Shown in pieces: positions 1 to 64,000 of a stretch of 64,000 nt of DNA (its first letter is position 1; the number at the start of each line of letters is the position of its first letter). Under the pieces are notes generated by a model, which made no database searches, was not told the DNA's origin, and saw only the letters and a program-made list of their open reading frames with translations. The translations under genes and the position numbers were made by a program. The stretch comes from Novosphingobium sp. GTDB lineage: Bacteria; Pseudomonadota; Alphaproteobacteria; Sphingomonadales; Sphingomonadaceae. The stretch lies in contig JAUYQH010000061.1 in NCBI GenBank assembly GCA_030697365.1, forward strand, positions 51,687 to 115,686, read 5' to 3'.

Positions 1-1023
1 CAGGACGATGTTGAGGATTGGCACCCATTTCATCGCGCCTTGGGCGATCGCCGAATAGGTGTTGCGCGTCTGAAGGTCGGCCCGGGTCGCGGCAAAACTG
101 TCGATCGCGGCCGAGCCGGTTCCCCCCGACATATCATCGCGCGCTTGCATGAAGGCGTTGATTGCGAGGCTCTGGCGCATGATGGCGAGCGCATTGGAGG
201 CGTTCGCGGTAAATGCATTGTAGGTCACAGGAAGATCGGCCGCCAGCTTGGCCTGGGCCACGGCGTTGCTCAGATTGGGGTAGAGAGACTTGGCCCATCT
301 CGGCTGAAAACCATTGATGAATGTGGTCCACTGCGGGGTGAGCGCGGCGTAGGCGTCCCGGCAGGTGACGATGGCCGTCGTCGTGGTGGAACCCGGCCCC
401 GTTCCGGTTCGCGTGATGAAAGGTTGCGCGCGCGCGGGACTGCCTAGACCAAGATCGCTCCACAAGTCGGCCGAGCCCGCGAGCCCCTCCATCGACTTGG
501 CTCCAAGCAAGACGTCATAGAAGACGCAGCGCTTCATGTGCTCGTTGATGTTGGCCGCGAACTCGGGATCGGTGATGCGGATCTGCCGGGTGGCCTCCAG
601 CAGCTTGGAGCCATAGACGATCCCGTTGTTCGAATATGCGAGCTGGGCGGGCATGACGAACACGGTCTCGGCTTCGCGGGTCAGATAGTCACCGATCTGG
701 CTTGTAAAGCTGGCGATGACACCAAGGCCGAGCGGCACATTGGCGACGACCGAGGGAGCCAAGCTCGGATTGATCCGGTCCGTCACCTTGAGCGTCACGG
801 TCGGGACCATCAGGCACAGATAGATCAGGGTCGATTGAAGAAACCAGTTGAACCAGGCGCGCCAGTCGAGGCTGAAGGCGACGATCAGCAGGGTGTAGAT
901 CAGCCCCATCACCATGACGACCCGGATCATCGACTTGTAACCGCCGCCGCCGGTCCAGGCCGCAACCGCGTTCATCACGTTGACGATCTGTTCGCCGCCC
1001 CCGATCGTGAAGAGCTCCAACAT
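1..1023 (-). CDS. traG: TraG N-terminal domain, F-type conjugative transfer protein (truncated by window edge)
   Basis: Reading minus from ATG at 1023 gives MLELFTIGGGEQIVNVMNAVAAWTGGGGYKSMIRVVMVMG..., hydrophobic TraG-N-like; directly downstream of traH in canonical order. Confidence 0.8.
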   Translation of the reverse strand, partial: MLELFTIGGGEQIVNVMNAVAAWTGGGGYKSMIRVVMVMGLIYTLLIVAFSLDWRAWFNWFLQSTLIYLCLMVPTVTLKVTDRINPSLAPSVVANVPLGLGVIASFTSQIGDYLTREAETVFVMPAQLAYSNNGIVYGSKLLEATRQIRITDPEFAANINEHMKRCVFYDVLLGAKSMEGLAGSADLWSDLGLGSPARAQPFITRTGTGPGSTTTTAIVTCRDAYAALTPQWTTFINGFQPRWAKSLYPNLSNAVAQAKLAADLPVTYNAFTANASNALAIMRQSLAINAFMQARDDMSGGTGSAAIDSFAATRADLQTRNTYSAIAQGAMKWVPILNIVL

Positions 1024-1049
1024 CGCCGTCTCCCTCCCCTCCCCTCGGC

Positions 1050-2516
1050 TTACTGGATACCTTGCGCGTTGAGGCCGCGGGAGAAATTGAGCGCCGCCGA
1101 CATGCCAGGCGACATCGAATTCTGGAGCGTCGATTCGAGCGCGACCGTGCGGTCGATGATCCGCATCGTCACTTCCACGCGCGCCGAATTGCGGACCTCG
1201 CGCTGCGCGAATTTGGCGCGGACCCCCTGCACTTGCGCAGCCCAGGCCGCGGCGCTGGCTTCATCGGCCTTGACCAGGCTTACCTTGGCCATGTCGAACT
1301 TGCCCAGGACGTCGTTCATGATCGCCTGGAGCAAGTCGATCGCGGTGATTTCAGCGAGCGTATCGATTTCGCCGGTGCCGACCACGCTGGCGTGAGAGGC
1401 AACCTGGACGGCAAGGATCTTGTACAGCGGCAACGAGGCGACATTGAGCAGGGTCTTTTCGGCCGCGCCGATCGGCGTGTCGTTTTGCACCGCGGTCGCC
1501 ATGCTGAGGATCAAGCTGCGCACCCGGGGGCGGATGGCCTGCGCCGCACCGATCGACAGGGTTTGCGTGCCGACATCGAGGCACGCAGTATCGTTGCACT
1601 TCAGGATCTTGACGGCACTCCCCCCCGTCGTGCCGTCGAGCAGCGCTTCGACGATCGAGTCGTCGCCGGGCCCGAACTTCTGGATGATCGTGCCCTTGGT
1701 CTTATCGGGCGAGGGCCTGGTGACGACCGTGCCGATGATCGTCATGACCATCTCCTTGAATTCGTCGTCATAGCCGGCGAATTGCGGGCTCTTCCTGAGG
1801 ATGTCCCAGGTGAAGTTATGCGGTTCGCCGACGAGCTGGTCGGTCATCTCGGGATTGGTGTTGGCCTTGATCGTCTCGTCGCGCTTGTCGCCGTTGTTGC
1901 AGCCCTGGCGGCTCGCAGCCCAATCGGAAAACAGCCCCTGGCTGTTGCCAACGGCTTCGCAGATCGTCGCCCGCGTCGAGTCCATCTTCGGCCACAGGCC
2001 GCCAACCAGCCCTTGCGCGGTCTCGCAGCTGGAGATGTTCATCTGATTGATCTGCTGCATCTTCTGCGACATGTCCTTGATGACGCCGCTGATCTGGGGC
2101 GAGATCGCGTCGATCGCGAGCTGGAAGGCAAAGCCGATTGCGTTGTTCGCGGTCGCCTTGAGCATGGCGACAAGTTCGGCGGTGTTGATGAAGCTGAATG
2201 AGCCCGCGAACAGATCGATGCCGCCGCAGCCGGCGCGGGCATGGGGAAGCTGGAGGTTGAAAGGCTGGATCGATTTTTGCGGAAAACGGGTCCAAACGTT
2301 GCCGCCCGAATAATAGCCCGCCGACTGGCCCTCGAACGCCGTCGGCCCGGTGACATTGGCACGAACCCCGGCGTCGTCGAAGAAGGTCTGCATCTCCGAG
2401 CCGACATTCGCTGCCGCAGGGGTCAGCACCGCGGCGTTGGACGCCGCCGCCAGCCCCAGCACTGCGCCACTACGCAGCAGCGCGCGGCGCCAGCCCGATT
2501 TGCGAATTTCGCCCAT
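1050..2516 (-). CDS. traH: TraH, conjugal transfer pilus assembly protein
   Basis: 488 aa with signal peptide and TraH-like GGIDLFAGSFSFINTAELVAMLKA; position between traF and traG. Confidence 0.9.
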   Translation of the reverse strand: MGEIRKSGWRRALLRSGAVLGLAAASNAAVLTPAAANVGSEMQTFFDDAGVRANVTGPTAFEGQSAGYYSGGNVWTRFPQKSIQPFNLQLPHARAGCGGIDLFAGSFSFINTAELVAMLKATANNAIGFAFQLAIDAISPQISGVIKDMSQKMQQINQMNISSCETAQGLVGGLWPKMDSTRATICEAVGNSQGLFSDWAASRQGCNNGDKRDETIKANTNPEMTDQLVGEPHNFTWDILRKSPQFAGYDDEFKEMVMTIIGTVVTRPSPDKTKGTIIQKFGPGDDSIVEALLDGTTGGSAVKILKCNDTACLDVGTQTLSIGAAQAIRPRVRSLILSMATAVQNDTPIGAAEKTLLNVASLPLYKILAVQVASHASVVGTGEIDTLAEITAIDLLQAIMNDVLGKFDMAKVSLVKADEASAAAWAAQVQGVRAKFAQREVRNSARVEVTMRIIDRTVALESTLQNSMSPGMSAALNFSRGLNAQGIQ

Positions 2517-3397
2517 CAGAAGTCACTCCCCGGCTTGGTGTTGGTGAGCATGAAAATGCGGTCGATGATCTCGTCCGCCGCCATCAGCCCGGTACCGATC
2601 GGGATTGGGCGCCTGGTGACGGTATCGAACAGGACGAGTGCGGGGGTGGCCCTGTCCCGCAGCCCCATGCGCACCCGCTGGCCTGAATCGACCACGTAGT
2701 TGGGAAACGTCCGGTTCGGTCCGCCGTCCATCGAAACCGCGACGATCGACAGCCGGTTGCTGTCCCCGACCGATTTCAGGATCGGGCTCTGGATCTCGCA
2801 GGCAGCGCAGCTTTGGGCGTAGAAATAGAAGATCCCGTAGCGCTGGGAGAGCCGGGCCATCGCCGCCTGCCGCTCGGCGGAGCGGTTATCGAGCCAGGCG
2901 CGTTTGCCGACCGTCGAGACGGGCCGCTGCAACGTGTAATCGATATCGGGGGTCTGCCACAGCGCACGTTGCCAGACGTCGGCGAAGGTCGACGAGCGGT
3001 CGAGTTGCTCGCGCTGGAAGCGGACATAGGCAATCACGTTCTCGGTCGTTGGTTCGAGAATTGCGCGGGCCTTGAGTTCATCGAGCTGCCGACCGATCGC
3101 TTTCAATCGCGCATCGGCCGACTGCTGCGGAGCCTGTGGCGGCGATGCCGACTGCGCCCTGGCCTTCGGCTTGTCGCAGTAGAACCAGGTGCCAAGCCGA
3201 CGACGGCAGTAAAGGTCTCCGCCCACACCCTCCTCGGGATCGATGCCGCGTTCGGCAGCGCCGGTTGCGAGCGCTGCCGGCGCAGGCTGCGACGATGCGG
3301 CGATGGCAGCAGAATCGGGTGCGTCCTGGGCCATCGCGCAGATCGGGGTCGCGGCGAGCAAGATGCCGATGGCGAGCTGGACCGGCTTAGCGATCAT
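2516..3397 (-). CDS. traF: TraF, thioredoxin-like pilus assembly protein
   Basis: C-terminal thioredoxin-like region (YGIFYFYAQSCAACEIQSPILKSVGD); likely start MIAKPVQLAIGILL at 3397, trimming the 337-aa ORF. Confidence 0.85.
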   Translation of the reverse strand: MIAKPVQLAIGILLAATPICAMAQDAPDSAAIAASSQPAPAALATGAAERGIDPEEGVGGDLYCRRRLGTWFYCDKPKARAQSASPPQAPQQSADARLKAIGRQLDELKARAILEPTTENVIAYVRFQREQLDRSSTFADVWQRALWQTPDIDYTLQRPVSTVGKRAWLDNRSAERQAAMARLSQRYGIFYFYAQSCAACEIQSPILKSVGDSNRLSIVAVSMDGGPNRTFPNYVVDSGQRVRMGLRDRATPALVLFDTVTRRPIPIGTGLMAADEIIDRIFMLTNTKPGSDF

Positions 3398-3761
3398 GGA
3401 ATGGATCCTCTCTGACAATGGTGACGTCGAGGAGCTTGCCGACGTCGAAGAAATAGCGGTCGCGAAACACGAAATGGACGAGGCCCCGCGCCGCGAACTC
3501 AGCCTTGAGGCGCGCGTCTTCGGTGGCACGAAACGAGAGGCCGTCGCTCGTCAGCCATTCGCGATGGACCAGGCGGCGCAGCGGCCCCGCAAGATCGCTC
3601 TCGACCAGGCTGGCGTTGAACCAGCGGCCGATTTCCGCGACGACGCCGGCCGGATCTATCCCGGGCCGCCTGGCCAGGCAGATCACGACTGCCAGCTCGA
3701 GCACCGAGATCTCGGGGACCGGCGCAAGCGCATCGAACGCGGTGACGCTGGCCGCACCCAT
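3387..3761 (-). CDS. Hypothetical protein in tra operon (124 aa)
   Basis: ORF co-directional and overlapping its neighbours (start at the traN stop 3761, end overlapping the traF start). Confidence 0.6.
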   Translation of the reverse strand: MGAASVTAFDALAPVPEISVLELAVVICLARRPGIDPAGVVAEIGRWFNASLVESDLAGPLRRLVHREWLTSDGLSFRATEDARLKAEFAARGLVHFVFRDRYFFDVGKLLDVTIVREDPFHDR

Positions 3762-5518
3762 CAGCTGCCTCCTCTCGCGTAGTAATCGCGGATTTTTTGC
3801 TGGATATCGGTCATCGTGGCCGCCTCGTCGGGGAGCCGCGCGGCGTTGATGAAATCGGTATAGATCTCGGCGAAATCCATCAGCGACAGGTCGAGCCGCG
3901 CAAACTCATCGACCGTGAACCCGTCGCACAGCGGCCGCTTGGGCGTTCCCCAGGTCTTCCCGATCTGCGGGCGCCCCTGCTCCTGGAGGATGCGGGTCAG
4001 CTTGGAGCTGAACGCACAATAGACCTGCTTCTTGGAATCGCAGATGCCGAGGAAGCTGCTCGAACAGTAGGTCCCGATGTAATGGGTGAACCCCGCGTCG
4101 ATCTTGACCGCGAGCTGCTGCTCCGCACTGCTGCAGGCGCCGATCAACGGGACGCCGTTGCCCCCGCAGCAATTGGCGAGCCCGAAAACCGGCTTGTGAC
4201 AGCTCTCCGCCGCCCCTTTGAACAGGCGGTAATCGATCTCGTCGAATTCCTTCGCCACCTGATCGAGGGTGTGCAAACCGACGACCGCATCCTTGAATTC
4301 AGTCGAGGCCTCACGCGTGATCGCCTCGCATTCGGTTCCGATGCAGTACAGGTCGCCGCCGCACACGAACTGCTTTGGTTCGGTGGTGCTGCCCGGAATC
4401 GGGCAGGTATAGATCCGCTCTTCGACCTGGCAGGCGCCGGCCTGCGGATCATCGAGGCAGACAGTCCGATCGAAGTGACACGCGGCGTTGGCATCGAGGG
4501 CCGAACAATCGTTCGCCTGAACAATGGTGTTGCATTGATAATCGCGTTTCCATGCCCAGCATGGCTGGGTCACGCTGGTGTTGCCGATCAGCCTCGTAAC
4601 CGGATCGCTGTCGGTACAGACTTCCCCGCCGATCAGCGTGCAATTGGGATCGGCCGCAAGCGGCGAGCATTGCGTCTCGTTGCGGCTCGTCACAACCGTT
4701 TCAACGGTCGCGGTCGATGTCGCGTAATACCAATGCCCGGTGATGGGCATGATGAAGACATCGGGCGTTTCACCCGCGAGTGGAACCGAGCACTGGAAAT
4801 GCCTGACCGAGTAGTTCCTGCAGAATCGGTTCGGAGAAAGACCGACCGCCGTGCTCGCCGCGCAGCCGCTCAACGTCTCGGGCAAGATCTTGCAGACGCC
4901 GCTCGCCAGCGGCGCACTGAACTGATCGTCGCGAACGAACGGTGCGCCGTACACCGCATCGCCGGCGACCCAGTAATCGTAAACGGTGGTGGTCTTGGTC
5001 TCGACCGCGGCATCGAGCGGGATCGCACAGGTCTTGCCCTCCGGCACCACTTTCGAGCCCGAATTGCAGGTGGCCTCGAACGTGCCCGCAGAACTGACGC
5101 CCGGAGGAAGCTCGACGCATTGCCCGGTCGTGCCGTTGGCATCGACACCAAGCACATAGGTTTCGGGGGTCTGAGTGATGATCGTACCGCGGGCGACGGT
5201 CTCGTCGACCAATGCCGGGGATACCCGCGGACGCGCCGTGTTGCCGTCGATCACCAGCACCGCGCCTTCATTGGACCGCGCCGCGGGTGCGCGCGCGGCT
5301 TCGAGCGCGAGCGGATCGTTGAGATAGGAACGCTCGGGTGCGGACCCGCCGTTGTATCCGGGCAGATTGGTGGTCGCGGTCGCTTCGTTACCGGCGATGT
5401 CCGCAGCCGCGCGCGCGGCCTCGGTGGCGAACGCCTTGGCGTCGTCGCGCACGGCCTGCTGCGCCCATACGGGCGTCGCAGCCACCAGGAGCAGGGCAAG
5501 GCCGGCGACAAGACGCAT
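3761..5518 (-). CDS. traN: TraN, Cys-rich mating-pair stabilization protein
   Basis: About 585 aa from MRLVAGLALLLVAATPVWAQQ, many Cys, TraN-like C-terminus (ESCHKPVFGLANCCGG); ATGA overlap with trbC stop at 5518. Confidence 0.88.
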   Translation of the reverse strand: MRLVAGLALLLVAATPVWAQQAVRDDAKAFATEAARAAADIAGNEATATTNLPGYNGGSAPERSYLNDPLALEAARAPAARSNEGAVLVIDGNTARPRVSPALVDETVARGTIITQTPETYVLGVDANGTTGQCVELPPGVSSAGTFEATCNSGSKVVPEGKTCAIPLDAAVETKTTTVYDYWVAGDAVYGAPFVRDDQFSAPLASGVCKILPETLSGCAASTAVGLSPNRFCRNYSVRHFQCSVPLAGETPDVFIMPITGHWYYATSTATVETVVTSRNETQCSPLAADPNCTLIGGEVCTDSDPVTRLIGNTSVTQPCWAWKRDYQCNTIVQANDCSALDANAACHFDRTVCLDDPQAGACQVEERIYTCPIPGSTTEPKQFVCGGDLYCIGTECEAITREASTEFKDAVVGLHTLDQVAKEFDEIDYRLFKGAAESCHKPVFGLANCCGGNGVPLIGACSSAEQQLAVKIDAGFTHYIGTYCSSSFLGICDSKKQVYCAFSSKLTRILQEQGRPQIGKTWGTPKRPLCDGFTVDEFARLDLSLMDFAEIYTDFINAARLPDEAATMTDIQQKIRDYYARGGS

Positions 5519-6252
5519 CAGTTGCCTGCGCCAAGCTGCCGGAGCGCGGTAGCGGCGATGCGCGCGCCGGGACCGCCGCCTTGCGCAAACGTCTCGAGCG
5601 CATAGCGCACCGTGACATTGCCCGACATGCGGTCGTGCGGCGGAGGAACCGTCTTGCAGTTGAGCCCGTCGCACAGATCGAAATCGGACGTCACGACGAC
5701 GAACGCCGGCACGCTGGTGACGTTGAACGCACGGAACAGGCGCGGATCGATGCCCAGCGAGCGGGTTTCCTGCCCCTGGTCGATGACCTTGACGATGCCT
5801 TGTTGAAACGCCTTCATCGAGTTTCCGGGGAACCCCTGGAAGACCACCGCACCGCCTGCCTTGCTGGTGTCGCGAATGAGCGGCCGGAGGCTTGTCGCGG
5901 GCATCGACAGCGAGGCAAAGACAATGAATTGCGGGGCCTCACCGCCTTGGGCTCGGCCGGTCACATCGGCCATCATCCGGTCGAGCTCGGATGCTCCCGG
6001 CGCCGCGCCCTGGGCCCTGGCATACCGCTCATGGTTTGCTTCGCCGCTGGCAACAGTGGTTTGCGCGTCGGCAGCGACCGCGTCCGAACGCCGCTTGATC
6101 TCGTCGACAAAGGCCTGCGCATCCCCGGCCGTTTCATCGGCCCTTTTCTGGATCGCTTGCAGATCGAGCCCCTCGACGGTTTGGGCGAGCACGGCCGCCG
6201 CGCCCAGCAGTGCGGCGATGCCGCCTATGACAAAGGGGGTTTTGCGGATCAT
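5518..6252 (-). CDS. trbC: TrbC, type-F conjugative transfer pilus assembly protein
   Basis: 244 aa; FIVFASLSMPATSLRPLIRDTSKAGGAVVFQGFPGNS is TrbC-like; between traU and traN. Confidence 0.88.
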   Translation of the reverse strand: MIRKTPFVIGGIAALLGAAAVLAQTVEGLDLQAIQKRADETAGDAQAFVDEIKRRSDAVAADAQTTVASGEANHERYARAQGAAPGASELDRMMADVTGRAQGGEAPQFIVFASLSMPATSLRPLIRDTSKAGGAVVFQGFPGNSMKAFQQGIVKVIDQGQETRSLGIDPRLFRAFNVTSVPAFVVVTSDFDLCDGLNCKTVPPPHDRMSGNVTVRYALETFAQGGGPGARIAATALRQLGAGN

Positions 6253-7295
6253 AGCGCGCAGCAGTTCCGTTTGCGCCAGACGAGATAGCCAAAGTCCTCC
6301 CCGACGACTGGAATGGACCGGCCCATGCCGGGTTTGAGATCCGACGCGCCGATCATCGAACAGGCGAACTTACCGCTGACCATCGGGACCGGGTTGACCA
6401 TCTGGAAGCGATATTGCTGCTTCTTGAGGATCGGCATGGGATATTTGTGGCACAGCCCCTGGCTGCCCATCGTGCCCCAGGCGAGCAGCTCGCGGTGCAT
6501 CTTGTATGCCATCCGCGAGGCAGCAAGGCGCGACGACTGGACCGGATTGAGGTGATGGCCGATGTTGCCGTTCATCGGGTACATCGAGCCCTGACACCCG
6601 GCGCACCAGAACAACGCGTCGATCGGCCGCTTGACGGTCGCAGCGACACAGTCGGCCGCACAAGCCAAGGTCGCGATCGGATTGGCGAATACCGCTGCTT
6701 CGGGGTTGATCAGCATGGTCAGCGTATCGTCCTGCCACAGCGGATCGATCTCGGTGACATAGGCAATGTCGAAACTGGTCGCCTCGAGGCAGAGGAAATC
6801 GGCGACGATCTCCATCCAGTACAACAGCGGGTAAATATACCAATGGACGTGCCACTTGGCGCTGTTCTGACCCGCCCCGCCCAGCTGGTTGGTGGTCGTC
6901 TCGTTCCCCCGGCCGATATCGAACCCGGGCTTGATCGTGACGCCGCCCAGGTTGGGGAAGCACCACGGCTTGGTCGTCACATCGACGAGCCGCACGGGCT
7001 CCCAAAAGCCGACCGCGACACCGATCCGGGGAATGGGCGAACCGCACAGGCACACCGGCAGCGAGGGGTTGTTGTCGGTGTCGGCGCGGCCCGCGACACT
7101 CGGCCAGATATGAGCTCCGCCCACCGACAGCGGGAACAGGCAGCTCCAGCACACATCGGTGATCGGATTGACGAACTTGCCGGTGCACGACCCGGGCGTC
7201 CCGGCGCTCGCCGGCGCGCTCGCCCCCAGCCCCGCGAGGGCAAAGATCAGGCCGAGCGCGCGGCACCGGCGCAGAAAGGCGAGGAGGAGCCTCAA
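6249..7295 (-). CDS. traU: TraU, conjugal transfer pilus assembly protein
   Basis: 348 aa; CTGKFVNPITDVCWSCLFPLSVGG and Cys-rich TraU features. Confidence 0.92.
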   Translation of the reverse strand: MRLLLAFLRRCRALGLIFALAGLGASAPASAGTPGSCTGKFVNPITDVCWSCLFPLSVGGAHIWPSVAGRADTDNNPSLPVCLCGSPIPRIGVAVGFWEPVRLVDVTTKPWCFPNLGGVTIKPGFDIGRGNETTTNQLGGAGQNSAKWHVHWYIYPLLYWMEIVADFLCLEATSFDIAYVTEIDPLWQDDTLTMLINPEAAVFANPIATLACAADCVAATVKRPIDALFWCAGCQGSMYPMNGNIGHHLNPVQSSRLAASRMAYKMHRELLAWGTMGSQGLCHKYPMPILKKQQYRFQMVNPVPMVSGKFACSMIGASDLKPGMGRSIPVVGEDFGYLVWRKRNCCAL

Positions 7296-7579
7296 TCGTC
7301 CTTCCCGTCACGCGCCGCGCAGCATTCCATGAGCCAGCGATCGTCGGCGCGTGTCTTTCGATAGAAGAAGACAGCTGCTGATAGCGCCGCAATCGAAATC
7401 ATGACGAGCAAGGCCGCGCCGGTGGCAGCCCGTCCGCATTGCGCGATGATGAAGTCGATACCCGCGATCCCCAGCGCGCTGGAGCCGGTGCTGACCACGA
7501 CGGCAAAGCGCAAGGTGCGCATGGTGGCGGTCTCGGGGGCGGCCATCGGCGGGCCGATCCAGCGTTCGAGCGCCTTCAT
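7292..7579 (-). CDS. Small membrane protein in tra operon
   Basis: In-frame start MKALERWIGPPMAAPE at 7579 overlaps upstream stop (7576); two hydrophobic segments. Confidence 0.55.
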   Translation of the reverse strand: MKALERWIGPPMAAPETATMRTLRFAVVVSTGSSALGIAGIDFIIAQCGRAATGAALLVMISIAALSAAVFFYRKTRADDRWLMECCAARDGKDD

Positions 7580-7791
7580 GCGCCGCGCCTCTTCAACGGC
7601 GCGGCGAAGAAATGCCACAGCATCCAGCCAAGCCCGGCCAGGGCGTAAAGCTGGGCAATGACATTCACGATCAAGCGCCACACCCGCCATTCACCGGCCA
7701 GCGCCAGCGCCGCGATCAGCGCGAGGTGGCCGATCACGACAGCTGCGATCACGACGAAAGTGTGCAGACGTCGGCGGCGGTCATCGGTCAT
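7576..7791 (-). CDS. Small membrane protein in tra operon (71 aa)
   Basis: Overlaps traW stop (7788) by 4 nt; two TM-like segments. Confidence 0.55.
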   Translation of the reverse strand: MTDDRRRRLHTFVVIAAVVIGHLALIAALALAGEWRVWRLIVNVIAQLYALAGLGWMLWHFFAAPLKRRGA

Positions 7792-8420
7792 GACGGCTTC
7801 CCCTTCACCGGCATTTCGGTGATGCGCATCGCGCGCCCCGCCTGTTCGACCACGGCAGGAACATGCGTGATCCCGAATTTGGCGGTGAGCCTGCCGGCCT
7901 GGTCGAAATAGAACCGGCGCTGGTGGCGCGTCATCGCCTCGAGCGGCGCGCCTTTGACCATGATCAGCCGCGCCTTGGCGTCGAACCGCTTCAGGGCCCA
8001 GGCGAGCTGCGCGGCATCGTCGCCGTCGATGAACACCAGCGGCGTCGTCACCACCACATAATCGAGCGGATTGACGCGCGTGCCGGCCGCCGAAATCAGG
8101 TTGCCCTTATGGTCGCGGATGTCGTGATCGAGGACGATCGAGGGATCGAACAGCCAGGTCCGGGCGCGGGTTGCAAGCTCGATGCCTGCAACCGGGTCGG
8201 GCCGCCTGACCCTGGCTTCAGTGCGGGTACGAAGCCGCTGGTTCATCGCGTCGAGCTGGCCATTGGCTTGCAGCGTTCTGAGCTTCAGTTCGATGACGCG
8301 CAGCATGTCGGGCTCGAGCAGCGGAAACACGGTTCCGACCTGGCCATAGTCCTTCGCCGCAGCCGGGGGCACGACTGCGGCGAAGCCCAGGAGCCCCGCG
8401 ATGATGAAGCAGGCGCGCAT
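7788..8420 (-). CDS. traW: TraW, type-F conjugative transfer protein
   Basis: MRACFIIAGLLGFAAVVPPAAAKDYGQVGTVFPLLEPDMLRVIELKL; start 8420 overlaps S26 peptidase stop. Confidence 0.88.
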   Translation of the reverse strand: MRACFIIAGLLGFAAVVPPAAAKDYGQVGTVFPLLEPDMLRVIELKLRTLQANGQLDAMNQRLRTRTEARVRRPDPVAGIELATRARTWLFDPSIVLDHDIRDHKGNLISAAGTRVNPLDYVVVTTPLVFIDGDDAAQLAWALKRFDAKARLIMVKGAPLEAMTRHQRRFYFDQAGRLTAKFGITHVPAVVEQAGRAMRITEMPVKGKPS

Positions 8421-8947
8421 CACAGCACCGGCACGCCCGTACCGACGATCTGCGGGGCGCAGACCCAACCGATGTCGGCATAGCGACTGTCGAACCCGTC
8501 CTTGTGCGGCGTGGCGAGAAAATAGCAGCCAGGCGGCACGCGTCCGACGGGACCCGCGGCAAGCACTTCGCCGCGCTTGGAAACCGGCTTCAGGACCGCG
8601 ACCGGCGATCCGTTGACGAGGACCGTGTGTCCGTCGCGGGTAACAAGATCGCCCGCCACCCCGTAAACGAGCTTCCCGAATGGCTGGGGGTGATCGCCGA
8701 AATGCGCGCGGATCAGCGGGGTCTCGCGAACGCGAAAAAAGGCGTATTGCCTGAGCCTTGGCTGGACGCGCTTCTCTACAAGGAACGCCCAATTGGGCAG
8801 CGATTCAGACGCATTGATCATGAAAGCGTGGCGCTGCGACCAGTCGTGCAGGGACGCCCACGCGAGGCCCGCGACGCCAAGCGTAACGAGCGTCCGCCAG
8901 CGCGGTAAACCAGGTCCACCGCGTTCGGACGCAGATGCGGCGATCAC
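8420..8947 (-). CDS. S26-family signal peptidase (TraF/TrhF-type)
   Basis: 175 aa, N-terminal TM, Ser motif NASESLPNW and Lys region KLVYGVAGD typical of S26 conjugation peptidases. Confidence 0.82.
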   Translation of the reverse strand: MIAASASERGGPGLPRWRTLVTLGVAGLAWASLHDWSQRHAFMINASESLPNWAFLVEKRVQPRLRQYAFFRVRETPLIRAHFGDHPQPFGKLVYGVAGDLVTRDGHTVLVNGSPVAVLKPVSKRGEVLAAGPVGRVPPGCYFLATPHKDGFDSRYADIGWVCAPQIVGTGVPVL

Positions 8948-9594
8948 GGCAACACCACATATTCTGGAGGCGCTGCCGGTTGCGTTTCGAACGGCGAATT
9001 CGATGTGGGCTCGGGCGCGCTCAGCGGGATTTGCTCCGGCGCGGCTTGCGGCATGCCTGATGCAGCCATCGCCGGGGGCATCGCTGCGGGCGATTTCATT
9101 TTTACCAGCTGGGCAAGGTCGGCGACCACTTCCATCGTCACATCGGGAACGGACGCGGCAACCACCGCTTCGCCCACCAGCACAACCTGGCCGTCCGCCG
9201 CCCGCTTCTTGAGCACGCTATCGAGCGCGCCCATGAACGCGCGGGTCCGCGCGGTAAGCTGATCGGGGGGCGTGCCCGAGCGGGCCTCGGCGGTCACGAA
9301 GTCGTTGACGATCGCGGCAAGACGGACCGAGACGACGCGACGGTCCTCGAGCGCGAAGATTTTCGCCGTCGCCCACATACCCCAGATCCCAGCGGCGAGC
9401 GCCGCCGCCAACAGGGCAAGCTGCGAATAGGTCAGTCCGGCAAAACGCGCGGGCTTGCCGACAAACGGGACAATCGCGGGAGTGACCCCCGCAGGGAATG
9501 AGTTCAGCTGATCGCGCACCGGCGCATGGCCCTCAAAGCCTTCGCCGTGAGCCTCGAATGGAAGCTCGCCTTCAATTCGTGATGGTCGGTCCAT
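8944..9594 (-). CDS. trbI: TrbI-like F-type conjugative transfer protein
   Basis: 216 aa, single TM followed by VVSVRLAAIVNDFV...VLVGEAVVAASVPDVT, TrbI F-type-like; position upstream of traW. Confidence 0.65.
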   Translation of the reverse strand: MDRPSRIEGELPFEAHGEGFEGHAPVRDQLNSFPAGVTPAIVPFVGKPARFAGLTYSQLALLAAALAAGIWGMWATAKIFALEDRRVVSVRLAAIVNDFVTAEARSGTPPDQLTARTRAFMGALDSVLKKRAADGQVVLVGEAVVAASVPDVTMEVVADLAQLVKMKSPAAMPPAMAASGMPQAAPEQIPLSAPEPTSNSPFETQPAAPPEYVVLP

Positions 9595-9979
9595 CGGTCC
9601 CTCCCAAGAAAATGGCCATCAGCGCCTTGCGCCGGAAGAAAGCTGTCACGGCAAAGACGATCGCGGCGGCGATCAGCAGCTGCCCGTCGAAGGCGGCGCG
9701 GCGCAGCGGCTCTGCCGCCAGGTAATGCCGCGCGAGGAGATCGAACTGCTCGAAAAACCCCGCCAACGTGCCGTTACCCGCCGCCACGAACAGCGCGACG
9801 AACACGCCGCCGACGATCAGCGCGGTCGTTGCCAGCCATCCCGACATCGCCAGCAATGCGTAAAGGACGCCTGGAATTGATAGCTTTTGCTCGCGCGCCG
9901 CGAGCCGCTGCTGATGCAAGGCGCGCTCATAGCCGCGGTCCACCGCGGCCGATCGAGGGCTGGCAAGTTCGGGGCTCAT
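9572..9979 (-). CDS. Membrane protein in tra operon
   Basis: Start at 9979 overlaps traC stop 9976; three hydrophobic segments. Confidence 0.55.
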   Translation of the reverse strand: MSPELASPRSAAVDRGYERALHQQRLAAREQKLSIPGVLYALLAMSGWLATTALIVGGVFVALFVAAGNGTLAGFFEQFDLLARHYLAAEPLRRAAFDGQLLIAAAIVFAVTAFFRRKALMAIFLGGTDGPTITN

Positions 9980-12558
9980 TCGGCGGCCACCGCGAACGGC
10001 GCCTCCTGTCCCGCGCTCCACTGCGTGGGGTCGTCGGGATAGGCGACCCGCTCGATCGCTGCCTCCATCGGCAAACCTTGCGCCACCAGCGCCTCGATGT
10101 CGGCGAAGACCTTCGGGCTCGACGAGTAGATCGTCGCTGAATACGGGTCGAGCACGAGCCGGCCGACGGCGAGCGTTTCAGGGCCCTTTATCATCACATC
10201 CGAATATTCGACGCCGTTGCGCTTGAGGCTGCGCATCAACGTTTCGGTCGAGGCCGACATCTCGAAGCGGTCATGCTTCATGAAATCGGAGATCGATTCG
10301 GGCTTTTGCTGAAGGATCAGAAACCAGTCGCTGTTTTCGAGCGCCGCCACCGAGCCTTCGGATTTGTAATAGTCGTTGAGCGATTGCGTAGCGGTGATCA
10401 GCGACGCGCCGTATTTGCGACAGGTGCGGGCATAGGTTTCGACGAACTCGGCCATCGCCCCGCCCTTGAGCATCTGCCAGGCTTCATCCATGATCAGCGC
10501 CTTGCGGCGCGCGCGGTCGAGCTTGCGCATCGACTGCGACGACATGAACATGATCGCGGTGAGCACGACCGCGCGCAGCTCTTCACGGCTCGACAGGTCC
10601 GACAGCTCGAACACGGTCAGATCGGCGTTCAGTTTGAAGGTGGCTTCGCCGTCGAAAAACTTGCCGTAAGTGCCGCTGGTCCCGAACGGCAGCATCGACA
10701 CCGCGAGGCTGCGCGAGAGGCCGTCTTCGTTGGCCATCAATCCGGCGATGACATCGTCGACCGCGCCATTGCGGCCCTTCTCGCTCCACACCGCGTTGAC
10801 GACGCCGTCGATCAGTCCGCGTTCGGTGTCATTGAGCCGGTCGATGTGCCGCGCCATCTGACTGACCATGGCTTTGAGCATCGACAGGCAATCGAGCTTG
10901 TAGTCGTCGTCGTCCTCAGCCGCGTCGGCGTCGATCATCGAGAACGGGTTGATGCAGAAGCCCGACGAGAGCGTGAACTCGATGAACGCTCCGCCCTGGA
11001 GCTTGCACGAATGCTCGAAGCTGCGTCCATCGTCGATGACGATGACATTCGCAGCCGCACCGCACAGCGCCGAACACAGCTCCTGCAACGCCACCGACTT
11101 GCCCGATCCCGACTTGCCGAACACGGCTACATTGTGATTGCCCGCCGCATTCTCGAACGGCGACCAGAAGAACGGCTCGCCGCGCCTGCCAATCAGCAGC
11201 AGATGGGGGGTGTCGCCGCCTTTGTACTCGCCCTGGAACGGCGCGAGGTTGGCGGCTGTCGTCGTGAGCATGGTGCGCATCCGCTTCATGCGCTCGAGAT
11301 CGCGGCCCAGGCCCGACGCGATCGTCATCGGCAGACAGGCCAGGAAGCCGACCATCTGCATGTGCTTCTCGTTGTGGAGATCCCACCCGCACGCCTTGTA
11401 CATCGATTTGAGGATGCGTTCGTTGGTCTCGCCCCTGCCCTTGGGGCTGAACGCGGTCACCCCGTAGAATGCGCGCACCAGTTTGTTCCCCTGGCGCAGT
11501 TCTTCCTGAATGTGCTGCCACTCGACGCTTTGTTCCTTGAGCTGCGGCAGAAACCGCGCCGACTTGGAATCGGCCAGGCTCGAGGTCCGCATGAACTTGT
11601 AGGCCGCCTTGTTCTGCGAGGCGGTCGCATCGGGATAGATCAGGCAAAGCGTGGTCGCGACCGGGCACGGCAGGCGCAGCTTGTCGGTGAACAGATCGCC
11701 GATCAGACGCGCACAATCCCACGGCGCCCAGCGCGGCGGCAGGTTGCGAACCGCATAGGAGCGCACCTCGAAATTGTCGGGATACATATCGCCGATCTCG
11801 GGAATGCCGTCCTTGTCGACACCGGTGGCGCGCAGCCGCTCTGTCCGGAATTCGAGCCGGTCGGGGAAGTGACGCACTTCCATGTCGCGCCGGACCGCCT
11901 GGTCGGCAATCGGGTCGAAGGCGTTGTAGGCCACCGGATCGTCGCCCGCCGCGGTCGTCGGCGAGGTGATGTCGTCAATCAGCGCCAGCAGATTTACCGG
12001 GTCGATTACCCGCGACGGCACATCGATCGAGCGCAGCGCGGACTGGATCGTCTCGGCCAGCGCTACCAGCTCATCATCGCCGACACTGAGCGCATCGGGA
12101 ATTCCGATCGAGATGATGAGCCGGAAATGCCTCAGATGAAACGGCGCATCCTTGGAGAGCGAGGTCCACACGCCCGACGACAGATAGTCGGTGCGGTGCT
12201 TGGCGATTCGCTCGTAGATGCCTGCGGCCCAATAGCGCGGCACGAACCATTCGGAGAGTTTGGCGCCGACCCGCGACGAGGCGAAGTTGACGATCTGGAT
12301 GACCGCGCCGGGAGGCACCCCCTCCCCCAGCGCCTGCGCGATAATGTCGGCCGAGCGCTCGTCGGCGCCGACCATCGGCGCCAGCTCGAAGGCAATTTCG
12401 CGCGCGCTGGCATTATGGAAGATCTGCGTTTTGCTGTCGAAACTGCGATAGGGAAGCCAATGCGAAAGCATCGGCACGGTCGGATCGGGCCGGCCTTTCT
12501 CGCCGCGGGCGCCGTCACCGACTACGGTATCGAGAAGCCAGGTCACGATACCCATCAC
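9976..12558 (-). CDS. traC: TraC, T4SS ATPase
   Basis: 860 aa; Walker A GKSGSGKSVAL, Walker B KALIMDEAWQML, TraC architecture. Confidence 0.95.
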   Translation of the reverse strand: MMGIVTWLLDTVVGDGARGEKGRPDPTVPMLSHWLPYRSFDSKTQIFHNASAREIAFELAPMVGADERSADIIAQALGEGVPPGAVIQIVNFASSRVGAKLSEWFVPRYWAAGIYERIAKHRTDYLSSGVWTSLSKDAPFHLRHFRLIISIGIPDALSVGDDELVALAETIQSALRSIDVPSRVIDPVNLLALIDDITSPTTAAGDDPVAYNAFDPIADQAVRRDMEVRHFPDRLEFRTERLRATGVDKDGIPEIGDMYPDNFEVRSYAVRNLPPRWAPWDCARLIGDLFTDKLRLPCPVATTLCLIYPDATASQNKAAYKFMRTSSLADSKSARFLPQLKEQSVEWQHIQEELRQGNKLVRAFYGVTAFSPKGRGETNERILKSMYKACGWDLHNEKHMQMVGFLACLPMTIASGLGRDLERMKRMRTMLTTTAANLAPFQGEYKGGDTPHLLLIGRRGEPFFWSPFENAAGNHNVAVFGKSGSGKSVALQELCSALCGAAANVIVIDDGRSFEHSCKLQGGAFIEFTLSSGFCINPFSMIDADAAEDDDDYKLDCLSMLKAMVSQMARHIDRLNDTERGLIDGVVNAVWSEKGRNGAVDDVIAGLMANEDGLSRSLAVSMLPFGTSGTYGKFFDGEATFKLNADLTVFELSDLSSREELRAVVLTAIMFMSSQSMRKLDRARRKALIMDEAWQMLKGGAMAEFVETYARTCRKYGASLITATQSLNDYYKSEGSVAALENSDWFLILQQKPESISDFMKHDRFEMSASTETLMRSLKRNGVEYSDVMIKGPETLAVGRLVLDPYSATIYSSSPKVFADIEALVAQGLPMEAAIERVAYPDDPTQWSAGQEAPFAVAAE

Positions 12559-13616
12559 GGGTTGACCCCAGACACCGGGAACAGCGACGGTCGATTGGTT
12601 GCAGCCGTACCGGCGGCTTGGCTCGGACTCTTCACTGAGGGTGCTTCGCCCGGAGCTGCAGCCACAGGTGGCCCCGCCACCGGCGACGCCCGCAGCCGCT
12701 CCGCAACCTGGGCGCGAATGGACTCCAGAGGATTTGAGGCTCCGCCGACCGTTTGAGGCGGTAACGAATAACTGACCGCCGCCATTGTGGAACTGGCGTT
12801 CGCCGAACTAGATCCAGCACTTGGGGCAGCCGCGAGATCGGCGCGAACGCGCCTTCTCGAGGACATCCGCGATAACCGCACCGGATTGGCTACGGGATCG
12901 GGAAAACGGACTTCCGGCGCGGCCGAAGCCAGTTCGCCGAGGCTACGAACCGGGCCGTCCGCCAGCTGCTCCAGCGGTTCCTGAAGCGTCATCGTCGAGG
13001 TTCGCGCCGCTGGCGCCGCTGAAGCGTTGGTCCACACCGCGCGCTCGACTACAGCATGGATTGCCGTGGTCTCACGATAGCGTCCCGCCCGGTCTATGTG
13101 CGCGGGAAACACGATCCGAAGCACCTTTTCGCCCGATCGCACCGGCTCGCTGGCCGAGGTGCGGATCATGCGGGGCGTATCCGACGGCGGTGCCGAGTAG
13201 GGTCCGGCCGGGATGACGCTCTCATCCCCGCCGATCAGCGCAAGCGCAGCATCGTCGATGGTCGATGTCGGCGCGCAAATGCCGTCGGGAGCCCGGCACG
13301 AAAAATTACCCTGAATATTGCCGCCCAGCGAAGTGCAGCCACCGAGAGAAACGCTCGCGGCCAAAACCGCCCCCGCCCCCAGACCCCGCCGAAACAAAGA
13401 GCGCTCGCGGCCGCTGGGAAAACGGGAATTGCGTCCGCGCGATACGGGAAGCGAGCCCGACGGCAGTCCTTCGCCGAACGCTGCGGCTGCGTTCCACAGA
13501 GCAATCCCCTGGGCAACAGTGATGAGCTCGGGGCCGACCCGGACACGGGCACCGGTCCGCTTGGCGAGCGCGCGATTGAGCGAAGCCATCTCGTGTGATG
13601 TCAGCCAGACGCTCAT
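12555..13616 (-). CDS. traV: TraV-like outer-membrane lipoprotein
   Basis: Lipobox-like SVSLGGC, then SLGGNIQGNFSCRAPDGICAPTSTIDD (TraV motif); ATGA overlap with dsbC stop; extended N-terminus before the lipobox. Confidence 0.75.
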   Translation of the reverse strand: MSVWLTSHEMASLNRALAKRTGARVRVGPELITVAQGIALWNAAAAFGEGLPSGSLPVSRGRNSRFPSGRERSLFRRGLGAGAVLAASVSLGGCTSLGGNIQGNFSCRAPDGICAPTSTIDDAALALIGGDESVIPAGPYSAPPSDTPRMIRTSASEPVRSGEKVLRIVFPAHIDRAGRYRETTAIHAVVERAVWTNASAAPAARTSTMTLQEPLEQLADGPVRSLGELASAAPEVRFPDPVANPVRLSRMSSRRRVRADLAAAPSAGSSSANASSTMAAVSYSLPPQTVGGASNPLESIRAQVAERLRASPVAGPPVAAAPGEAPSVKSPSQAAGTAATNRPSLFPVSGVNP

Positions 13617-14473
13617 GATTTTGCTCCGTTCAACCAGGCAACGAGGACTTCCTTCGAGCGAAAACCCTGCAGGACGGCGCCGTCCGAACGGACGATGACG
13701 GGTGTGCCGGTAAAGCCGTGGGCCCGTGCGAAGCGCTCATTGGCGTCGAGCCCCGAGGTATCGCAGGTCGCTTCAGCCGGCGTTTCGCCCGCGTATGCCC
13801 GGCGCAGAGCGCGCACCCGATCCTTGGCGCACAGCACCCGCTCGGAGAGCGCACGCGAGCCGAGTACCGAAATTGGGCGCTCGCTGACGGTTACGTTCAT
13901 CGTCTCAAGGGTGTTGGTGAGCGCGCGGCAGTAGCTGCAGCGAAAATCGGTGAAGATCGTGACGCGCTGGCCACCACTGCCCCACTCGATCGCTCCGTTC
14001 GCCGGCAATCCGGCCAGCGATACCGATTGCTGAGCGCCCACGTCCCCGGCCACCGCTGCGGCTTTGCGGACCGGATAGTCGCGCGCAACCGGCATTCCGG
14101 CCTGAGCCGACGCGAGCGCGTCACCCTCGCCATCATCCTCCGCTTCCTGCCTCCGCGATGCGCCGCCCAGCAGCGCCTCGGGATTGATCTCAAGCAGCCG
14201 TGCGGAGGTCAGATCCTGGCGCGTCTCCATATCGTAGAGGTGACCGACGATGAGATAGCGCGCGCTCTTGTCGACATAGAACAACGACTTTCCGGCAGTG
14301 ACCTCGCAAAGCCCTTCCACCGTGGCACAATCGATCTTGGCGACTTCGGTTTTCGGCAAACGGTCCTTGAGCGCGGCTGCGACCGCAGTGTCCGCAGGCG
14401 TGCTCGACGCCGCGGTGCCTGCCAGGACCATCGCCATCAGGCCGCCTGCTTTTGTCCACCCTAACCATGTCAT
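13613..14473 (-). CDS. dsbC: DsbC-family thiol:disulfide interchange protein
   Basis: TIFTDFRCSYCRALTNTL active site (CSYC); start MTWLGWTKAGGLM at 14473. Confidence 0.88.
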   Translation of the reverse strand: MTWLGWTKAGGLMAMVLAGTAASSTPADTAVAAALKDRLPKTEVAKIDCATVEGLCEVTAGKSLFYVDKSARYLIVGHLYDMETRQDLTSARLLEINPEALLGGASRRQEAEDDGEGDALASAQAGMPVARDYPVRKAAAVAGDVGAQQSVSLAGLPANGAIEWGSGGQRVTIFTDFRCSYCRALTNTLETMNVTVSERPISVLGSRALSERVLCAKDRVRALRRAYAGETPAEATCDTSGLDANERFARAHGFTGTPVIVRSDGAVLQGFRSKEVLVAWLNGAKS

Positions 14474-14501
14474 GATTGCTGGCCTCCCATTGTCGGTTGC
14501 G

Positions 14502-15827
14502 TCAGTTGCGGACGAACGCGCCGTCGAGAAACACGATCTCGACATCGATGCCGGTCGGCATCTCGATCACCGGCTGATATTGCTCGGCGCGCTCGATCAG
14601 ATATTTGCTGACCGTGTCGGCGGCCGAACTCACGCCTTCGCCAACGCCGCCCTGCAGGATTTCGCCCGCACCAAGCTGCGGACGCTTGCCATTGACGCTG
14701 ACGTTGCTGCCTTGGAACAGGCTGTTGGTGTTGGCCGAGAAGCCCCGCCCGAATCCGCCAGCGAGGCCTGCAAGAAATGCCTGGGTAATCAGGCTTCCTT
14801 CGCGGCTGACGACGCGCCCGCGAACCCCCGATTTGCCGGCAAAGGCGATGAACCCTTTGACCTCGCTGACCGCGTAGCGGCCGCCCGGTTGCGCGCAGGT
14901 CATGCGCTGCAGCTTTACATAGACCTTCTCGGACGAAAGGTCGCCGCGCGCCGCGCCGTTGATCAGACAGCCCTGAATTTTCGTCGTCAGAACCCGGCCA
15001 TTATCCGCCACAGATCGCGCGGGGCCGGTGATACGCAGCACCACGGGGAGCGGATCGGTCTGCGACGCGACGCCGGTACTCGCGTCCACGCCAACGATCA
15101 CCCGCGCGGTCGCAAAGCTGTTGGCGGGAAGATAATCGGGCGAGTCCGAATAGACCGTCGTCCCCCGTTCGGCCCGCGTTGCATTGCCGCCCGGCCCGCT
15201 GGTGAACGAAACGGTCTTGACCTCGCGCGGCAGCGAAGCAGGGATCAGCGCGGCGGACGGGCCACCGGCTTGCTGGTAGAGCGCAGGCGAGCCAGGCCCA
15301 TAAAGCGCGGTCGGTCCCGGCGGTGAAACGGGCGCAGCTGGCGTGCTCGCGATCTGCGATTTGAGCGCCTCGTTCTCGGTCTGATAGGCCGACAGCACGC
15401 GCTGGCCGTCGGACGACATCGCGCTGTTCTGGCCGCGCAGCGCGTCCATCTCTTTTTGCATCGCCGCCAGTTGGGCCGCTTGGCCATCGACCCCGCGCAA
15501 GCGATTGTCGGTCGAATCGAAGCGGTTCTCGGACCGCGCCATCCACTCCTGTTCGCTCATGTTGCGGTTGACGAGATCGCCGGTCGCGACCCTGATTTCC
15601 TTGGCCTGCGAGGCCTCCATACCCACGGGCACCGCGTCGCCGCCGAAGATCCACCAGCAGGAACTCACCAGCGCTATTGCGGCCGCCCCGCCCAGCAGGA
15701 GTTGCTGCTTCTTGCGCGCTGCATCGTTGACGGACATCGCCTGGCCGATCGGCGACATACCATCGTCATCGCCGTCGATGCTATCATCGGATAGAGTTTG
15801 CTGCTTGAGCCTTCCAAAGAGTTTCAT
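14502..15827 (-). CDS. traB: TraB, pilus assembly protein
   Basis: 441 aa with TM and coiled region, VKLQRMTC...GVRGRVVSREG...AFLAGLAGGFG TraB-like C-terminus; between traK and dsbC/traV. Confidence 0.9.
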   Translation of the reverse strand: MKLFGRLKQQTLSDDSIDGDDDGMSPIGQAMSVNDAARKKQQLLLGGAAAIALVSSCWWIFGGDAVPVGMEASQAKEIRVATGDLVNRNMSEQEWMARSENRFDSTDNRLRGVDGQAAQLAAMQKEMDALRGQNSAMSSDGQRVLSAYQTENEALKSQIASTPAAPVSPPGPTALYGPGSPALYQQAGGPSAALIPASLPREVKTVSFTSGPGGNATRAERGTTVYSDSPDYLPANSFATARVIVGVDASTGVASQTDPLPVVLRITGPARSVADNGRVLTTKIQGCLINGAARGDLSSEKVYVKLQRMTCAQPGGRYAVSEVKGFIAFAGKSGVRGRVVSREGSLITQAFLAGLAGGFGRGFSANTNSLFQGSNVSVNGKRPQLGAGEILQGGVGEGVSSAADTVSKYLIERAEQYQPVIEMPTGIDVEIVFLDGAFVRN

Positions 15828-16630
15828 TCGCTTTCTCCCGCCGGCAGCACGATGTAGGCAGTGGTGGACGCCCCCGGCGCGAGGTTCGGCTCGGCGATCG
15901 TGATCGCCACGGCGTTCGACGGGGCAACGACACCTTCGGTAAGCACCCTCGGCGCGCGGGCATTGTTCTCGATCCGGATGACCTTGCCGATGAGCGTCGG
16001 CCCCCGATATTCAGCGATCATCTGGACCTTGAGATCGCCCACGTGGACCGCGTTGAGCACCGGCTGACGCATCCGGTAGCCGTCGGGGATGCTGCTCGAA
16101 TACATCGCCTGGACCAGCTTGACCGCCTGTTCCTGTGGATCGGCCGCGGCGGCGATGCGAGTTTCGTCGGGCTTGTCGCCCGCGATCGCGGGGTTGGCGA
16201 CGAATACCTGCTGCGCTTCCTCACCCGTCAGCCGGCAGGCAAACTTGTAGACATAGCCCTTCTTCGACGTCGCAAAGAACGACAAGACTTTCGGCGTGAA
16301 GCCTTCGGGCACCGAAACATAGATGTCGCCGCGAACCGGTTCATTGACGACCGAGAAGTCCTCGCTCGGATTGCCGGTCTGGAGCTTGGAGACGCTGGCG
16401 ATCTCGTCGCCGACCAGGCTGATCCGGGTGAGATCGCGCGAGGAAGCGATGCAATCGATCCGCGAATTGTCCGCCGCCATCAAAGTCTGGTCAGCAAGCG
16501 CGGGAGTGGCAATCGCCAGCGCGCAGACTGCGAAGAGCCCAGTTCCGATGAAACGGCTGCCAAAATCGAAGGGGCGCGACATCAACGCTGTGCCGCACGC
16601 GAGGCCGCATCCGACAACGATCGGACTCAT
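15824..16630 (-). CDS. traK: TraK, secretin-like pilus assembly protein
   Basis: 268 aa, periplasmic TraK-like sequence between traE and traB, 4-nt overlaps on both sides. Confidence 0.85.
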   Translation of the reverse strand: MSPIVVGCGLACGTALMSRPFDFGSRFIGTGLFAVCALAIATPALADQTLMAADNSRIDCIASSRDLTRISLVGDEIASVSKLQTGNPSEDFSVVNEPVRGDIYVSVPEGFTPKVLSFFATSKKGYVYKFACRLTGEEAQQVFVANPAIAGDKPDETRIAAAADPQEQAVKLVQAMYSSSIPDGYRMRQPVLNAVHVGDLKVQMIAEYRGPTLIGKVIRIENNARAPRVLTEGVVAPSNAVAITIAEPNLAPGASTTAYIVLPAGESE

Positions 16631-17202
16631 GACGATACCGCCTTTCTGGGATCGACCTTCTCGACCATGCCGAACTGGACGAGCTTGAGGCTGAGGCCAT
16701 TGTAGACCCAGCCATATCGGAAGGTTTTCTGGTTGGCGGAGACTTCCTGGCGGCCAACCATCGTGTGAAGGACGCCAGTGACTTCGGAGGTCAGTCCGCC
16801 GGGATCGACTTTCATCGATTCAACCGTGAAGAACTGCGCGATGGATGAACCGCGCTGATCATCGACGATCTTCAACAGATCGGCCTTGACCTGGCCGTAG
16901 GCGCTCGGATGGACCATCTCGAGCACCGAGGTCATCCAGTATTCGAGGCTCTGAGGGGTACGGTTGAGCGTGAGAACCGCAGCGTCGCGCGTCACGGCTT
17001 CGAGGTATTCGCGGCTGACGCCCGCGCTCGAAATGGTGAGGGGCGTCCGCAGCACAGGCTGAAGCACAACTTCACGATCGCGCGAGGCGGCGGTGATGCC
17101 GAGAACCGCTGAAAGTCCGGCAAACGCGAGACTTGTCACAAGCAGCATGTTGCGCTGCTTGAGGACGCGCTGCGACTGCGTGTGCGAATATGCAAGATCC
17201 AT
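16627..17202 (-). CDS. traE: TraE, conjugal transfer pilus assembly protein
   Basis: MDLAYSHTQSQRVLKQRNMLLVTSLAFAGLS..., TraE-like; start trimmed to 17202. Confidence 0.88.
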   Translation of the reverse strand: MDLAYSHTQSQRVLKQRNMLLVTSLAFAGLSAVLGITAASRDREVVLQPVLRTPLTISSAGVSREYLEAVTRDAAVLTLNRTPQSLEYWMTSVLEMVHPSAYGQVKADLLKIVDDQRGSSIAQFFTVESMKVDPGGLTSEVTGVLHTMVGRQEVSANQKTFRYGWVYNGLSLKLVQFGMVEKVDPRKAVSS

Positions 17203-17207
17203 GCGCC

Positions 17208-17495
17208 CTACCCCGCCATCAAACGAAGAAACGAAGGTGGCGTGGCACGAAGCCCCACAAAACCCGCCGGCAAATGCCAGTAAGCCCAATGAAGCAACCA
17301 TGACGCGGCACGACCTGCTTTTGCTTTGCGCAAGCCCCACCAGCACCCAAAACCGAGAATGATCCCAATCAGGATATGCTGCGTCAAAACGCCCCAGATA
17401 AACGGCAAGACCATCGCGATGAACTCATCGAGCGTCCAAAGCCCGATGAGCTCGGGATCGTCGAGCCGTGCTGGAATTGCGTATTTGTCAGCCAT
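17208..17495 (-). CDS. traL: TraL, conjugal transfer protein
   Basis: 95 aa; YAIPARLDDPELIGLWTLDEF, TraL-like, two TM. Confidence 0.88.
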   Translation of the reverse strand: MADKYAIPARLDDPELIGLWTLDEFIAMVLPFIWGVLTQHILIGIILGFGCWWGLRKAKAGRAASWLLHWAYWHLPAGFVGLRATPPSFLRLMAG

Positions 17496-17527
17496 GTTGC
17501 CACGCCACCTTCGAGGAGGCGGCCGTC

Positions 17528-17547
17528 CCTAGCGGGCGGCCGCTAGG
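17528..17547 (-). other. Perfect intercistronic hairpin between traA and traL
   Basis: CCTAGCGG-GCGG-CCGCTAGG, 8-bp stem and 4-nt loop, starting 1 nt after the traA stop (17549-17551); no U-tract. Confidence 0.7.
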
Positions 17548-17548
17548 T

Positions 17549-17878
17549 TCAGATCGTGGCAGTGACCGCAGCGGTGACGATCGGCACGCCGGTCCCGGCG
17601 CCGACGCCGACCCCGACCGGGATCGCCACCTGCCCAAGGCTGAAACGCCCCGAGGCCAAACCGACGATGCCGCCGGCCAAGCTCAGCACGGTGATGATCT
17701 TGCCGCCCGAACCTTCAAGAAAGCCGGTGAACGACGACAGGGCCGTGTTGAAGGTCGCGTCGGCACCCGCCATCGCCGCCTCGGTTCCGACGACTGCTGC
17801 AGCAGCTGCAATCAGCCCGACCTTGGCGACGCTGGAGAGCGCAACGCGACCCGTTGGAAATGCGAAAATCCGCGTCAT
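17549..17878 (-). CDS. traA: TraA-like F-type prepilin
   Basis: 109 aa, leader then AGADATFNTALSSFTGFLEGSGGKIITVLSLAGGIVGLASG..., first gene of the tra operon, followed by traL. Confidence 0.82.
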   Translation of the reverse strand: MTRIFAFPTGRVALSSVAKVGLIAAAAAVVGTEAAMAGADATFNTALSSFTGFLEGSGGKIITVLSLAGGIVGLASGRFSLGQVAIPVGVGVGAGTGVPIVTAAVTATI

Positions 17879-18002
17879 TGGATCATCCTCAGTTAGCGAC
17901 GTCGAGATTAACGCCTTTGAGAGGATGGTCGTTTATCGTGCTCAGACACCAGACCGGAGACCCACGAAATCCTATTCGACTGTCCGATCCCACGCAAAAA
18001 CA

Positions 18003-18162
18003 CTGCCAAGCGCCAGATCCGCAGCCGATTCGGCAATGAGGGGTGCCGAAAGGCGCAACGCGGCGTGCCAAAGCGGCAACAACGCGGGCCTCATCGGCTA
18101 CGAAACGCGACACAACGGCAACTAGCGGTGCCAGAACGGCAACAACCGGTTGGAACTGGCAA
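18003..18162. repeat. Tandem dyad array, about 8 imperfect GNGCC-N5-GGCAAY units at about 21-bp spacing
   Basis: CGGCAA-like cores start at about 18011, 18031, 18053, 18074, 18095, 18116, 18137 and 18157 (spacing 20-22 bp); best units GTGCCAAAGCGGCAAC and GTGCCAGAACGGCAAC. Confidence 0.7.
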
Positions 18163-18231
18163 TCCGCCCGATTCGGGTCAACTTGGCGCCAGTCAGGAGT
18201 CGGCGAGAAACCGTGACCAGGAGGGTCAACG

Positions 18232-18603
18232 GTGAAACAAGCCTCGCAAACGTACCTGCTGTCCCTTACGAACCGGGAATTCGAACAAATTACGCTGGCG
18301 ATAATGGTGCACTCGAATAAAGCCCATAAATTACAGGGTTTTGGTCAGTGCGTCGCGCGATGGCTGCACCAATGGAGCACCGGCGAATTGCCGATGACCG
18401 AGCCAGGGCACGCTCAAGATATTGACGCCCTGGCGGGTTCTACCCACCAGATATATGTGGGCCTGGCTGGCGAAACCATCCAACTTTTCAAAGCGTGGCG
18501 GACCGCATTGGTTGAGGCATCAGCCATAGCGGTTCCCGTGAGGGCTGCGATAATGGCGCTCGTTGCCAGCTCTCTTGCTCAGCATCGACAAGAAAATGCT
18601 TGA
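18232..18603 (+). CDS. Hypothetical protein (123 aa), divergent from traA
   Basis: Plausible ORF following gagggtcaacggtgaaa; no family recognised. Confidence 0.5.
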   Translation: MKQASQTYLLSLTNREFEQITLAIMVHSNKAHKLQGFGQCVARWLHQWSTGELPMTEPGHAQDIDALAGSTHQIYVGLAGETIQLFKAWRTALVEASAIAVPVRAAIMALVASSLAQHRQENA

Positions 18604-18650
18604 TCTCTCTGCAAAGGTAAATTTACCACTTGAGGGATCAGGGGGGCTAA

Positions 18651-19148
18651 ATGATGGAATCCACGGGAATAATCGCAGAAGGCGTCGATCACGGCATTAA
18701 CGAGCGCTTTTTCAACGTTGGTCCCGAGCAGTTCATTCCCCTGGTTCTCGAGGTCATGCAGCAAAGGAGCGTTAGCGCAGCGGAACTCGCCCGGCGCCTG
18801 GCCATAAACCGAACCAATCTGAGCCGTTGGTTGACTCGCAAACGGCCTTTGCCGGCAGTGACGCTACAATCGATTTTCTTGACCCTTGAGATAGACGAAA
18901 TGCGCGCAATCCTTGCGATTGGTCGGTTTGGTCGGTGGCAACACTATTTCGATCCTGATGTCCGGATCATCTCCGATCTCATCGATGTTCTCCCAGACGC
19001 GCTCAGCAAAGCCCGGTCTGGGGCGACCCGCTATGCGGTCGGAGTTTCCGGGGCGATGGAGCTGGCACGCCGGGTCAGCGATATGATTGCGAACAACGAC
19101 CGGGAAACCGAACGTCGCCGATTGGAGCGACCCTTTACGGGAATGTGA
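18651..19148 (+). CDS. HTH (XRE-like) transcriptional regulator
   Basis: 165 aa with SAAELARRLAINRTNLSRWLTRKRPLPAVTLQSI helix-turn-helix. Confidence 0.75.
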   Translation: MMESTGIIAEGVDHGINERFFNVGPEQFIPLVLEVMQQRSVSAAELARRLAINRTNLSRWLTRKRPLPAVTLQSIFLTLEIDEMRAILAIGRFGRWQHYFDPDVRIISDLIDVLPDALSKARSGATRYAVGVSGAMELARRVSDMIANNDRETERRRLERPFTGM

Positions 19149-19195
19149 CGCTCCAAAAATGAGTAAGTGTGGTCTGGCGACCGCAGGTTATGCGG

Positions 19196-20345
19196 TTATG
19201 CGGCGAGTTTGGTCGCAGTGTCCCAGTCGACTTGGTCCGTCAGCGAGTGCCAGGTGAAGCCTACGGTCGGGATGCCGCTGTTGCGGACCCGGAGCACATT
19301 CGCCATTGCTTCCACAGCCATTGAACCGCCTCGTCGCCGCCCGGACTTTTCCGAAGGTTCGTCTCGGTGTGCATGATCGGCATTTTTTGCGGTCGTGGTA
19401 CTGCCACGTCAGCTCGTCGTACCCGAACACGTCGCCAGCGGGCCAGGTCCGCCCATCGGCCGCCACTGTGTGCTCGTTGGGACGTGATAGTCGTTCCCAT
19501 GATCGCGTAGCGGCGCAGGTTGCGCGTCAGGGAGAAACCGTGCTCCTCACGCGTCACGCCGTTGTCGAGCTGGTACTGGTGCATGCTCGAATCGACCCGC
19601 TTTGCCGTAGTTGAGGTCGAGGCTCAGGAAGCGGCGGGCGTTCATGGTCTCGGCCGGCTTGATCGCGTGCGGATTATCGGCGTGAATATATTCGGAGCGC
19701 TCCGACTGGATGAAAATCGCGTCGGGTCGAACGTCGATGGTTTCCCACTTGGCGAACACGTTCGCGCGGACGATGTGCTTCAAGGCGGTGACAAAGCCGA
19801 GGTCGCTTTTCATCTGCTCGTCTCACCAGCCGTAGAGGGCCGGAGAAGGTGACGCAGACGAACATCTGGTTGACGGGCGTGTAGAGTGGACCCACGGAAA
19901 ACGGTCGGCGAAAGCGCGCGCGTAGGCCGGAAAGAGGCGCGGGAAGTCCGGTTCTGGAAGTTCCCGATCCAGTCGGGCACCCCGAAATGGCAGAGGTCGA
20001 CGATCGGCACGATGTTGCGGCGCTTGAGGCCGGCGAAGGTGGCGTCGGCGAACCCCCAGTCGTAGCGCCCCTCCCCAGCCAGGCCGTGTGGAGCGGTGGA
20101 CCATAACGCAGGAAATGGATGCTCAACTCGTCGATGCGGTCGAAATCGTCGCTCCAGCGGTCGTGAAGCCCGCACTTCGCCATCTCGTCGGCGCGATGGC
20201 TGCCGTTCCTGATGGCGACGCCGGTCGGGAGCAGGACTGCGGCTGCCGTGAAGCTCCTCTCGGCGGAGAAGCACATGCGCGCCTCCACGATACGGACGCT
20301 GTGCAACGGCACGTTCGGGGGTCCAGGACCTGAACGAAGATCATT
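19196..20345 (-). pseudogene. Glycoside hydrolase family 1 (beta-glucosidase-like) remnant
   Basis: GH1-like segments spread over several minus frames: RWSDDFDRIDELSIHFLRYG, FAGLKRRNIVPIVDLCHFGVPDWIGNFQN, ARAFADRFPWVH, TPVNQMFVCVTFS, KMPIMHTETNLRKSPGGDEAVQWLWKQW, GIPTVGFTWHSLTDQVDWDTATKLAA*. Confidence 0.8.
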
Positions 20346-20703
20346 CTTCAAGGCCTTTGTAGTGCGCCGCCCGCTCGACGATCGCGAGCATGTTGCGCGC
20401 AGCCTCGACCGTTAGCCGGTGCGGCGTCGCTCCCGGCCGTGGCGAGATATATGCGGCCATCTCGCGGGCCAAGTCTGACTGGCTGCCGGGTGCTCCGGCA
20501 AGCAGGGCAACCACGAGATTCTCGAGCGCGATCAGCCGCACGCGCAGGTTGCCGGCCTCGGCATCGCCGATGTCGCCCACAACGGTCGGTGGCCGGTGCT
20601 GATCCAGGCCGGTGAAGGACCCGCCTTCATTTTCCCATCTACCAACAGCACGGTCGTGCACTCTAGCCCGTGCGTCGCCGGACTCGAACTCGTAAACTGC
20701 CAT
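20341..20703 (-). CDS. Hypothetical protein (120 aa)
   Basis: Intact ORF, no recognised family; overlaps the 5' end of the GH1 remnant. Confidence 0.35.
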   Translation of the reverse strand: MAVYEFESGDARARVHDRAVGRWENEGGSFTGLDQHRPPTVVGDIGDAEAGNLRVRLIALENLVVALLAGAPGSQSDLAREMAAYISPRPGATPHRLTVEAARNMLAIVERAAHYKGLEE

Positions 20704-20774
20704 AGTTAACCATTCCCTTGCTCAAGCTCCCCGGGACCGCCGACGTGCCTGGATTATGTGCGACAACAGCTGAC

Positions 20775-21833
20775 TCAATTTTTTGCTGCCCTGAAGGTGA
20801 TCCCGCCGGGACCCGGACCTACGGACACATTGCCGACGACCTTTCGGCTTACAGGGTCGATCACGGAAACGGTATTGGCGAACGTGTTCGAAATCAAAAC
20901 CCGGTCGCCGCTGCTGCTGACCACTACGCCGTGAGCGCCGGCCCCGGTAACGATGCTGGTGATCACTTTCCGGCTCGTCGTGTCGATGACCGAGACAGTG
21001 TTCCCCGGCACTGCCTCTGTTCCCTGGTTGGCGACATAGACCTCACGGCCGCTCGGCAGAGCGAAAACCTGGATAGGGCCGGGTCCCACGGGGATTTTGG
21101 TGATCATACGCCGCCTTGCGGTGTCAAGTACGGCTACGCTGTTCTCATCGCGCAGAGAGACATAGATGTACCGGCCGTTGGGGGTGAAGGTGACTTGGAC
21201 CGGCGCCTTGCCGACGGGGATCCGCTCGACCTCGACCAAGTCTCGGACGTTGATGACAGAAACGGTTCCATCCCCAGTGTTGGCGACGTAGATCGTCCCG
21301 CCATCGGGACTCATGCGCAGCCCATGGGGCAACTTGCCGACGGTAATGCTCTTGACTGTTTGTCGCCGTGCAAGATCAATCACCGAGATAGCATTGTCTC
21401 CTGCATTGGTAACGAATGCGCGAGCGCCCTGTCGATCGACTATGACATGAGCGGGTTTCCTGCCCACCGCGATGTCAAATACTGAACCGCGCGAAACGGC
21501 AGCCGCATCGAAGCCAAGGAGCCGGCCGGGGCCGTCCATGGCATTGGCCATGTCGCCGCCTTTTCCGGCACGTGAACCGACGGCGAAAAGTGATAGCCCA
21601 TCCGCTGAGGTCTGCAGGTTGTGGGGCGACACAGAGATCGGCGTCGTTTCCACCGTTCTGGTCCGCAAGTTTACGACGCTAATCGAGTTTCCGCGTTCAT
21701 CGGCCGTGAAGACCACGCCGCTCGTTCCGCTCGATCGGGGCTCCGAAGGCGTATCCTCTGAACTACAGCCTTGAGCCAGGGACACGCTTCCCGCCACTAC
21801 GAGCAGCGCAGCAAAAGTCCTCTTGAACTTCAT
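20775..21833 (-). CDS. YVTN/YncE-type beta-propeller lipoprotein
   Basis: 352 aa; lipobox-like SLAQGC; repeated NTGDGTVSVINVRDL, YVANQGTEAVPGNTVSVIDTTSRKV blades. Confidence 0.88.
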   Translation of the reverse strand: MKFKRTFAALLVVAGSVSLAQGCSSEDTPSEPRSSGTSGVVFTADERGNSISVVNLRTRTVETTPISVSPHNLQTSADGLSLFAVGSRAGKGGDMANAMDGPGRLLGFDAAAVSRGSVFDIAVGRKPAHVIVDRQGARAFVTNAGDNAISVIDLARRQTVKSITVGKLPHGLRMSPDGGTIYVANTGDGTVSVINVRDLVEVERIPVGKAPVQVTFTPNGRYIYVSLRDENSVAVLDTARRRMITKIPVGPGPIQVFALPSGREVYVANQGTEAVPGNTVSVIDTTSRKVITSIVTGAGAHGVVVSSSGDRVLISNTFANTVSVIDPVSRKVVGNVSVGPGPGGITFRAAKN

Positions 21834-21935
21834 GGTGCTCTCCTTTTTCTGGGCTTCCGATAGACCCGGCTGCGTCCTCGGAAGGAAAGTGCGCGCTCTC
21901 GTTGACCGTCGTCGGCGCCGGGCAAGGGCGGCGCC

Positions 21936-24632
21936 TCAGATGACGTATTTGTCCCAGCTCGCATAATGTTCGGCGCTGCGCTCGCCGCGCGGCAAGCTGA
22001 TGCCGACGAGAACAACTCCTGCGACAACTGAGACGAACGCGCCGAGGTTGCCGACGCCAGTCAGCAGGAAGGGCGCCGCGACAAGCCAGGCACCAAGCGC
22101 GATATTGACAAAACGCAAGGCGCGGGCAACTTCTGCCGTGGCGATGATCGCAACGGTGATAACGAGAGCGCCGACGACATGGTCACTGTTCGCCATTTCG
22201 CTTTCGTTCCCCAGAAGCACCCGCGTCAACATCAAGAAGATGCCGAGCAAGATGCTTGCCCCAAGAGTCCACGGCAGCGTCAGTCCACGCTTCGCGTCCG
22301 CCCAAAAAGAAGCAGGCGTCTTCATTGCGTCGGATGCGTCCTCAGCCCCCGCTTCGATCGCGTCGCCCTGGAAAAAGGTGCGAATCAGCGGCTTGCCGCG
22401 GCGCTTCGCCCAGGTGAGGAACTGGCCCATGGCGATGACTTCGTCCAATGCGAATGGGATCATGATCACCATGGCGAGCGCAGCGATCAGCGCGAGCGTG
22501 CTCCACGTGCCGATGACGAGCGGCTGGCTGATGATGAAATAGATGCTGACGACCCCCAGTGGAATGACGAGGATGCCAAAAAAGGTTACCATCCAGGGCA
22601 TCGTCCGCCAACGGTCGCGAGTCCCCATAACGGCCATCAAAATCTCAAGCACATAACTGATCGTGCCGAGACCGCCGTCGGGGATCGGCCAAGCCTTAGA
22701 CATGCCCGACGTGATGATCTCCTCCGTGCCGTTGCGCGGGTCGGTCAGCGACCCGACAAAAAAGGGCTCCCACGCGGTATCGATGTGCCCCAGCTGGTAG
22801 GCTGTCAGGATGCGCGACGTGAGAAGACCGATGAGTCCCATGGCGACAATCGGTAGCCGCTGGGCGTCAGTGGACGGTGAATAGGTCCACCCGGGCGGGA
22901 TGTTCTTGAGGTCCATCATGCCGGCCATGCTCATGCCCGGCATCATCGGCACGAGGACGGACAGGGCGATGACTGCCGAGCCAATGAGCAGATTGTTGTT
23001 GTACTGTGCGGCGCTCGGGCTCCAAAAGATCAGGGGGGCGAACAGCAGCCAAATGCCGACAAAGGCGACCGCCCATTGTGCCCACGTCTTGGTGCGCGGG
23101 ACAAGTGACAGCGCGCCGAACAGCGCGATGGCCAACCCGCTGACAAAATCGCTAATGCTTAGCGCGCTCGCCCGCCACTCGATCGACGGCAGCCCGCGAT
23201 CGACGGTGACGAAACGCGCCGCCTCGCCGACGCTCTGCGTCGTCACAGAATCGTAGATAAGCGGGCTGGAGGCGAGCCACAGACCGAGGCCGATGTTCGC
23301 ATAAAGCGCCCATCGCGCTCGTCGCTCGTCGCGGTCCATCATCGCCATGTGATCACCATGGCCGGAAATTGTCGCGCCCGAGGCGTCGCGCCCATGCCCC
23401 CTCGCAGCGTGGTCGATCTCGCCCTGGTCCATCGTGCCGTGGCCCATCGCCGTGTGACCCATGCCGGTCATAGCGCCAGCGGGCGCGACGGGGTGGTTGT
23501 CGCCTGGTTCTCCAGCGCACCCCTCCCCCTTGTCGTTCCAGGCGACCAGATTCTCGTTGAGCTTGTTGTCGCGGTACCAGGCCCGCGGATGCCGCTTGAG
23601 CGCAGCGACAATTGCCGGCAGCGTCTCGCGAAGATTGTGCGTCGGCTCCCACCCGAGGAGCGACCGCGCGCGCGAAATATCGAGGATGTAGTGGTCGTTG
23701 CTGCTGTCGATCATCCACGGCTTGATGAAATCGTCGTCGCCAAGCGCTTCGTTCTGGATGATGACCCCGGCCTTGGCGAGCGGCTGCGGGATGCGAATTG
23801 TCTTCCACCCCTCGCCGTGGAGCGTCTCGCCAACGATGTCCTGGATCTCAGCGTATCCCGGAGCATCAGGCTCGCCGATGAGCAGCGGCAGTTCGTGGGG
23901 CAGATCGCGCCGCCGATCAACGAGGCGGACCACCGCGTCGGCAAGGTCGTCGCGGTGCACGGAAGATTGAGCGGCACACAGCATACCCGGGTAGAAGTGC
24001 GCGGTCAGCCGTTGCTCATAGATGCGCGCGATTTGTTGGGCGAGGAAGGCAGAGCGCCCGTCGTCGTCATAGACCCCTGCGGGACGCATGTAGACGACGG
24101 GGATCTTCCCGTGGCGCTCGTGCAGCAACGCTTCGGTATCAACCTTCGACTGCGGGTAGGCCCAGGCCGCGCCGATCGGCGAGTCCTCGTTGATCCGCTC
24201 ACCGGGGGTGGCGGTTGGCTTGTGGACGAGCATCGTGCTGGCGAAAACGAACTGCTCGACTTCGAAGGACTGCAGGTGGTCGATCAAGCGACGCGTGCCC
24301 TGCACCGTGATCTTGTCATAGAGCGGGTTTGGCTCGCCTGTAATGTCATAATAGGCCGCGAGATGGATAACGGACGCGATGCTGTTCCCGTACCCGGCAC
24401 GAACCTCTTCCAGAGCGGCGCTTACCGACTCGTCGGAGCCGAGATCGAAATCAAACGCGACAGCGGGCGGCGGCGGATCGGGCGGACCCGCGCGGTCCAG
24501 GCCGACGACGGTGTAGCGCTCGCCGAGTTTGGCGATAAGCGCGGCGGCGATAAATCCGCTGGCACCCGTGATAAGGACAACTTCGCGGGCGGTTTCGCCG
24601 CTCGCCGCTCCGCTACACTCCACATCGGTCAT
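21936..24632 (-). CDS. Fusion: NAD-dependent epimerase/SDR domain + His/Met-rich linker + SPW-repeat membrane domain
   Basis: N-terminus VLITGASGFIAAALIAKLG (Rossmann); linker MTGMGHTAMGHGTMDQGEIDHAARGHGRD...HGDHMAMMDRDERR; C-terminal half many TMs with GLWLASSPLIYD, GIWLLFAPLIFWSPSAAQYNN, GAWLVAAPFLLTG. Confidence 0.85.
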   Translation of the reverse strand: MTDVECSGAASGETAREVVLITGASGFIAAALIAKLGERYTVVGLDRAGPPDPPPPAVAFDFDLGSDESVSAALEEVRAGYGNSIASVIHLAAYYDITGEPNPLYDKITVQGTRRLIDHLQSFEVEQFVFASTMLVHKPTATPGERINEDSPIGAAWAYPQSKVDTEALLHERHGKIPVVYMRPAGVYDDDGRSAFLAQQIARIYEQRLTAHFYPGMLCAAQSSVHRDDLADAVVRLVDRRRDLPHELPLLIGEPDAPGYAEIQDIVGETLHGEGWKTIRIPQPLAKAGVIIQNEALGDDDFIKPWMIDSSNDHYILDISRARSLLGWEPTHNLRETLPAIVAALKRHPRAWYRDNKLNENLVAWNDKGEGCAGEPGDNHPVAPAGAMTGMGHTAMGHGTMDQGEIDHAARGHGRDASGATISGHGDHMAMMDRDERRARWALYANIGLGLWLASSPLIYDSVTTQSVGEAARFVTVDRGLPSIEWRASALSISDFVSGLAIALFGALSLVPRTKTWAQWAVAFVGIWLLFAPLIFWSPSAAQYNNNLLIGSAVIALSVLVPMMPGMSMAGMMDLKNIPPGWTYSPSTDAQRLPIVAMGLIGLLTSRILTAYQLGHIDTAWEPFFVGSLTDPRNGTEEIITSGMSKAWPIPDGGLGTISYVLEILMAVMGTRDRWRTMPWMVTFFGILVIPLGVVSIYFIISQPLVIGTWSTLALIAALAMVIMIPFALDEVIAMGQFLTWAKRRGKPLIRTFFQGDAIEAGAEDASDAMKTPASFWADAKRGLTLPWTLGASILLGIFLMLTRVLLGNESEMANSDHVVGALVITVAIIATAEVARALRFVNIALGAWLVAAPFLLTGVGNLGAFVSVVAGVVLVGISLPRGERSAEHYASWDKYVI

Positions 24633-24645
24633 GACGCCACCAGCC

Positions 24646-24804
24646 TTACATTATTGTGTTGGGACACGGACAGGCCCGCCGCTCAGATGAGCGAAGCGGG
24701 CGCGCGCGGGTCACGACAGCGTCTTCATCGACTCGCCGGATCGCGTTCGTCACGGCCCGTACGCAACCGCCGCATGTCATGCCCGCAACATTGAACGTCA
24801 TCAT
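24646..24804 (-). pseudogene. Heavy-metal-associated (HMA) domain protein, damaged
   Basis: MMTFNVAGMTCGGCVRAVTNAIRRVDEDAVV then an atypical tail; start codon directly abuts the transposon end at 24805. Confidence 0.6.
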
Positions 24805-28560
<3,756 letters not shown>

Positions 28561-28660
28561 GCGGCACGCAGGCCGTCAAGCACGATCCTGATCTTGTCTT
28601 CGGCAGAATAATGCTTGCGCGTCGCACGACGAATGTCCTGCACCGGGCGATTTTTGGGCA

Positions 28661-28715
28661 GAGGGTTTTGGTCTCATCTTCGTTCCTTCGTCACTGCGAT
28701 GAGACCAAAACCCTC
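28661..28715. repeat. Perfect 18-bp inverted repeat, 19-nt loop
   Basis: GAGGGTTTTGGTCTCATC (28661-28678) and GATGAGACCAAAACCCTC (28698-28715). Confidence 0.9.
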
Positions 28716-28894
28716 CGTTGCTCAATGCCGCATATCTGTCTCATAGGTGCTGACGGGGAACAGTCTCGGTCAGCAAAAACAGATCGCTCATAGCAGCACC
28801 TCCTTGATGCCGCCATCGAATCAGAAAACGGATACCTTGGGAATCCCCTTTAATAGGTCCTGACCCTAAGGTATGTACGATTGGCATTCCGCTG

Positions 28895-29557
28895 CTATTT
28901 AACGTTTTCCCTTAGATTGACTTCCATCATTTGCGGTCTGGTTTCGCGGAAAGACGGGCGACTATCGAGCGCCATAACGTAGCGGCTCAAATTGGCATGT
29001 CCCGCTCGCCAGTGAAAGGCGGGATGGTCCGGGCTGAAGCCCGCTTCGACCATATATTCCCAGATCAAAAGCGTGGTCCCTACTGCAATGTCGCCGAGGC
29101 TAATCGGATGATGGTCTCCCACGTGCCGGTCGCCGATTAGGCGTTCGAGTTCATCGAGTCCGCCGCGGATCTTGCGGGTCTGCCGAGCGATCCAGGACTC
29201 GCTAGGATTTTCCCGCTGTAGCTCGAAAACAAGGGTTTGCGCGATCTCCATCAAGCGCTCGCCGAGCATTTGGAGACGCTTCTCGAACAACAGTCCATCA
29301 ACGTCCCCGGGCAAAAGCGCGGGCTCAGGATGACGCTTCTCGAGCCAATCGAGAATATAGGTGGAATCGTAGATCCTCTCGTCGGCCGCGCTCACTAGGA
29401 TCGGTAGTTGCTCGAGCGGACTATATTCCGGCGTGCACGTTCCCCCGGACCACGGAACGTCATACTGAACGTCGTAGGAAATGCCCTTTTCGATGAGCGC
29501 GATGGCAACCTTACGGCCATAGGGACTCGGCCGGGCGTTGATGAGAGTATAATTCAC
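28895..29557 (-). CDS. Glutathione S-transferase family protein
   Basis: GTG start at 29557 after ggagatcccc; NYTLINARPSPYGRKVAIALIEKGISYDVQYDVPW...YSPLEQLPILV...YDSTYILDWLEKRHP. Confidence 0.85.
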   Translation of the reverse strand: MNYTLINARPSPYGRKVAIALIEKGISYDVQYDVPWSGGTCTPEYSPLEQLPILVSAADERIYDSTYILDWLEKRHPEPALLPGDVDGLLFEKRLQMLGERLMEIAQTLVFELQRENPSESWIARQTRKIRGGLDELERLIGDRHVGDHHPISLGDIAVGTTLLIWEYMVEAGFSPDHPAFHWRAGHANLSRYVMALDSRPSFRETRPQMMEVNLRENVK

Positions 29558-29606
29558 GGGGATCTCCTGTTTCGCAAATGGTAGGCTTGCTCGCGCCGCT
29601 CGTCTG

Positions 29607-30560
29607 CTAACTCCGTCGGACGACGCAACGGAAACCCACATGGCTCGTCGAGGTGTCCACCGGTTGGGCTAGCCGCGCAGCTGGACGATAGCGCTGACAA
29701 TAATTGGGGGCGCACAAATGCGATCCCCCCTTCAGGATCTTTCGGCCGATTTTGAAGTCCAGCATGGCGGCGTCATAGCTTCCCGCTTCAGAACCGCCGC
29801 GGGGGTTCACCGGGACACAGCAATTACGGCTGGGCGGCTTACGGTCGCCGTACCAGTCAGCAGTCCACTCCCAGACGTTCCCGATCATGTCGTGCAGCGC
29901 GAATCCGTTCGCGGGAAAGCTCCCCACCGCAGACGTGCTCTGCTGATCTAGAGGAGCGGTGTTTCGCCACGGGAACTCCCCTTGCCAATAATTGGCCAAC
30001 CGGCGCCCATCGGGTTCGAATGCGGAACCCCAGGCATAATCGGCCCCCTCTAGCCCGCCGCGCGCAGCGACCTCCCATTCGCTTTCACTCGGGAGTGCCT
30101 TGCCTGCCCAGCGTGCAAAGGCCTCCGCATCCTCCAAGCTGATATGGACGACGGGGTGTCGTTCAAGCCCTTCGATTGAGTCGGTCGGCCCTCTCGGATG
30201 GAGCCAGTCGGCCCCTGGAACCATGTGCCACCACGAGAAATCGGTGAGGGCGACCGGACCCCTAGGGGGCACAAATACCAGTGACGCAGCTTGCAGCATA
30301 TCCGGCAGGATTCCCGGATAGTCTGCAGCATTGGGCGGCTTTTCAGCCGTGGTGACGTAATTAGCCGACGTGATGAACTTGGCGAATTGCGCATTCGTAA
30401 CCGGCGTTTCGTCGATCCAGAAATCATCGAGCCTCACGCGGTGCGCGGGCCCCTCTTCGGGATAATGGCGATCCGACCCAAGCAAGAATTCGCCCCCCGG
30501 GATTAGGCGCATTCCATCGCATGAGTCTGGCCACCCCGCCCCGTCGAGTTCATCACCCAT
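29607..30560 (-). CDS. Formylglycine-generating enzyme (SUMF1 family)
   Basis: MRLIPGGEFLLGSDRHYPEEGPAHRV...FWIDETPVTNAQF...IGNVWEWTADWYG...KGGSHLCAPNYCQRYRPAAR with both active-site-type Cys. Confidence 0.92.
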   Translation of the reverse strand: MGDELDGAGWPDSCDGMRLIPGGEFLLGSDRHYPEEGPAHRVRLDDFWIDETPVTNAQFAKFITSANYVTTAEKPPNAADYPGILPDMLQAASLVFVPPRGPVALTDFSWWHMVPGADWLHPRGPTDSIEGLERHPVVHISLEDAEAFARWAGKALPSESEWEVAARGGLEGADYAWGSAFEPDGRRLANYWQGEFPWRNTAPLDQQSTSAVGSFPANGFALHDMIGNVWEWTADWYGDRKPPSRNCCVPVNPRGGSEAGSYDAAMLDFKIGRKILKGGSHLCAPNYCQRYRPAARLAQPVDTSTSHVGFRCVVRRS

Positions 30561-30574
30561 AATCAGCGCCTTGT

Positions 30575-32995
30575 TCACTTCAGCGTGACCGTCACCTGCT
30601 TTAAAGTTCCCGAAAACTTGCTCTGCTCCACTGTATAATCTTCGCTTACTGGAGTAATGGTGTCTTCGCCGACATCTAGGCCTTCCGAATGCGACACCCA
30701 TGCCGACAGTGTATGATCTATTCGACCGGTCGCCACGATCTGACCGTCGATGCTAAGCGTAAGCGTTCCTCCGGCGCCAACTGCCTCGCCGTCGACCGCA
30801 AATTCCGCGACTACCTTGTGAGCGCCAGGAGACAAAGGTTGCGGTGACCTGATCACATATTGCCGCTGGCCGATGGCATTATAGTGGAATACCGGCCGCC
30901 CGTCCTTGATGTAAAGCGCATGCCCTCCGAACCGTCCCCCTTGAGCGATGAGGACGCCGTCCGAACCCGGGTCAGTCACCACGTCCGCCTCGATCGAAAA
31001 GGATCGTCCGATGAATCTAGGTGCCGCCCCTTCCGGAAGCCTGGTCAGTCCGGGCCGGAACTTAAAAACGGTACGGCTACCCGTCAGGGTCGGACGTCCT
31101 GTCGCGCCTTCGTTGATGTCGTGGATGGGAAGGATATTGTTCCTCGCGGCCTCCGCCCAGAAGAGCTGCTGCATTTGCTTTAGCTTAGCGGGATTGCTCT
31201 TAGAAAGATCACGAGACTGGGAGAAGTCGTTCCTGATGTTATAAAGCTCCCAAACTCGGTCATCGAGGTTAATCTTACGTCCGCGTGTCAATTCCCAGGG
31301 AGTCTTGGCCGGCCGCGTTCCGGCCCACCAACCGTCGTCGTAGATCGCTAGGTTCTGAAGCATCGAAAACACCTGAGTGCGTCGGTGGGACGGCTCGCCG
31401 GCATTGTCGAAGCTATATCCGAAGCTGATCCCGTCCAACGGCTTCTGGGGAATGCCATTCAAGATTGACGGTTCCCGCACGCCGGCCGCCTCGAGTATCG
31501 TCGGCACGACATCTGTCACATAGTGAAACTGGCTTCGTATCTCGCCGCGACCTTTGATCCGTGCCGGCCATGAGACTACCATGCCGTTCCGAACTCCACC
31601 GAAATGGGAGGTCTGCTTGTAATATTGGAAGGGGGTGCTCCCTGCCCAAGCGAAGGGGGCGGCATAATGGTTGTATAGAGTGGGTCCGCCGATTTCGCTT
31701 CCCCGGCTCTTCATATATTCGAAGCTGTCATCGAACCTGTTGATGAAAGACTGCTCGTACAACAGCCCCTCCGGGCCACCCTCAGCGCTGCTGCCATTGT
31801 CGCCGTTTATGTAGATGAAGAGTGTGTTGTCGAACGTGCCGTCGGCGCGAAGGCGATCCAAAACTCGCCCCAGCTGGGAATCGAGGAACGCGATCTGTGC
31901 AGCGAACGCCTCGAAATGAAGCGCGTAAACCCGCCTGCGTTCGGGAGTGAGTGACGCCCAAGCGGGGAGGAACGCGGGTCGAGGGGTCAATACTACGTCC
32001 CTAGGAATTATTCCAAGCGTCTTCTGCCGCGCGAATGTCTCCTCGCGCATCTTGTCCCATCCCCCGTCGAATTTCCCGCGGAACTTCGTGAGCCATTCGG
32101 CGGGTGCGTGGTGCGGCGCATGCGCGGTCCCTGGCGTGAAGTACACGAAGAAGGGTCTGTCCGGAGCTATCTGCTTTTGCTCCCCTATCCAGTTGATCGC
32201 ACGGTCCGCGAGATCCCTGTCCAAGATATAGTTCGGATCGGACGGGCGCGTGATGTTCGTGGTATTCTCCACAAGTGCCGGCGCCCACTGGCTGGCATCA
32301 GCGCCAAGGAAGCCGTAGTAGTGCTGGAAGCCCATTCCGGTGGGCCAGTGATCAAATGGGCCGACCTGACTTTCTTCCCATTCGGGTATCAGATGCCATT
32401 TACCGAAAGCGGCAGTGGAATAACCGTTCTGCTTAAGAATTTCCGCGACGCTACCGGCCGATTTGGGGATCACGGTCGTGTAGCCATCATAGCCAGTCGC
32501 GAGATTGTTCGCATTGGCGACGTTGACGTTTGTCTGAAAGCGGCCTGTCAGCAGGGCCGCGCGCGTCGCCGAACACAGTGCGGCAGTGTTGAATTGGTTG
32601 TAGCGCAGTCCGCCCGCAGCCAACGCATCAAGATTCGGTGTAGGCACGGGGCCACCAAACGTGCTGGTGACCCCGAATCCGATGTCGTCCATCATGAGTA
32701 CAAAGACGTTGGGAGCGCCTTCCGGGGCGGATTTGATAGTTGCGCCGGGCCAGGTGGGGGGCGCTGATTCCGCGGCAGTTCGTCCCACGAAATCGACAGG
32801 TTCTCGTGGGATTTCGGGCAGCATCTGCTGGGCCCATCCGGAGACCGGCGCACTTGCAAGTCCTGCGACGAAGAGAAGGCTCGCCAGACGCGAGGCTTGG
32901 GCATGCAAACCGGCCGACAGTTTCACAAGCCCGCGCGCCTCACTTCTACTTTGAAGCCTCGCAGGTCTGATCCATCGGATTTGGGGCTCGCTCAT
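30575..32995 (-). CDS. Arylsulfatase (type I, formylglycine-dependent)
   Basis: 806 aa; NVFVLMMDDIGFG metal site; NTAALCSATRAALLTGR matches C-X-[PA]-X-R; signal-like N-terminus. Confidence 0.92.
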   Translation of the reverse strand: MSEPQIRWIRPARLQSRSEARGLVKLSAGLHAQASRLASLLFVAGLASAPVSGWAQQMLPEIPREPVDFVGRTAAESAPPTWPGATIKSAPEGAPNVFVLMMDDIGFGVTSTFGGPVPTPNLDALAAGGLRYNQFNTAALCSATRAALLTGRFQTNVNVANANNLATGYDGYTTVIPKSAGSVAEILKQNGYSTAAFGKWHLIPEWEESQVGPFDHWPTGMGFQHYYGFLGADASQWAPALVENTTNITRPSDPNYILDRDLADRAINWIGEQKQIAPDRPFFVYFTPGTAHAPHHAPAEWLTKFRGKFDGGWDKMREETFARQKTLGIIPRDVVLTPRPAFLPAWASLTPERRRVYALHFEAFAAQIAFLDSQLGRVLDRLRADGTFDNTLFIYINGDNGSSAEGGPEGLLYEQSFINRFDDSFEYMKSRGSEIGGPTLYNHYAAPFAWAGSTPFQYYKQTSHFGGVRNGMVVSWPARIKGRGEIRSQFHYVTDVVPTILEAAGVREPSILNGIPQKPLDGISFGYSFDNAGEPSHRRTQVFSMLQNLAIYDDGWWAGTRPAKTPWELTRGRKINLDDRVWELYNIRNDFSQSRDLSKSNPAKLKQMQQLFWAEAARNNILPIHDINEGATGRPTLTGSRTVFKFRPGLTRLPEGAAPRFIGRSFSIEADVVTDPGSDGVLIAQGGRFGGHALYIKDGRPVFHYNAIGQRQYVIRSPQPLSPGAHKVVAEFAVDGEAVGAGGTLTLSIDGQIVATGRIDHTLSAWVSHSEGLDVGEDTITPVSEDYTVEQSKFSGTLKQVTVTLK

Positions 32996-33066
32996 CAGAA
33001 TTTGTCTCCACCTAAAACGCAGATTGCACTGCCTGCGGGACGGCTACCTACCCCAGCCGCGCTCAA

Positions 33067-35562
33067 TCAATATCGCCAGGTAAGTTGGGCCTGCACCGTA
33101 CGCGGCAGGGCCGCATAACCCACTTGATCGGCGGGGACCCCTGCTGCCGTCGCCGTGCCAGAGCCGGTGAACGGAGCCTCGAACAAGCCTGTCACGTAGA
33201 ATTTGTTGGTGAGGTTTTTGCCGATCAATGCAAGCTCCCATCGTTCATCCACCGTTTGCAACCTTACTGACGCGTCGAAGGTGACATAACTTTCCTGCCG
33301 GGACAGCTGATTTCCGAACGGCGATGCGAGATAATCGTCGCTATAGCGCGCCTGACCCGAGATGCCGAACTTCAAGTTGGACGCGATTTCCGCATCATAA
33401 GCTATTCCGAGCGAGCCCACCAACTTGGGAGCGACCGAGGTTTCCACCCCGCTCAGGTCCTGCACGGTGCGGGTACCGACCCTTCGGCAGCCCTGAGCGA
33501 TGGTTTGGCCAGTATAGCAGGGGGCCGTGGGAAAGCTGATATATCGGGCGGAGTTGTAGTTCAGAGTGCCTTGGGCAGAAAATCCCCTCAGTCCCGACGG
33601 CGTATAATTGAATTCGGCTTCGATGCCTTTCACTCGTGCAGAGGCCGCATTAAAAGTGGTGAACGCAAAGGTTCCGGCATTGAAGAAGTCGACCTGTAGA
33701 TCGGAATATTTATAAGTGTATGCTCCAAAATTCAACAGCAGCTGGCGGCCGAAGAGGCGCGTCTTCACGCCGCCTTCGAAGCCCTCGACAGTCTCTGGGC
33801 CGAAGGCAAAGTCCGCTACGGTCACGAAGCGGCTAAGGATCGCCGAGTTCGAGAAACCACCGGACTTATATCCAGTCTTATAGGCTCCGTAGATTGTGAT
33901 GTTCGACGTAGGTTTATACGTCACGGTCGCCTCGGGCGAGAAATCGTCAAATTTCTGATTGGACGTTATCGTCAAGTTGGGAATGAAGATGCCGGGCGCC
34001 GCGCGAGCCGGATGAACGTACGGGTGCAGGAAATAACTGTCCTTAGTCTCGTCGGTATAGCGCCCGCCCACCGCAACTTCGATTTGAGAGCTAGGCGTCC
34101 AGATCAGCTGACCGAAAACCGCGAACGTTTCTCCGTCAGTCTGGGAGTCCTTGCTGTTGACGAGATAGCGCTGCGACGGCAGCGGCGCCGCACTATTCTC
34201 TAGGCCACCCGCCGCGTTGGTGGAGTTATAAACGCGCTCGGTGTCCTGGTAATAGGCACCGATCATCCCATTGATCTGGCCATCGAACGATGTCAGCGCA
34301 CGTAATTCACTCGAAATGGCATCGAAGCTCGAGCGTTCAGTGGCGATCGAAGCTGTGGACGCGATCGACGAAGTGAAGTCGCCGTCGAGCTGCCACGAAT
34401 TTTTATTGTGGTTGTAGTTCGTGACCGAGGTCAAGGTAACTTGACCAAGATCATAGTTTATTGTGCCCGTGGCGTTCCAAGAACGATATTGGTTGCCAAG
34501 ACTTCCGTCTTTGTTTGCGAAATCCTGGACCGACGCCAAGCTCACCGGATGTCTGTTGTGATATACCTTAAAGCGCTCACCACATCTGACCGTGGGATTC
34601 TGCTGGCTCGCTCCTGTGGGGCAGGCAAACAGTACGGTATTCCAGCCCGGATCATTCACATCGGCTTCGGATGCACTCGCCTTCAACGTCACGTCTAGGT
34701 CTTCAGTCGGGCTCCATTTCACGGTCGCCCGGCCCAGCAGCTCGTGCCCTCGCGGAACTTCGCGCTCGCCGGCAGGCATCGGATGTACGGTGGCGGCATT
34801 CCCCATTGCGACATCACGCGTTGTGTAAACTTGTGGACCGGCGAGGTTCTCGACATAACCACCGTACATTTTGGACCCACGAACCGCGATCCGCACGCCC
34901 AGCGTGTCAGTCAATGGGGTAGAAGCGACGAACTCGCCGATCACATTCTCTGCATTGAATTCATAAGCCGTCCGAGCTCGCAATTCGAGTTTATTACCCG
35001 GATCGGCGGTGGTGATGGAGATGACGCCCGCTGTCGCGTTCTTGCCAAAGAACAAAGCCTGGGGTCCCTTGAGGACTTCAATCCTGCCAAGGTCAAACAG
35101 ACCCTCGTTGATGATCCTGCCCTGCCCGTAATAGACGCTGTCGACGACTACCGCGACCGACTGCTCGATTCCGATCGAGCTCGAGTTCGAGCCCAGGCCG
35201 CGGATTGTCAGCTGCGCCCCCGAACCGGTCGCGGCTCGACCAATAGTAAACTGCGGCGTGATCGCAGCGACCTTTTCGAGGCTACTAAGATCCTGCTTCT
35301 GAATTGTCTCAGCACCATAGGCGGTAATCGAAACGGGAATGTCTTGTGTCGTCTCGAGACGCTTGCGGGCAGTGACGATGATATCCCCCGACCCATCCGC
35401 CTCCGACTCGGCCATTGAAGCGGTCGCAAGATTCGGTTTGGGATCGTCGGCTGTTTGCGCAAGAGCCGAGCTTGCGCTTAGCAGGCCGGCTGTGGTTGCG
35501 AGCAATGCCCGCATGACGACTTTAATAGATCCGTGCGGTCTTTGGCGCATGTCAGTGCCCAT
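33067..35562 (-). CDS. TonB-dependent receptor
   Basis: 831 aa; TonB-box-like DIIVTARKRLETTQDIPVSITAYGAE, plug QLTIRGLGSNSSSIGIEQSV, LGRIEVLKGPQALFFGKNATAGVI, terminal aromatic (WRY). Confidence 0.93.
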   Translation of the reverse strand: MGTDMRQRPHGSIKVVMRALLATTAGLLSASSALAQTADDPKPNLATASMAESEADGSGDIIVTARKRLETTQDIPVSITAYGAETIQKQDLSSLEKVAAITPQFTIGRAATGSGAQLTIRGLGSNSSSIGIEQSVAVVVDSVYYGQGRIINEGLFDLGRIEVLKGPQALFFGKNATAGVISITTADPGNKLELRARTAYEFNAENVIGEFVASTPLTDTLGVRIAVRGSKMYGGYVENLAGPQVYTTRDVAMGNAATVHPMPAGEREVPRGHELLGRATVKWSPTEDLDVTLKASASEADVNDPGWNTVLFACPTGASQQNPTVRCGERFKVYHNRHPVSLASVQDFANKDGSLGNQYRSWNATGTINYDLGQVTLTSVTNYNHNKNSWQLDGDFTSSIASTASIATERSSFDAISSELRALTSFDGQINGMIGAYYQDTERVYNSTNAAGGLENSAAPLPSQRYLVNSKDSQTDGETFAVFGQLIWTPSSQIEVAVGGRYTDETKDSYFLHPYVHPARAAPGIFIPNLTITSNQKFDDFSPEATVTYKPTSNITIYGAYKTGYKSGGFSNSAILSRFVTVADFAFGPETVEGFEGGVKTRLFGRQLLLNFGAYTYKYSDLQVDFFNAGTFAFTTFNAASARVKGIEAEFNYTPSGLRGFSAQGTLNYNSARYISFPTAPCYTGQTIAQGCRRVGTRTVQDLSGVETSVAPKLVGSLGIAYDAEIASNLKFGISGQARYSDDYLASPFGNQLSRQESYVTFDASVRLQTVDERWELALIGKNLTNKFYVTGLFEAPFTGSGTATAAGVPADQVGYAALPRTVQAQLTWRY

Positions 35563-35605
35563 TTTGAAATCCTCCCACTCCGAACTGCCAGCATCTCAGC
35601 CAGCT

Positions 35606-35619
35606 AACAAATATTTGTT
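35606..35619. promoter_or_regulatory. Operator site A (AACAAATATTTGTT), upstream of TonB receptor
   Basis: Perfect 14-bp palindrome followed by TTA; 5-site family in this window. Confidence 0.6.
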
Positions 35620-35700
35620 TTACCAATGATTATTCTACGTCGCGCTTTTTCGGCGCCCGACATGTCGGGTCTGTCGCAGTCCGATGTCATCGACACCGGC

Positions 35701-36450
35701 TCAAAGCGCGGTCATGCCGCCATCGATGATATGCTCTGCCCCGGAAATGAACGAGGATTCGTCGGAGGCGAGAAAGATCGCCAGCTGTGACACTTCCGAC
35801 GGATCGGCGAGACGGCGAAGCGGGATCATGTCCAATGCGCCTCCACCCTCTTCATCGGTGGCAGCGGCCATCATCGGCGTTCGAATGTAGCCCGGGTGGA
35901 TTGAGTTAACCCGGATGTTCTGAGCGCCGTATTCGACTGCTACCTGTTTGGTCATACCTCGTACGGCGAACTTGCTTGCTACATATGCGAGACTGGGTGC
36001 GCCGTAGATCGCAACAATTCCCGCGACGGACGAGATGTTGACGATCGACCCTCCACCCTCGCGAATCATCGACGGAAGTACGGCTTGCATACCGAGAAAG
36101 ACAGCCAGCTGATTGACCGCGCAGACCTGAAGGAAATCTTCGGCGGGGAGGTCGATCGTGGACGAGATAGGGCCGAGAATGCCGGCGTTATTTATCAAGA
36201 CATTGATTGCACCAAACTTTGCTTCGCCCTTTTTGACGACCGATTTCCATGCATCGGCATCAGCCACATCGTGCCTAACGAACAAGGCAGATTCTCCGAG
36301 CTCGTCCGCGAGCTTCTCGCCGGCTTCCTGGTTGATATCGGTCAGAATGACCTTGGCACCTTGCGCGACGAATTCTCGCGCATGTGCCGAACCCATACCC
36401 TGCGAAGCGCCCGTTATGATGGCGACTTTGCCGTTCAATCTGCCAGTCAT
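35701..36450 (-). CDS. SDR family oxidoreductase
   Basis: MTGRLNGKVAIITGASQGMGSAHA, NNAG, YVASK; start trimmed to 36450. Confidence 0.92.
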   Translation of the reverse strand: MTGRLNGKVAIITGASQGMGSAHAREFVAQGAKVILTDINQEAGEKLADELGESALFVRHDVADADAWKSVVKKGEAKFGAINVLINNAGILGPISSTIDLPAEDFLQVCAVNQLAVFLGMQAVLPSMIREGGGSIVNISSVAGIVAIYGAPSLAYVASKFAVRGMTKQVAVEYGAQNIRVNSIHPGYIRTPMMAAATDEEGGGALDMIPLRRLADPSEVSQLAIFLASDESSFISGAEHIIDGGMTAL

Positions 36451-36538
36451 CTCTCTCTCCGTGGTCAAGCTCACCGCTCGCGCGAGACGGGCGATCCACC
36501 CAATTTGTAGCAAGAACCTACACTCAAACCGAATGACA

Positions 36539-36552
36539 AACAAGCGTTTGTT
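36539..36552. promoter_or_regulatory. Operator site B (AACAAGCGTTTGTT), upstream of SDR
   Basis: Near-perfect palindrome followed by TTA; matches sites A, C, D, E. Confidence 0.6.
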
Positions 36553-36666
36553 TTAGTGGGGGCCGCAACGGCTTTTACAAAATTTATGCCCTCTTAGACG
36601 GAACTTTGATTTCTAATTCTGACAGATGGTTGTTTTCGCTGACATTTCCGATCAGCGAAGGGGTAT

Positions 36667-38412
36667 TTACTGGGTACGTTCGGGGTTGATGCCGAGGAGC
36701 GAGAAGGCTTGATCCTGGGTGGGTGTGGCCTTTGTGTAGAGGGTGAAGTGATACTTGTCGTTGAGGGGCGTGGTGGCGGTCAGTCGGCAGTAGGTTGCCA
36801 GATGAGCCATGAGGCCGCGGAAGCTGTGGACGGGGAGACCGGCTTCGGTTTTGTGGGTCGCTTCCTTGTGCCTGGCGGCGGGGGAGCGCTGCGCCTTGGT
36901 GACGGCGTCCTGGCGCAGGGCCTCGGCGGCCTCGGGGTCGGTTTCGCGGTAGAGCATGGGGGCGAGCTTTTCGAGCATGTGGTGCTCGACGTAGTAAGCC
37001 AGCATGCAGAGCAGGACGTGGGCCTTCACCCTGGCAGCGGCCCAATGGAACACGGGCCGCACCTCGAGATCGCCGGTCTTGATGGTCCGGAACGCGCGCT
37101 CGACTTTTGAGAGCGATTTATAGGCCAGCACGGCCTGGGCGTCGCCGAGGACCTGCTCGGGAAGGTTGGTGCGCACGGCGTAGAGACCGTCCAGAGCCGC
37201 CTCGGCGGCGATGGCCTCGGTCTTTCTGGTGAAGGTGAAGCTGCGCTCGCCGATGGCCAGATCGAAGTGCTTGGCCATCTTGTGCTTGTTGAGGACGGCG
37301 CCGACCGCGAGGCCGATGGCGTCCTTGCCATGGAGCGGCAAGCGGAGCCGGTCGACCCTGGCCTTGATAGCGGCGAGATCGTGCTCGGTTGCCGCGAGCA
37401 GGTCCTGGCGTTTCCGGGCGCGCTCGCGGGCCAGATCGGGGTTGCGGCAGACGATCAGCCGCTCGCCGGGGAACTCGGGTGCGGTGATCGAGGCCATGTT
37501 GCGCTGATCGAACAGCGAGAGCTGGAGGGCGCCGCCCTCGACCAGACCCCGGATGGCGGGGGCGCGCAGCGCGGTGATCCAGTCGAGATCGGCGGGCCTG
37601 ACCTCCTCCTCGAGGCGGGCCTGGGTGATCATGCCGCGGTCGCCGACCAGGACCACGCGGGTCAGCCCGAAGCGGTGTTTGAGCTTGGCGATCTGCGCGG
37701 TGAGGGTGGCGGGGTCGCTGGTGTTGCCTTCGAACACCTCCACCGCCACCGGGCAGCCGTCGGCGGCGCAGAGCAGGCCATAGACGATCTGCAGCTTGCC
37801 CTTCTTGCCGTCCCGGCTGTAGCCGCGCTGGCCCAACGGGCAGCAGCGTCCTTCGAGGTAGCTGGAGGAGACGTCGTAGAGCACCAGCACGCCGTCCCTG
37901 AGGTGACGCCTGGCCAGGGTCTTCTCGATCGCGCCTTGCCGCTCGAGCAGCCAGTCGAGGGCCTTGTAGAGCTCCTCGCGCTCGACCACGCCCAATCCCA
38001 GCAACGGGCCGATCGAGGAGGTCTCGGTGTCCGGGTTGATCGCCCGGGCCGTGGCCAGCTTGGACTGCGGCGCGGCGAAGCGGCTGAGGATCATGGCGAT
38101 GACCAGGTCCCGGCAGCGATGGCCGGCAGACCCCAGAACCTTGTCGAGCCCGATCGCGCGCAAGGTCCCCAGCGCGGCGGCGACATGGCCGTGGGGCAGG
38201 CTGCGCACGATGGTGACCGGATCGACCCCGGGGGCGATGGCCCTGCCGCCCTTCAGGAGGGTGCGCAGGCCCTCGACGAGGTCGCCGGGCCAGTCGGAGA
38301 GGTTGGCGATGGTGCGCTTCTTGACCTTGCCGCCTTCGCGGTAGCTCTCGCGCAGGAGGATGGCCGGGGGCGAGTTGCGGTTTGGGACGGCCTCGATATA
38401 CATGGCCGACAA
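36667..38412 (-). mobile_element. IS1634-family transposase (IS copy, ends not resolved)
   Basis: 581 aa; LYDVSSSYLEGRCCPLGQRGYSRDGKKGKLQIVYGLLC...VGDRGMITQARLEE...FRTIKTGDLEVRPVFHW...VKAHVLLCMLAYYVEHHM. Confidence 0.85.
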
Positions 38413-38821
38413 TATACACGATATTATATGATGATCAAGCCAAATACTTCATATTACATGGCTACATATTGGTTGACAAAGTCACCCCTTCTCCTGTAAA
38501 CTCAACGACTTCACCTGAATCCAAGGCCAAAGTTCCGCTTAGAAACCTGTGCAGGAAAGGTTCTGGACGGCAGTTTTCATCGCGTTCTAGGCGGTCCGGA
38601 ACGAGCCGGGGCGGGCCTTTTTTGCTGGGACCTCCAAAGACTTGGCCCTGCAGCGGGGGGCACTCTCGTCCTGCCCGCTGGACGATATGGGGTGTTCGTT
38701 TGAGATTATGCGCATGGCGGTGAGCTGGATCTGGGGCATAGCAACCTCTCGACCAAGGTCTGTTATGAGTCTTTGCCGAAATTGAGCGATTCGGCTTTGC
38801 GTGGTAGAACGTGAGGATCGC

Positions 38822-39970
38822 CTAACATCGGCGTCTCGCAAGTTCGGCCAAGATTTCAGAGCGATGCTGATCGATCGCTGGGGGCGGACGCAGTGTACAT
38901 TCCAGTATGCTACCTAGCGGCAGTCGCAGTTGCCGAGGCTGACCCGCGCCGCCGACGGACTCGAAGAGTGCCCTTTCCCGGACGACGGGCAGCGTGCATG
39001 CTTCGGCAACCGAGTTGACTCGCCCCGCAGAGATGCGGGCATCTGCGAGGAGCTCGATAAGATCGTCGATCGTGCGATTTTCGACAGCCAAACCGATTAG
39101 CCGATCAATTTCGACGCGATGCACGATCCGGTCGGACATCGTGCGGAAACGGGGGTCGTCCGTGGCCCGGTACAAGCCCAATGCCTTGCAAAGGCGCGGA
39201 AATTGCTCCTCGCTCGCTGTCGCGATGAGCAATTCTCCGTCGGCAGCGCGGTACACCCCGTAAGGCGAAGCGCTGGGCGCTCCACCGCCGAGCTTTCGGG
39301 GCTCTTCGCCGGTGACCTGAAATGCCAACAATTGATGATTCATCAGGTTGAAGGCCGTGTCGATCAGCGCAAGCTTCACGTGCTCGCCCTTGCCGCCGCC
39401 CTCGTTTCGGCGGGCCAATGCTGCCATCACGCCCATCGCCGTCCAGATACCGGTCGTCAGGTCCAGCATCGAGGGAGCGATCCTGATGGTCGGTTCACCC
39501 TCGTTGCCGGTGAAGCTCATCAGTCCGCTGACTGCCTGGACTAGGGCATCGTAGCCCGGCATCGATCTGCCCAGGACTCCGTCCCCGAAGGCGCTCACCG
39601 AAGCAAGCAGCAGGCTCGGGTTGATGGCGGACAGGTCGGACCACGTCAGCGCGAGTTTTGCGGATACGCCGGGCGGGAAGCTCTCGATGACGACGTCCGC
39701 GCCTGCCACCAATTCACGCAGGATTACCAGGTCTTCCCCATTCTTGAAATCCAGCATTATCGAACGCTTGTTGCGATTGACCGCGAGAAACACCGTTGCC
39801 TGGTCGCCGGCAAACGGGGGGAGGCTGCGGGTATCGTCGCCCTTTGGCGCCCGCTCCACTTTGACTACATCCGCGCCCATGTCGCCGAGGATCATCGCGG
39901 CATAGGGGCCGGCGAAGTTGGTCGCCAGGTCGAGTACGCGCAGGCCCGGATATGTCTCGGAAAGGCTCAT
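38822..39970 (-). CDS. CaiB/BaiF-family CoA-transferase
   Basis: LRVLDLATNFAGPYAAMILGDMGADVVKVERAPKGDDTRSLPPF...NRNKRSIMLDFK; start MSLSETYPG overlaps DUF59 stop. Confidence 0.93.
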   Translation of the reverse strand: MSLSETYPGLRVLDLATNFAGPYAAMILGDMGADVVKVERAPKGDDTRSLPPFAGDQATVFLAVNRNKRSIMLDFKNGEDLVILRELVAGADVVIESFPPGVSAKLALTWSDLSAINPSLLLASVSAFGDGVLGRSMPGYDALVQAVSGLMSFTGNEGEPTIRIAPSMLDLTTGIWTAMGVMAALARRNEGGGKGEHVKLALIDTAFNLMNHQLLAFQVTGEEPRKLGGGAPSASPYGVYRAADGELLIATASEEQFPRLCKALGLYRATDDPRFRTMSDRIVHRVEIDRLIGLAVENRTIDDLIELLADARISAGRVNSVAEACTLPVVRERALFESVGGAGQPRQLRLPLGSILECTLRPPPAIDQHRSEILAELARRRC

Positions 39971-40272
39971 GGACGCGCCCTGTCGGGGGTCCACAACTTG
40001 TCGAGAGTCTGCACGACCTTCACACCCGTGACGCCGTCGAGTCCCCCCACCTCGTCGCCGATGAACCTTTGCATCCCGGTGAAGTGGACGCAGCCCGGAT
40101 CGGTCAGGCACAACGTGATCGTCACCCGGCCGTCGTCGGTAATTGCGATATCGTCGATCAGGCCCATTCCCGCCAGGCTCGTCGCGGCGCCCATCGCGAT
40201 ACTGCAGGGTTCGGGAATCGCATCCAGCCTTGCGGCTATTGTTTGTTTGAGGTGGTCGTGTTCGATGGTCAT
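39967..40272 (-). CDS. DUF59/MIP18-family (PaaD-like) metal-sulfur cluster assembly protein
   Basis: MTIEHDHLKQTIAARLDAIPEPCSIAMGAATSLAGMGLIDDIAI...TLCLTDPGCVHF; start overlaps amidohydrolase stop. Confidence 0.75.
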   Translation of the reverse strand: MTIEHDHLKQTIAARLDAIPEPCSIAMGAATSLAGMGLIDDIAITDDGRVTITLCLTDPGCVHFTGMQRFIGDEVGGLDGVTGVKVVQTLDKLWTPDRARP

Positions 40273-41330
40273 CCGCGTAGCCCGCTCCACGGACGCGGGA
40301 TGCTTTCGGCGCGGGCAATGGCGAAACGGTCGTTTCGCGTCGCGGCGATCAGTGCATCGCGGTCGACACCATAGAGCTTCAGCGCATTTTCGCCCATGAT
40401 GTTGCGGCAGTCCGCCCCGGTCAGTTCGCGGATGGCGAACTCTTCGCAATACTCGGGGGCAAACTGATAGCCGCGAAACGCCTCGATCAACGGCAGCGGA
40501 TGCGCGAGATTGTTGCCGCTGGCGAACAGCAACCTGTCCGACCCGACCTCGGTGACCAGCTTGCCCAGTATCTTTGCAAACACCCTTGGCTTGGTGAGGA
40601 TGTAGGAAAACGTCGTCTCGAGCGTCAGATACAGATTGGCGTGGCGTTTCATCAGCTCGATGGTTTGGTCGAGGAAGGCGGCCCCGCCGTGGACCATCTC
40701 GAAGGTCATCTCGGGGAAGCGGTCCAGCGGGCTATCGAAATCGTCGATGTCGAATGCTTCGCGGGGTGCCGGTTCGAGCCACAACGCCTTGTGCACCGCC
40801 ACCCGCGTCAAGCCCTGATCACGGCAGAATTCGAGAAACGGAGTGGCCCAATCCTGTCCGTCGAGCCGCCAGCCCTTGGCGATCCCGTCATAGAAGAAAG
40901 CTGGGTAGAGCTTGACCCCGTCGATATCGTAGAGGTCAATCTGGCGCTTGATGTCGTCGATCGCGGTCTCGATTATGGGCGTGCCGACCGTCCCGAGCAT
41001 CGAACAGCGGTGGGGATTCTCGGAGCGGAACTGCGCGCATTTCTCCGGAAGGGTGATGGGTCCAAGCCCGAACCCCAGATTGGGCAGCGAATGAAGCACC
41101 GCATAGTCGACCGGACTTTCGGCGAATTCCGCGCGGCCGATAACGTCGAAGGAAAGATCGCGAAAGAACTCGTCCAGCTGGAGGATGAACTCCGCGTGGG
41201 CCTCGTCGTAGGACAGCTTGTGCGAGGCATAGACGGCGTCGATCTGGGCCTGTGCCGCGGGGTTCTGGTTTTCCGGCGACATGTTCCACGGATGCACGAC
41301 CGCATCGACGATCACCATGTCGTCGATCAT
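40269..41330 (-). CDS. Amidohydrolase family (Amidohydro_2, TIM barrel)
   Basis: VDAVVHPWN...GVKLYPAFFYDG...VAVHKA...FEMVHGGAAFLDQTIELMKRHANLYLTLETT...NIMGENALKLYGV. Confidence 0.85.
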   Translation of the reverse strand: MIDDMVIVDAVVHPWNMSPENQNPAAQAQIDAVYASHKLSYDEAHAEFILQLDEFFRDLSFDVIGRAEFAESPVDYAVLHSLPNLGFGLGPITLPEKCAQFRSENPHRCSMLGTVGTPIIETAIDDIKRQIDLYDIDGVKLYPAFFYDGIAKGWRLDGQDWATPFLEFCRDQGLTRVAVHKALWLEPAPREAFDIDDFDSPLDRFPEMTFEMVHGGAAFLDQTIELMKRHANLYLTLETTFSYILTKPRVFAKILGKLVTEVGSDRLLFASGNNLAHPLPLIEAFRGYQFAPEYCEEFAIRELTGADCRNIMGENALKLYGVDRDALIAATRNDRFAIARAESIPRPWSGLRG

Positions 41331-42133
41331 GTCTCGCGCTTCCGGTTGTAGACCGGCTCGCGCTTTTCGATTGCCGCATCGACGCCCTCACGCAGGTCGT
41401 CGCTATAGGTCAGCGCGGCGACGGCCCAGAAGCTGGCGTTCATCGAGCCCGCGAGGTCCATGTGCCAGCTCTGCCGCAATTGCTGCTTAGTCGCCTCGAT
41501 GGCGAGACGCGGGCGCGATGCTATCCGCGCCGCCAGCGCGACTGCCTCGCCGTCGAGTGCTTCGGGTTCGACCACTCGGTTGACCAGGCCGATCGCCAGC
41601 GCCCGTTCGGCGTCCACGATGTCGCCGGTCAGCGCCATCTCGGCGGCCATCCCGCTCCCGACCAGGCGAGGCAGGAAGTAGGTGCCGCCGTTGCCGGGAT
41701 TGAGGCCGAGCTTGATATAGGTTTCGCCCATTTTCGCCAAGCTAGACGCTATGCGAATGTCGCACGCCAGGGCCAGGTCCAGCCCTCCTGCGGTTGCCCC
41801 GCCATTGATCGCGGCGATTACCGGGAGGCGGCTCGAGACGAGCTTCTGGGTGACCGGCCAGAGCACGCGGGCATTGTAGGGTTCCTGCGCGGCGGCATGT
41901 GTCTCGGCCAGATACTTGCGGAATTCGTAGAGGTCCGCGCCCGCGCAGAACTGCTTTCCGGCACCGGTCAGGATGAGAACCCGCACATCTGTGTCGGCCT
42001 CGAGCTTGTTCAGCCCAGCGATCAGGTCGGCGGCCATCTCAGGCACGACGCCATTGCCGCGTTCGGGTCGGTTGAGGACGATCCGGGCGACCCCGTCGGC
42101 CGGTTGGGAAAGGATTATGGTTTCGTAGTCCAT
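41327..42133 (-). CDS. Enoyl-CoA hydratase/isomerase family protein
   Basis: 268 aa; VLILTGAGKQFCAGADLYEF, NGGATAGGLDLALACDIRIA. Confidence 0.92.
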   Translation of the reverse strand: MDYETIILSQPADGVARIVLNRPERGNGVVPEMAADLIAGLNKLEADTDVRVLILTGAGKQFCAGADLYEFRKYLAETHAAAQEPYNARVLWPVTQKLVSSRLPVIAAINGGATAGGLDLALACDIRIASSLAKMGETYIKLGLNPGNGGTYFLPRLVGSGMAAEMALTGDIVDAERALAIGLVNRVVEPEALDGEAVALAARIASRPRLAIEATKQQLRQSWHMDLAGSMNASFWAVAALTYSDDLREGVDAAIEKREPVYNRKRET

Positions 42134-42143
42134 CGCGTTCGCC

Positions 42144-43313
42144 TCAATCCTGCTTTTCGAGGATCGTAGCTATCGCGAGTGCATAAGTATCGTCGAGCCA
42201 CCCGCCGCCGTTGATGCTCATCGCCAGCCGTGCACCCTCGACTTGGCGCCCCGCCGCCCTGCCGCGCAATTGTAGCACAAGTTCGTATATCTGGGCGAGG
42301 CCGGTAGCGCCGAGCGCGTGACCTCGGCTGAGCAAGCCTCCGCTGCAGTTGACGGGAATCCGCCCGCCCAGTGCCGTGCTGCCGTCGCGGACGAGGCGGA
42401 AGCCCTCGCCTTTGGGACAGAGGCCGATCTCGTGATACTGCATCAATTCCGCCGGAGCGGCGGCATCGTGCAATTCGAGCAGGTCGAAATCTACGGGGCC
42501 GACCGAGGCAAACTCATAAGCTTTGCGGCTGGCATCGTCGACCGGCGCGCCACCTGCACCCGAGGCCATCTGGCAGGCACGGACGAAGATGCGATCGATG
42601 CCGAGTTCGCCAACCACTTTTTCTGAGCATACGATCGCCGCAGCCGCCCCGTCGGTCATTGGCGAGCACATCGCCAGGGTGAGCGGCGGGACGATCATGC
42701 GGCCGTGGAGCACCTCTTCGATGGTCTGCGGCTTGCGCAACTGGGCAAGCGGGTTGTGGCTGGCATGGGCTCGGTTCTTGACCGCCACCGCGGCGAAATC
42801 GCGCGGTTCGGCGTCCGACCTGGCAAGGTATTCCTGCGCAACCCCGGCGTAGAAATCCATCAGCAGCGAATTGGCGCTGACCTGCCCAGGGACGTATTCG
42901 CCAATGTCTTCGACGTCGGTCGAGCCGCGCAAGGCGTTGAAGGCGCGGCTCTTGTCGGCGTGGTGCATCTGCTCGACACCGACCGCGAGAGCCACGTCCA
43001 CGCAGCCGCTGGCGACTGCTTCCACCGCCATGAGGAACGCCGAGCCACCCGAGGCACAGGCGTTCTCGACATTCATCAGCGGCAGACGGCCAAGGTCATG
43101 CCCGCGCAACGCGACCTGGCCCTTGATCATATCCTGCTGGACCACGGTGGGAGCGATGGCGTTGCCGAAATAGATGCGTCCGATGCGGTTCTGATCAAGG
43201 CCGCTGTCGCGGATCGCCTCGCCGATCGCTTCGAGCGCCATGCTCCGCAGGCCGCGACCCGGCTGTTTGCCGAATGCCGTCATTCCAACGCCGCAGGCGA
43301 AGACCCTGGTCAT
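42144..43313 (-). CDS. SCP2/SCPx-type thiolase
   Basis: MTRVFACGVGMTAFGKQPGRG...NVENACASGGSAFLMA (nucleophilic Cys), LELHDAAAPAEL, VNCSGGLLSRGHALGATGLAQIYEL. Confidence 0.88.
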   Translation of the reverse strand: MTRVFACGVGMTAFGKQPGRGLRSMALEAIGEAIRDSGLDQNRIGRIYFGNAIAPTVVQQDMIKGQVALRGHDLGRLPLMNVENACASGGSAFLMAVEAVASGCVDVALAVGVEQMHHADKSRAFNALRGSTDVEDIGEYVPGQVSANSLLMDFYAGVAQEYLARSDAEPRDFAAVAVKNRAHASHNPLAQLRKPQTIEEVLHGRMIVPPLTLAMCSPMTDGAAAAIVCSEKVVGELGIDRIFVRACQMASGAGGAPVDDASRKAYEFASVGPVDFDLLELHDAAAPAELMQYHEIGLCPKGEGFRLVRDGSTALGGRIPVNCSGGLLSRGHALGATGLAQIYELVLQLRGRAAGRQVEGARLAMSINGGGWLDDTYALAIATILEKQD

Positions 43314-44899
43314 GTCTTGCCTGCCCTTTTGCCCGCGCCGCCGCCGATGCGGCTGCCGTGCCCGTGCCAATAGGTGTCGCGAATTTCGCGGCGCAGCACC
43401 TTGCCGTATCCGCTGACCGGCAGGGCCTCGAGGAAATCGACCGCCTTGGGCTTCTTGTAGCCTGCGAGACTCTCGCCGCAGAACGCGATCACGTCTTTGT
43501 CGCTCAAGGTCGCGCCTTCGCGCCGCACCACGACGGCGTGGACCGCCTCGCCCCAGTAAACGTCGGGAATGCCGAAAACGACGCATTCGGCGATGTCGGG
43601 GTGAAGGATCAGCACCTCCTCCACTTCGCGCGGATAGATGTTGTTGCCGCCCGAAATCACCATGTCCTTGGCGCGGTCGAGCAGGAACAGATATCCCTCC
43701 TCGTCGAAATAGCCGATGTCGCCGGTGTGCAGCCACCCGCCCCTAAGCGTCTCGGCGCTGGCCTCGGGATTGTTCCAGTAACCCGGCATGACGATCTCGC
43801 CGCGCGCGACGACCTCCCCCGGTTTGCCGGGCGGGAGCAGGTTGTCGTCGGCGTCGACACAAGCCGCCTCGACATCGGTCCGGGTTTGCCCCGCCGAGCC
43901 GATGCGGGGATCGTCGGCGGCGAGCAGCCTGGCATGCGCTGCGGCCGTCAGCCCGGTGATCGTGATCGGGGCTTCGCCCTGGCCGTAAAGCTGCACGAAG
44001 ATCGGTCCGAACGCGGCGATCGCCTGCTTGAGCTGATCGACGTAGATCGGCGCGCCGCCATAAGTGATCGCGCGCAGGCTGGAGAGGTCGTAGCGCGCCG
44101 GATCGGTATCCTCGAGCAGTTTGACGATCTGGGTCGGCGCCATGAAGGCGATATGCGAAACCTTGAGCCGCTCGACCGTGCGAAGCAGTGCGTCGGGATC
44201 GAAGCTGGCCCCTTCGGTGATGGCATTGGTCGCCCCGCGCGCCACGGCCGGCAGGGCGATGATGCCGCTGCCGTGCGACATCGGCGCACAATGGAGGACG
44301 GTCTCGCCGGGCTGGATATTATGCAGATCGGCGAGATAGTTCATGACCATCCGGGCGACCATTCGGTGGTGCCAGATCGCGCCTTTGGGCTTCCCCGTGG
44401 TGCCCGAGGTGTAGAACAGCCAGCAGATATCCTCGGGGACGGCTTCGCGTGCCGAAGCGAGCGCGTTGACGTGGTAGAGCAGCCTGTCGAAATGTTCGGT
44501 CCCCGCCGCGTCGTCCAGACAAACGCGCGCGACTAAGCCGCAGAACAGGTCGGCGTTGGACGCGATGGCATCCTGGAACTCGCCGCCGTGGATCAGCACT
44601 TTTGCGCCCGAATTTTCGACAATGTATGCCATCTCACGCGCGTGGAGCCGCGCATTGACCGGGACCACCACCAGCCCGGCGGCGAAACAGCCGAACACCA
44701 CTTCGAGGATGCGCGGGCTGTTGGCGAGGCAGAACGCGACCCGATCGCCGGGTTGGCAGCCCAGCGAGAGCAGGTTGCCGCCGATCGCCAGCGCGCGTTC
44801 GCGGAACTGGCGATAGGTCCAGCTTTCCTCACCCTGCACTTGCGCAAGGTTCTCCGGCCACTGTCGCGCTGCCTTGTCGAGAAAGAAGAAGCTGTTCAC
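43310..44899 (-). CDS. AMP-dependent acyl-CoA synthetase
   Basis: YTSGTTGKPKGAIWHH, GGWLHTGDIGYFDEEGYLFLLDRAKDMVISGGNNIYPREVE; GTG start (VNSFFFLDKAARQWP). Confidence 0.93.
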   Translation of the reverse strand: MNSFFFLDKAARQWPENLAQVQGEESWTYRQFRERALAIGGNLLSLGCQPGDRVAFCLANSPRILEVVFGCFAAGLVVVPVNARLHAREMAYIVENSGAKVLIHGGEFQDAIASNADLFCGLVARVCLDDAAGTEHFDRLLYHVNALASAREAVPEDICWLFYTSGTTGKPKGAIWHHRMVARMVMNYLADLHNIQPGETVLHCAPMSHGSGIIALPAVARGATNAITEGASFDPDALLRTVERLKVSHIAFMAPTQIVKLLEDTDPARYDLSSLRAITYGGAPIYVDQLKQAIAAFGPIFVQLYGQGEAPITITGLTAAAHARLLAADDPRIGSAGQTRTDVEAACVDADDNLLPPGKPGEVVARGEIVMPGYWNNPEASAETLRGGWLHTGDIGYFDEEGYLFLLDRAKDMVISGGNNIYPREVEEVLILHPDIAECVVFGIPDVYWGEAVHAVVVRREGATLSDKDVIAFCGESLAGYKKPKAVDFLEALPVSGYGKVLRREIRDTYWHGHGSRIGGGAGKRAGKT

Positions 44900-44909
44900 G
44901 TGGCCCCGG

Positions 44910-45302
44910 TCAGTCCGCAGCGCGGCGGAAGCGGGCGCATTCGCGGCCCGCTTCCTTCCCCTCGAACACCACGCGGTCGTCGCAGCGATAGCCTGACCAG
45001 TCGTCCGCGCCATCGGGGGCGAGCCGCACCAGAATTTGCACCCCCTCGTCGAGCTTCACCGCACCGATTGCGTAGGGAAGGTCGCCCTCATGGCCTTCAG
45101 GCGCGCCTTGGCGCAACACGCAAAAGCTGTGCAGTACTCCTCCGCCCGAGGACTTGAGCCAGCCGAGATCGTCCGACTGGCAGTGCGGGCAGGCGTAGCG
45201 GGGCCACATGTTGGGCTTACCACAGGCGTTGCAGCTCTGGACGAGCAATTCGCCGGCGGCCAGGCCATCGCGAAAATCGCTCACGATTTTGGGTGTTTGC
45301 AT
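44910..45302 (-). CDS. Zn-ribbon/OB-fold (DUF35) protein
   Basis: 130 aa; LLVQSCNACGKPNMWPRYACPHCQSDDLGWLKSSGGGVLHSF. Confidence 0.9.
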   Translation of the reverse strand: MQTPKIVSDFRDGLAAGELLVQSCNACGKPNMWPRYACPHCQSDDLGWLKSSGGGVLHSFCVLRQGAPEGHEGDLPYAIGAVKLDEGVQILVRLAPDGADDWSGYRCDDRVVFEGKEAGRECARFRRAAD

Positions 45303-45306
45303 CGCG

Positions 45307-46533
45307 TCAGCCCCCCATTCCGGTGCGTTCGAGGAGCAGGATCTGCGCGTCCATGTAGCTCCCGCCGCTGCCGCCGATGATGGCCCGCTCGCACCCTTCG
45401 ACCTGGCGATGGGATGGCGCGCGATGGAGCAGCTGGCGAATTCCTTCGACGAGCAGCGCGGTTCCGCCGCCGACCCCGGTATGCCCGGCCGAAAGCAGTC
45501 CGCCGTTGGTGTTCATCGGCAACTTGCCACCCGGATTGCCGTTTCCGGCGGCGAACCAACGGGCGCCCTCGCCCTTTGCGGCGATGCCGATCCCTTCGAG
45601 CGCGATCGCGGTGACCGCGGCATAGCTGTCGTAGATTTCGGCGATGTCGGCGTCTCCGGGCCCCCAGCCGCTCTGGTTCCAGGCGCGTTCCGCCGCGACG
45701 GGCCAGCCCAGGACGGCCTGATCGGGCTCTTGGCTGAGGCAGTAGTGGCTTACGCAACCGCCCGAGCCCGCGACGCGAACTCCGTGTGTGATCCCGCGCT
45801 TCTTCGCGATACCGGCGCTGGTCATCACGAAGGCGCAAGCGCCGTCGGCCATCGGCGGACATTCGAAAGCATGCAGCGGGTCGGCGACCATCCGCGAAGC
45901 AAGCACCTGCTCTACGGTCAGCGGCTTGTCGCGGAACATCGCGTTGTCGTTGAGGTTGGCCCAGTTGCGCAAGGTGACGCAGATCGAGGCCATCTCGGCC
46001 GGCGTGCTGCCCGAGGCGTGCATATAGCGATTGGTGATCATCGCCCCGATGGCGTTGAACTGGATGCCCGTGGGCAGTTCCCATTCGCCCGGGATGCCGT
46101 TCTTCGATAGCATCGTGATCATCTCGTTGAGGTCGGCAGACCCCCACCGTTCGCACTGGAGCACGAGTACGTTGTGCGCGTGGCCCGTAGCGATAAGCCC
46201 GTGCGCGGCACGCACCGCATTGTCACTCGTCGATCCGCCCGAATGGACCATGAAGCTGGCCTTGCAGGTGCCGAGGATACCCAGCTCCTCGACCATCCGC
46301 GAAAAGACGAGGTCGGCCTGGTCCGCGCCCGAATGGAGGTTGGGGATCAGCAGGATCGTGTCGATATCCCTCGGCACCATTCCGGCATCTCTGAGCGCCA
46401 GGATAGCCACCTTGGTCAGGGCCTCGATGAAGCCGCGATCGGGAAATTTGCCCGTCTTCAGCTCGCCGACACCCACAAAAACGGGATCGTTGGCGGCGTC
46501 TTTGTCGACGTTAAGAGTCCAGCTTTCAGCCAT
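45307..46533 (-). CDS. Thiolase-fold protein, Ltp2-like (possible retro-aldolase)
   Basis: 408 aa; lacks thiolase Cys (FMVHSGGSTSDNA), IYDSYAAVTA in place of HDxxx, NTNGGLLSAGHTGVGG; adjacent to DUF35 and MaoC. Confidence 0.75.
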   Translation of the reverse strand: MAESWTLNVDKDAANDPVFVGVGELKTGKFPDRGFIEALTKVAILALRDAGMVPRDIDTILLIPNLHSGADQADLVFSRMVEELGILGTCKASFMVHSGGSTSDNAVRAAHGLIATGHAHNVLVLQCERWGSADLNEMITMLSKNGIPGEWELPTGIQFNAIGAMITNRYMHASGSTPAEMASICVTLRNWANLNDNAMFRDKPLTVEQVLASRMVADPLHAFECPPMADGACAFVMTSAGIAKKRGITHGVRVAGSGGCVSHYCLSQEPDQAVLGWPVAAERAWNQSGWGPGDADIAEIYDSYAAVTAIALEGIGIAAKGEGARWFAAGNGNPGGKLPMNTNGGLLSAGHTGVGGGTALLVEGIRQLLHRAPSHRQVEGCERAIIGGSGGSYMDAQILLLERTGMGG

Positions 46534-46536
46534 CGG

Positions 46537-47013
46537 TCAACCTTTCCCGGCACGCCGTCTGGCGAGCATGGTTTGCAAGAATGTCATGACTTCGGCGTCG
46601 GCCTGGTTGCGCACCGAATAGGTCACTCCCAGCGTGCCGTATTTCGGCCCCGAAGCATCGTGGCCGGCGACGGTCGCCACAACGTGAAGCGTGTCGCCGG
46701 CGAACACCGGCGCGGAAGCTTTCAGTCCGGTAATCTCGACGAGAGCGGCGATTGCGTCCCCGTAAAATCCGCTCAATCCCACCAGTCCGACAGCGAGCGA
46801 AAATGTCAGCGGGCCGTGCGCGATGCGCTGGCCGAACCGGTTGTCGGCCATGAACTGCGCATCGGTATGAAGCTGATAGTGGTCGCCGGTGAGGCCCGCA
46901 AAAGCGGTGATGTCGCCGATATCGACGGTTCTGCCGCGCGTGGTCATCACATCACCGAGCTCGAAATCCTCGAAAAACTTCGCTGCCGGGTCCTTGTACG
47001 ACCTACCGCTCAT
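46537..47013 (-). CDS. MaoC-like hydratase
   Basis: FEDFELGDVMTTRGRTVDIGDITAFAGLTGDHYQLHTDAQFMADNRFGQRIAHGPL hydratase motif. Confidence 0.9.
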   Translation of the reverse strand: MSGRSYKDPAAKFFEDFELGDVMTTRGRTVDIGDITAFAGLTGDHYQLHTDAQFMADNRFGQRIAHGPLTFSLAVGLVGLSGFYGDAIAALVEITGLKASAPVFAGDTLHVVATVAGHDASGPKYGTLGVTYSVRNQADAEVMTFLQTMLARRRAGKG

Positions 47014-47029
47014 CTCACTCTCTCTCAAA

Positions 47030-47043
47030 AACAACCGTTTGTT
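47030..47043. promoter_or_regulatory. Operator site C (AACAACCGTTTGTT), 17 bp upstream of the MaoC start
   Basis: Near-perfect palindrome followed by TTA. Confidence 0.6.
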
Positions 47044-47096
47044 TTACTATGAGGCGGCAGCGCGACTGTCAAGCCGTGAGGCTTCAACAATCCAGC

Positions 47097-47690
47097 TTAG
47101 TTCAAGATGCCACCAAGGAGAGTCCCCGCCATCAGCTCGCCGACCTGGGTGGCCGATAATTTTCCATCGGGAGAAAACCATTCCGGCGTCCAGTTCAGCG
47201 CGCCCAGGATAGTCAGCACCGCGATCCGTGCGTTCAATCTTGGATCGAAGGATTTGTCCGCCATTCCCTGCTCCACCACCTCAACGAAGCAGCGCTCGTA
47301 TTCCTGGCGTCGCTCAATCGCGCGCGGCAGGTTTTCAGGACCCAGGAAGCGCCACTGGTGAAAGACGACCAGCGACCGTTCGGGATGGTCGGCGACGACT
47401 TCGACATGCTTGACGATCATCGCCCGGAGACGATCGGCAGGTGGGCCTTCGGCGGAAACATGGGGCGCGACGTGATCGATGAAACGGGCGATCCCGTCAT
47501 TGACGATGTCCACCAGCAAGGCTTCCTTGCTTTCGATGTGGGCATAGAGGCTGCCCGGCAGCACGCCGACAGCGCCGGCGATGTCGCGCATCGAGGTGCC
47601 GGTATAGCCCTGCTTGCCGAAGAGCTGGATCGCGTTGAGGCGGATGACCTCGCGCTGTCCCGAACCCTGCTGTGCTGCCGTTGCGTTCAT
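47097..47690 (-). CDS. TetR-family transcriptional regulator
   Basis: VIRLNAIQLFGKQGYTGTSMRDIAGAVGVLPGSLYAHIESKEALL HTH. Confidence 0.93.
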   Translation of the reverse strand: MNATAAQQGSGQREVIRLNAIQLFGKQGYTGTSMRDIAGAVGVLPGSLYAHIESKEALLVDIVNDGIARFIDHVAPHVSAEGPPADRLRAMIVKHVEVVADHPERSLVVFHQWRFLGPENLPRAIERRQEYERCFVEVVEQGMADKSFDPRLNARIAVLTILGALNWTPEWFSPDGKLSATQVGELMAGTLLGGILN

Positions 47691-47716
47691 TTCGAAAAAG
47701 TCTTCTCAGTCTGGAC

Positions 47717-48856
47717 CTAGAATCGCATGGACTTGGCGATGATCGAACGAAGGATTTCGTTCGTTCCCCCGCCCACCATGCCGTGCTTCGCTTCGCGGAA
47801 GTATCGCTCCATGTCGTACTCAGGCAATTGCGCATAGCCGCCAAGCGCCTGCATGCCGTTGGTCGCGATCTGGAACAAGGTCTGCGAGGAAATCAGCTTG
47901 GCCTGGGCGACCAGCGCCGAGGCTTTTTCCCCGCGCGCGATTGCCGAGGCAGCGGCATAGACGAGATAGTAAGCGGCCGACAGCCGTGCCTGATCCTCCG
48001 CCATACGATGCTTGAGCACCTGGAAATCGGACAGCTTCTTGCCGAACGCCGAGCGTTCGCTGAGATACTTCACCGTATCGTCGAGCGCTGTGCGCGCGTT
48101 GCCTATTTGCGATGAGGCGATGGAAAGTCGCTCGAAATCGAGGTGCTCGCCGATGTACTGCCAACCCTTGTTGACCTCTCCCAGCAGCGCGCTTGCCGGA
48201 AGGCGCATGTCGTCCATGAACAGCGAGGTGGTGCCGAGCGAACGGCGTACCAGCGTATCCATCTTCTGGACCTCAAGGCCCGGCGTGTCGTTGGGCACCA
48301 GAAGGACGCTGAAATCGTAGCGCCCTTCGCCGGTCCGGAGCATCATCGCGATGCAACTGTTCGGGTGGTGCGCTCCCGAACACCAGACCTTGTTGCCGTT
48401 GACGACCCATTCGCCGCCCTCGAGCCGCGCCGTCGAACGGGCCCCCGCTGCGTCGGATCCCGATTGAGGCTCGCTGATGGAGATGCAGAACTTCGCATCA
48501 CCGCGCAGGAAGGGGGTTAGGAAGCGCTCACGCTGCTCTGCCGTACCGTGCCGGGAAACATTGGCCGCGGTGAACATCGAGGTCATGATGCAGGCCGCCG
48601 TGTCGAGGCTGTCCTTGCCGATCGCCTCGCAAAAGATGGCGAACATGACCGGGTCCGAATCCATGCCGAGCCCGCCATGCTCTTCGGGAATGAGCAGGCC
48701 CAACCAGCCCTCGTTGGCCATCTTGCGATAGAGTTCCTCGGGGAATTCGCGCGTCTGGTCATGGTGCCGCAGTTTGTCGCGCGGGAACTCGCGATTCATG
48801 AAGCCGAACACAACGTCTCGCCACATCGACTGTTCGTTGGTAAACTGGAAATCCAT
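47717..48856 (-). CDS. Acyl-CoA dehydrogenase
   Basis: MDFQFTNEQSMWRD..., CISISEPQSGSDAAGARSTAR, QALGGYAQLPEYDMERYFREAKHGMVGGGTNEILRSIIA. Confidence 0.93.
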   Translation of the reverse strand: MDFQFTNEQSMWRDVVFGFMNREFPRDKLRHHDQTREFPEELYRKMANEGWLGLLIPEEHGGLGMDSDPVMFAIFCEAIGKDSLDTAACIMTSMFTAANVSRHGTAEQRERFLTPFLRGDAKFCISISEPQSGSDAAGARSTARLEGGEWVVNGNKVWCSGAHHPNSCIAMMLRTGEGRYDFSVLLVPNDTPGLEVQKMDTLVRRSLGTTSLFMDDMRLPASALLGEVNKGWQYIGEHLDFERLSIASSQIGNARTALDDTVKYLSERSAFGKKLSDFQVLKHRMAEDQARLSAAYYLVYAAASAIARGEKASALVAQAKLISSQTLFQIATNGMQALGGYAQLPEYDMERYFREAKHGMVGGGTNEILRSIIAKSMRF

Positions 48857-48905
48857 CGCGCCTGCCAGCCTCTGTCCGTCGCCCCCCGCATGGGCATTGC
48901 ATGAA

Positions 48906-48919
48906 AACAAACGTTTGTT
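48906..48919. promoter_or_regulatory. Operator site D (AACAAACGTTTGTT) in divergent promoter
   Basis: Perfect 14-bp palindrome between divergent acyl-CoA dehydrogenase (start 48856) and ligase (start 48960). Confidence 0.7.
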
Positions 48920-48959
48920 ATAACACGCGAAGTTGCAAGTCAATAGATCGGGAGCAGGG

Positions 48960-50654
48960 ATGAAATCCGCAGCGCAGCGACGGGTGGAGCTGGCCGCAAA
49001 CTACCCCGAATGGCATCTCGGAACGATATCCGGGCATCTCGATAACGCTGCCCGGCACCATGGCGACAGGCCGCTGGTGATCGGCGACTCCCGCGAATAC
49101 TCCTACACCGAAATCGCCACATGGTCGCGGCGCCTGGCGTCGGGCATGATCGCGCTCGGCGTCGCTCCCGGTGACCGGGTAGCACTCGTCCTCGCCAACT
49201 ATCCCGAATTCGTGGCATTGAAATTCGCCATCGCTCGGGCCGGTGCGGTCTGCGTACCGTGCAACTACCTGCTGCGCGGCGGTGAACTTGCCTATGTTCT
49301 CGAGCAATCGGGCGCAAAGATGCTCGTGATGATGGATACGTTCCGCGGCCACGATTACCTCGCCGACCTCGAACGTCCGGACACGCTCGAACAGGTTATC
49401 GTGTTCGCCACGGGCGAAGGCGAGGGCGATCCCGGCAGGCATCTGGCCCTCCACGCACTCGAGGCTGCTGCGACGACCGCGAGCGATTCCGAACTGGTCC
49501 GGCGCGAGGCTGCGCAGGACGGCGGCAGCCTGTCCGACATCGTCTATACTTCGGGCACCACTGGCCGGTCCAAGGGTGTGATGCTCACCCACGACATGGT
49601 CCTGCGCGCCGCCTATTCCTCGGCACTGACACGCGCGTTCGAGGACGGGCGGCGGATCCTCTTCGCGATGCCGATGTACCATGTGTTCGGCTATGTAGAA
49701 TGCCTGATCGCGGCGACGTTCGTGGGAGGCGCGATCACTCCCCAAACAACGTTCGACGCGCACGAGATGCTCGCGCTCGCTGAGCGCCACCGGGCCAGCG
49801 AGATCGTCTGCGTGCCGATGATGACCGCCAAACTGATCGAGGCGGCCCGCGAGCGCGGGTTCGATTGCGCTCACCTGCAAACGATGTTCAACAGCGGCGG
49901 CTTCAACCCGCCGTCGATCTGGGGCGAGATCGACGAGGTCCTGCGACCGCGCGAAACCGTCACGGCGTACGGCATGACCGAAACCACGGCATCGACCACC
50001 TGCACCCTGCCCGAGGACGGCCGGGAGCGGTTGCTGATCAGCAATGGCGGCTACAAGCTGGCGGGCGTGGCCGGCGATCCTGCGATCGGGGGGCGCGTGG
50101 CCGAATACAAGGCGATCGATCCGGTTACGGGGGCCGATGTTCGGCCCGGCGAGGAAGGCGAACTGGTCACGCGCGGCCCGGTCGTGACGCAGGGCTACTA
50201 CGACAAGCCCGACGAAACCGCGGCGGCATTCACGATGGATGGATGGCTGCGCACCGGCGACCTTGGGAGGATTGGCGAGGACGGCTATCTGGCGCTGACG
50301 GGACGGATCAAGGAAACCTATCGCTGCAACGGCGAGATGGTCATGCCGAAGGAAATCGAGGATCTGTTCGTCGATCACCCCGAGCTTGCGCAAGCGCTGG
50401 TGGTCGGCGTGCCCGACGCTCGCTCGGGCGAGGCGGGCTGTCTCTGTATCGTACCGGCGCAAGACGCCGAACCCGATCCCGAAGCGCTGGTTGCTATTTG
50501 CGCCGAGCGTCTCGCCCGATTCAAGGTACCTCGACACGTATTGGTCTTCGCGGCATCCGAGATCCCGCTGACCGTGACGGGGCGGCCCCAGAAGTTCAAA
50601 CTCGCGCGCTTGGCCGAAAAACGGCTGGCCGCTCAGCAGGGAGCAAATCCATGA
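48960..50654 (+). CDS. AMP-dependent acyl-CoA synthetase
   Basis: VYTSGTTGRSKGVMLTHD, GWLRTGDLGRIGEDGYLALTGRIKETYRCNGEMVMPKEIE; start MKSAAQRRVELAANYPEW after gggagcagg. Confidence 0.93.
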   Translation: MKSAAQRRVELAANYPEWHLGTISGHLDNAARHHGDRPLVIGDSREYSYTEIATWSRRLASGMIALGVAPGDRVALVLANYPEFVALKFAIARAGAVCVPCNYLLRGGELAYVLEQSGAKMLVMMDTFRGHDYLADLERPDTLEQVIVFATGEGEGDPGRHLALHALEAAATTASDSELVRREAAQDGGSLSDIVYTSGTTGRSKGVMLTHDMVLRAAYSSALTRAFEDGRRILFAMPMYHVFGYVECLIAATFVGGAITPQTTFDAHEMLALAERHRASEIVCVPMMTAKLIEAARERGFDCAHLQTMFNSGGFNPPSIWGEIDEVLRPRETVTAYGMTETTASTTCTLPEDGRERLLISNGGYKLAGVAGDPAIGGRVAEYKAIDPVTGADVRPGEEGELVTRGPVVTQGYYDKPDETAAAFTMDGWLRTGDLGRIGEDGYLALTGRIKETYRCNGEMVMPKEIEDLFVDHPELAQALVVGVPDARSGEAGCLCIVPAQDAEPDPEALVAICAERLARFKVPRHVLVFAASEIPLTVTGRPQKFKLARLAEKRLAAQQGANP

Positions 50655-50935
50655 TCCTCGAACGCGCTGAAATAGCTGTGAAGGAAGGCCAGGAAGCGGC
50701 CTTTGCCGAGATGATGACCGGGCGCGGATGCGCGCTGCTCGCCAGTGGCGAAGGCTGCCACTCGGTGCGCGTCGGGCGCGGCGTGGAGAACCCTTCCAAG
50801 TTCATCCTACTGCTCGAATGGGAATCGGTCGACCATCATATCGCGCTGACCAAGACGGCCACGTTCGACGAATTCAAGAGGCTGGCCGGGCCGTACTTCG
50901 CCGAGCCTTCGAACATGGAACATTTCGAAGTCTGA
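50651..50935 (+). CDS. Antibiotic biosynthesis monooxygenase (ABM) domain protein
   Basis: MILERAEIAVKEGQEAAFAEMMTGRGCALLASGEGCHSVRVGRGVENPSKFILLLEWESVDHHIALT; overlaps upstream stop. Confidence 0.8.
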   Translation: MILERAEIAVKEGQEAAFAEMMTGRGCALLASGEGCHSVRVGRGVENPSKFILLLEWESVDHHIALTKTATFDEFKRLAGPYFAEPSNMEHFEV

Positions 50936-50968
50936 CCGCCGGTCCGGCGCGGGTCGGCTGGATAAGGG

Positions 50969-51172
50969 CTATTCCTCGACGATGGAGATCGCCCGCTCGG
51001 GGCAGGATTTCAGGCCCATCGTGGCGTTCTTTTCCTCGCCCGCGGAGATTTCGACAATGCCACCGCGATCGGCATTGTACCTGTCATCGTCGAGCCGAAA
51101 CACGTTGGGAGCGAAATGGGCGCAGCGTCCGTGGTCGGTGCACAGTTCCTCGTCGATCTTCATCTTCATCAA
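50969..51172 (-). CDS. Ferredoxin, P450-associated [3Fe-4S]-like
   Basis: 67 aa; CTDHGRCAHFAPNVF (His at the missing Cys position) and LKSCPERAI. Confidence 0.88.
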   Translation of the reverse strand: MMKMKIDEELCTDHGRCAHFAPNVFRLDDDRYNADRGGIVEISAGEEKNATMGLKSCPERAISIVEE

Positions 51173-51957
51173 CTGACTCCCTCGCTTTTCATTCCGGCCA
51201 GAAGGTCGATCGCGGCCAGCGCCTCGAGCCCCAGCCCCAGACTCAGCCCTTCGGCCATCAGCCGTTTGTAGCGCTGGGTCAGGACCACCCGCGAATAGCG
51301 CAGCGCCAGATCGGTCTTGCCGGCGAACATCGCGGCTATTTCCAGCGCCCGGTCGAGCACCTTGCCCTGGGGCAGCACCTCACCGACGACGCCGCGGGCC
51401 AGGGCCTCTTGCGCGCCAAGTTCTTCCCCCATCAGGAGGAAGTAGCGGCCCTTGTTTGGCCCCAGAACATGCGTCCACACCACCTGCGCGCCATCGCCGG
51501 GGACGATGCCGCCGACAAAGTGCGGCGCATCCTGGAACAGCGCGGTGTCCGATGCGATGACGATGTCGGACATCACCGGGATCTCCGGATGGATCCGCGC
51601 TGGCCCATTGACGGCGCTAATGACAGGCACCTCGATATCGAGCAGGCTGCCAAGCAATTTGCGCCCGTCGAAAAAGGTGTGGTCCCATTCGGCCGGATTG
51701 TTCAGGCTGAAACTGGCGAAGTCGATGACATCGCACCAGACATCGCCGGTGCCGGTAATCACGATTACCCGGTTGCCCCGATCCGCGCCGATTTCCGCGA
51801 AGCAGTAACCGAGTTCCTCGTGGCTTTCCTCGCTCCACACGAACGCCCCGCCAGCGGTGTGGAAACGCACCAGCAGGACACCCGCCGCGTCGCGTGCCAG
51901 CGCGATGTTGCGGTAGCGATCCTTATAATCCGCGAATTGTGGCGCCAGTCTGCTCAT
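51169..51957 (-). CDS. Crotonase-fold protein, 6-oxocamphor-hydrolase-like
   Basis: FVWSEESHEELGYCFAEIGADRGNRVIVITGTGDVWCDVIDF...VPVISAVNGPARIHPEIPVMSDIVIASDTALFQDAPHFVGGIVPGDGAQVVW. Confidence 0.75.
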   Translation of the reverse strand: MSRLAPQFADYKDRYRNIALARDAAGVLLVRFHTAGGAFVWSEESHEELGYCFAEIGADRGNRVIVITGTGDVWCDVIDFASFSLNNPAEWDHTFFDGRKLLGSLLDIEVPVISAVNGPARIHPEIPVMSDIVIASDTALFQDAPHFVGGIVPGDGAQVVWTHVLGPNKGRYFLLMGEELGAQEALARGVVGEVLPQGKVLDRALEIAAMFAGKTDLALRYSRVVLTQRYKRLMAEGLSLGLGLEALAAIDLLAGMKSEGVS

Positions 51958-51961
51958 CGGA

Positions 51962-53203
51962 TCACCACACCAGTTCGAGCTTGCGCATCGAGCGCAGGTA
52001 GCCGGTGACATAGACCGGCTCGGTCCCCGGCTTGACCGAAAATTCGGGAATACGCTTGAGCCATTCCTCGATCGTGGTCGACAGCTCGATGCGGGCCAGG
52101 TTGGAACCGATGCAGCGGTGCCACCCCACGCCGAACGTGGAGTGCGGAATTCCCGTGCGGGTCAGATCGATCTTGCCCGGATCTTCCATATGCCGCGGAT
52201 CGCGCGAGGCGGCGGCATAGGTCAGCATCACGAATTCGCCTGCGCGGATCTCGGTCCCGGCAATTTCGACGTTACGCGTGCAGGTGCGACCCAGGGCGAC
52301 GAGCGGCGGGAAGAAGCGTGCATATTCCTCGATCGCATTATCGATCATCGCGGGATTGTCGATCAGCAACTGGCGCTGGTCGGGATGTGTCGCCAGGTGA
52401 TGGATGGCCGAAGCCATGACGAAGGTCGTGGTCGCGATACCTCCGAAGGTGAGGTCAACAAGGATCGAGACCATGTGCTCCCAAGGCGCCGGCTCGCCAT
52501 TATCGTAGGTCACGCCCTTCAGGATTGTGCCTATCAGGTCATCGCGCTCGGACTGTTCGGAGCGCCAGCGAAGATGCTTTTCGAGATAGGCGAAGACGTT
52601 GCCGAAATGACGCGCGCGCGTGCCGAGATCGGGACTGAACGTGCCCTCCTCCACGCCCTCGATGAGCATGGCGAGATCAACGATGGGTAGACCAAGGACA
52701 TTCTTGAAGAACGCCCAGCCTGGCAGGAGAGCTCCGAATTCGCCGATGAACTCGCATTCACCGCTGTTGATGAAGCGATCAATCAGTTCGTTGACGTCGT
52801 CACGGATGGGCTGCTCGTAGGACAGCGAAACCTTGGGGCTCAGATGCGGGTTGAGGACTTTGCGCCATTCGGTGTGGATCGGGGGATCCGATTCCTCGGG
52901 CATCAGATACGGCATGCCTTCCGGGCGATTGGGCATGTAGCCCTTCGCCGAACTGAAAGTCTGCCAATCCTGCGCGGAGCGCCGGACGTCGTCCTGGGTG
53001 TTGATCAGATAATATCCGCGCCCGACCTGCGAGTGGACCACCGGACATTTGCGAACCAGAAAATCGAGCGTTTCGTCGAATTTGTCGTTGAAGCCGGGAT
53101 CGTCGAGATCGAAATCGGTGACGAGATCGCGCCCGAACCTGGCGATCATCTGGCCTTTCGTCGGCGGTTCGCCCAGCGGCAAGGTAATGGGCTCATCTTT
53201 CAT
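51962..53203 (-). CDS. Cytochrome P450
   Basis: 413 aa; I-helix-like FGGIATTTFVMASA, heme motif FGVGWHRCIGSNLARIE. Confidence 0.95.
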   Translation of the reverse strand: MKDEPITLPLGEPPTKGQMIARFGRDLVTDFDLDDPGFNDKFDETLDFLVRKCPVVHSQVGRGYYLINTQDDVRRSAQDWQTFSSAKGYMPNRPEGMPYLMPEESDPPIHTEWRKVLNPHLSPKVSLSYEQPIRDDVNELIDRFINSGECEFIGEFGALLPGWAFFKNVLGLPIVDLAMLIEGVEEGTFSPDLGTRARHFGNVFAYLEKHLRWRSEQSERDDLIGTILKGVTYDNGEPAPWEHMVSILVDLTFGGIATTTFVMASAIHHLATHPDQRQLLIDNPAMIDNAIEEYARFFPPLVALGRTCTRNVEIAGTEIRAGEFVMLTYAAASRDPRHMEDPGKIDLTRTGIPHSTFGVGWHRCIGSNLARIELSTTIEEWLKRIPEFSVKPGTEPVYVTGYLRSMRKLELVW

Positions 53204-53236
53204 GGTTGCACATCCTCGACCGCACTGCTATCTAAA

Positions 53237-53250
53237 AACAATCATTTGTT
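53237..53250. promoter_or_regulatory. Operator site E (AACAATCATTTGTT) in divergent P450/Rieske promoter
   Basis: Core of TAAAAACAATCATTTGTTTTA, an extended near-palindrome. Confidence 0.65.
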
Positions 53251-53350
53251 TTAAGCATCAAAGCGCTCGCCGGTCAAGCCATTTGCGTGCGCCGTTGCGC
53301 AAGAGGCGTTATCCCGCACCGTTTGTCCGGTGACACATCTGGAACCATCG

Positions 53351-54451
53351 ATGGCCATGCAAAACGACGCCCAGTATCCGCTGCCGCCCAGCCATGTGGC
53401 CGCACGGTCCTATACCGATCCCGCCCAATATTCACGCGAGTTCGCGGGAGTATTCCAGCGCGGTTGGCTGCGCACGACCCCGCTGAGCGATCTGCCCGAA
53501 CCCGGCGACTACGTGATCTGGGAAGAGCTGGACCAATCGATTGCGATCGTCCGCCGGGAAGACGGCTCGCTGTGCGCCTGGCACAACGTCTGCCAGCATC
53601 GCGGCGCGCGCCTTGTCGCGGCATCAGGGCATTGCGACAAAGAGCGGTTCGTGTGTCCCTGGCACGGGTTCACCTACGACCTCACAGGCAAGCTCCGTTT
53701 TGCGCCGATGAAGAATGCGTTCCAGGCGGACCGGATCGAAAGTTTGCGCACCCCGCCGGTCCGCGTCGAGGCTTACGCCGGGTTCGCCTGGATCTGCCTT
53801 AGCGACGACGTGCCAGACCTGAAGACATACCTCGCTGAAATCGGTCACGAACTCGACTGGTTCGGACTCGACAAGTTCGATGTGCGCTATCGATTCGACG
53901 TGATGCTCGACGCCAACTGGAAGGTCGTCGTCGATGCCTTCAACGAAACCTGGCACGTGCCGTTCACGCACCAGGCGACGCTGTCGGACATCGTGCAGTG
54001 GGGAAAAGCGCACCTGCGAATCTGCGACCCGCACAGCTGGATGACTATACCTGTGAAAGGCCTGACCGACCGCCAGCCCGACGACGCCGACCACCGCGCG
54101 GCGCATATCACCCATTACCTGGCCTTCCCCAATACCATCTACAGCAACTTTCCCACCCACCTCCAAACCTGGACGATCTGGCCGGCCGGGGAGCGGCGCA
54201 CCCATTTCATCGCCTACGGCATGGTCGGCCCCGTCCCGGATGGTCTGACCGAAGACCAATGGGCGAAACGCAACCAGCGCGACTGGGAACACTTCGAAGC
54301 CGTCTCGCGCGAGGATATCGGGATCATCAATGGCTGGGGAACGGTCGCCGGTTCGCTTGGCCAGCGCGACTATCTGTTCAACACTGCCGAGGGCCGACTC
54401 ACGGCATTCCACCGAGAAGTGGCGCGACGAACGTCAGACCAAGCCGAATGA
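53351..54451 (+). CDS. Rieske [2Fe-2S] ring-hydroxylating oxygenase, large subunit
   Basis: HNVCQHRGARL...FVCPWHGFTYDLTGKL Rieske ligands; VVVDAFNETWHVPFTH mononuclear-iron region. Confidence 0.92.
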   Translation: MAMQNDAQYPLPPSHVAARSYTDPAQYSREFAGVFQRGWLRTTPLSDLPEPGDYVIWEELDQSIAIVRREDGSLCAWHNVCQHRGARLVAASGHCDKERFVCPWHGFTYDLTGKLRFAPMKNAFQADRIESLRTPPVRVEAYAGFAWICLSDDVPDLKTYLAEIGHELDWFGLDKFDVRYRFDVMLDANWKVVVDAFNETWHVPFTHQATLSDIVQWGKAHLRICDPHSWMTIPVKGLTDRQPDDADHRAAHITHYLAFPNTIYSNFPTHLQTWTIWPAGERRTHFIAYGMVGPVPDGLTEDQWAKRNQRDWEHFEAVSREDIGIINGWGTVAGSLGQRDYLFNTAEGRLTAFHREVARRTSDQAE

Positions 54452-54755
54452 TATGACCGTCACGTTCGGAGCAAATCGGCACGCTGGCCCGACCGGCGCC
54501 GGTGATCAGGCCTCCGTCATCCCGCCACTCGACCATTTGCTCGTGGCCGGTGATAAAAGACGGGGTCCGGAGAGTGTCTGCGCGTGGCAATCGATATATA
54601 GGTGGATTTGCCGGCGATGGTGCGCCAATGGGCCGATAGCGGATTGATTTTAAACGCTGGCCTCGCCGCCGCCTCCGGCTCCGGCGGTCAAGGCTGGCAA
54701 ACGCGGATAACTGTCTCACTCCCGGGTAGGCATGCCCCAGAACGCTACGCCAGCC

Positions 54756-55072
54756 TCAGCCTCCAAGGTCGGCGCGGAGGAGAGCATCTCCACGCGCCCA
54801 AAAATGATGATGAGCCGATAGCTCGCCCGCCGCGCGCCCCGTTATTAGCACGCACATCCAGCGCAGCCGCCGCACGCGTTCCCGATCGTTCATCTCGGCG
54901 AACTCGCCAAAATCCTCCGAATTTATTCGGATCATCTCGTCGAACATCGCGCGATCGATCTCGAAAGTATGCGCAACCTGATTGCGGATCTTGTTTAAGC
55001 TCGATGCTCGGAATAACGACGGGATCGTTAATCCCGAAACCCATAAGGTATGCGATTTCCAGCTTATGAGAA
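54756..55072 (-). pseudogene. Frameshifted, truncated gene fragment abutting the second Tn3-family element
   Basis: FNFSHKLEIAYLMGFGINDPVVIPSIE then, after a frame change near 55000, SLNKIRNQVAHTFEIDRAMFDEMIRINSEDFGEFAEMNDRERVRRLRW. Confidence 0.5.
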
Positions 55073-55102
55073 AAGTTGAACCGCTTCAGCGCCGTCTCAT
55101 CA

Positions 55103-58100
55103 GGAGTTCCCGTAACATTTCTCCCAAAAGTAGCGGTAGGGAAAATGGCTGAAAACAGCCATTTTCGGTGTATTCAATTTGCTAAGTGATTGAGTTTATT
55201 GGACCGGCAGCTTTTCGGACTTTCCCCGTGGAGTTGCGCACCAATTGATGGTGCGGTTCGATGGCAAAGAGCATGAGCCCCTTCATGTTGATGTGTCGGT
55301 GCGCGACCGGCGCGATATGCGCCAGATGTTCGGTTGGGTACCGGGCGGGCTGGGCAATAATTTCGCTCTGCATCGCTGCGGTATTCCAGGCCAGCACGAC
55401 ATTGGTGAGCAAGGTGAGAGCACCGCTGATGGCGTTCGCATCATCCTCGGTCCGGCCATGTTTGGCCTCGATCCGCCCGGCCAGCAAAGCGCGCTGCAGG
55501 GCGTGGAGTGATTCACCCTGGGCGAGCAGTCGATGAATCTCGCGGCGGAATTCGGGATTGACCAGATAGTCGAGCATGAACACGCTGCGCATGACTTTGC
55601 CGATCAGGGTGCCGCATTCATAGACCGTATGCCCACGCGCCGCGCTGCCATGGCGCTCGATGATGGTTGCGGCGGAGCCATAGCCGCTCTGGAGCGAGGC
55701 CGCGATGTGCTGGAGTCCGTCCCAGCCTTTGCGCGCAGTGCGGCCAAGCGGGACACGCTCGACAATCGGCTCGAGACGGGCAGGCACCGATATGCCGCGC
55801 GGCAGATAGAGCTTGCGCCCTGAAAACCCGGCGAGGCGGGGACAAAGATCGAAGCCCAGCCCAGCAGCTTGGCCAAGCCCATCGCAAAATGGGTGAAGCC
55901 ATGGGTATCCACCGCCAGACGCTGGAGCGTGGCGATCTGCTGTTGCAGCACACCTTCGATCGCCACCCCGGCCTGGCGCTGGTTGAGCACAATAGCCTGA
56001 TCGTAAATGATAGGCCACTGGTCGAGAATATGCGAATAGGTGCCGATCGCCTTGGTGCCGCGGCGCGGTTCGGTGCGCGCGTTCCAGAGATGGCGCGTGG
56101 CGTCGAGACTCATCATGTCGGCCGAGGGCTGATTGCCCGAGCCCCAGCGCCGCGTAACCGGATGGGAGAGCATGTGGTTGACGACAGCGTCGCTCGCGGC
56201 GCGCAGCCGCCCGCTTGCTACTATTTGGCGCATTACATGTTCGATCTGGTCATCGCTGACGCCCGCAACCATCCGGCTGACGCTGGCCGCGCTCTGCATG
56301 GTGCCCAATCCCAGCAGGGCACAATAGACGAGGGTCAGCTCACTGGTACTGGCAGGCTGGCGGCCCAGCAGGACCCACGAGAAATGGGTGCGAGCATCGA
56401 TCTCGATAAGTATATCGGGCAGCTGGACCGCGCCGATCGCCCCAAACAAGGCTCGGCGAGTGGCCCGGACTTCCGGACTTTCGCCAAGCGCCTTGAGTTT
56501 GGGGATCCGCAGCCGATCCTCGCGAATGCCGAGGTCACCGACGGCGATCGCGGCATCGAGTGCGGCGATCTGTACGGTCAATGTCGCCTTGTAGCCGCTG
56601 AGCCAGGCCTCAAGGGTTTTGGGCAATGTCTGCGCCCTGGCAAAGTTGCCCTTGTGTTTGAGCCACTGCGTCGGCGGCATCAGCTGATCGGCCAGGCTGC
56701 GATGCTTGATGCTGTGTGTGCTGCTCGCGGCGCCATTGCGCAACGAACGCTTGAGCAGCAGCGCGGTCGCAACTTCATAGGCCGCCAGCCTTTCCTCAGC
56801 CGTGGCCGCCGCCTCGATCAAGGCACGCGGCGTGGTGGCAAACGGCGTGCCCAGCGCAGCCAGTCCGTTCTCCTTGTTGGTATAAACCCGGCCCAGGGCG
56901 GTCATGGCAATTCCAAGGGGATGATCGTCGTCATAGTCGAGGTTCAGGCTGGACACCGCTTTGAGCAAGGCCCGCAATCGTGCAGGCCGGGTCGCCATCT
57001 CGGCGCGAATGGCCTGCGCCCGCCCGCTTCCGATAGACACCGTCGGCAATGGTGCGATCACGATCGCGACTTTGGTCCGCAAACCAGCATCGGTGAGGGC
57101 GGGGTCGCCCAATGCCCGCCGGATTGCGCTCACACCGGCGCGATAGATGTCGAGCTCGCGAAAGGCGCGGGTCTCGACTGTCTCATGGGCACCTCGAAAA
57201 ATTGCTGTAGCTCGTAAAGCGCGCCGCAATTGACCCCGATTGATTCCGCTTTGTTCTCGTTTCGAATCATATTCGTTCACCTCGGAGGTGCCTGCGGCTG
57301 AGCGCGAGAGCAATTTTTCGAGGTGGCCTCATGTGCTTCGCGCCACAGGTCGCCGATACGGCGGCTGATTTGCTCAAGCGCAACATCGTTCAACTGGAGG
57401 AACTGCAAACGTAGCCAGCACCCGATCACGGCAGTGCGGCGAGGCTCCCTGATAAGAGCAAGCGTCCGAACTTTTTGGCTGGCCATTCCACGGGCATAGT
57501 GGCGCATGCCGGCGATCGGCAGGGCGGCCAGGGAAAGCCTGTCAGCACCCAAGTTCCGCAGCACCTCGAGCCGACGTGTCGCTTCGGCAATATCGGTCTG
57601 GTTCGTACCCGTCGCGGGCTTGCGCAGCCATTCAAACAGTGTCTCTTCCGTTTCCTCAGCATGGATCGCCGACAAAACCTGGACCCAGCGCTGCACGCAT
57701 TGCCTGCCAGCTCCCTGTAACATCTCCATGCGAATGCGCTTGGTGACATAGGCCTGCGCGGCAGCCACCCGGGCCTCGATCCGGCTTTGGCCCGGCAGCA
57801 CCCAGCCATGCGAAAACAGCCAGGCCATCGCCTCGCGGGTGAGCGCGCCGCTATCGAAGTTCTGGCTCGCCAAGCGGCGCAAATAACCGGTCAGGGCGCG
57901 TTCGCTGGCCTCGCCATAGTCCTTGAAGCCCATCGCGGCCATCGCCGCCTGCTGATGCTGGTACAGCGTCATCCGGCGCGGGTAGATCGAACGGATCGAT
58001 GCCAATCGGGGAGCCGCAATCCCTGCTGCTTGGCCAGCGCGCTGCAGCACAGCTGGCGGGATCATCTGCACGGAATTAAGCGAGCGCCCGGTGAGACGTA

Positions 58101-58447
58101 AAAATCCAATCTGCAGCACCAGTCCCAGGCGGGTTAGCGGCGTGCGCCGCGCTCCAACTACCGGGGCAATCTCGCCATTCAGCGTGAAGAGCGCATCGAT
58201 CTCGGCAGCGGTGAGACTGGTCGGGAACGTCGTCAGACCCAGATACTGCGCCCGCCAATCCTGCATCGACTCGAACCTCGCTGCTTCACAGCGGCAGGCT
58301 ACCGAGATATCCCCCCTGCGTCCCGCAAAGTCAGAAAAGCTGCCGGTCCTGCACAATCAATCACTTAGCGAAATCGATCCGCAAAAAATGGCTGATTTCC
58401 GCCATCCTCGCTACCGCTACTTTTGCCGGATATGTTACGGGAACCCC
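55103..58447 (-). mobile_element. Second IS1071-like Tn3-family element (3345 bp), 91-bp terminal repeats, decayed
   Basis: 55103-55193 (GGAGTTCCCGTAACAT...CTAAGTGATTGA) pairs with reverse complement of 58357-58447 (GGGGTTCCCGTAACAT...CTAAGTGATTGA), diverged but collinear; flanks CATCA vs CACCT. Confidence 0.82.
55182..58266 (-). pseudogene. tnpA: Tn3-family transposase broken by two frameshifts
   Basis: Collinear segments: 57277-58266 (MQDWRAQYLGLTTFP...), 55604-57313 (ETVETRAF...LAKLLGWAS), 55182-~55870 (LGFDLCPRLAGFSGRKLYLPRGI...). Confidence 0.88.
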
Positions 58448-58646
58448 CACCTGCACCACGCAGGCACCGGGCGAGAATGCCTCAGCCAAGATCTCGAGCC
58501 GCTCGTTCTCGCTCCAGCGACGGCGCCGCTCAGGACCCGAGAATACCGTAATCTGACCCATCAACCGCTCCTGAGTACGCTCATAAGAGCACGCTTAAGA
58601 TCGATCACTCACCCGCCCGGCAAGGCGGGACCCGCCGGAGGGTTAC
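58448..58646 (-). mobile_element. IS66-family remnant (tnpA start plus terminal end), truncated by the Tn3-family element
   Basis: MMGQITVFSGPERRRRWSENERLEILAEAFSPGACVVQV, then the IR junction; GTAACCCTCCGGCGGG terminus (reverse complement of 58631-58646). Confidence 0.75.
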
Positions 58647-59083
58647 GTTACAAAAATCACATCGCCATTGATCGGCGCTTCGGCTTCATCCGCAAATCGG
58701 TCGTCACCCACGGTGCCCGCCACGATGGATCGCAACTCAGGGAAGTGGTGACGACCGATAACACCGCGTCGGATGTATGGGCCGACACCGCTTACCGTTC
58801 AAAGAGCAATGAAGCATGGCTGGCGGTGAACGGACGGGTCAGCCGCATCCACCGCAAAAAGCCCAAGGGCAAGCCGAGATCAGAGGCACTGCGCGCTGCC
58901 AACAGTGTCAAATCCAAAATACGCGCGCGGGTCGAGCATGTCTTTGCGCAGCAGAAGGCGCACATGGCCTTGTTCATCCGAACTATCGGCATCAAGCGCG
59001 CCGAAGCCAAGATCACCCTCGCCAATCTTGCCTACAATATGCAGCGCCTGATCTTCCACGAACGACGGGCGGCCAATGGATAA
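58647..59083 (+). pseudogene. IS5-family transposase C-terminal fragment
   Basis: NHIAIDRRFGFIRKSVVTHGARHDGSQL...DVWADTAYRSKSNEAWL...VEHVFAQQKAHMALFIRTIGIKRAEAKITLANLAYNMQRLIF. Confidence 0.82.
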
Positions 59084-59121
59084 CGTAAGCGCGGTCTGTA
59101 GGCCGCCTTGCGCTTGATGGC

Positions 59122-59634
59122 GTGGCCGCGATGATAGCCGCCTTTTGGTTAGGGCGGTGCGTGTTGGGACAGGTCATTGAAGCGTCAGCGGGAGATACGA
59201 CCGGTCATATGACTGGTCGTATGAGTAGTCGGATCACGGTGATCGATCGGGTATCGGGCCGCCGCTATTGGACGGTCGAGCAGAAGATGGCGATGTTGCG
59301 CGACGCATTCGGCTCCGGCGGCTGCGTTCGCACGGCGATGGATCGGCACGAGGTGACGAGCGGCCAGCTTTACTCATGGCGCCGGCAAGCCATGTCGGGT
59401 GAGTTGAGTGGCAAGCCGATCTCTGCACCGACGGTGCCGGTGTTCGCCGAAGTCCGGATTGCCGAGTCTGGACCGGCTGTCCCGGCTTTGCCGCCGCCCC
59501 TGGCTGTTGGGAGTGGGCCGGTGGAACCGGTGGGGCGGATCGGGATTGAGCTCCGCTCGGGCATCCGGCTGACCATCGATTCAACTGTCGATGCCGATGC
59601 CCTGAGGCGGGTATTGTCGGTCATCGGCCAATGA
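59122..59634 (+). CDS. tnpA: IS66 TnpA (true start probably internal, near 59209-59221)
   Basis: RRYWTVEQKMAMLRDAFGSGGCVRTAMDRHEVTSGQLYSWRRQAM. Confidence 0.8.
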   Translation: MAAMIAAFWLGRCVLGQVIEASAGDTTGHMTGRMSSRITVIDRVSGRRYWTVEQKMAMLRDAFGSGGCVRTAMDRHEVTSGQLYSWRRQAMSGELSGKPISAPTVPVFAEVRIAESGPAVPALPPPLAVGSGPVEPVGRIGIELRSGIRLTIDSTVDADALRRVLSVIGQ

Positions 59635-60011
59635 TCGCCCCCATGGACTCATTGCCATTTCCGGCACTGGTCGGGACCGGTCCCGTCAAGGTGTGGCTGG
59701 CGTGCGGGGCGACCGATATGAGGAAGGGGTTCGACGGTCTGGCGGTGCTGGTTCAGCAGGTGCTCGAACAGAGCCCGCATTGCGGGGCGCTCTTCGCCTT
59801 CCGGGGCAAGCGCGGCGATCTGGTGAAGCTGCTCTGGTATGACGGCCAGGGCATGTGCCTGTTTTCCAAGCGTATGGACCGCGGACGGTTCGTCTGGCCG
59901 ATGACCCGGACGGGCAGTGTCGCCCTCACTGCGGCGCAGCTTTCGATGCTGTTGGAAGGCATCGACTGGCGCCGCCCGGAACGCACATGGATGCCGTCGC
60001 TGGCGGGGTAA
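59631..60011 (+). CDS. tnpB: IS66 TnpB
   Basis: VKVWLACGATDMRKGFDGLAVLVQQVL...LLWYDGQGMCLFSKRMDRGRFVWP. Confidence 0.93.
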   Translation: MIAPMDSLPFPALVGTGPVKVWLACGATDMRKGFDGLAVLVQQVLEQSPHCGALFAFRGKRGDLVKLLWYDGQGMCLFSKRMDRGRFVWPMTRTGSVALTAAQLSMLLEGIDWRRPERTWMPSLAG

Positions 60012-60083
60012 AGTCGCTCGCAATAATGGCTAATTTGCGTTGTTTTTGTAGCATATTCCCGTCCGATCTGCTATCGGCTGAGC

Positions 60084-61418
60084 GTGTCGGACAGCCCCTC
60101 CATCATCAGCGACAAGGACGCCCGGATTGCCGCTTTGGAGGCGCTTTTGGCTGAACGCGATGTGGCGCTCGCCGAAGCAAGGGCGGAACTGCTCCACCGC
60201 GATCTTCTGATCGAGACGATGCGCGTACAGCTCGCGCGGTTGCGCCGGATGCAGTTCGGGGCATCGTCAGAGAAGCTGAACGCAGAGATCGCCCAGCTTG
60301 AGCTGGCGCTCGAAGAACTTGAAGCCGCTGCCGCCCCAGTGGCGCAAGGCTCACCAACCCCGAAGGCCGAGCGGTCCGTGCCTGTTCGTGCATTTCCTGA
60401 CCATCTCGCCCGCGTTGATATTGTCGCAGAACCCGCCAGCGGCCCATGTGCTTGCCCGTCGTGCGGCGGGGCGCTGCGCCGCTTGAGCGCGGATAGCGCC
60501 GAGCAGCTTGATGTTGCCCCAGTTCAATGGCGGGTCGTCCGCACCATCCGCCCTAAATATAGCTGTCGGTCGTGCGAGAAGATTGTCCAGGCCCCCGCAC
60601 CCATAAAGGCCATCGCACGCGGCAAGGCGACCTTCGCCACATTGGCGCACATCATCGTATCAAAGTTCGATCACCACCTCCCGCTCTACCGCCAGGCCGA
60701 GATGATGGCGGCACAGGGCATCGAGATTGATCGCTCAACGCTCGCGGGATGGACAGGGCAAGCATCGGCGCTGCTCGATCCGATCATCAGCCGCATCCGC
60801 GAGGAAGGGTTGAAGGCCACCAAGATTCACGCCGATGATACACCGGTTCCGGTGCTTGATCCCGGTCGGGGTAGAACCGCAACCGGCAGGCTGTGGACTT
60901 ACGTGGTTGATGATCGGGCATCTGGGTCCGTCACACCGCCGCTGGCCTGGTATCGCTTCACGCCCGATCGCACCGGCGCGCACCCGCAAAGGGAGTTGGC
61001 CGGGTTTACCGGCCATCTTCAGGCCGACGCCTATGCCGGATATGACAAGCTCTACCAGAGCGGTCGCGTCACCGAAGTCGCCTGCTGGGCGCATTTCCGC
61101 CGCAAGATATTTGATATCCATAAGCCCAAGCCAACCGCGCTCACTTCCGATATCCTCGCGCGGATCGCCGCGCTCTATTCCGTCGAAGCCGAAGTGCGCG
61201 GGCAACCGCCCAATGCGCGGCACGATGCCCGCCAGAATCGTACCAAGCCACTGATCGCCGAGCTTCGCACGGTTCTCGATAACGCGCACCGTCGCCTCTC
61301 GCCCAAGTCGGCGCTGGCGGTCGCTATTGCTTACGGCACCAAGCGGTGGACAGCACTCACCCGGTTCATCGACGATGGCCGTCTCGAGATCGATAATAAT
61401 ATCGCTGAACGATCCTTG
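60084..61418 (+). pseudogene. tnpC: IS66 TnpC transposase, truncated after IDNNIAERSL by the IS21 insertion
   Basis: IS66 Tpase signatures (HADDTPVPVLDPGRGRTATGRLWTYV, CWAHFRRKIFD); ORF terminus CGFRRCRPPIPI is read from the IS21 end. Confidence 0.9.
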
Positions 61419-61540
61419 TGCGGATTCCGACGATGCCGCCCACCTATTCCGATCTGATCGCGCCCACCATTCCGAGCTGATGCCGCCCGGGTGAGAGTGC
61501 CTGATCGTTGGTTTGGTTTGTCACTTATTTCAGCTTTTGG

Positions 61541-62281
61541 TCAAGCGGCTACTGGGCTGGCTGGGCGGCGCAGGGAGTCGCCGGACATTTCGATGCGATG
61601 GGCATTATGGACGAGGCGATCGAGGATGGCGTCGGCGTAGGTGGGGTCGCCGATCAACTCATGCCATCGGGTGATCGGGAGCTGGCTGGTGACCAGGGTT
61701 GAACGCTGCCCGTAGCGATCTTCGAGGATTTCGAGCAGATGGTGGCGGGCATTGCCATCGAGCGGTTCCAGGCCCCAGTCGTCGAGGATGAGGAGATCGA
61801 CGCGGGCGAGGCTTTTCAGGCGGGCGGCGATCCGGCCATCGCCCTTGGCGACGGCGAGTTCGTCGATCAGCCGCGGCAGCCGTGTGTAGAGAACCGAGCG
61901 ATTATCGCGGCAGGCCTTGTGCCCGATGGCGCAGGCGAGCCAACTCTTGCCGATACCGGTCGACCCGATAATCGCCAGGTTCTCGTGGTTGGCGATCCAT
62001 TCGCCCCTGAGCAGCGTATCGAACAGCCGGCGATCGAGCCCACGCTGGGCGCGGTAATCGACGTCTTCAGGCACGGCATGGTGCCGCAGCCGGGCCTGTC
62101 GCAGGCGCAATGACAGGCGCCGGTCGTTGCGGTACGTCGCCTCGTGATCGAGCAGCAGGGCGAGCCATTCGGCATGGCCCAGACTGCTGGCATCATCGTT
62201 GGATGCCAGGTCCGCGAAGGCCTTGGCCATACCGGCAAGGCCGAGCTGGCCAAGCAGATCGAGGGTTGGGTGCTTCAGCAT
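61541..62281 (-). CDS. istB: IS21 IstB helper ATPase
   Basis: 246 aa; GSTGIGKSWLACAIGHKAC Walker A; LLILDDWGLEPL Walker B. Confidence 0.95.
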   Translation of the reverse strand: MLKHPTLDLLGQLGLAGMAKAFADLASNDDASSLGHAEWLALLLDHEATYRNDRRLSLRLRQARLRHHAVPEDVDYRAQRGLDRRLFDTLLRGEWIANHENLAIIGSTGIGKSWLACAIGHKACRDNRSVLYTRLPRLIDELAVAKGDGRIAARLKSLARVDLLILDDWGLEPLDGNARHHLLEILEDRYGQRSTLVTSQLPITRWHELIGDPTYADAILDRLVHNAHRIEMSGDSLRRPASPVAA

Positions 62282-62292
62282 GTCGCTTCCTT

Positions 62293-63837
62293 TCAGTGGT
62301 AATATCCAGAGCCCCGGATGTTGGTGTGGACGATCGGCTCGTGCTCCGGGGAGGTGGGCACGGGCACGCGGTCGAGCCCCTTCTCAAGGATCGATTTGAC
62401 GGACGGGTAATTGCGGGCCTGGATCTCCAGTGCGCGCAGTGCGGCGGCTTCAAGCCGCTCAGCGCCGAAGCGCTTCTCAAGCCCAATGATCCCCAGGCAC
62501 GAGCGGTAGCCCTGCTCGGGATGCGGACGTCCCTCGATGATTTTCTCGACCAGCAGCGACATCATCGGCCCGATCCGGGTCGCTTCCTCGCGGATTTTCG
62601 TCGGCGTCCATTCGCCATAGCGGCGGTGGCTCGACGGCATGTGCTCAGGGATCGTTGTGTGCCGCCCGTTGCCCGATCCACGCATGTGGACGGCAATGCG
62701 CTCGCCGCCGAGGAAGACCTCCACCGTGCGGGTGGTAAAGCGGGCTTCAACCTCACGGCGGGCGAAGCGGAAGGGGACCGAGTAATGGTGCCGCTCGAGT
62801 GCAATGTGATAATCAAGCCCGACCCGGCACCGCTTCCATTCGGCATGGACCCAGGGATCGGCAGGCAGTGGCTTCAGGTTCGGCGCGTCGATTTCCTCGA
62901 ACATCTGGCGACGCGTCTTTCCAAACTGGCGCACCACCCGCACGTCGTTGAGCAGCGCCATACATTCGGCGATCGCCGCATTGAGCTCAGCCAGACTGTA
63001 GAAGATCCGGTTGCGCAGCCGTCCCAGCAGCCAGCGCTCAACGATCCCGACGCAGGCTTCGACCTTAGCCTTGTCCCGCGGCTTGCGCGGCCGCGTCGGC
63101 AGCACCGCCGTGTCGTAGTGGCGCGCCATGTCGGTGTAACTGCGGTTGACCATCGGATCGAACAGGCATGCTTTGATCACTGCAACCTTGGCATTGTCGG
63201 GCACCAGGAGCTGCGGCACCCCGCCGAAGAAGGCAAAGGCCGCGTTGTGGCTATCGATCCAGTCGCCCATCTGCTCGGTCCAGGTCGCATAACCGAACGA
63301 CAGGCTCGAGCCGCCCATCACCGCCACGAAGATGTGCGCATCGCGAACTTCGCCGGTCTGGCGATCGACTACCGGCACCTTGTCGCCGGCATAATCGATA
63401 AACAGCTTCTCGCCGCCGCCGTGGCTCTGCCGCATCGTCAACGGCAGCCGACCCTCCCAACCTCGGAACAGGTCACAGAACCGGCTGTAGCGATACCCGT
63501 CAGGGTGTAGCGCGATGTACTCTTCCCACAAAACCTGCAGCGTCACGTGCTTGCGCTTCATCTCGCGCGCCACCACCGACCAGTCCGGCTCCGGCAACTT
63601 GCGCCGCCCAGGCTTGACCCCGGCCGCACCGTAAAGGCGCGCCTCGAGTGCCGTGTCATTCATCTCCACTGGAACCGGCCAGGCCAGGCCAGATCGCTCA
63701 AACCGCGCAATCATGTCGCGCGCCGTCGAGCGCGCAACTCCGATCCGCCGCGCAATATCTCGTACAGGCTGACCGCTCTCCCGGTACAACCGCATCACTT
63801 CGCGCACTTCGCGCATCCTTGACCTCCTCGTCGGCAT
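62293..63837 (-). CDS. istA: IS21 IstA transposase
   Basis: HTH REVMRLYRESGQPVRDIARRIGVARSTARDMI and DDE region FIDYAGDKVPV...LLVPDNAKVAV; start MPTRRSRMREVRE at 63837. Confidence 0.93.
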   Translation of the reverse strand: MPTRRSRMREVREVMRLYRESGQPVRDIARRIGVARSTARDMIARFERSGLAWPVPVEMNDTALEARLYGAAGVKPGRRKLPEPDWSVVAREMKRKHVTLQVLWEEYIALHPDGYRYSRFCDLFRGWEGRLPLTMRQSHGGGEKLFIDYAGDKVPVVDRQTGEVRDAHIFVAVMGGSSLSFGYATWTEQMGDWIDSHNAAFAFFGGVPQLLVPDNAKVAVIKACLFDPMVNRSYTDMARHYDTAVLPTRPRKPRDKAKVEACVGIVERWLLGRLRNRIFYSLAELNAAIAECMALLNDVRVVRQFGKTRRQMFEEIDAPNLKPLPADPWVHAEWKRCRVGLDYHIALERHHYSVPFRFARREVEARFTTRTVEVFLGGERIAVHMRGSGNGRHTTIPEHMPSSHRRYGEWTPTKIREEATRIGPMMSLLVEKIIEGRPHPEQGYRSCLGIIGLEKRFGAERLEAAALRALEIQARNYPSVKSILEKGLDRVPVPTSPEHEPIVHTNIRGSGYYH

Positions 63838-64000
63838 CCATTCCTCCCGGCTAATCAGCAGCCGAAAAGTATGGTCCCAACGATCAGGCCCCGCACCCCA
63901 CAAGGTGGGCGGACATTAATCGGAATGGTGGGCGGGATCAGATCGGAATCCCGGGCGGGAATTCCTCGGAATGGTGGGCGCGATCACCTCGGAATCCGCA

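Follow-up and report, generated by a model that had tools for sequence, protein, structure and literature searches.

What is the function of a ladder of short dyads that lies between traA and a pair of divergent genes in a Novosphingobium transfer region? The initial annotation had offered three candidates, namely a cooperative operator for the HTH gene at 18651, a TraM/oriT-like site, or an iteron origin. The 64,000-nucleotide stretch of DNA that was analysed (the window) is part of a 116-kb contig of a draft genome and carries an F-type transfer region resembling that of pNL1. Its traA gene (17549-17878, minus strand) is the first of the F-type tra operon, followed by traL, traE and traK; it encodes a TrbC/VirB2-like pilin with a weak match to PF04956 and is kept in related plasmids. 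Upstream of traA, and divergent from it, are two genes on the plus strand. The first, gene1 (18232-18603), specifies a protein of 123 amino acids for which a structure model and its PDB matches indicate a tandem ribbon-helix-helix (RHH) with a fold like that of F TraY; the second, gene2 (18651-19148), specifies 165 amino acids, with a Cro/CI-type HTH (PF13443, above cut-off) and a helical C-terminal domain. The site of the array is the 353-bp gap between traA and gene1. Elsewhere in the window, positions 19188-20351 contain overlapping minus-strand ORF fragments in differing frames, possibly one broken gene (one such fragment had no match in Pfam), and a Tn3-family transposase (PF01526) is encoded at 25094-27883.

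The array, its period and its conservation

Autocorrelation of positions 18003-18162 yielded a lag-21 self-match of 0.511 (z = 5.84), where shuffles that preserve dinucleotides gave 0.280 ± 0.039; across 2000 such shuffles, z did not exceed 4.43 at any lag. Lags 42 and 63 gave z values of 3.96 and 3.33, respectively, and the summed z at lags 21, 42 and 63 was reached by none of the 2000 shuffles. The 21-bp period claimed for this stretch is thus confirmed, and composition-matched shuffles do not reproduce it. When the whole 64 kb was scanned for lags 21 and 42 combined, the top 160-bp stretch began at 18021. The second-best stretch, 1181-1420, overlaps predicted ORFs and may reflect coding periodicity.

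A repeat search recovered a 29-nt unit in four copies at steps of 21, 21 and 21 bp, and a chain finder an eight-unit chain with spacings of 20, 22, 21, 21, 21, 21 and 20. Together with pattern counts, these analyses place about eight dyad units at 20-22 bp within 18003-18163, approximately five of them clear and three weak. About eight copies of a GNGCC-N5-GGCAAY dyad had been proposed: the eight-unit chain at 20-22 bp stands, but the full consensus is exact in two units only, GTGCCAAAGCGGCAAC (18065-18080) and GTGCCAGAACGGCAAC (18128-18143), which are also the only exact matches on the plus strand of the window (shuffle mean 0.01). These two had been singled out as the best units flanked by degenerate ones, and rightly so; two more units are two mismatches off the consensus and the outer units are weak. 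The shorter pattern GCC-N4/5-GGC occurs five times where 0.38 are expected, a count reached in none of 5000 shuffles. The bulk of the signal in this array comes from the right half (GGCAAY), and symmetry of the full palindrome gave p = 0.64 in a column-shuffle test, which counts against reading the array as an operator of gene2.

The array contains the best-scoring motif matches in the window. A search of the same genome with GTGCC-N4-CGGCAAC located two exact copies within the array and two isolated copies outside it; allowing mismatches gave no more matches than a reversed control, and therefore no regulon is visible. A promoter and terminator consensus scan of 17860-18660 found none, which likewise counts against the operator reading, and an Rfam scan of 17000-19500 gave no match.

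Related loci were collected with a DNA query spanning traA, which matched 85 plasmids, and with a TraA profile search of genome contigs, which gave 80 loci. The 80 contig loci, 12 plasmid loci and the window contributed 81 distinct traA-upstream regions from the Sphingomonadales, of which 52 remained as non-redundant once near copies had been removed. Across these 52 the only strong lags are 21-22 and their multiples (Stouffer Z of 14.4 at 21 and 12.3 at 22); the phase seen in the window is thus kept at 21-22 bp in homologous loci. A z above 2 at lag 21 or 22 was obtained for 73% of loci, compared to 6% and 2% in two coding controls, and the coding control stretches of the same loci display codon-type lags alone. 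According to the chain finder, 57 of the 81 regions possess at least five clear, mostly palindromic units with a mean spacing of 21.4; its spacing was preset to 20-23, so the autocorrelation is the independent evidence for the period. Palindrome symmetry is significant (p < 0.05) in 47 of these 57 clear arrays, and their stacks reveal half-sites that alternate in orientation at distances of about 10 and 11 bp, that is, one helical turn. Measured from the start of traA, the array runs from a median of 121 nt to 255 nt and so stops ahead of the divergent genes. About a quarter of related loci have a weak array or none, with the HTH gene mostly still there, an observation that also counts against an operator of gene2.

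The letters of the units are wholly different between plasmid groups, whereas their spacing, their place and the adjacent HTH gene are kept. The group dyads include TTTCCC-N5-GGGAAA, GACCACGTGGTC, TGGGCGC..GCGCCCA, CGCAACACGTGTTGCG, GTGTCGAAACGACACC and TTGCC..GGCAAC. Likeness between units is approximately 56% within an array and 38% (in the best register) between arrays with distant gene2 proteins, and the sites therefore turn over together. These features bear on the third candidate, an iteron origin of replication. Many iterons measure about 20-22 bp and are in phase with the helix, much as the ladder is; however, its units are inverted dyads rather than direct repeats, the letters of these units vary freely, and annotation shows no rep gene next to any of the 12 plasmid loci or within the 50 kb of pNL1 that were inspected. 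We consider an iteron origin barely credible.

The divergent genes as possible binders

The structure model of gene2 (pLDDT 89.1) and its HTH domain (residues 34-78, positions 18750-18884, plus strand; located by Pfam and alignment, with a recognition helix around NRTNLSRWL) match HipB, C.Esp1396I and SinR. HipB and the C.Esp1396I controller proteins, the nearest solved HTH folds, are small HTH dimers that act on palindromic operators; gene2 differs from them in its extra C-terminal helical domain and in having up to eight sites. Profiles built from the neighbouring ORFs were needed to find relatives of either gene, tblastn in the plasmids having returned no match for gene1 and one for gene2. 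With these profiles, gene2 relatives were detected in 75 of the 81 related loci and beside 54 of the 57 clear arrays, and the three exceptions are accounted for: L004 carries an IS1380 insertion, L070 runs into a contig end, and L058 has a diverged HTH that was missed. The first of these, plasmid pF2 of Sphingobium yanoikuyae, is a natural regulator mutant: IS1380 interrupts the gene2 region and the array stays.

Nine clear arrays have no gene1 by profile (one of them at a contig end). In six loci (L002, L011, L024, L026, L049 and L060) the array and gene2 are present with the start of gene2 too near the array to accommodate gene1, and because these loci keep the array and the HTH gene, gene2 is the likely binder. 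The proposal of a cooperative operator for the HTH gene at 18651 gains support here, given that the array is accompanied by the HTH gene whether or not the small gene separates the two. Binding by gene1 instead would be in keeping with the ability of RHH proteins to recognise dyads whose half-sites are separated by about a turn, and gene1 identity tracks dyad similarity strongly (r = 0.79), better overall than does helix 3 of gene2; likeness between dyads goes with every measure of shared descent, that of gene1 among them. Yet the six arrays that leave no room for gene1, three more without it by profile, and the presence of gene2 wherever this could be judged render gene1 a quite improbable binder.

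Returning to gene2 as the likely binder, its recognition-helix groups go with the dyad groups in the alignment. A partial Mantel test of helix 3, given the C-terminal domain, returned a modest r of 0.13, reached in 7 of 2000 permutations. The cleanest case is provided by L008 (Blastomonas) and L009 (Sphingopyxis macrogoltabida), whose annotated TraL proteins share an identical accession and whose gene2 C-terminal domains are 92% identical, while helix 3 is only 36% identical (KRGFFERLEAG versus KEKFFDKVEDG) and the dyad types differ (GACCACCCCGGTC versus CCCCANNNYGGG). A rule that plasmids within one genome invariably have different dyads was judged by eye only and was dropped, as the same-genome pairs L016/L021 and L029/L069 look alike.

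As regards gene1, the model (pLDDT 89.7) has strand-helix-helix twice in one chain, and its best PDB matches are to chains in the F relaxosome entries 9f0z and 9f0y, in which TraY is present (TM about 0.45-0.48, E about 0.07). TraY is the tandem RHH protein of the F relaxosome complex (PMC12117103). Searches of Pfam and the PDB with the gene1 sequence gave no meaningful match, the Pfam TraY family included, and the hhalign probability against TraY was 0.3%; since the match scores are moderate and sequence similarity is absent, the likeness is one of fold. Thus, gene1 resembles F TraY in carrying two RHH motifs per chain and in its place beside traA (PMC12117103), and differs from it in being divergent from traA, in its lack of a sequence relationship and in its moderate fold scores. 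Judging by the model, gene1 and its relatives, which have no Pfam family, are likely an unrecognised TraY counterpart in sphingomonad F-type plasmids. It is probably a partner, in the relaxosome or as a co-regulator, rather than the binder of the array.

The relaxase module and the oriT question

A TraY-like protein beside traA recalls F, which has a kit of transglycosylase, oriT, traM, traJ, traY and traA at this end of its tra region. The array might accordingly be an accessory site of the relaxosome or of oriT (TraM-, TraY- or SmpO-like), bound by gene1 or gene2 and marking the plasmid for its own transfer machinery; divergence of its letters would then reflect a transfer specificity particular to each plasmid. 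Precedents exist for oriT accessory sites that diverge along with matched proteins: in the SmpO/oriT subtypes of pWBG749, as in the array and its regulator, a plasmid-specific DNA-binding protein and its sites diverge together (PMC8136818). SmpO, however, is an RHH protein of the relaxosome whose two sites lie in oriT (PMC8136818), whereas the array is a ladder at a promoter region.

The location of the relaxase genes speaks to this reading. On the contig of the window (C33), genes for an RHH protein, TraD/TrwB and a TrwC relaxase lie at about 29,900-36,000 and the array at about 69,689-69,849; this module and its upstream intergenic region are 34-40 kb from the array, and some 25-30 kb in related plasmids, which argues against the array being an oriT. 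A small gene, TraD and MobF follow in the same order in pNL1, pCAR3, pLA1 and pCADAB1, the small gene having an RHH annotation or score in pNL1 and pLA1. The array motif was not found in the MOB-module intergenic region of pNL1 or pLA1. Moreover, the array letters turn over while the relaxases remain approximately 77-100% alike over their first 333 residues. The TraM/oriT-like site of the initial annotation is disfavoured on these grounds, and an accessory role in a relaxosome appears unlikely. No nic site was identified anywhere.

Upstream of the small gene, TraD and MobF is a 420-480-bp intergenic region that contains invariant blocks, TGCAGACCGTACAC among them (positions 1936-2389 of the pNL1 locus, L120, corresponding to 90116-90569 of pNL1, with equivalents in L117-L119). 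R388 has the matching gene order TrwA-TrwB-TrwC, with oriT upstream. On sequence grounds, this conserved intergenic region is a good oriT candidate.

A partition or positioning site comparable to the stbDRs of R388 was also considered, with gene2 in the role of StbA and an effect on stability that would reach transfer only indirectly. In both cases a conjugative plasmid carries repeats ahead of a small DNA-binding gene in the neighbourhood of conjugation genes, and StbA affects stability as well as transfer (PMC3098194). The stbDRs consist of 9-bp direct repeats separated by 2 nt and lie beside oriT (PMC3098194), an arrangement that the array does not share. Its units are instead 16-17-bp dyads at 21-22 bp, situated by the pilin gene and away from the relaxase module, and we regard a partition site as very improbable.

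A putative transfer switch

We therefore read the array as a putative multi-site cooperative operator of gene2 at divergent tra and gene1-gene2 promoters, and put the probability of this reading at roughly 70%. Each dyad would receive one gene2 dimer whose two recognition helices are separated by about one turn of the DNA, and neighbouring dimers would follow every two turns, such that seven or eight of them would line one face of about 150-160 bp. An arrangement in which all helices face one side would favour cooperative binding. The occupied array would lie between a predicted leftward tra promoter, from traA onwards, and a predicted rightward gene1-gene2 promoter, and so would set both. Most likely, the transfer genes would be kept off or tightly tuned, presumably by repression rather than activation, and gene2 would regulate itself with a steep, switch-like response.

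As in Xre/Cro-CI switches, a Cro/CI-type HTH regulator is encoded beside its putative sites, and several dyad sites are found between divergent conjugation and regulator operons. The closest parallel is Rco(LS20) of the Bacillus plasmid pLS20, an HTH regulator of the Xre type that has numerous sites by divergent promoters and controls conjugation genes as well as itself (PMC4207663). By analogy with Rco, the default would be transfer repression together with autoregulation. The pLS20 system is Gram-positive and has its motifs divided between two operators (a1-a7 and b1-b4) that are separated by 75 bp, with looping (PMC4207663), in contrast to the single continuous ladder at 21-22 bp of the sphingomonads. 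Multi-site Xre-type operators between divergent promoters of conjugative elements are already known, and the novelty lies in the regularity of the ladder, in its wide conservation across the Sphingomonadales, and in the fast turnover of sites together with the regulator. In the literature searched, from which most subscription papers were absent, we found no published report of this array and no paper on the transfer control of pNL1-type plasmids.

A GANTC site (GATTC), located by motif search, occupies 18027-18031 in the left end of the array, with further ones at 18170 and 18197, just to its right. In the window and 42 related intergenic regions upstream of traA, GANTC occurs 100 times against 63 expected from shuffles, and it is rarer in neighbouring coding sequence (82 against 188 expected). 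Density is highest on the right flank of the array, and sites often flank the arrays. GANTC is the target of CcrM in alphaproteobacteria, and our guess is that these sites are tied to methylation of this region.

A bolder, tentative extension, which we hold to be possible rather than probable, is that array and regulator form a self-diversifying specificity module. All five to eight sites would change in concert, their number and spacing being held and the recognition helix following, such that each plasmid lineage would acquire a private transfer switch reminiscent of phage immunity groups, possibly with CcrM methylation at GANTC as an input.

Sphingomonad plasmids of the pNL1 type spread pollutant-degradation genes, and the present findings name a likely transfer switch and its regulator for dozens of such plasmids at once. 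Furthermore, the loci supply a natural series of some forty different HTH proteins, each paired with an adjacent multi-site array, a series that is useful for the question of how a regulator and its many sites change specificity jointly.
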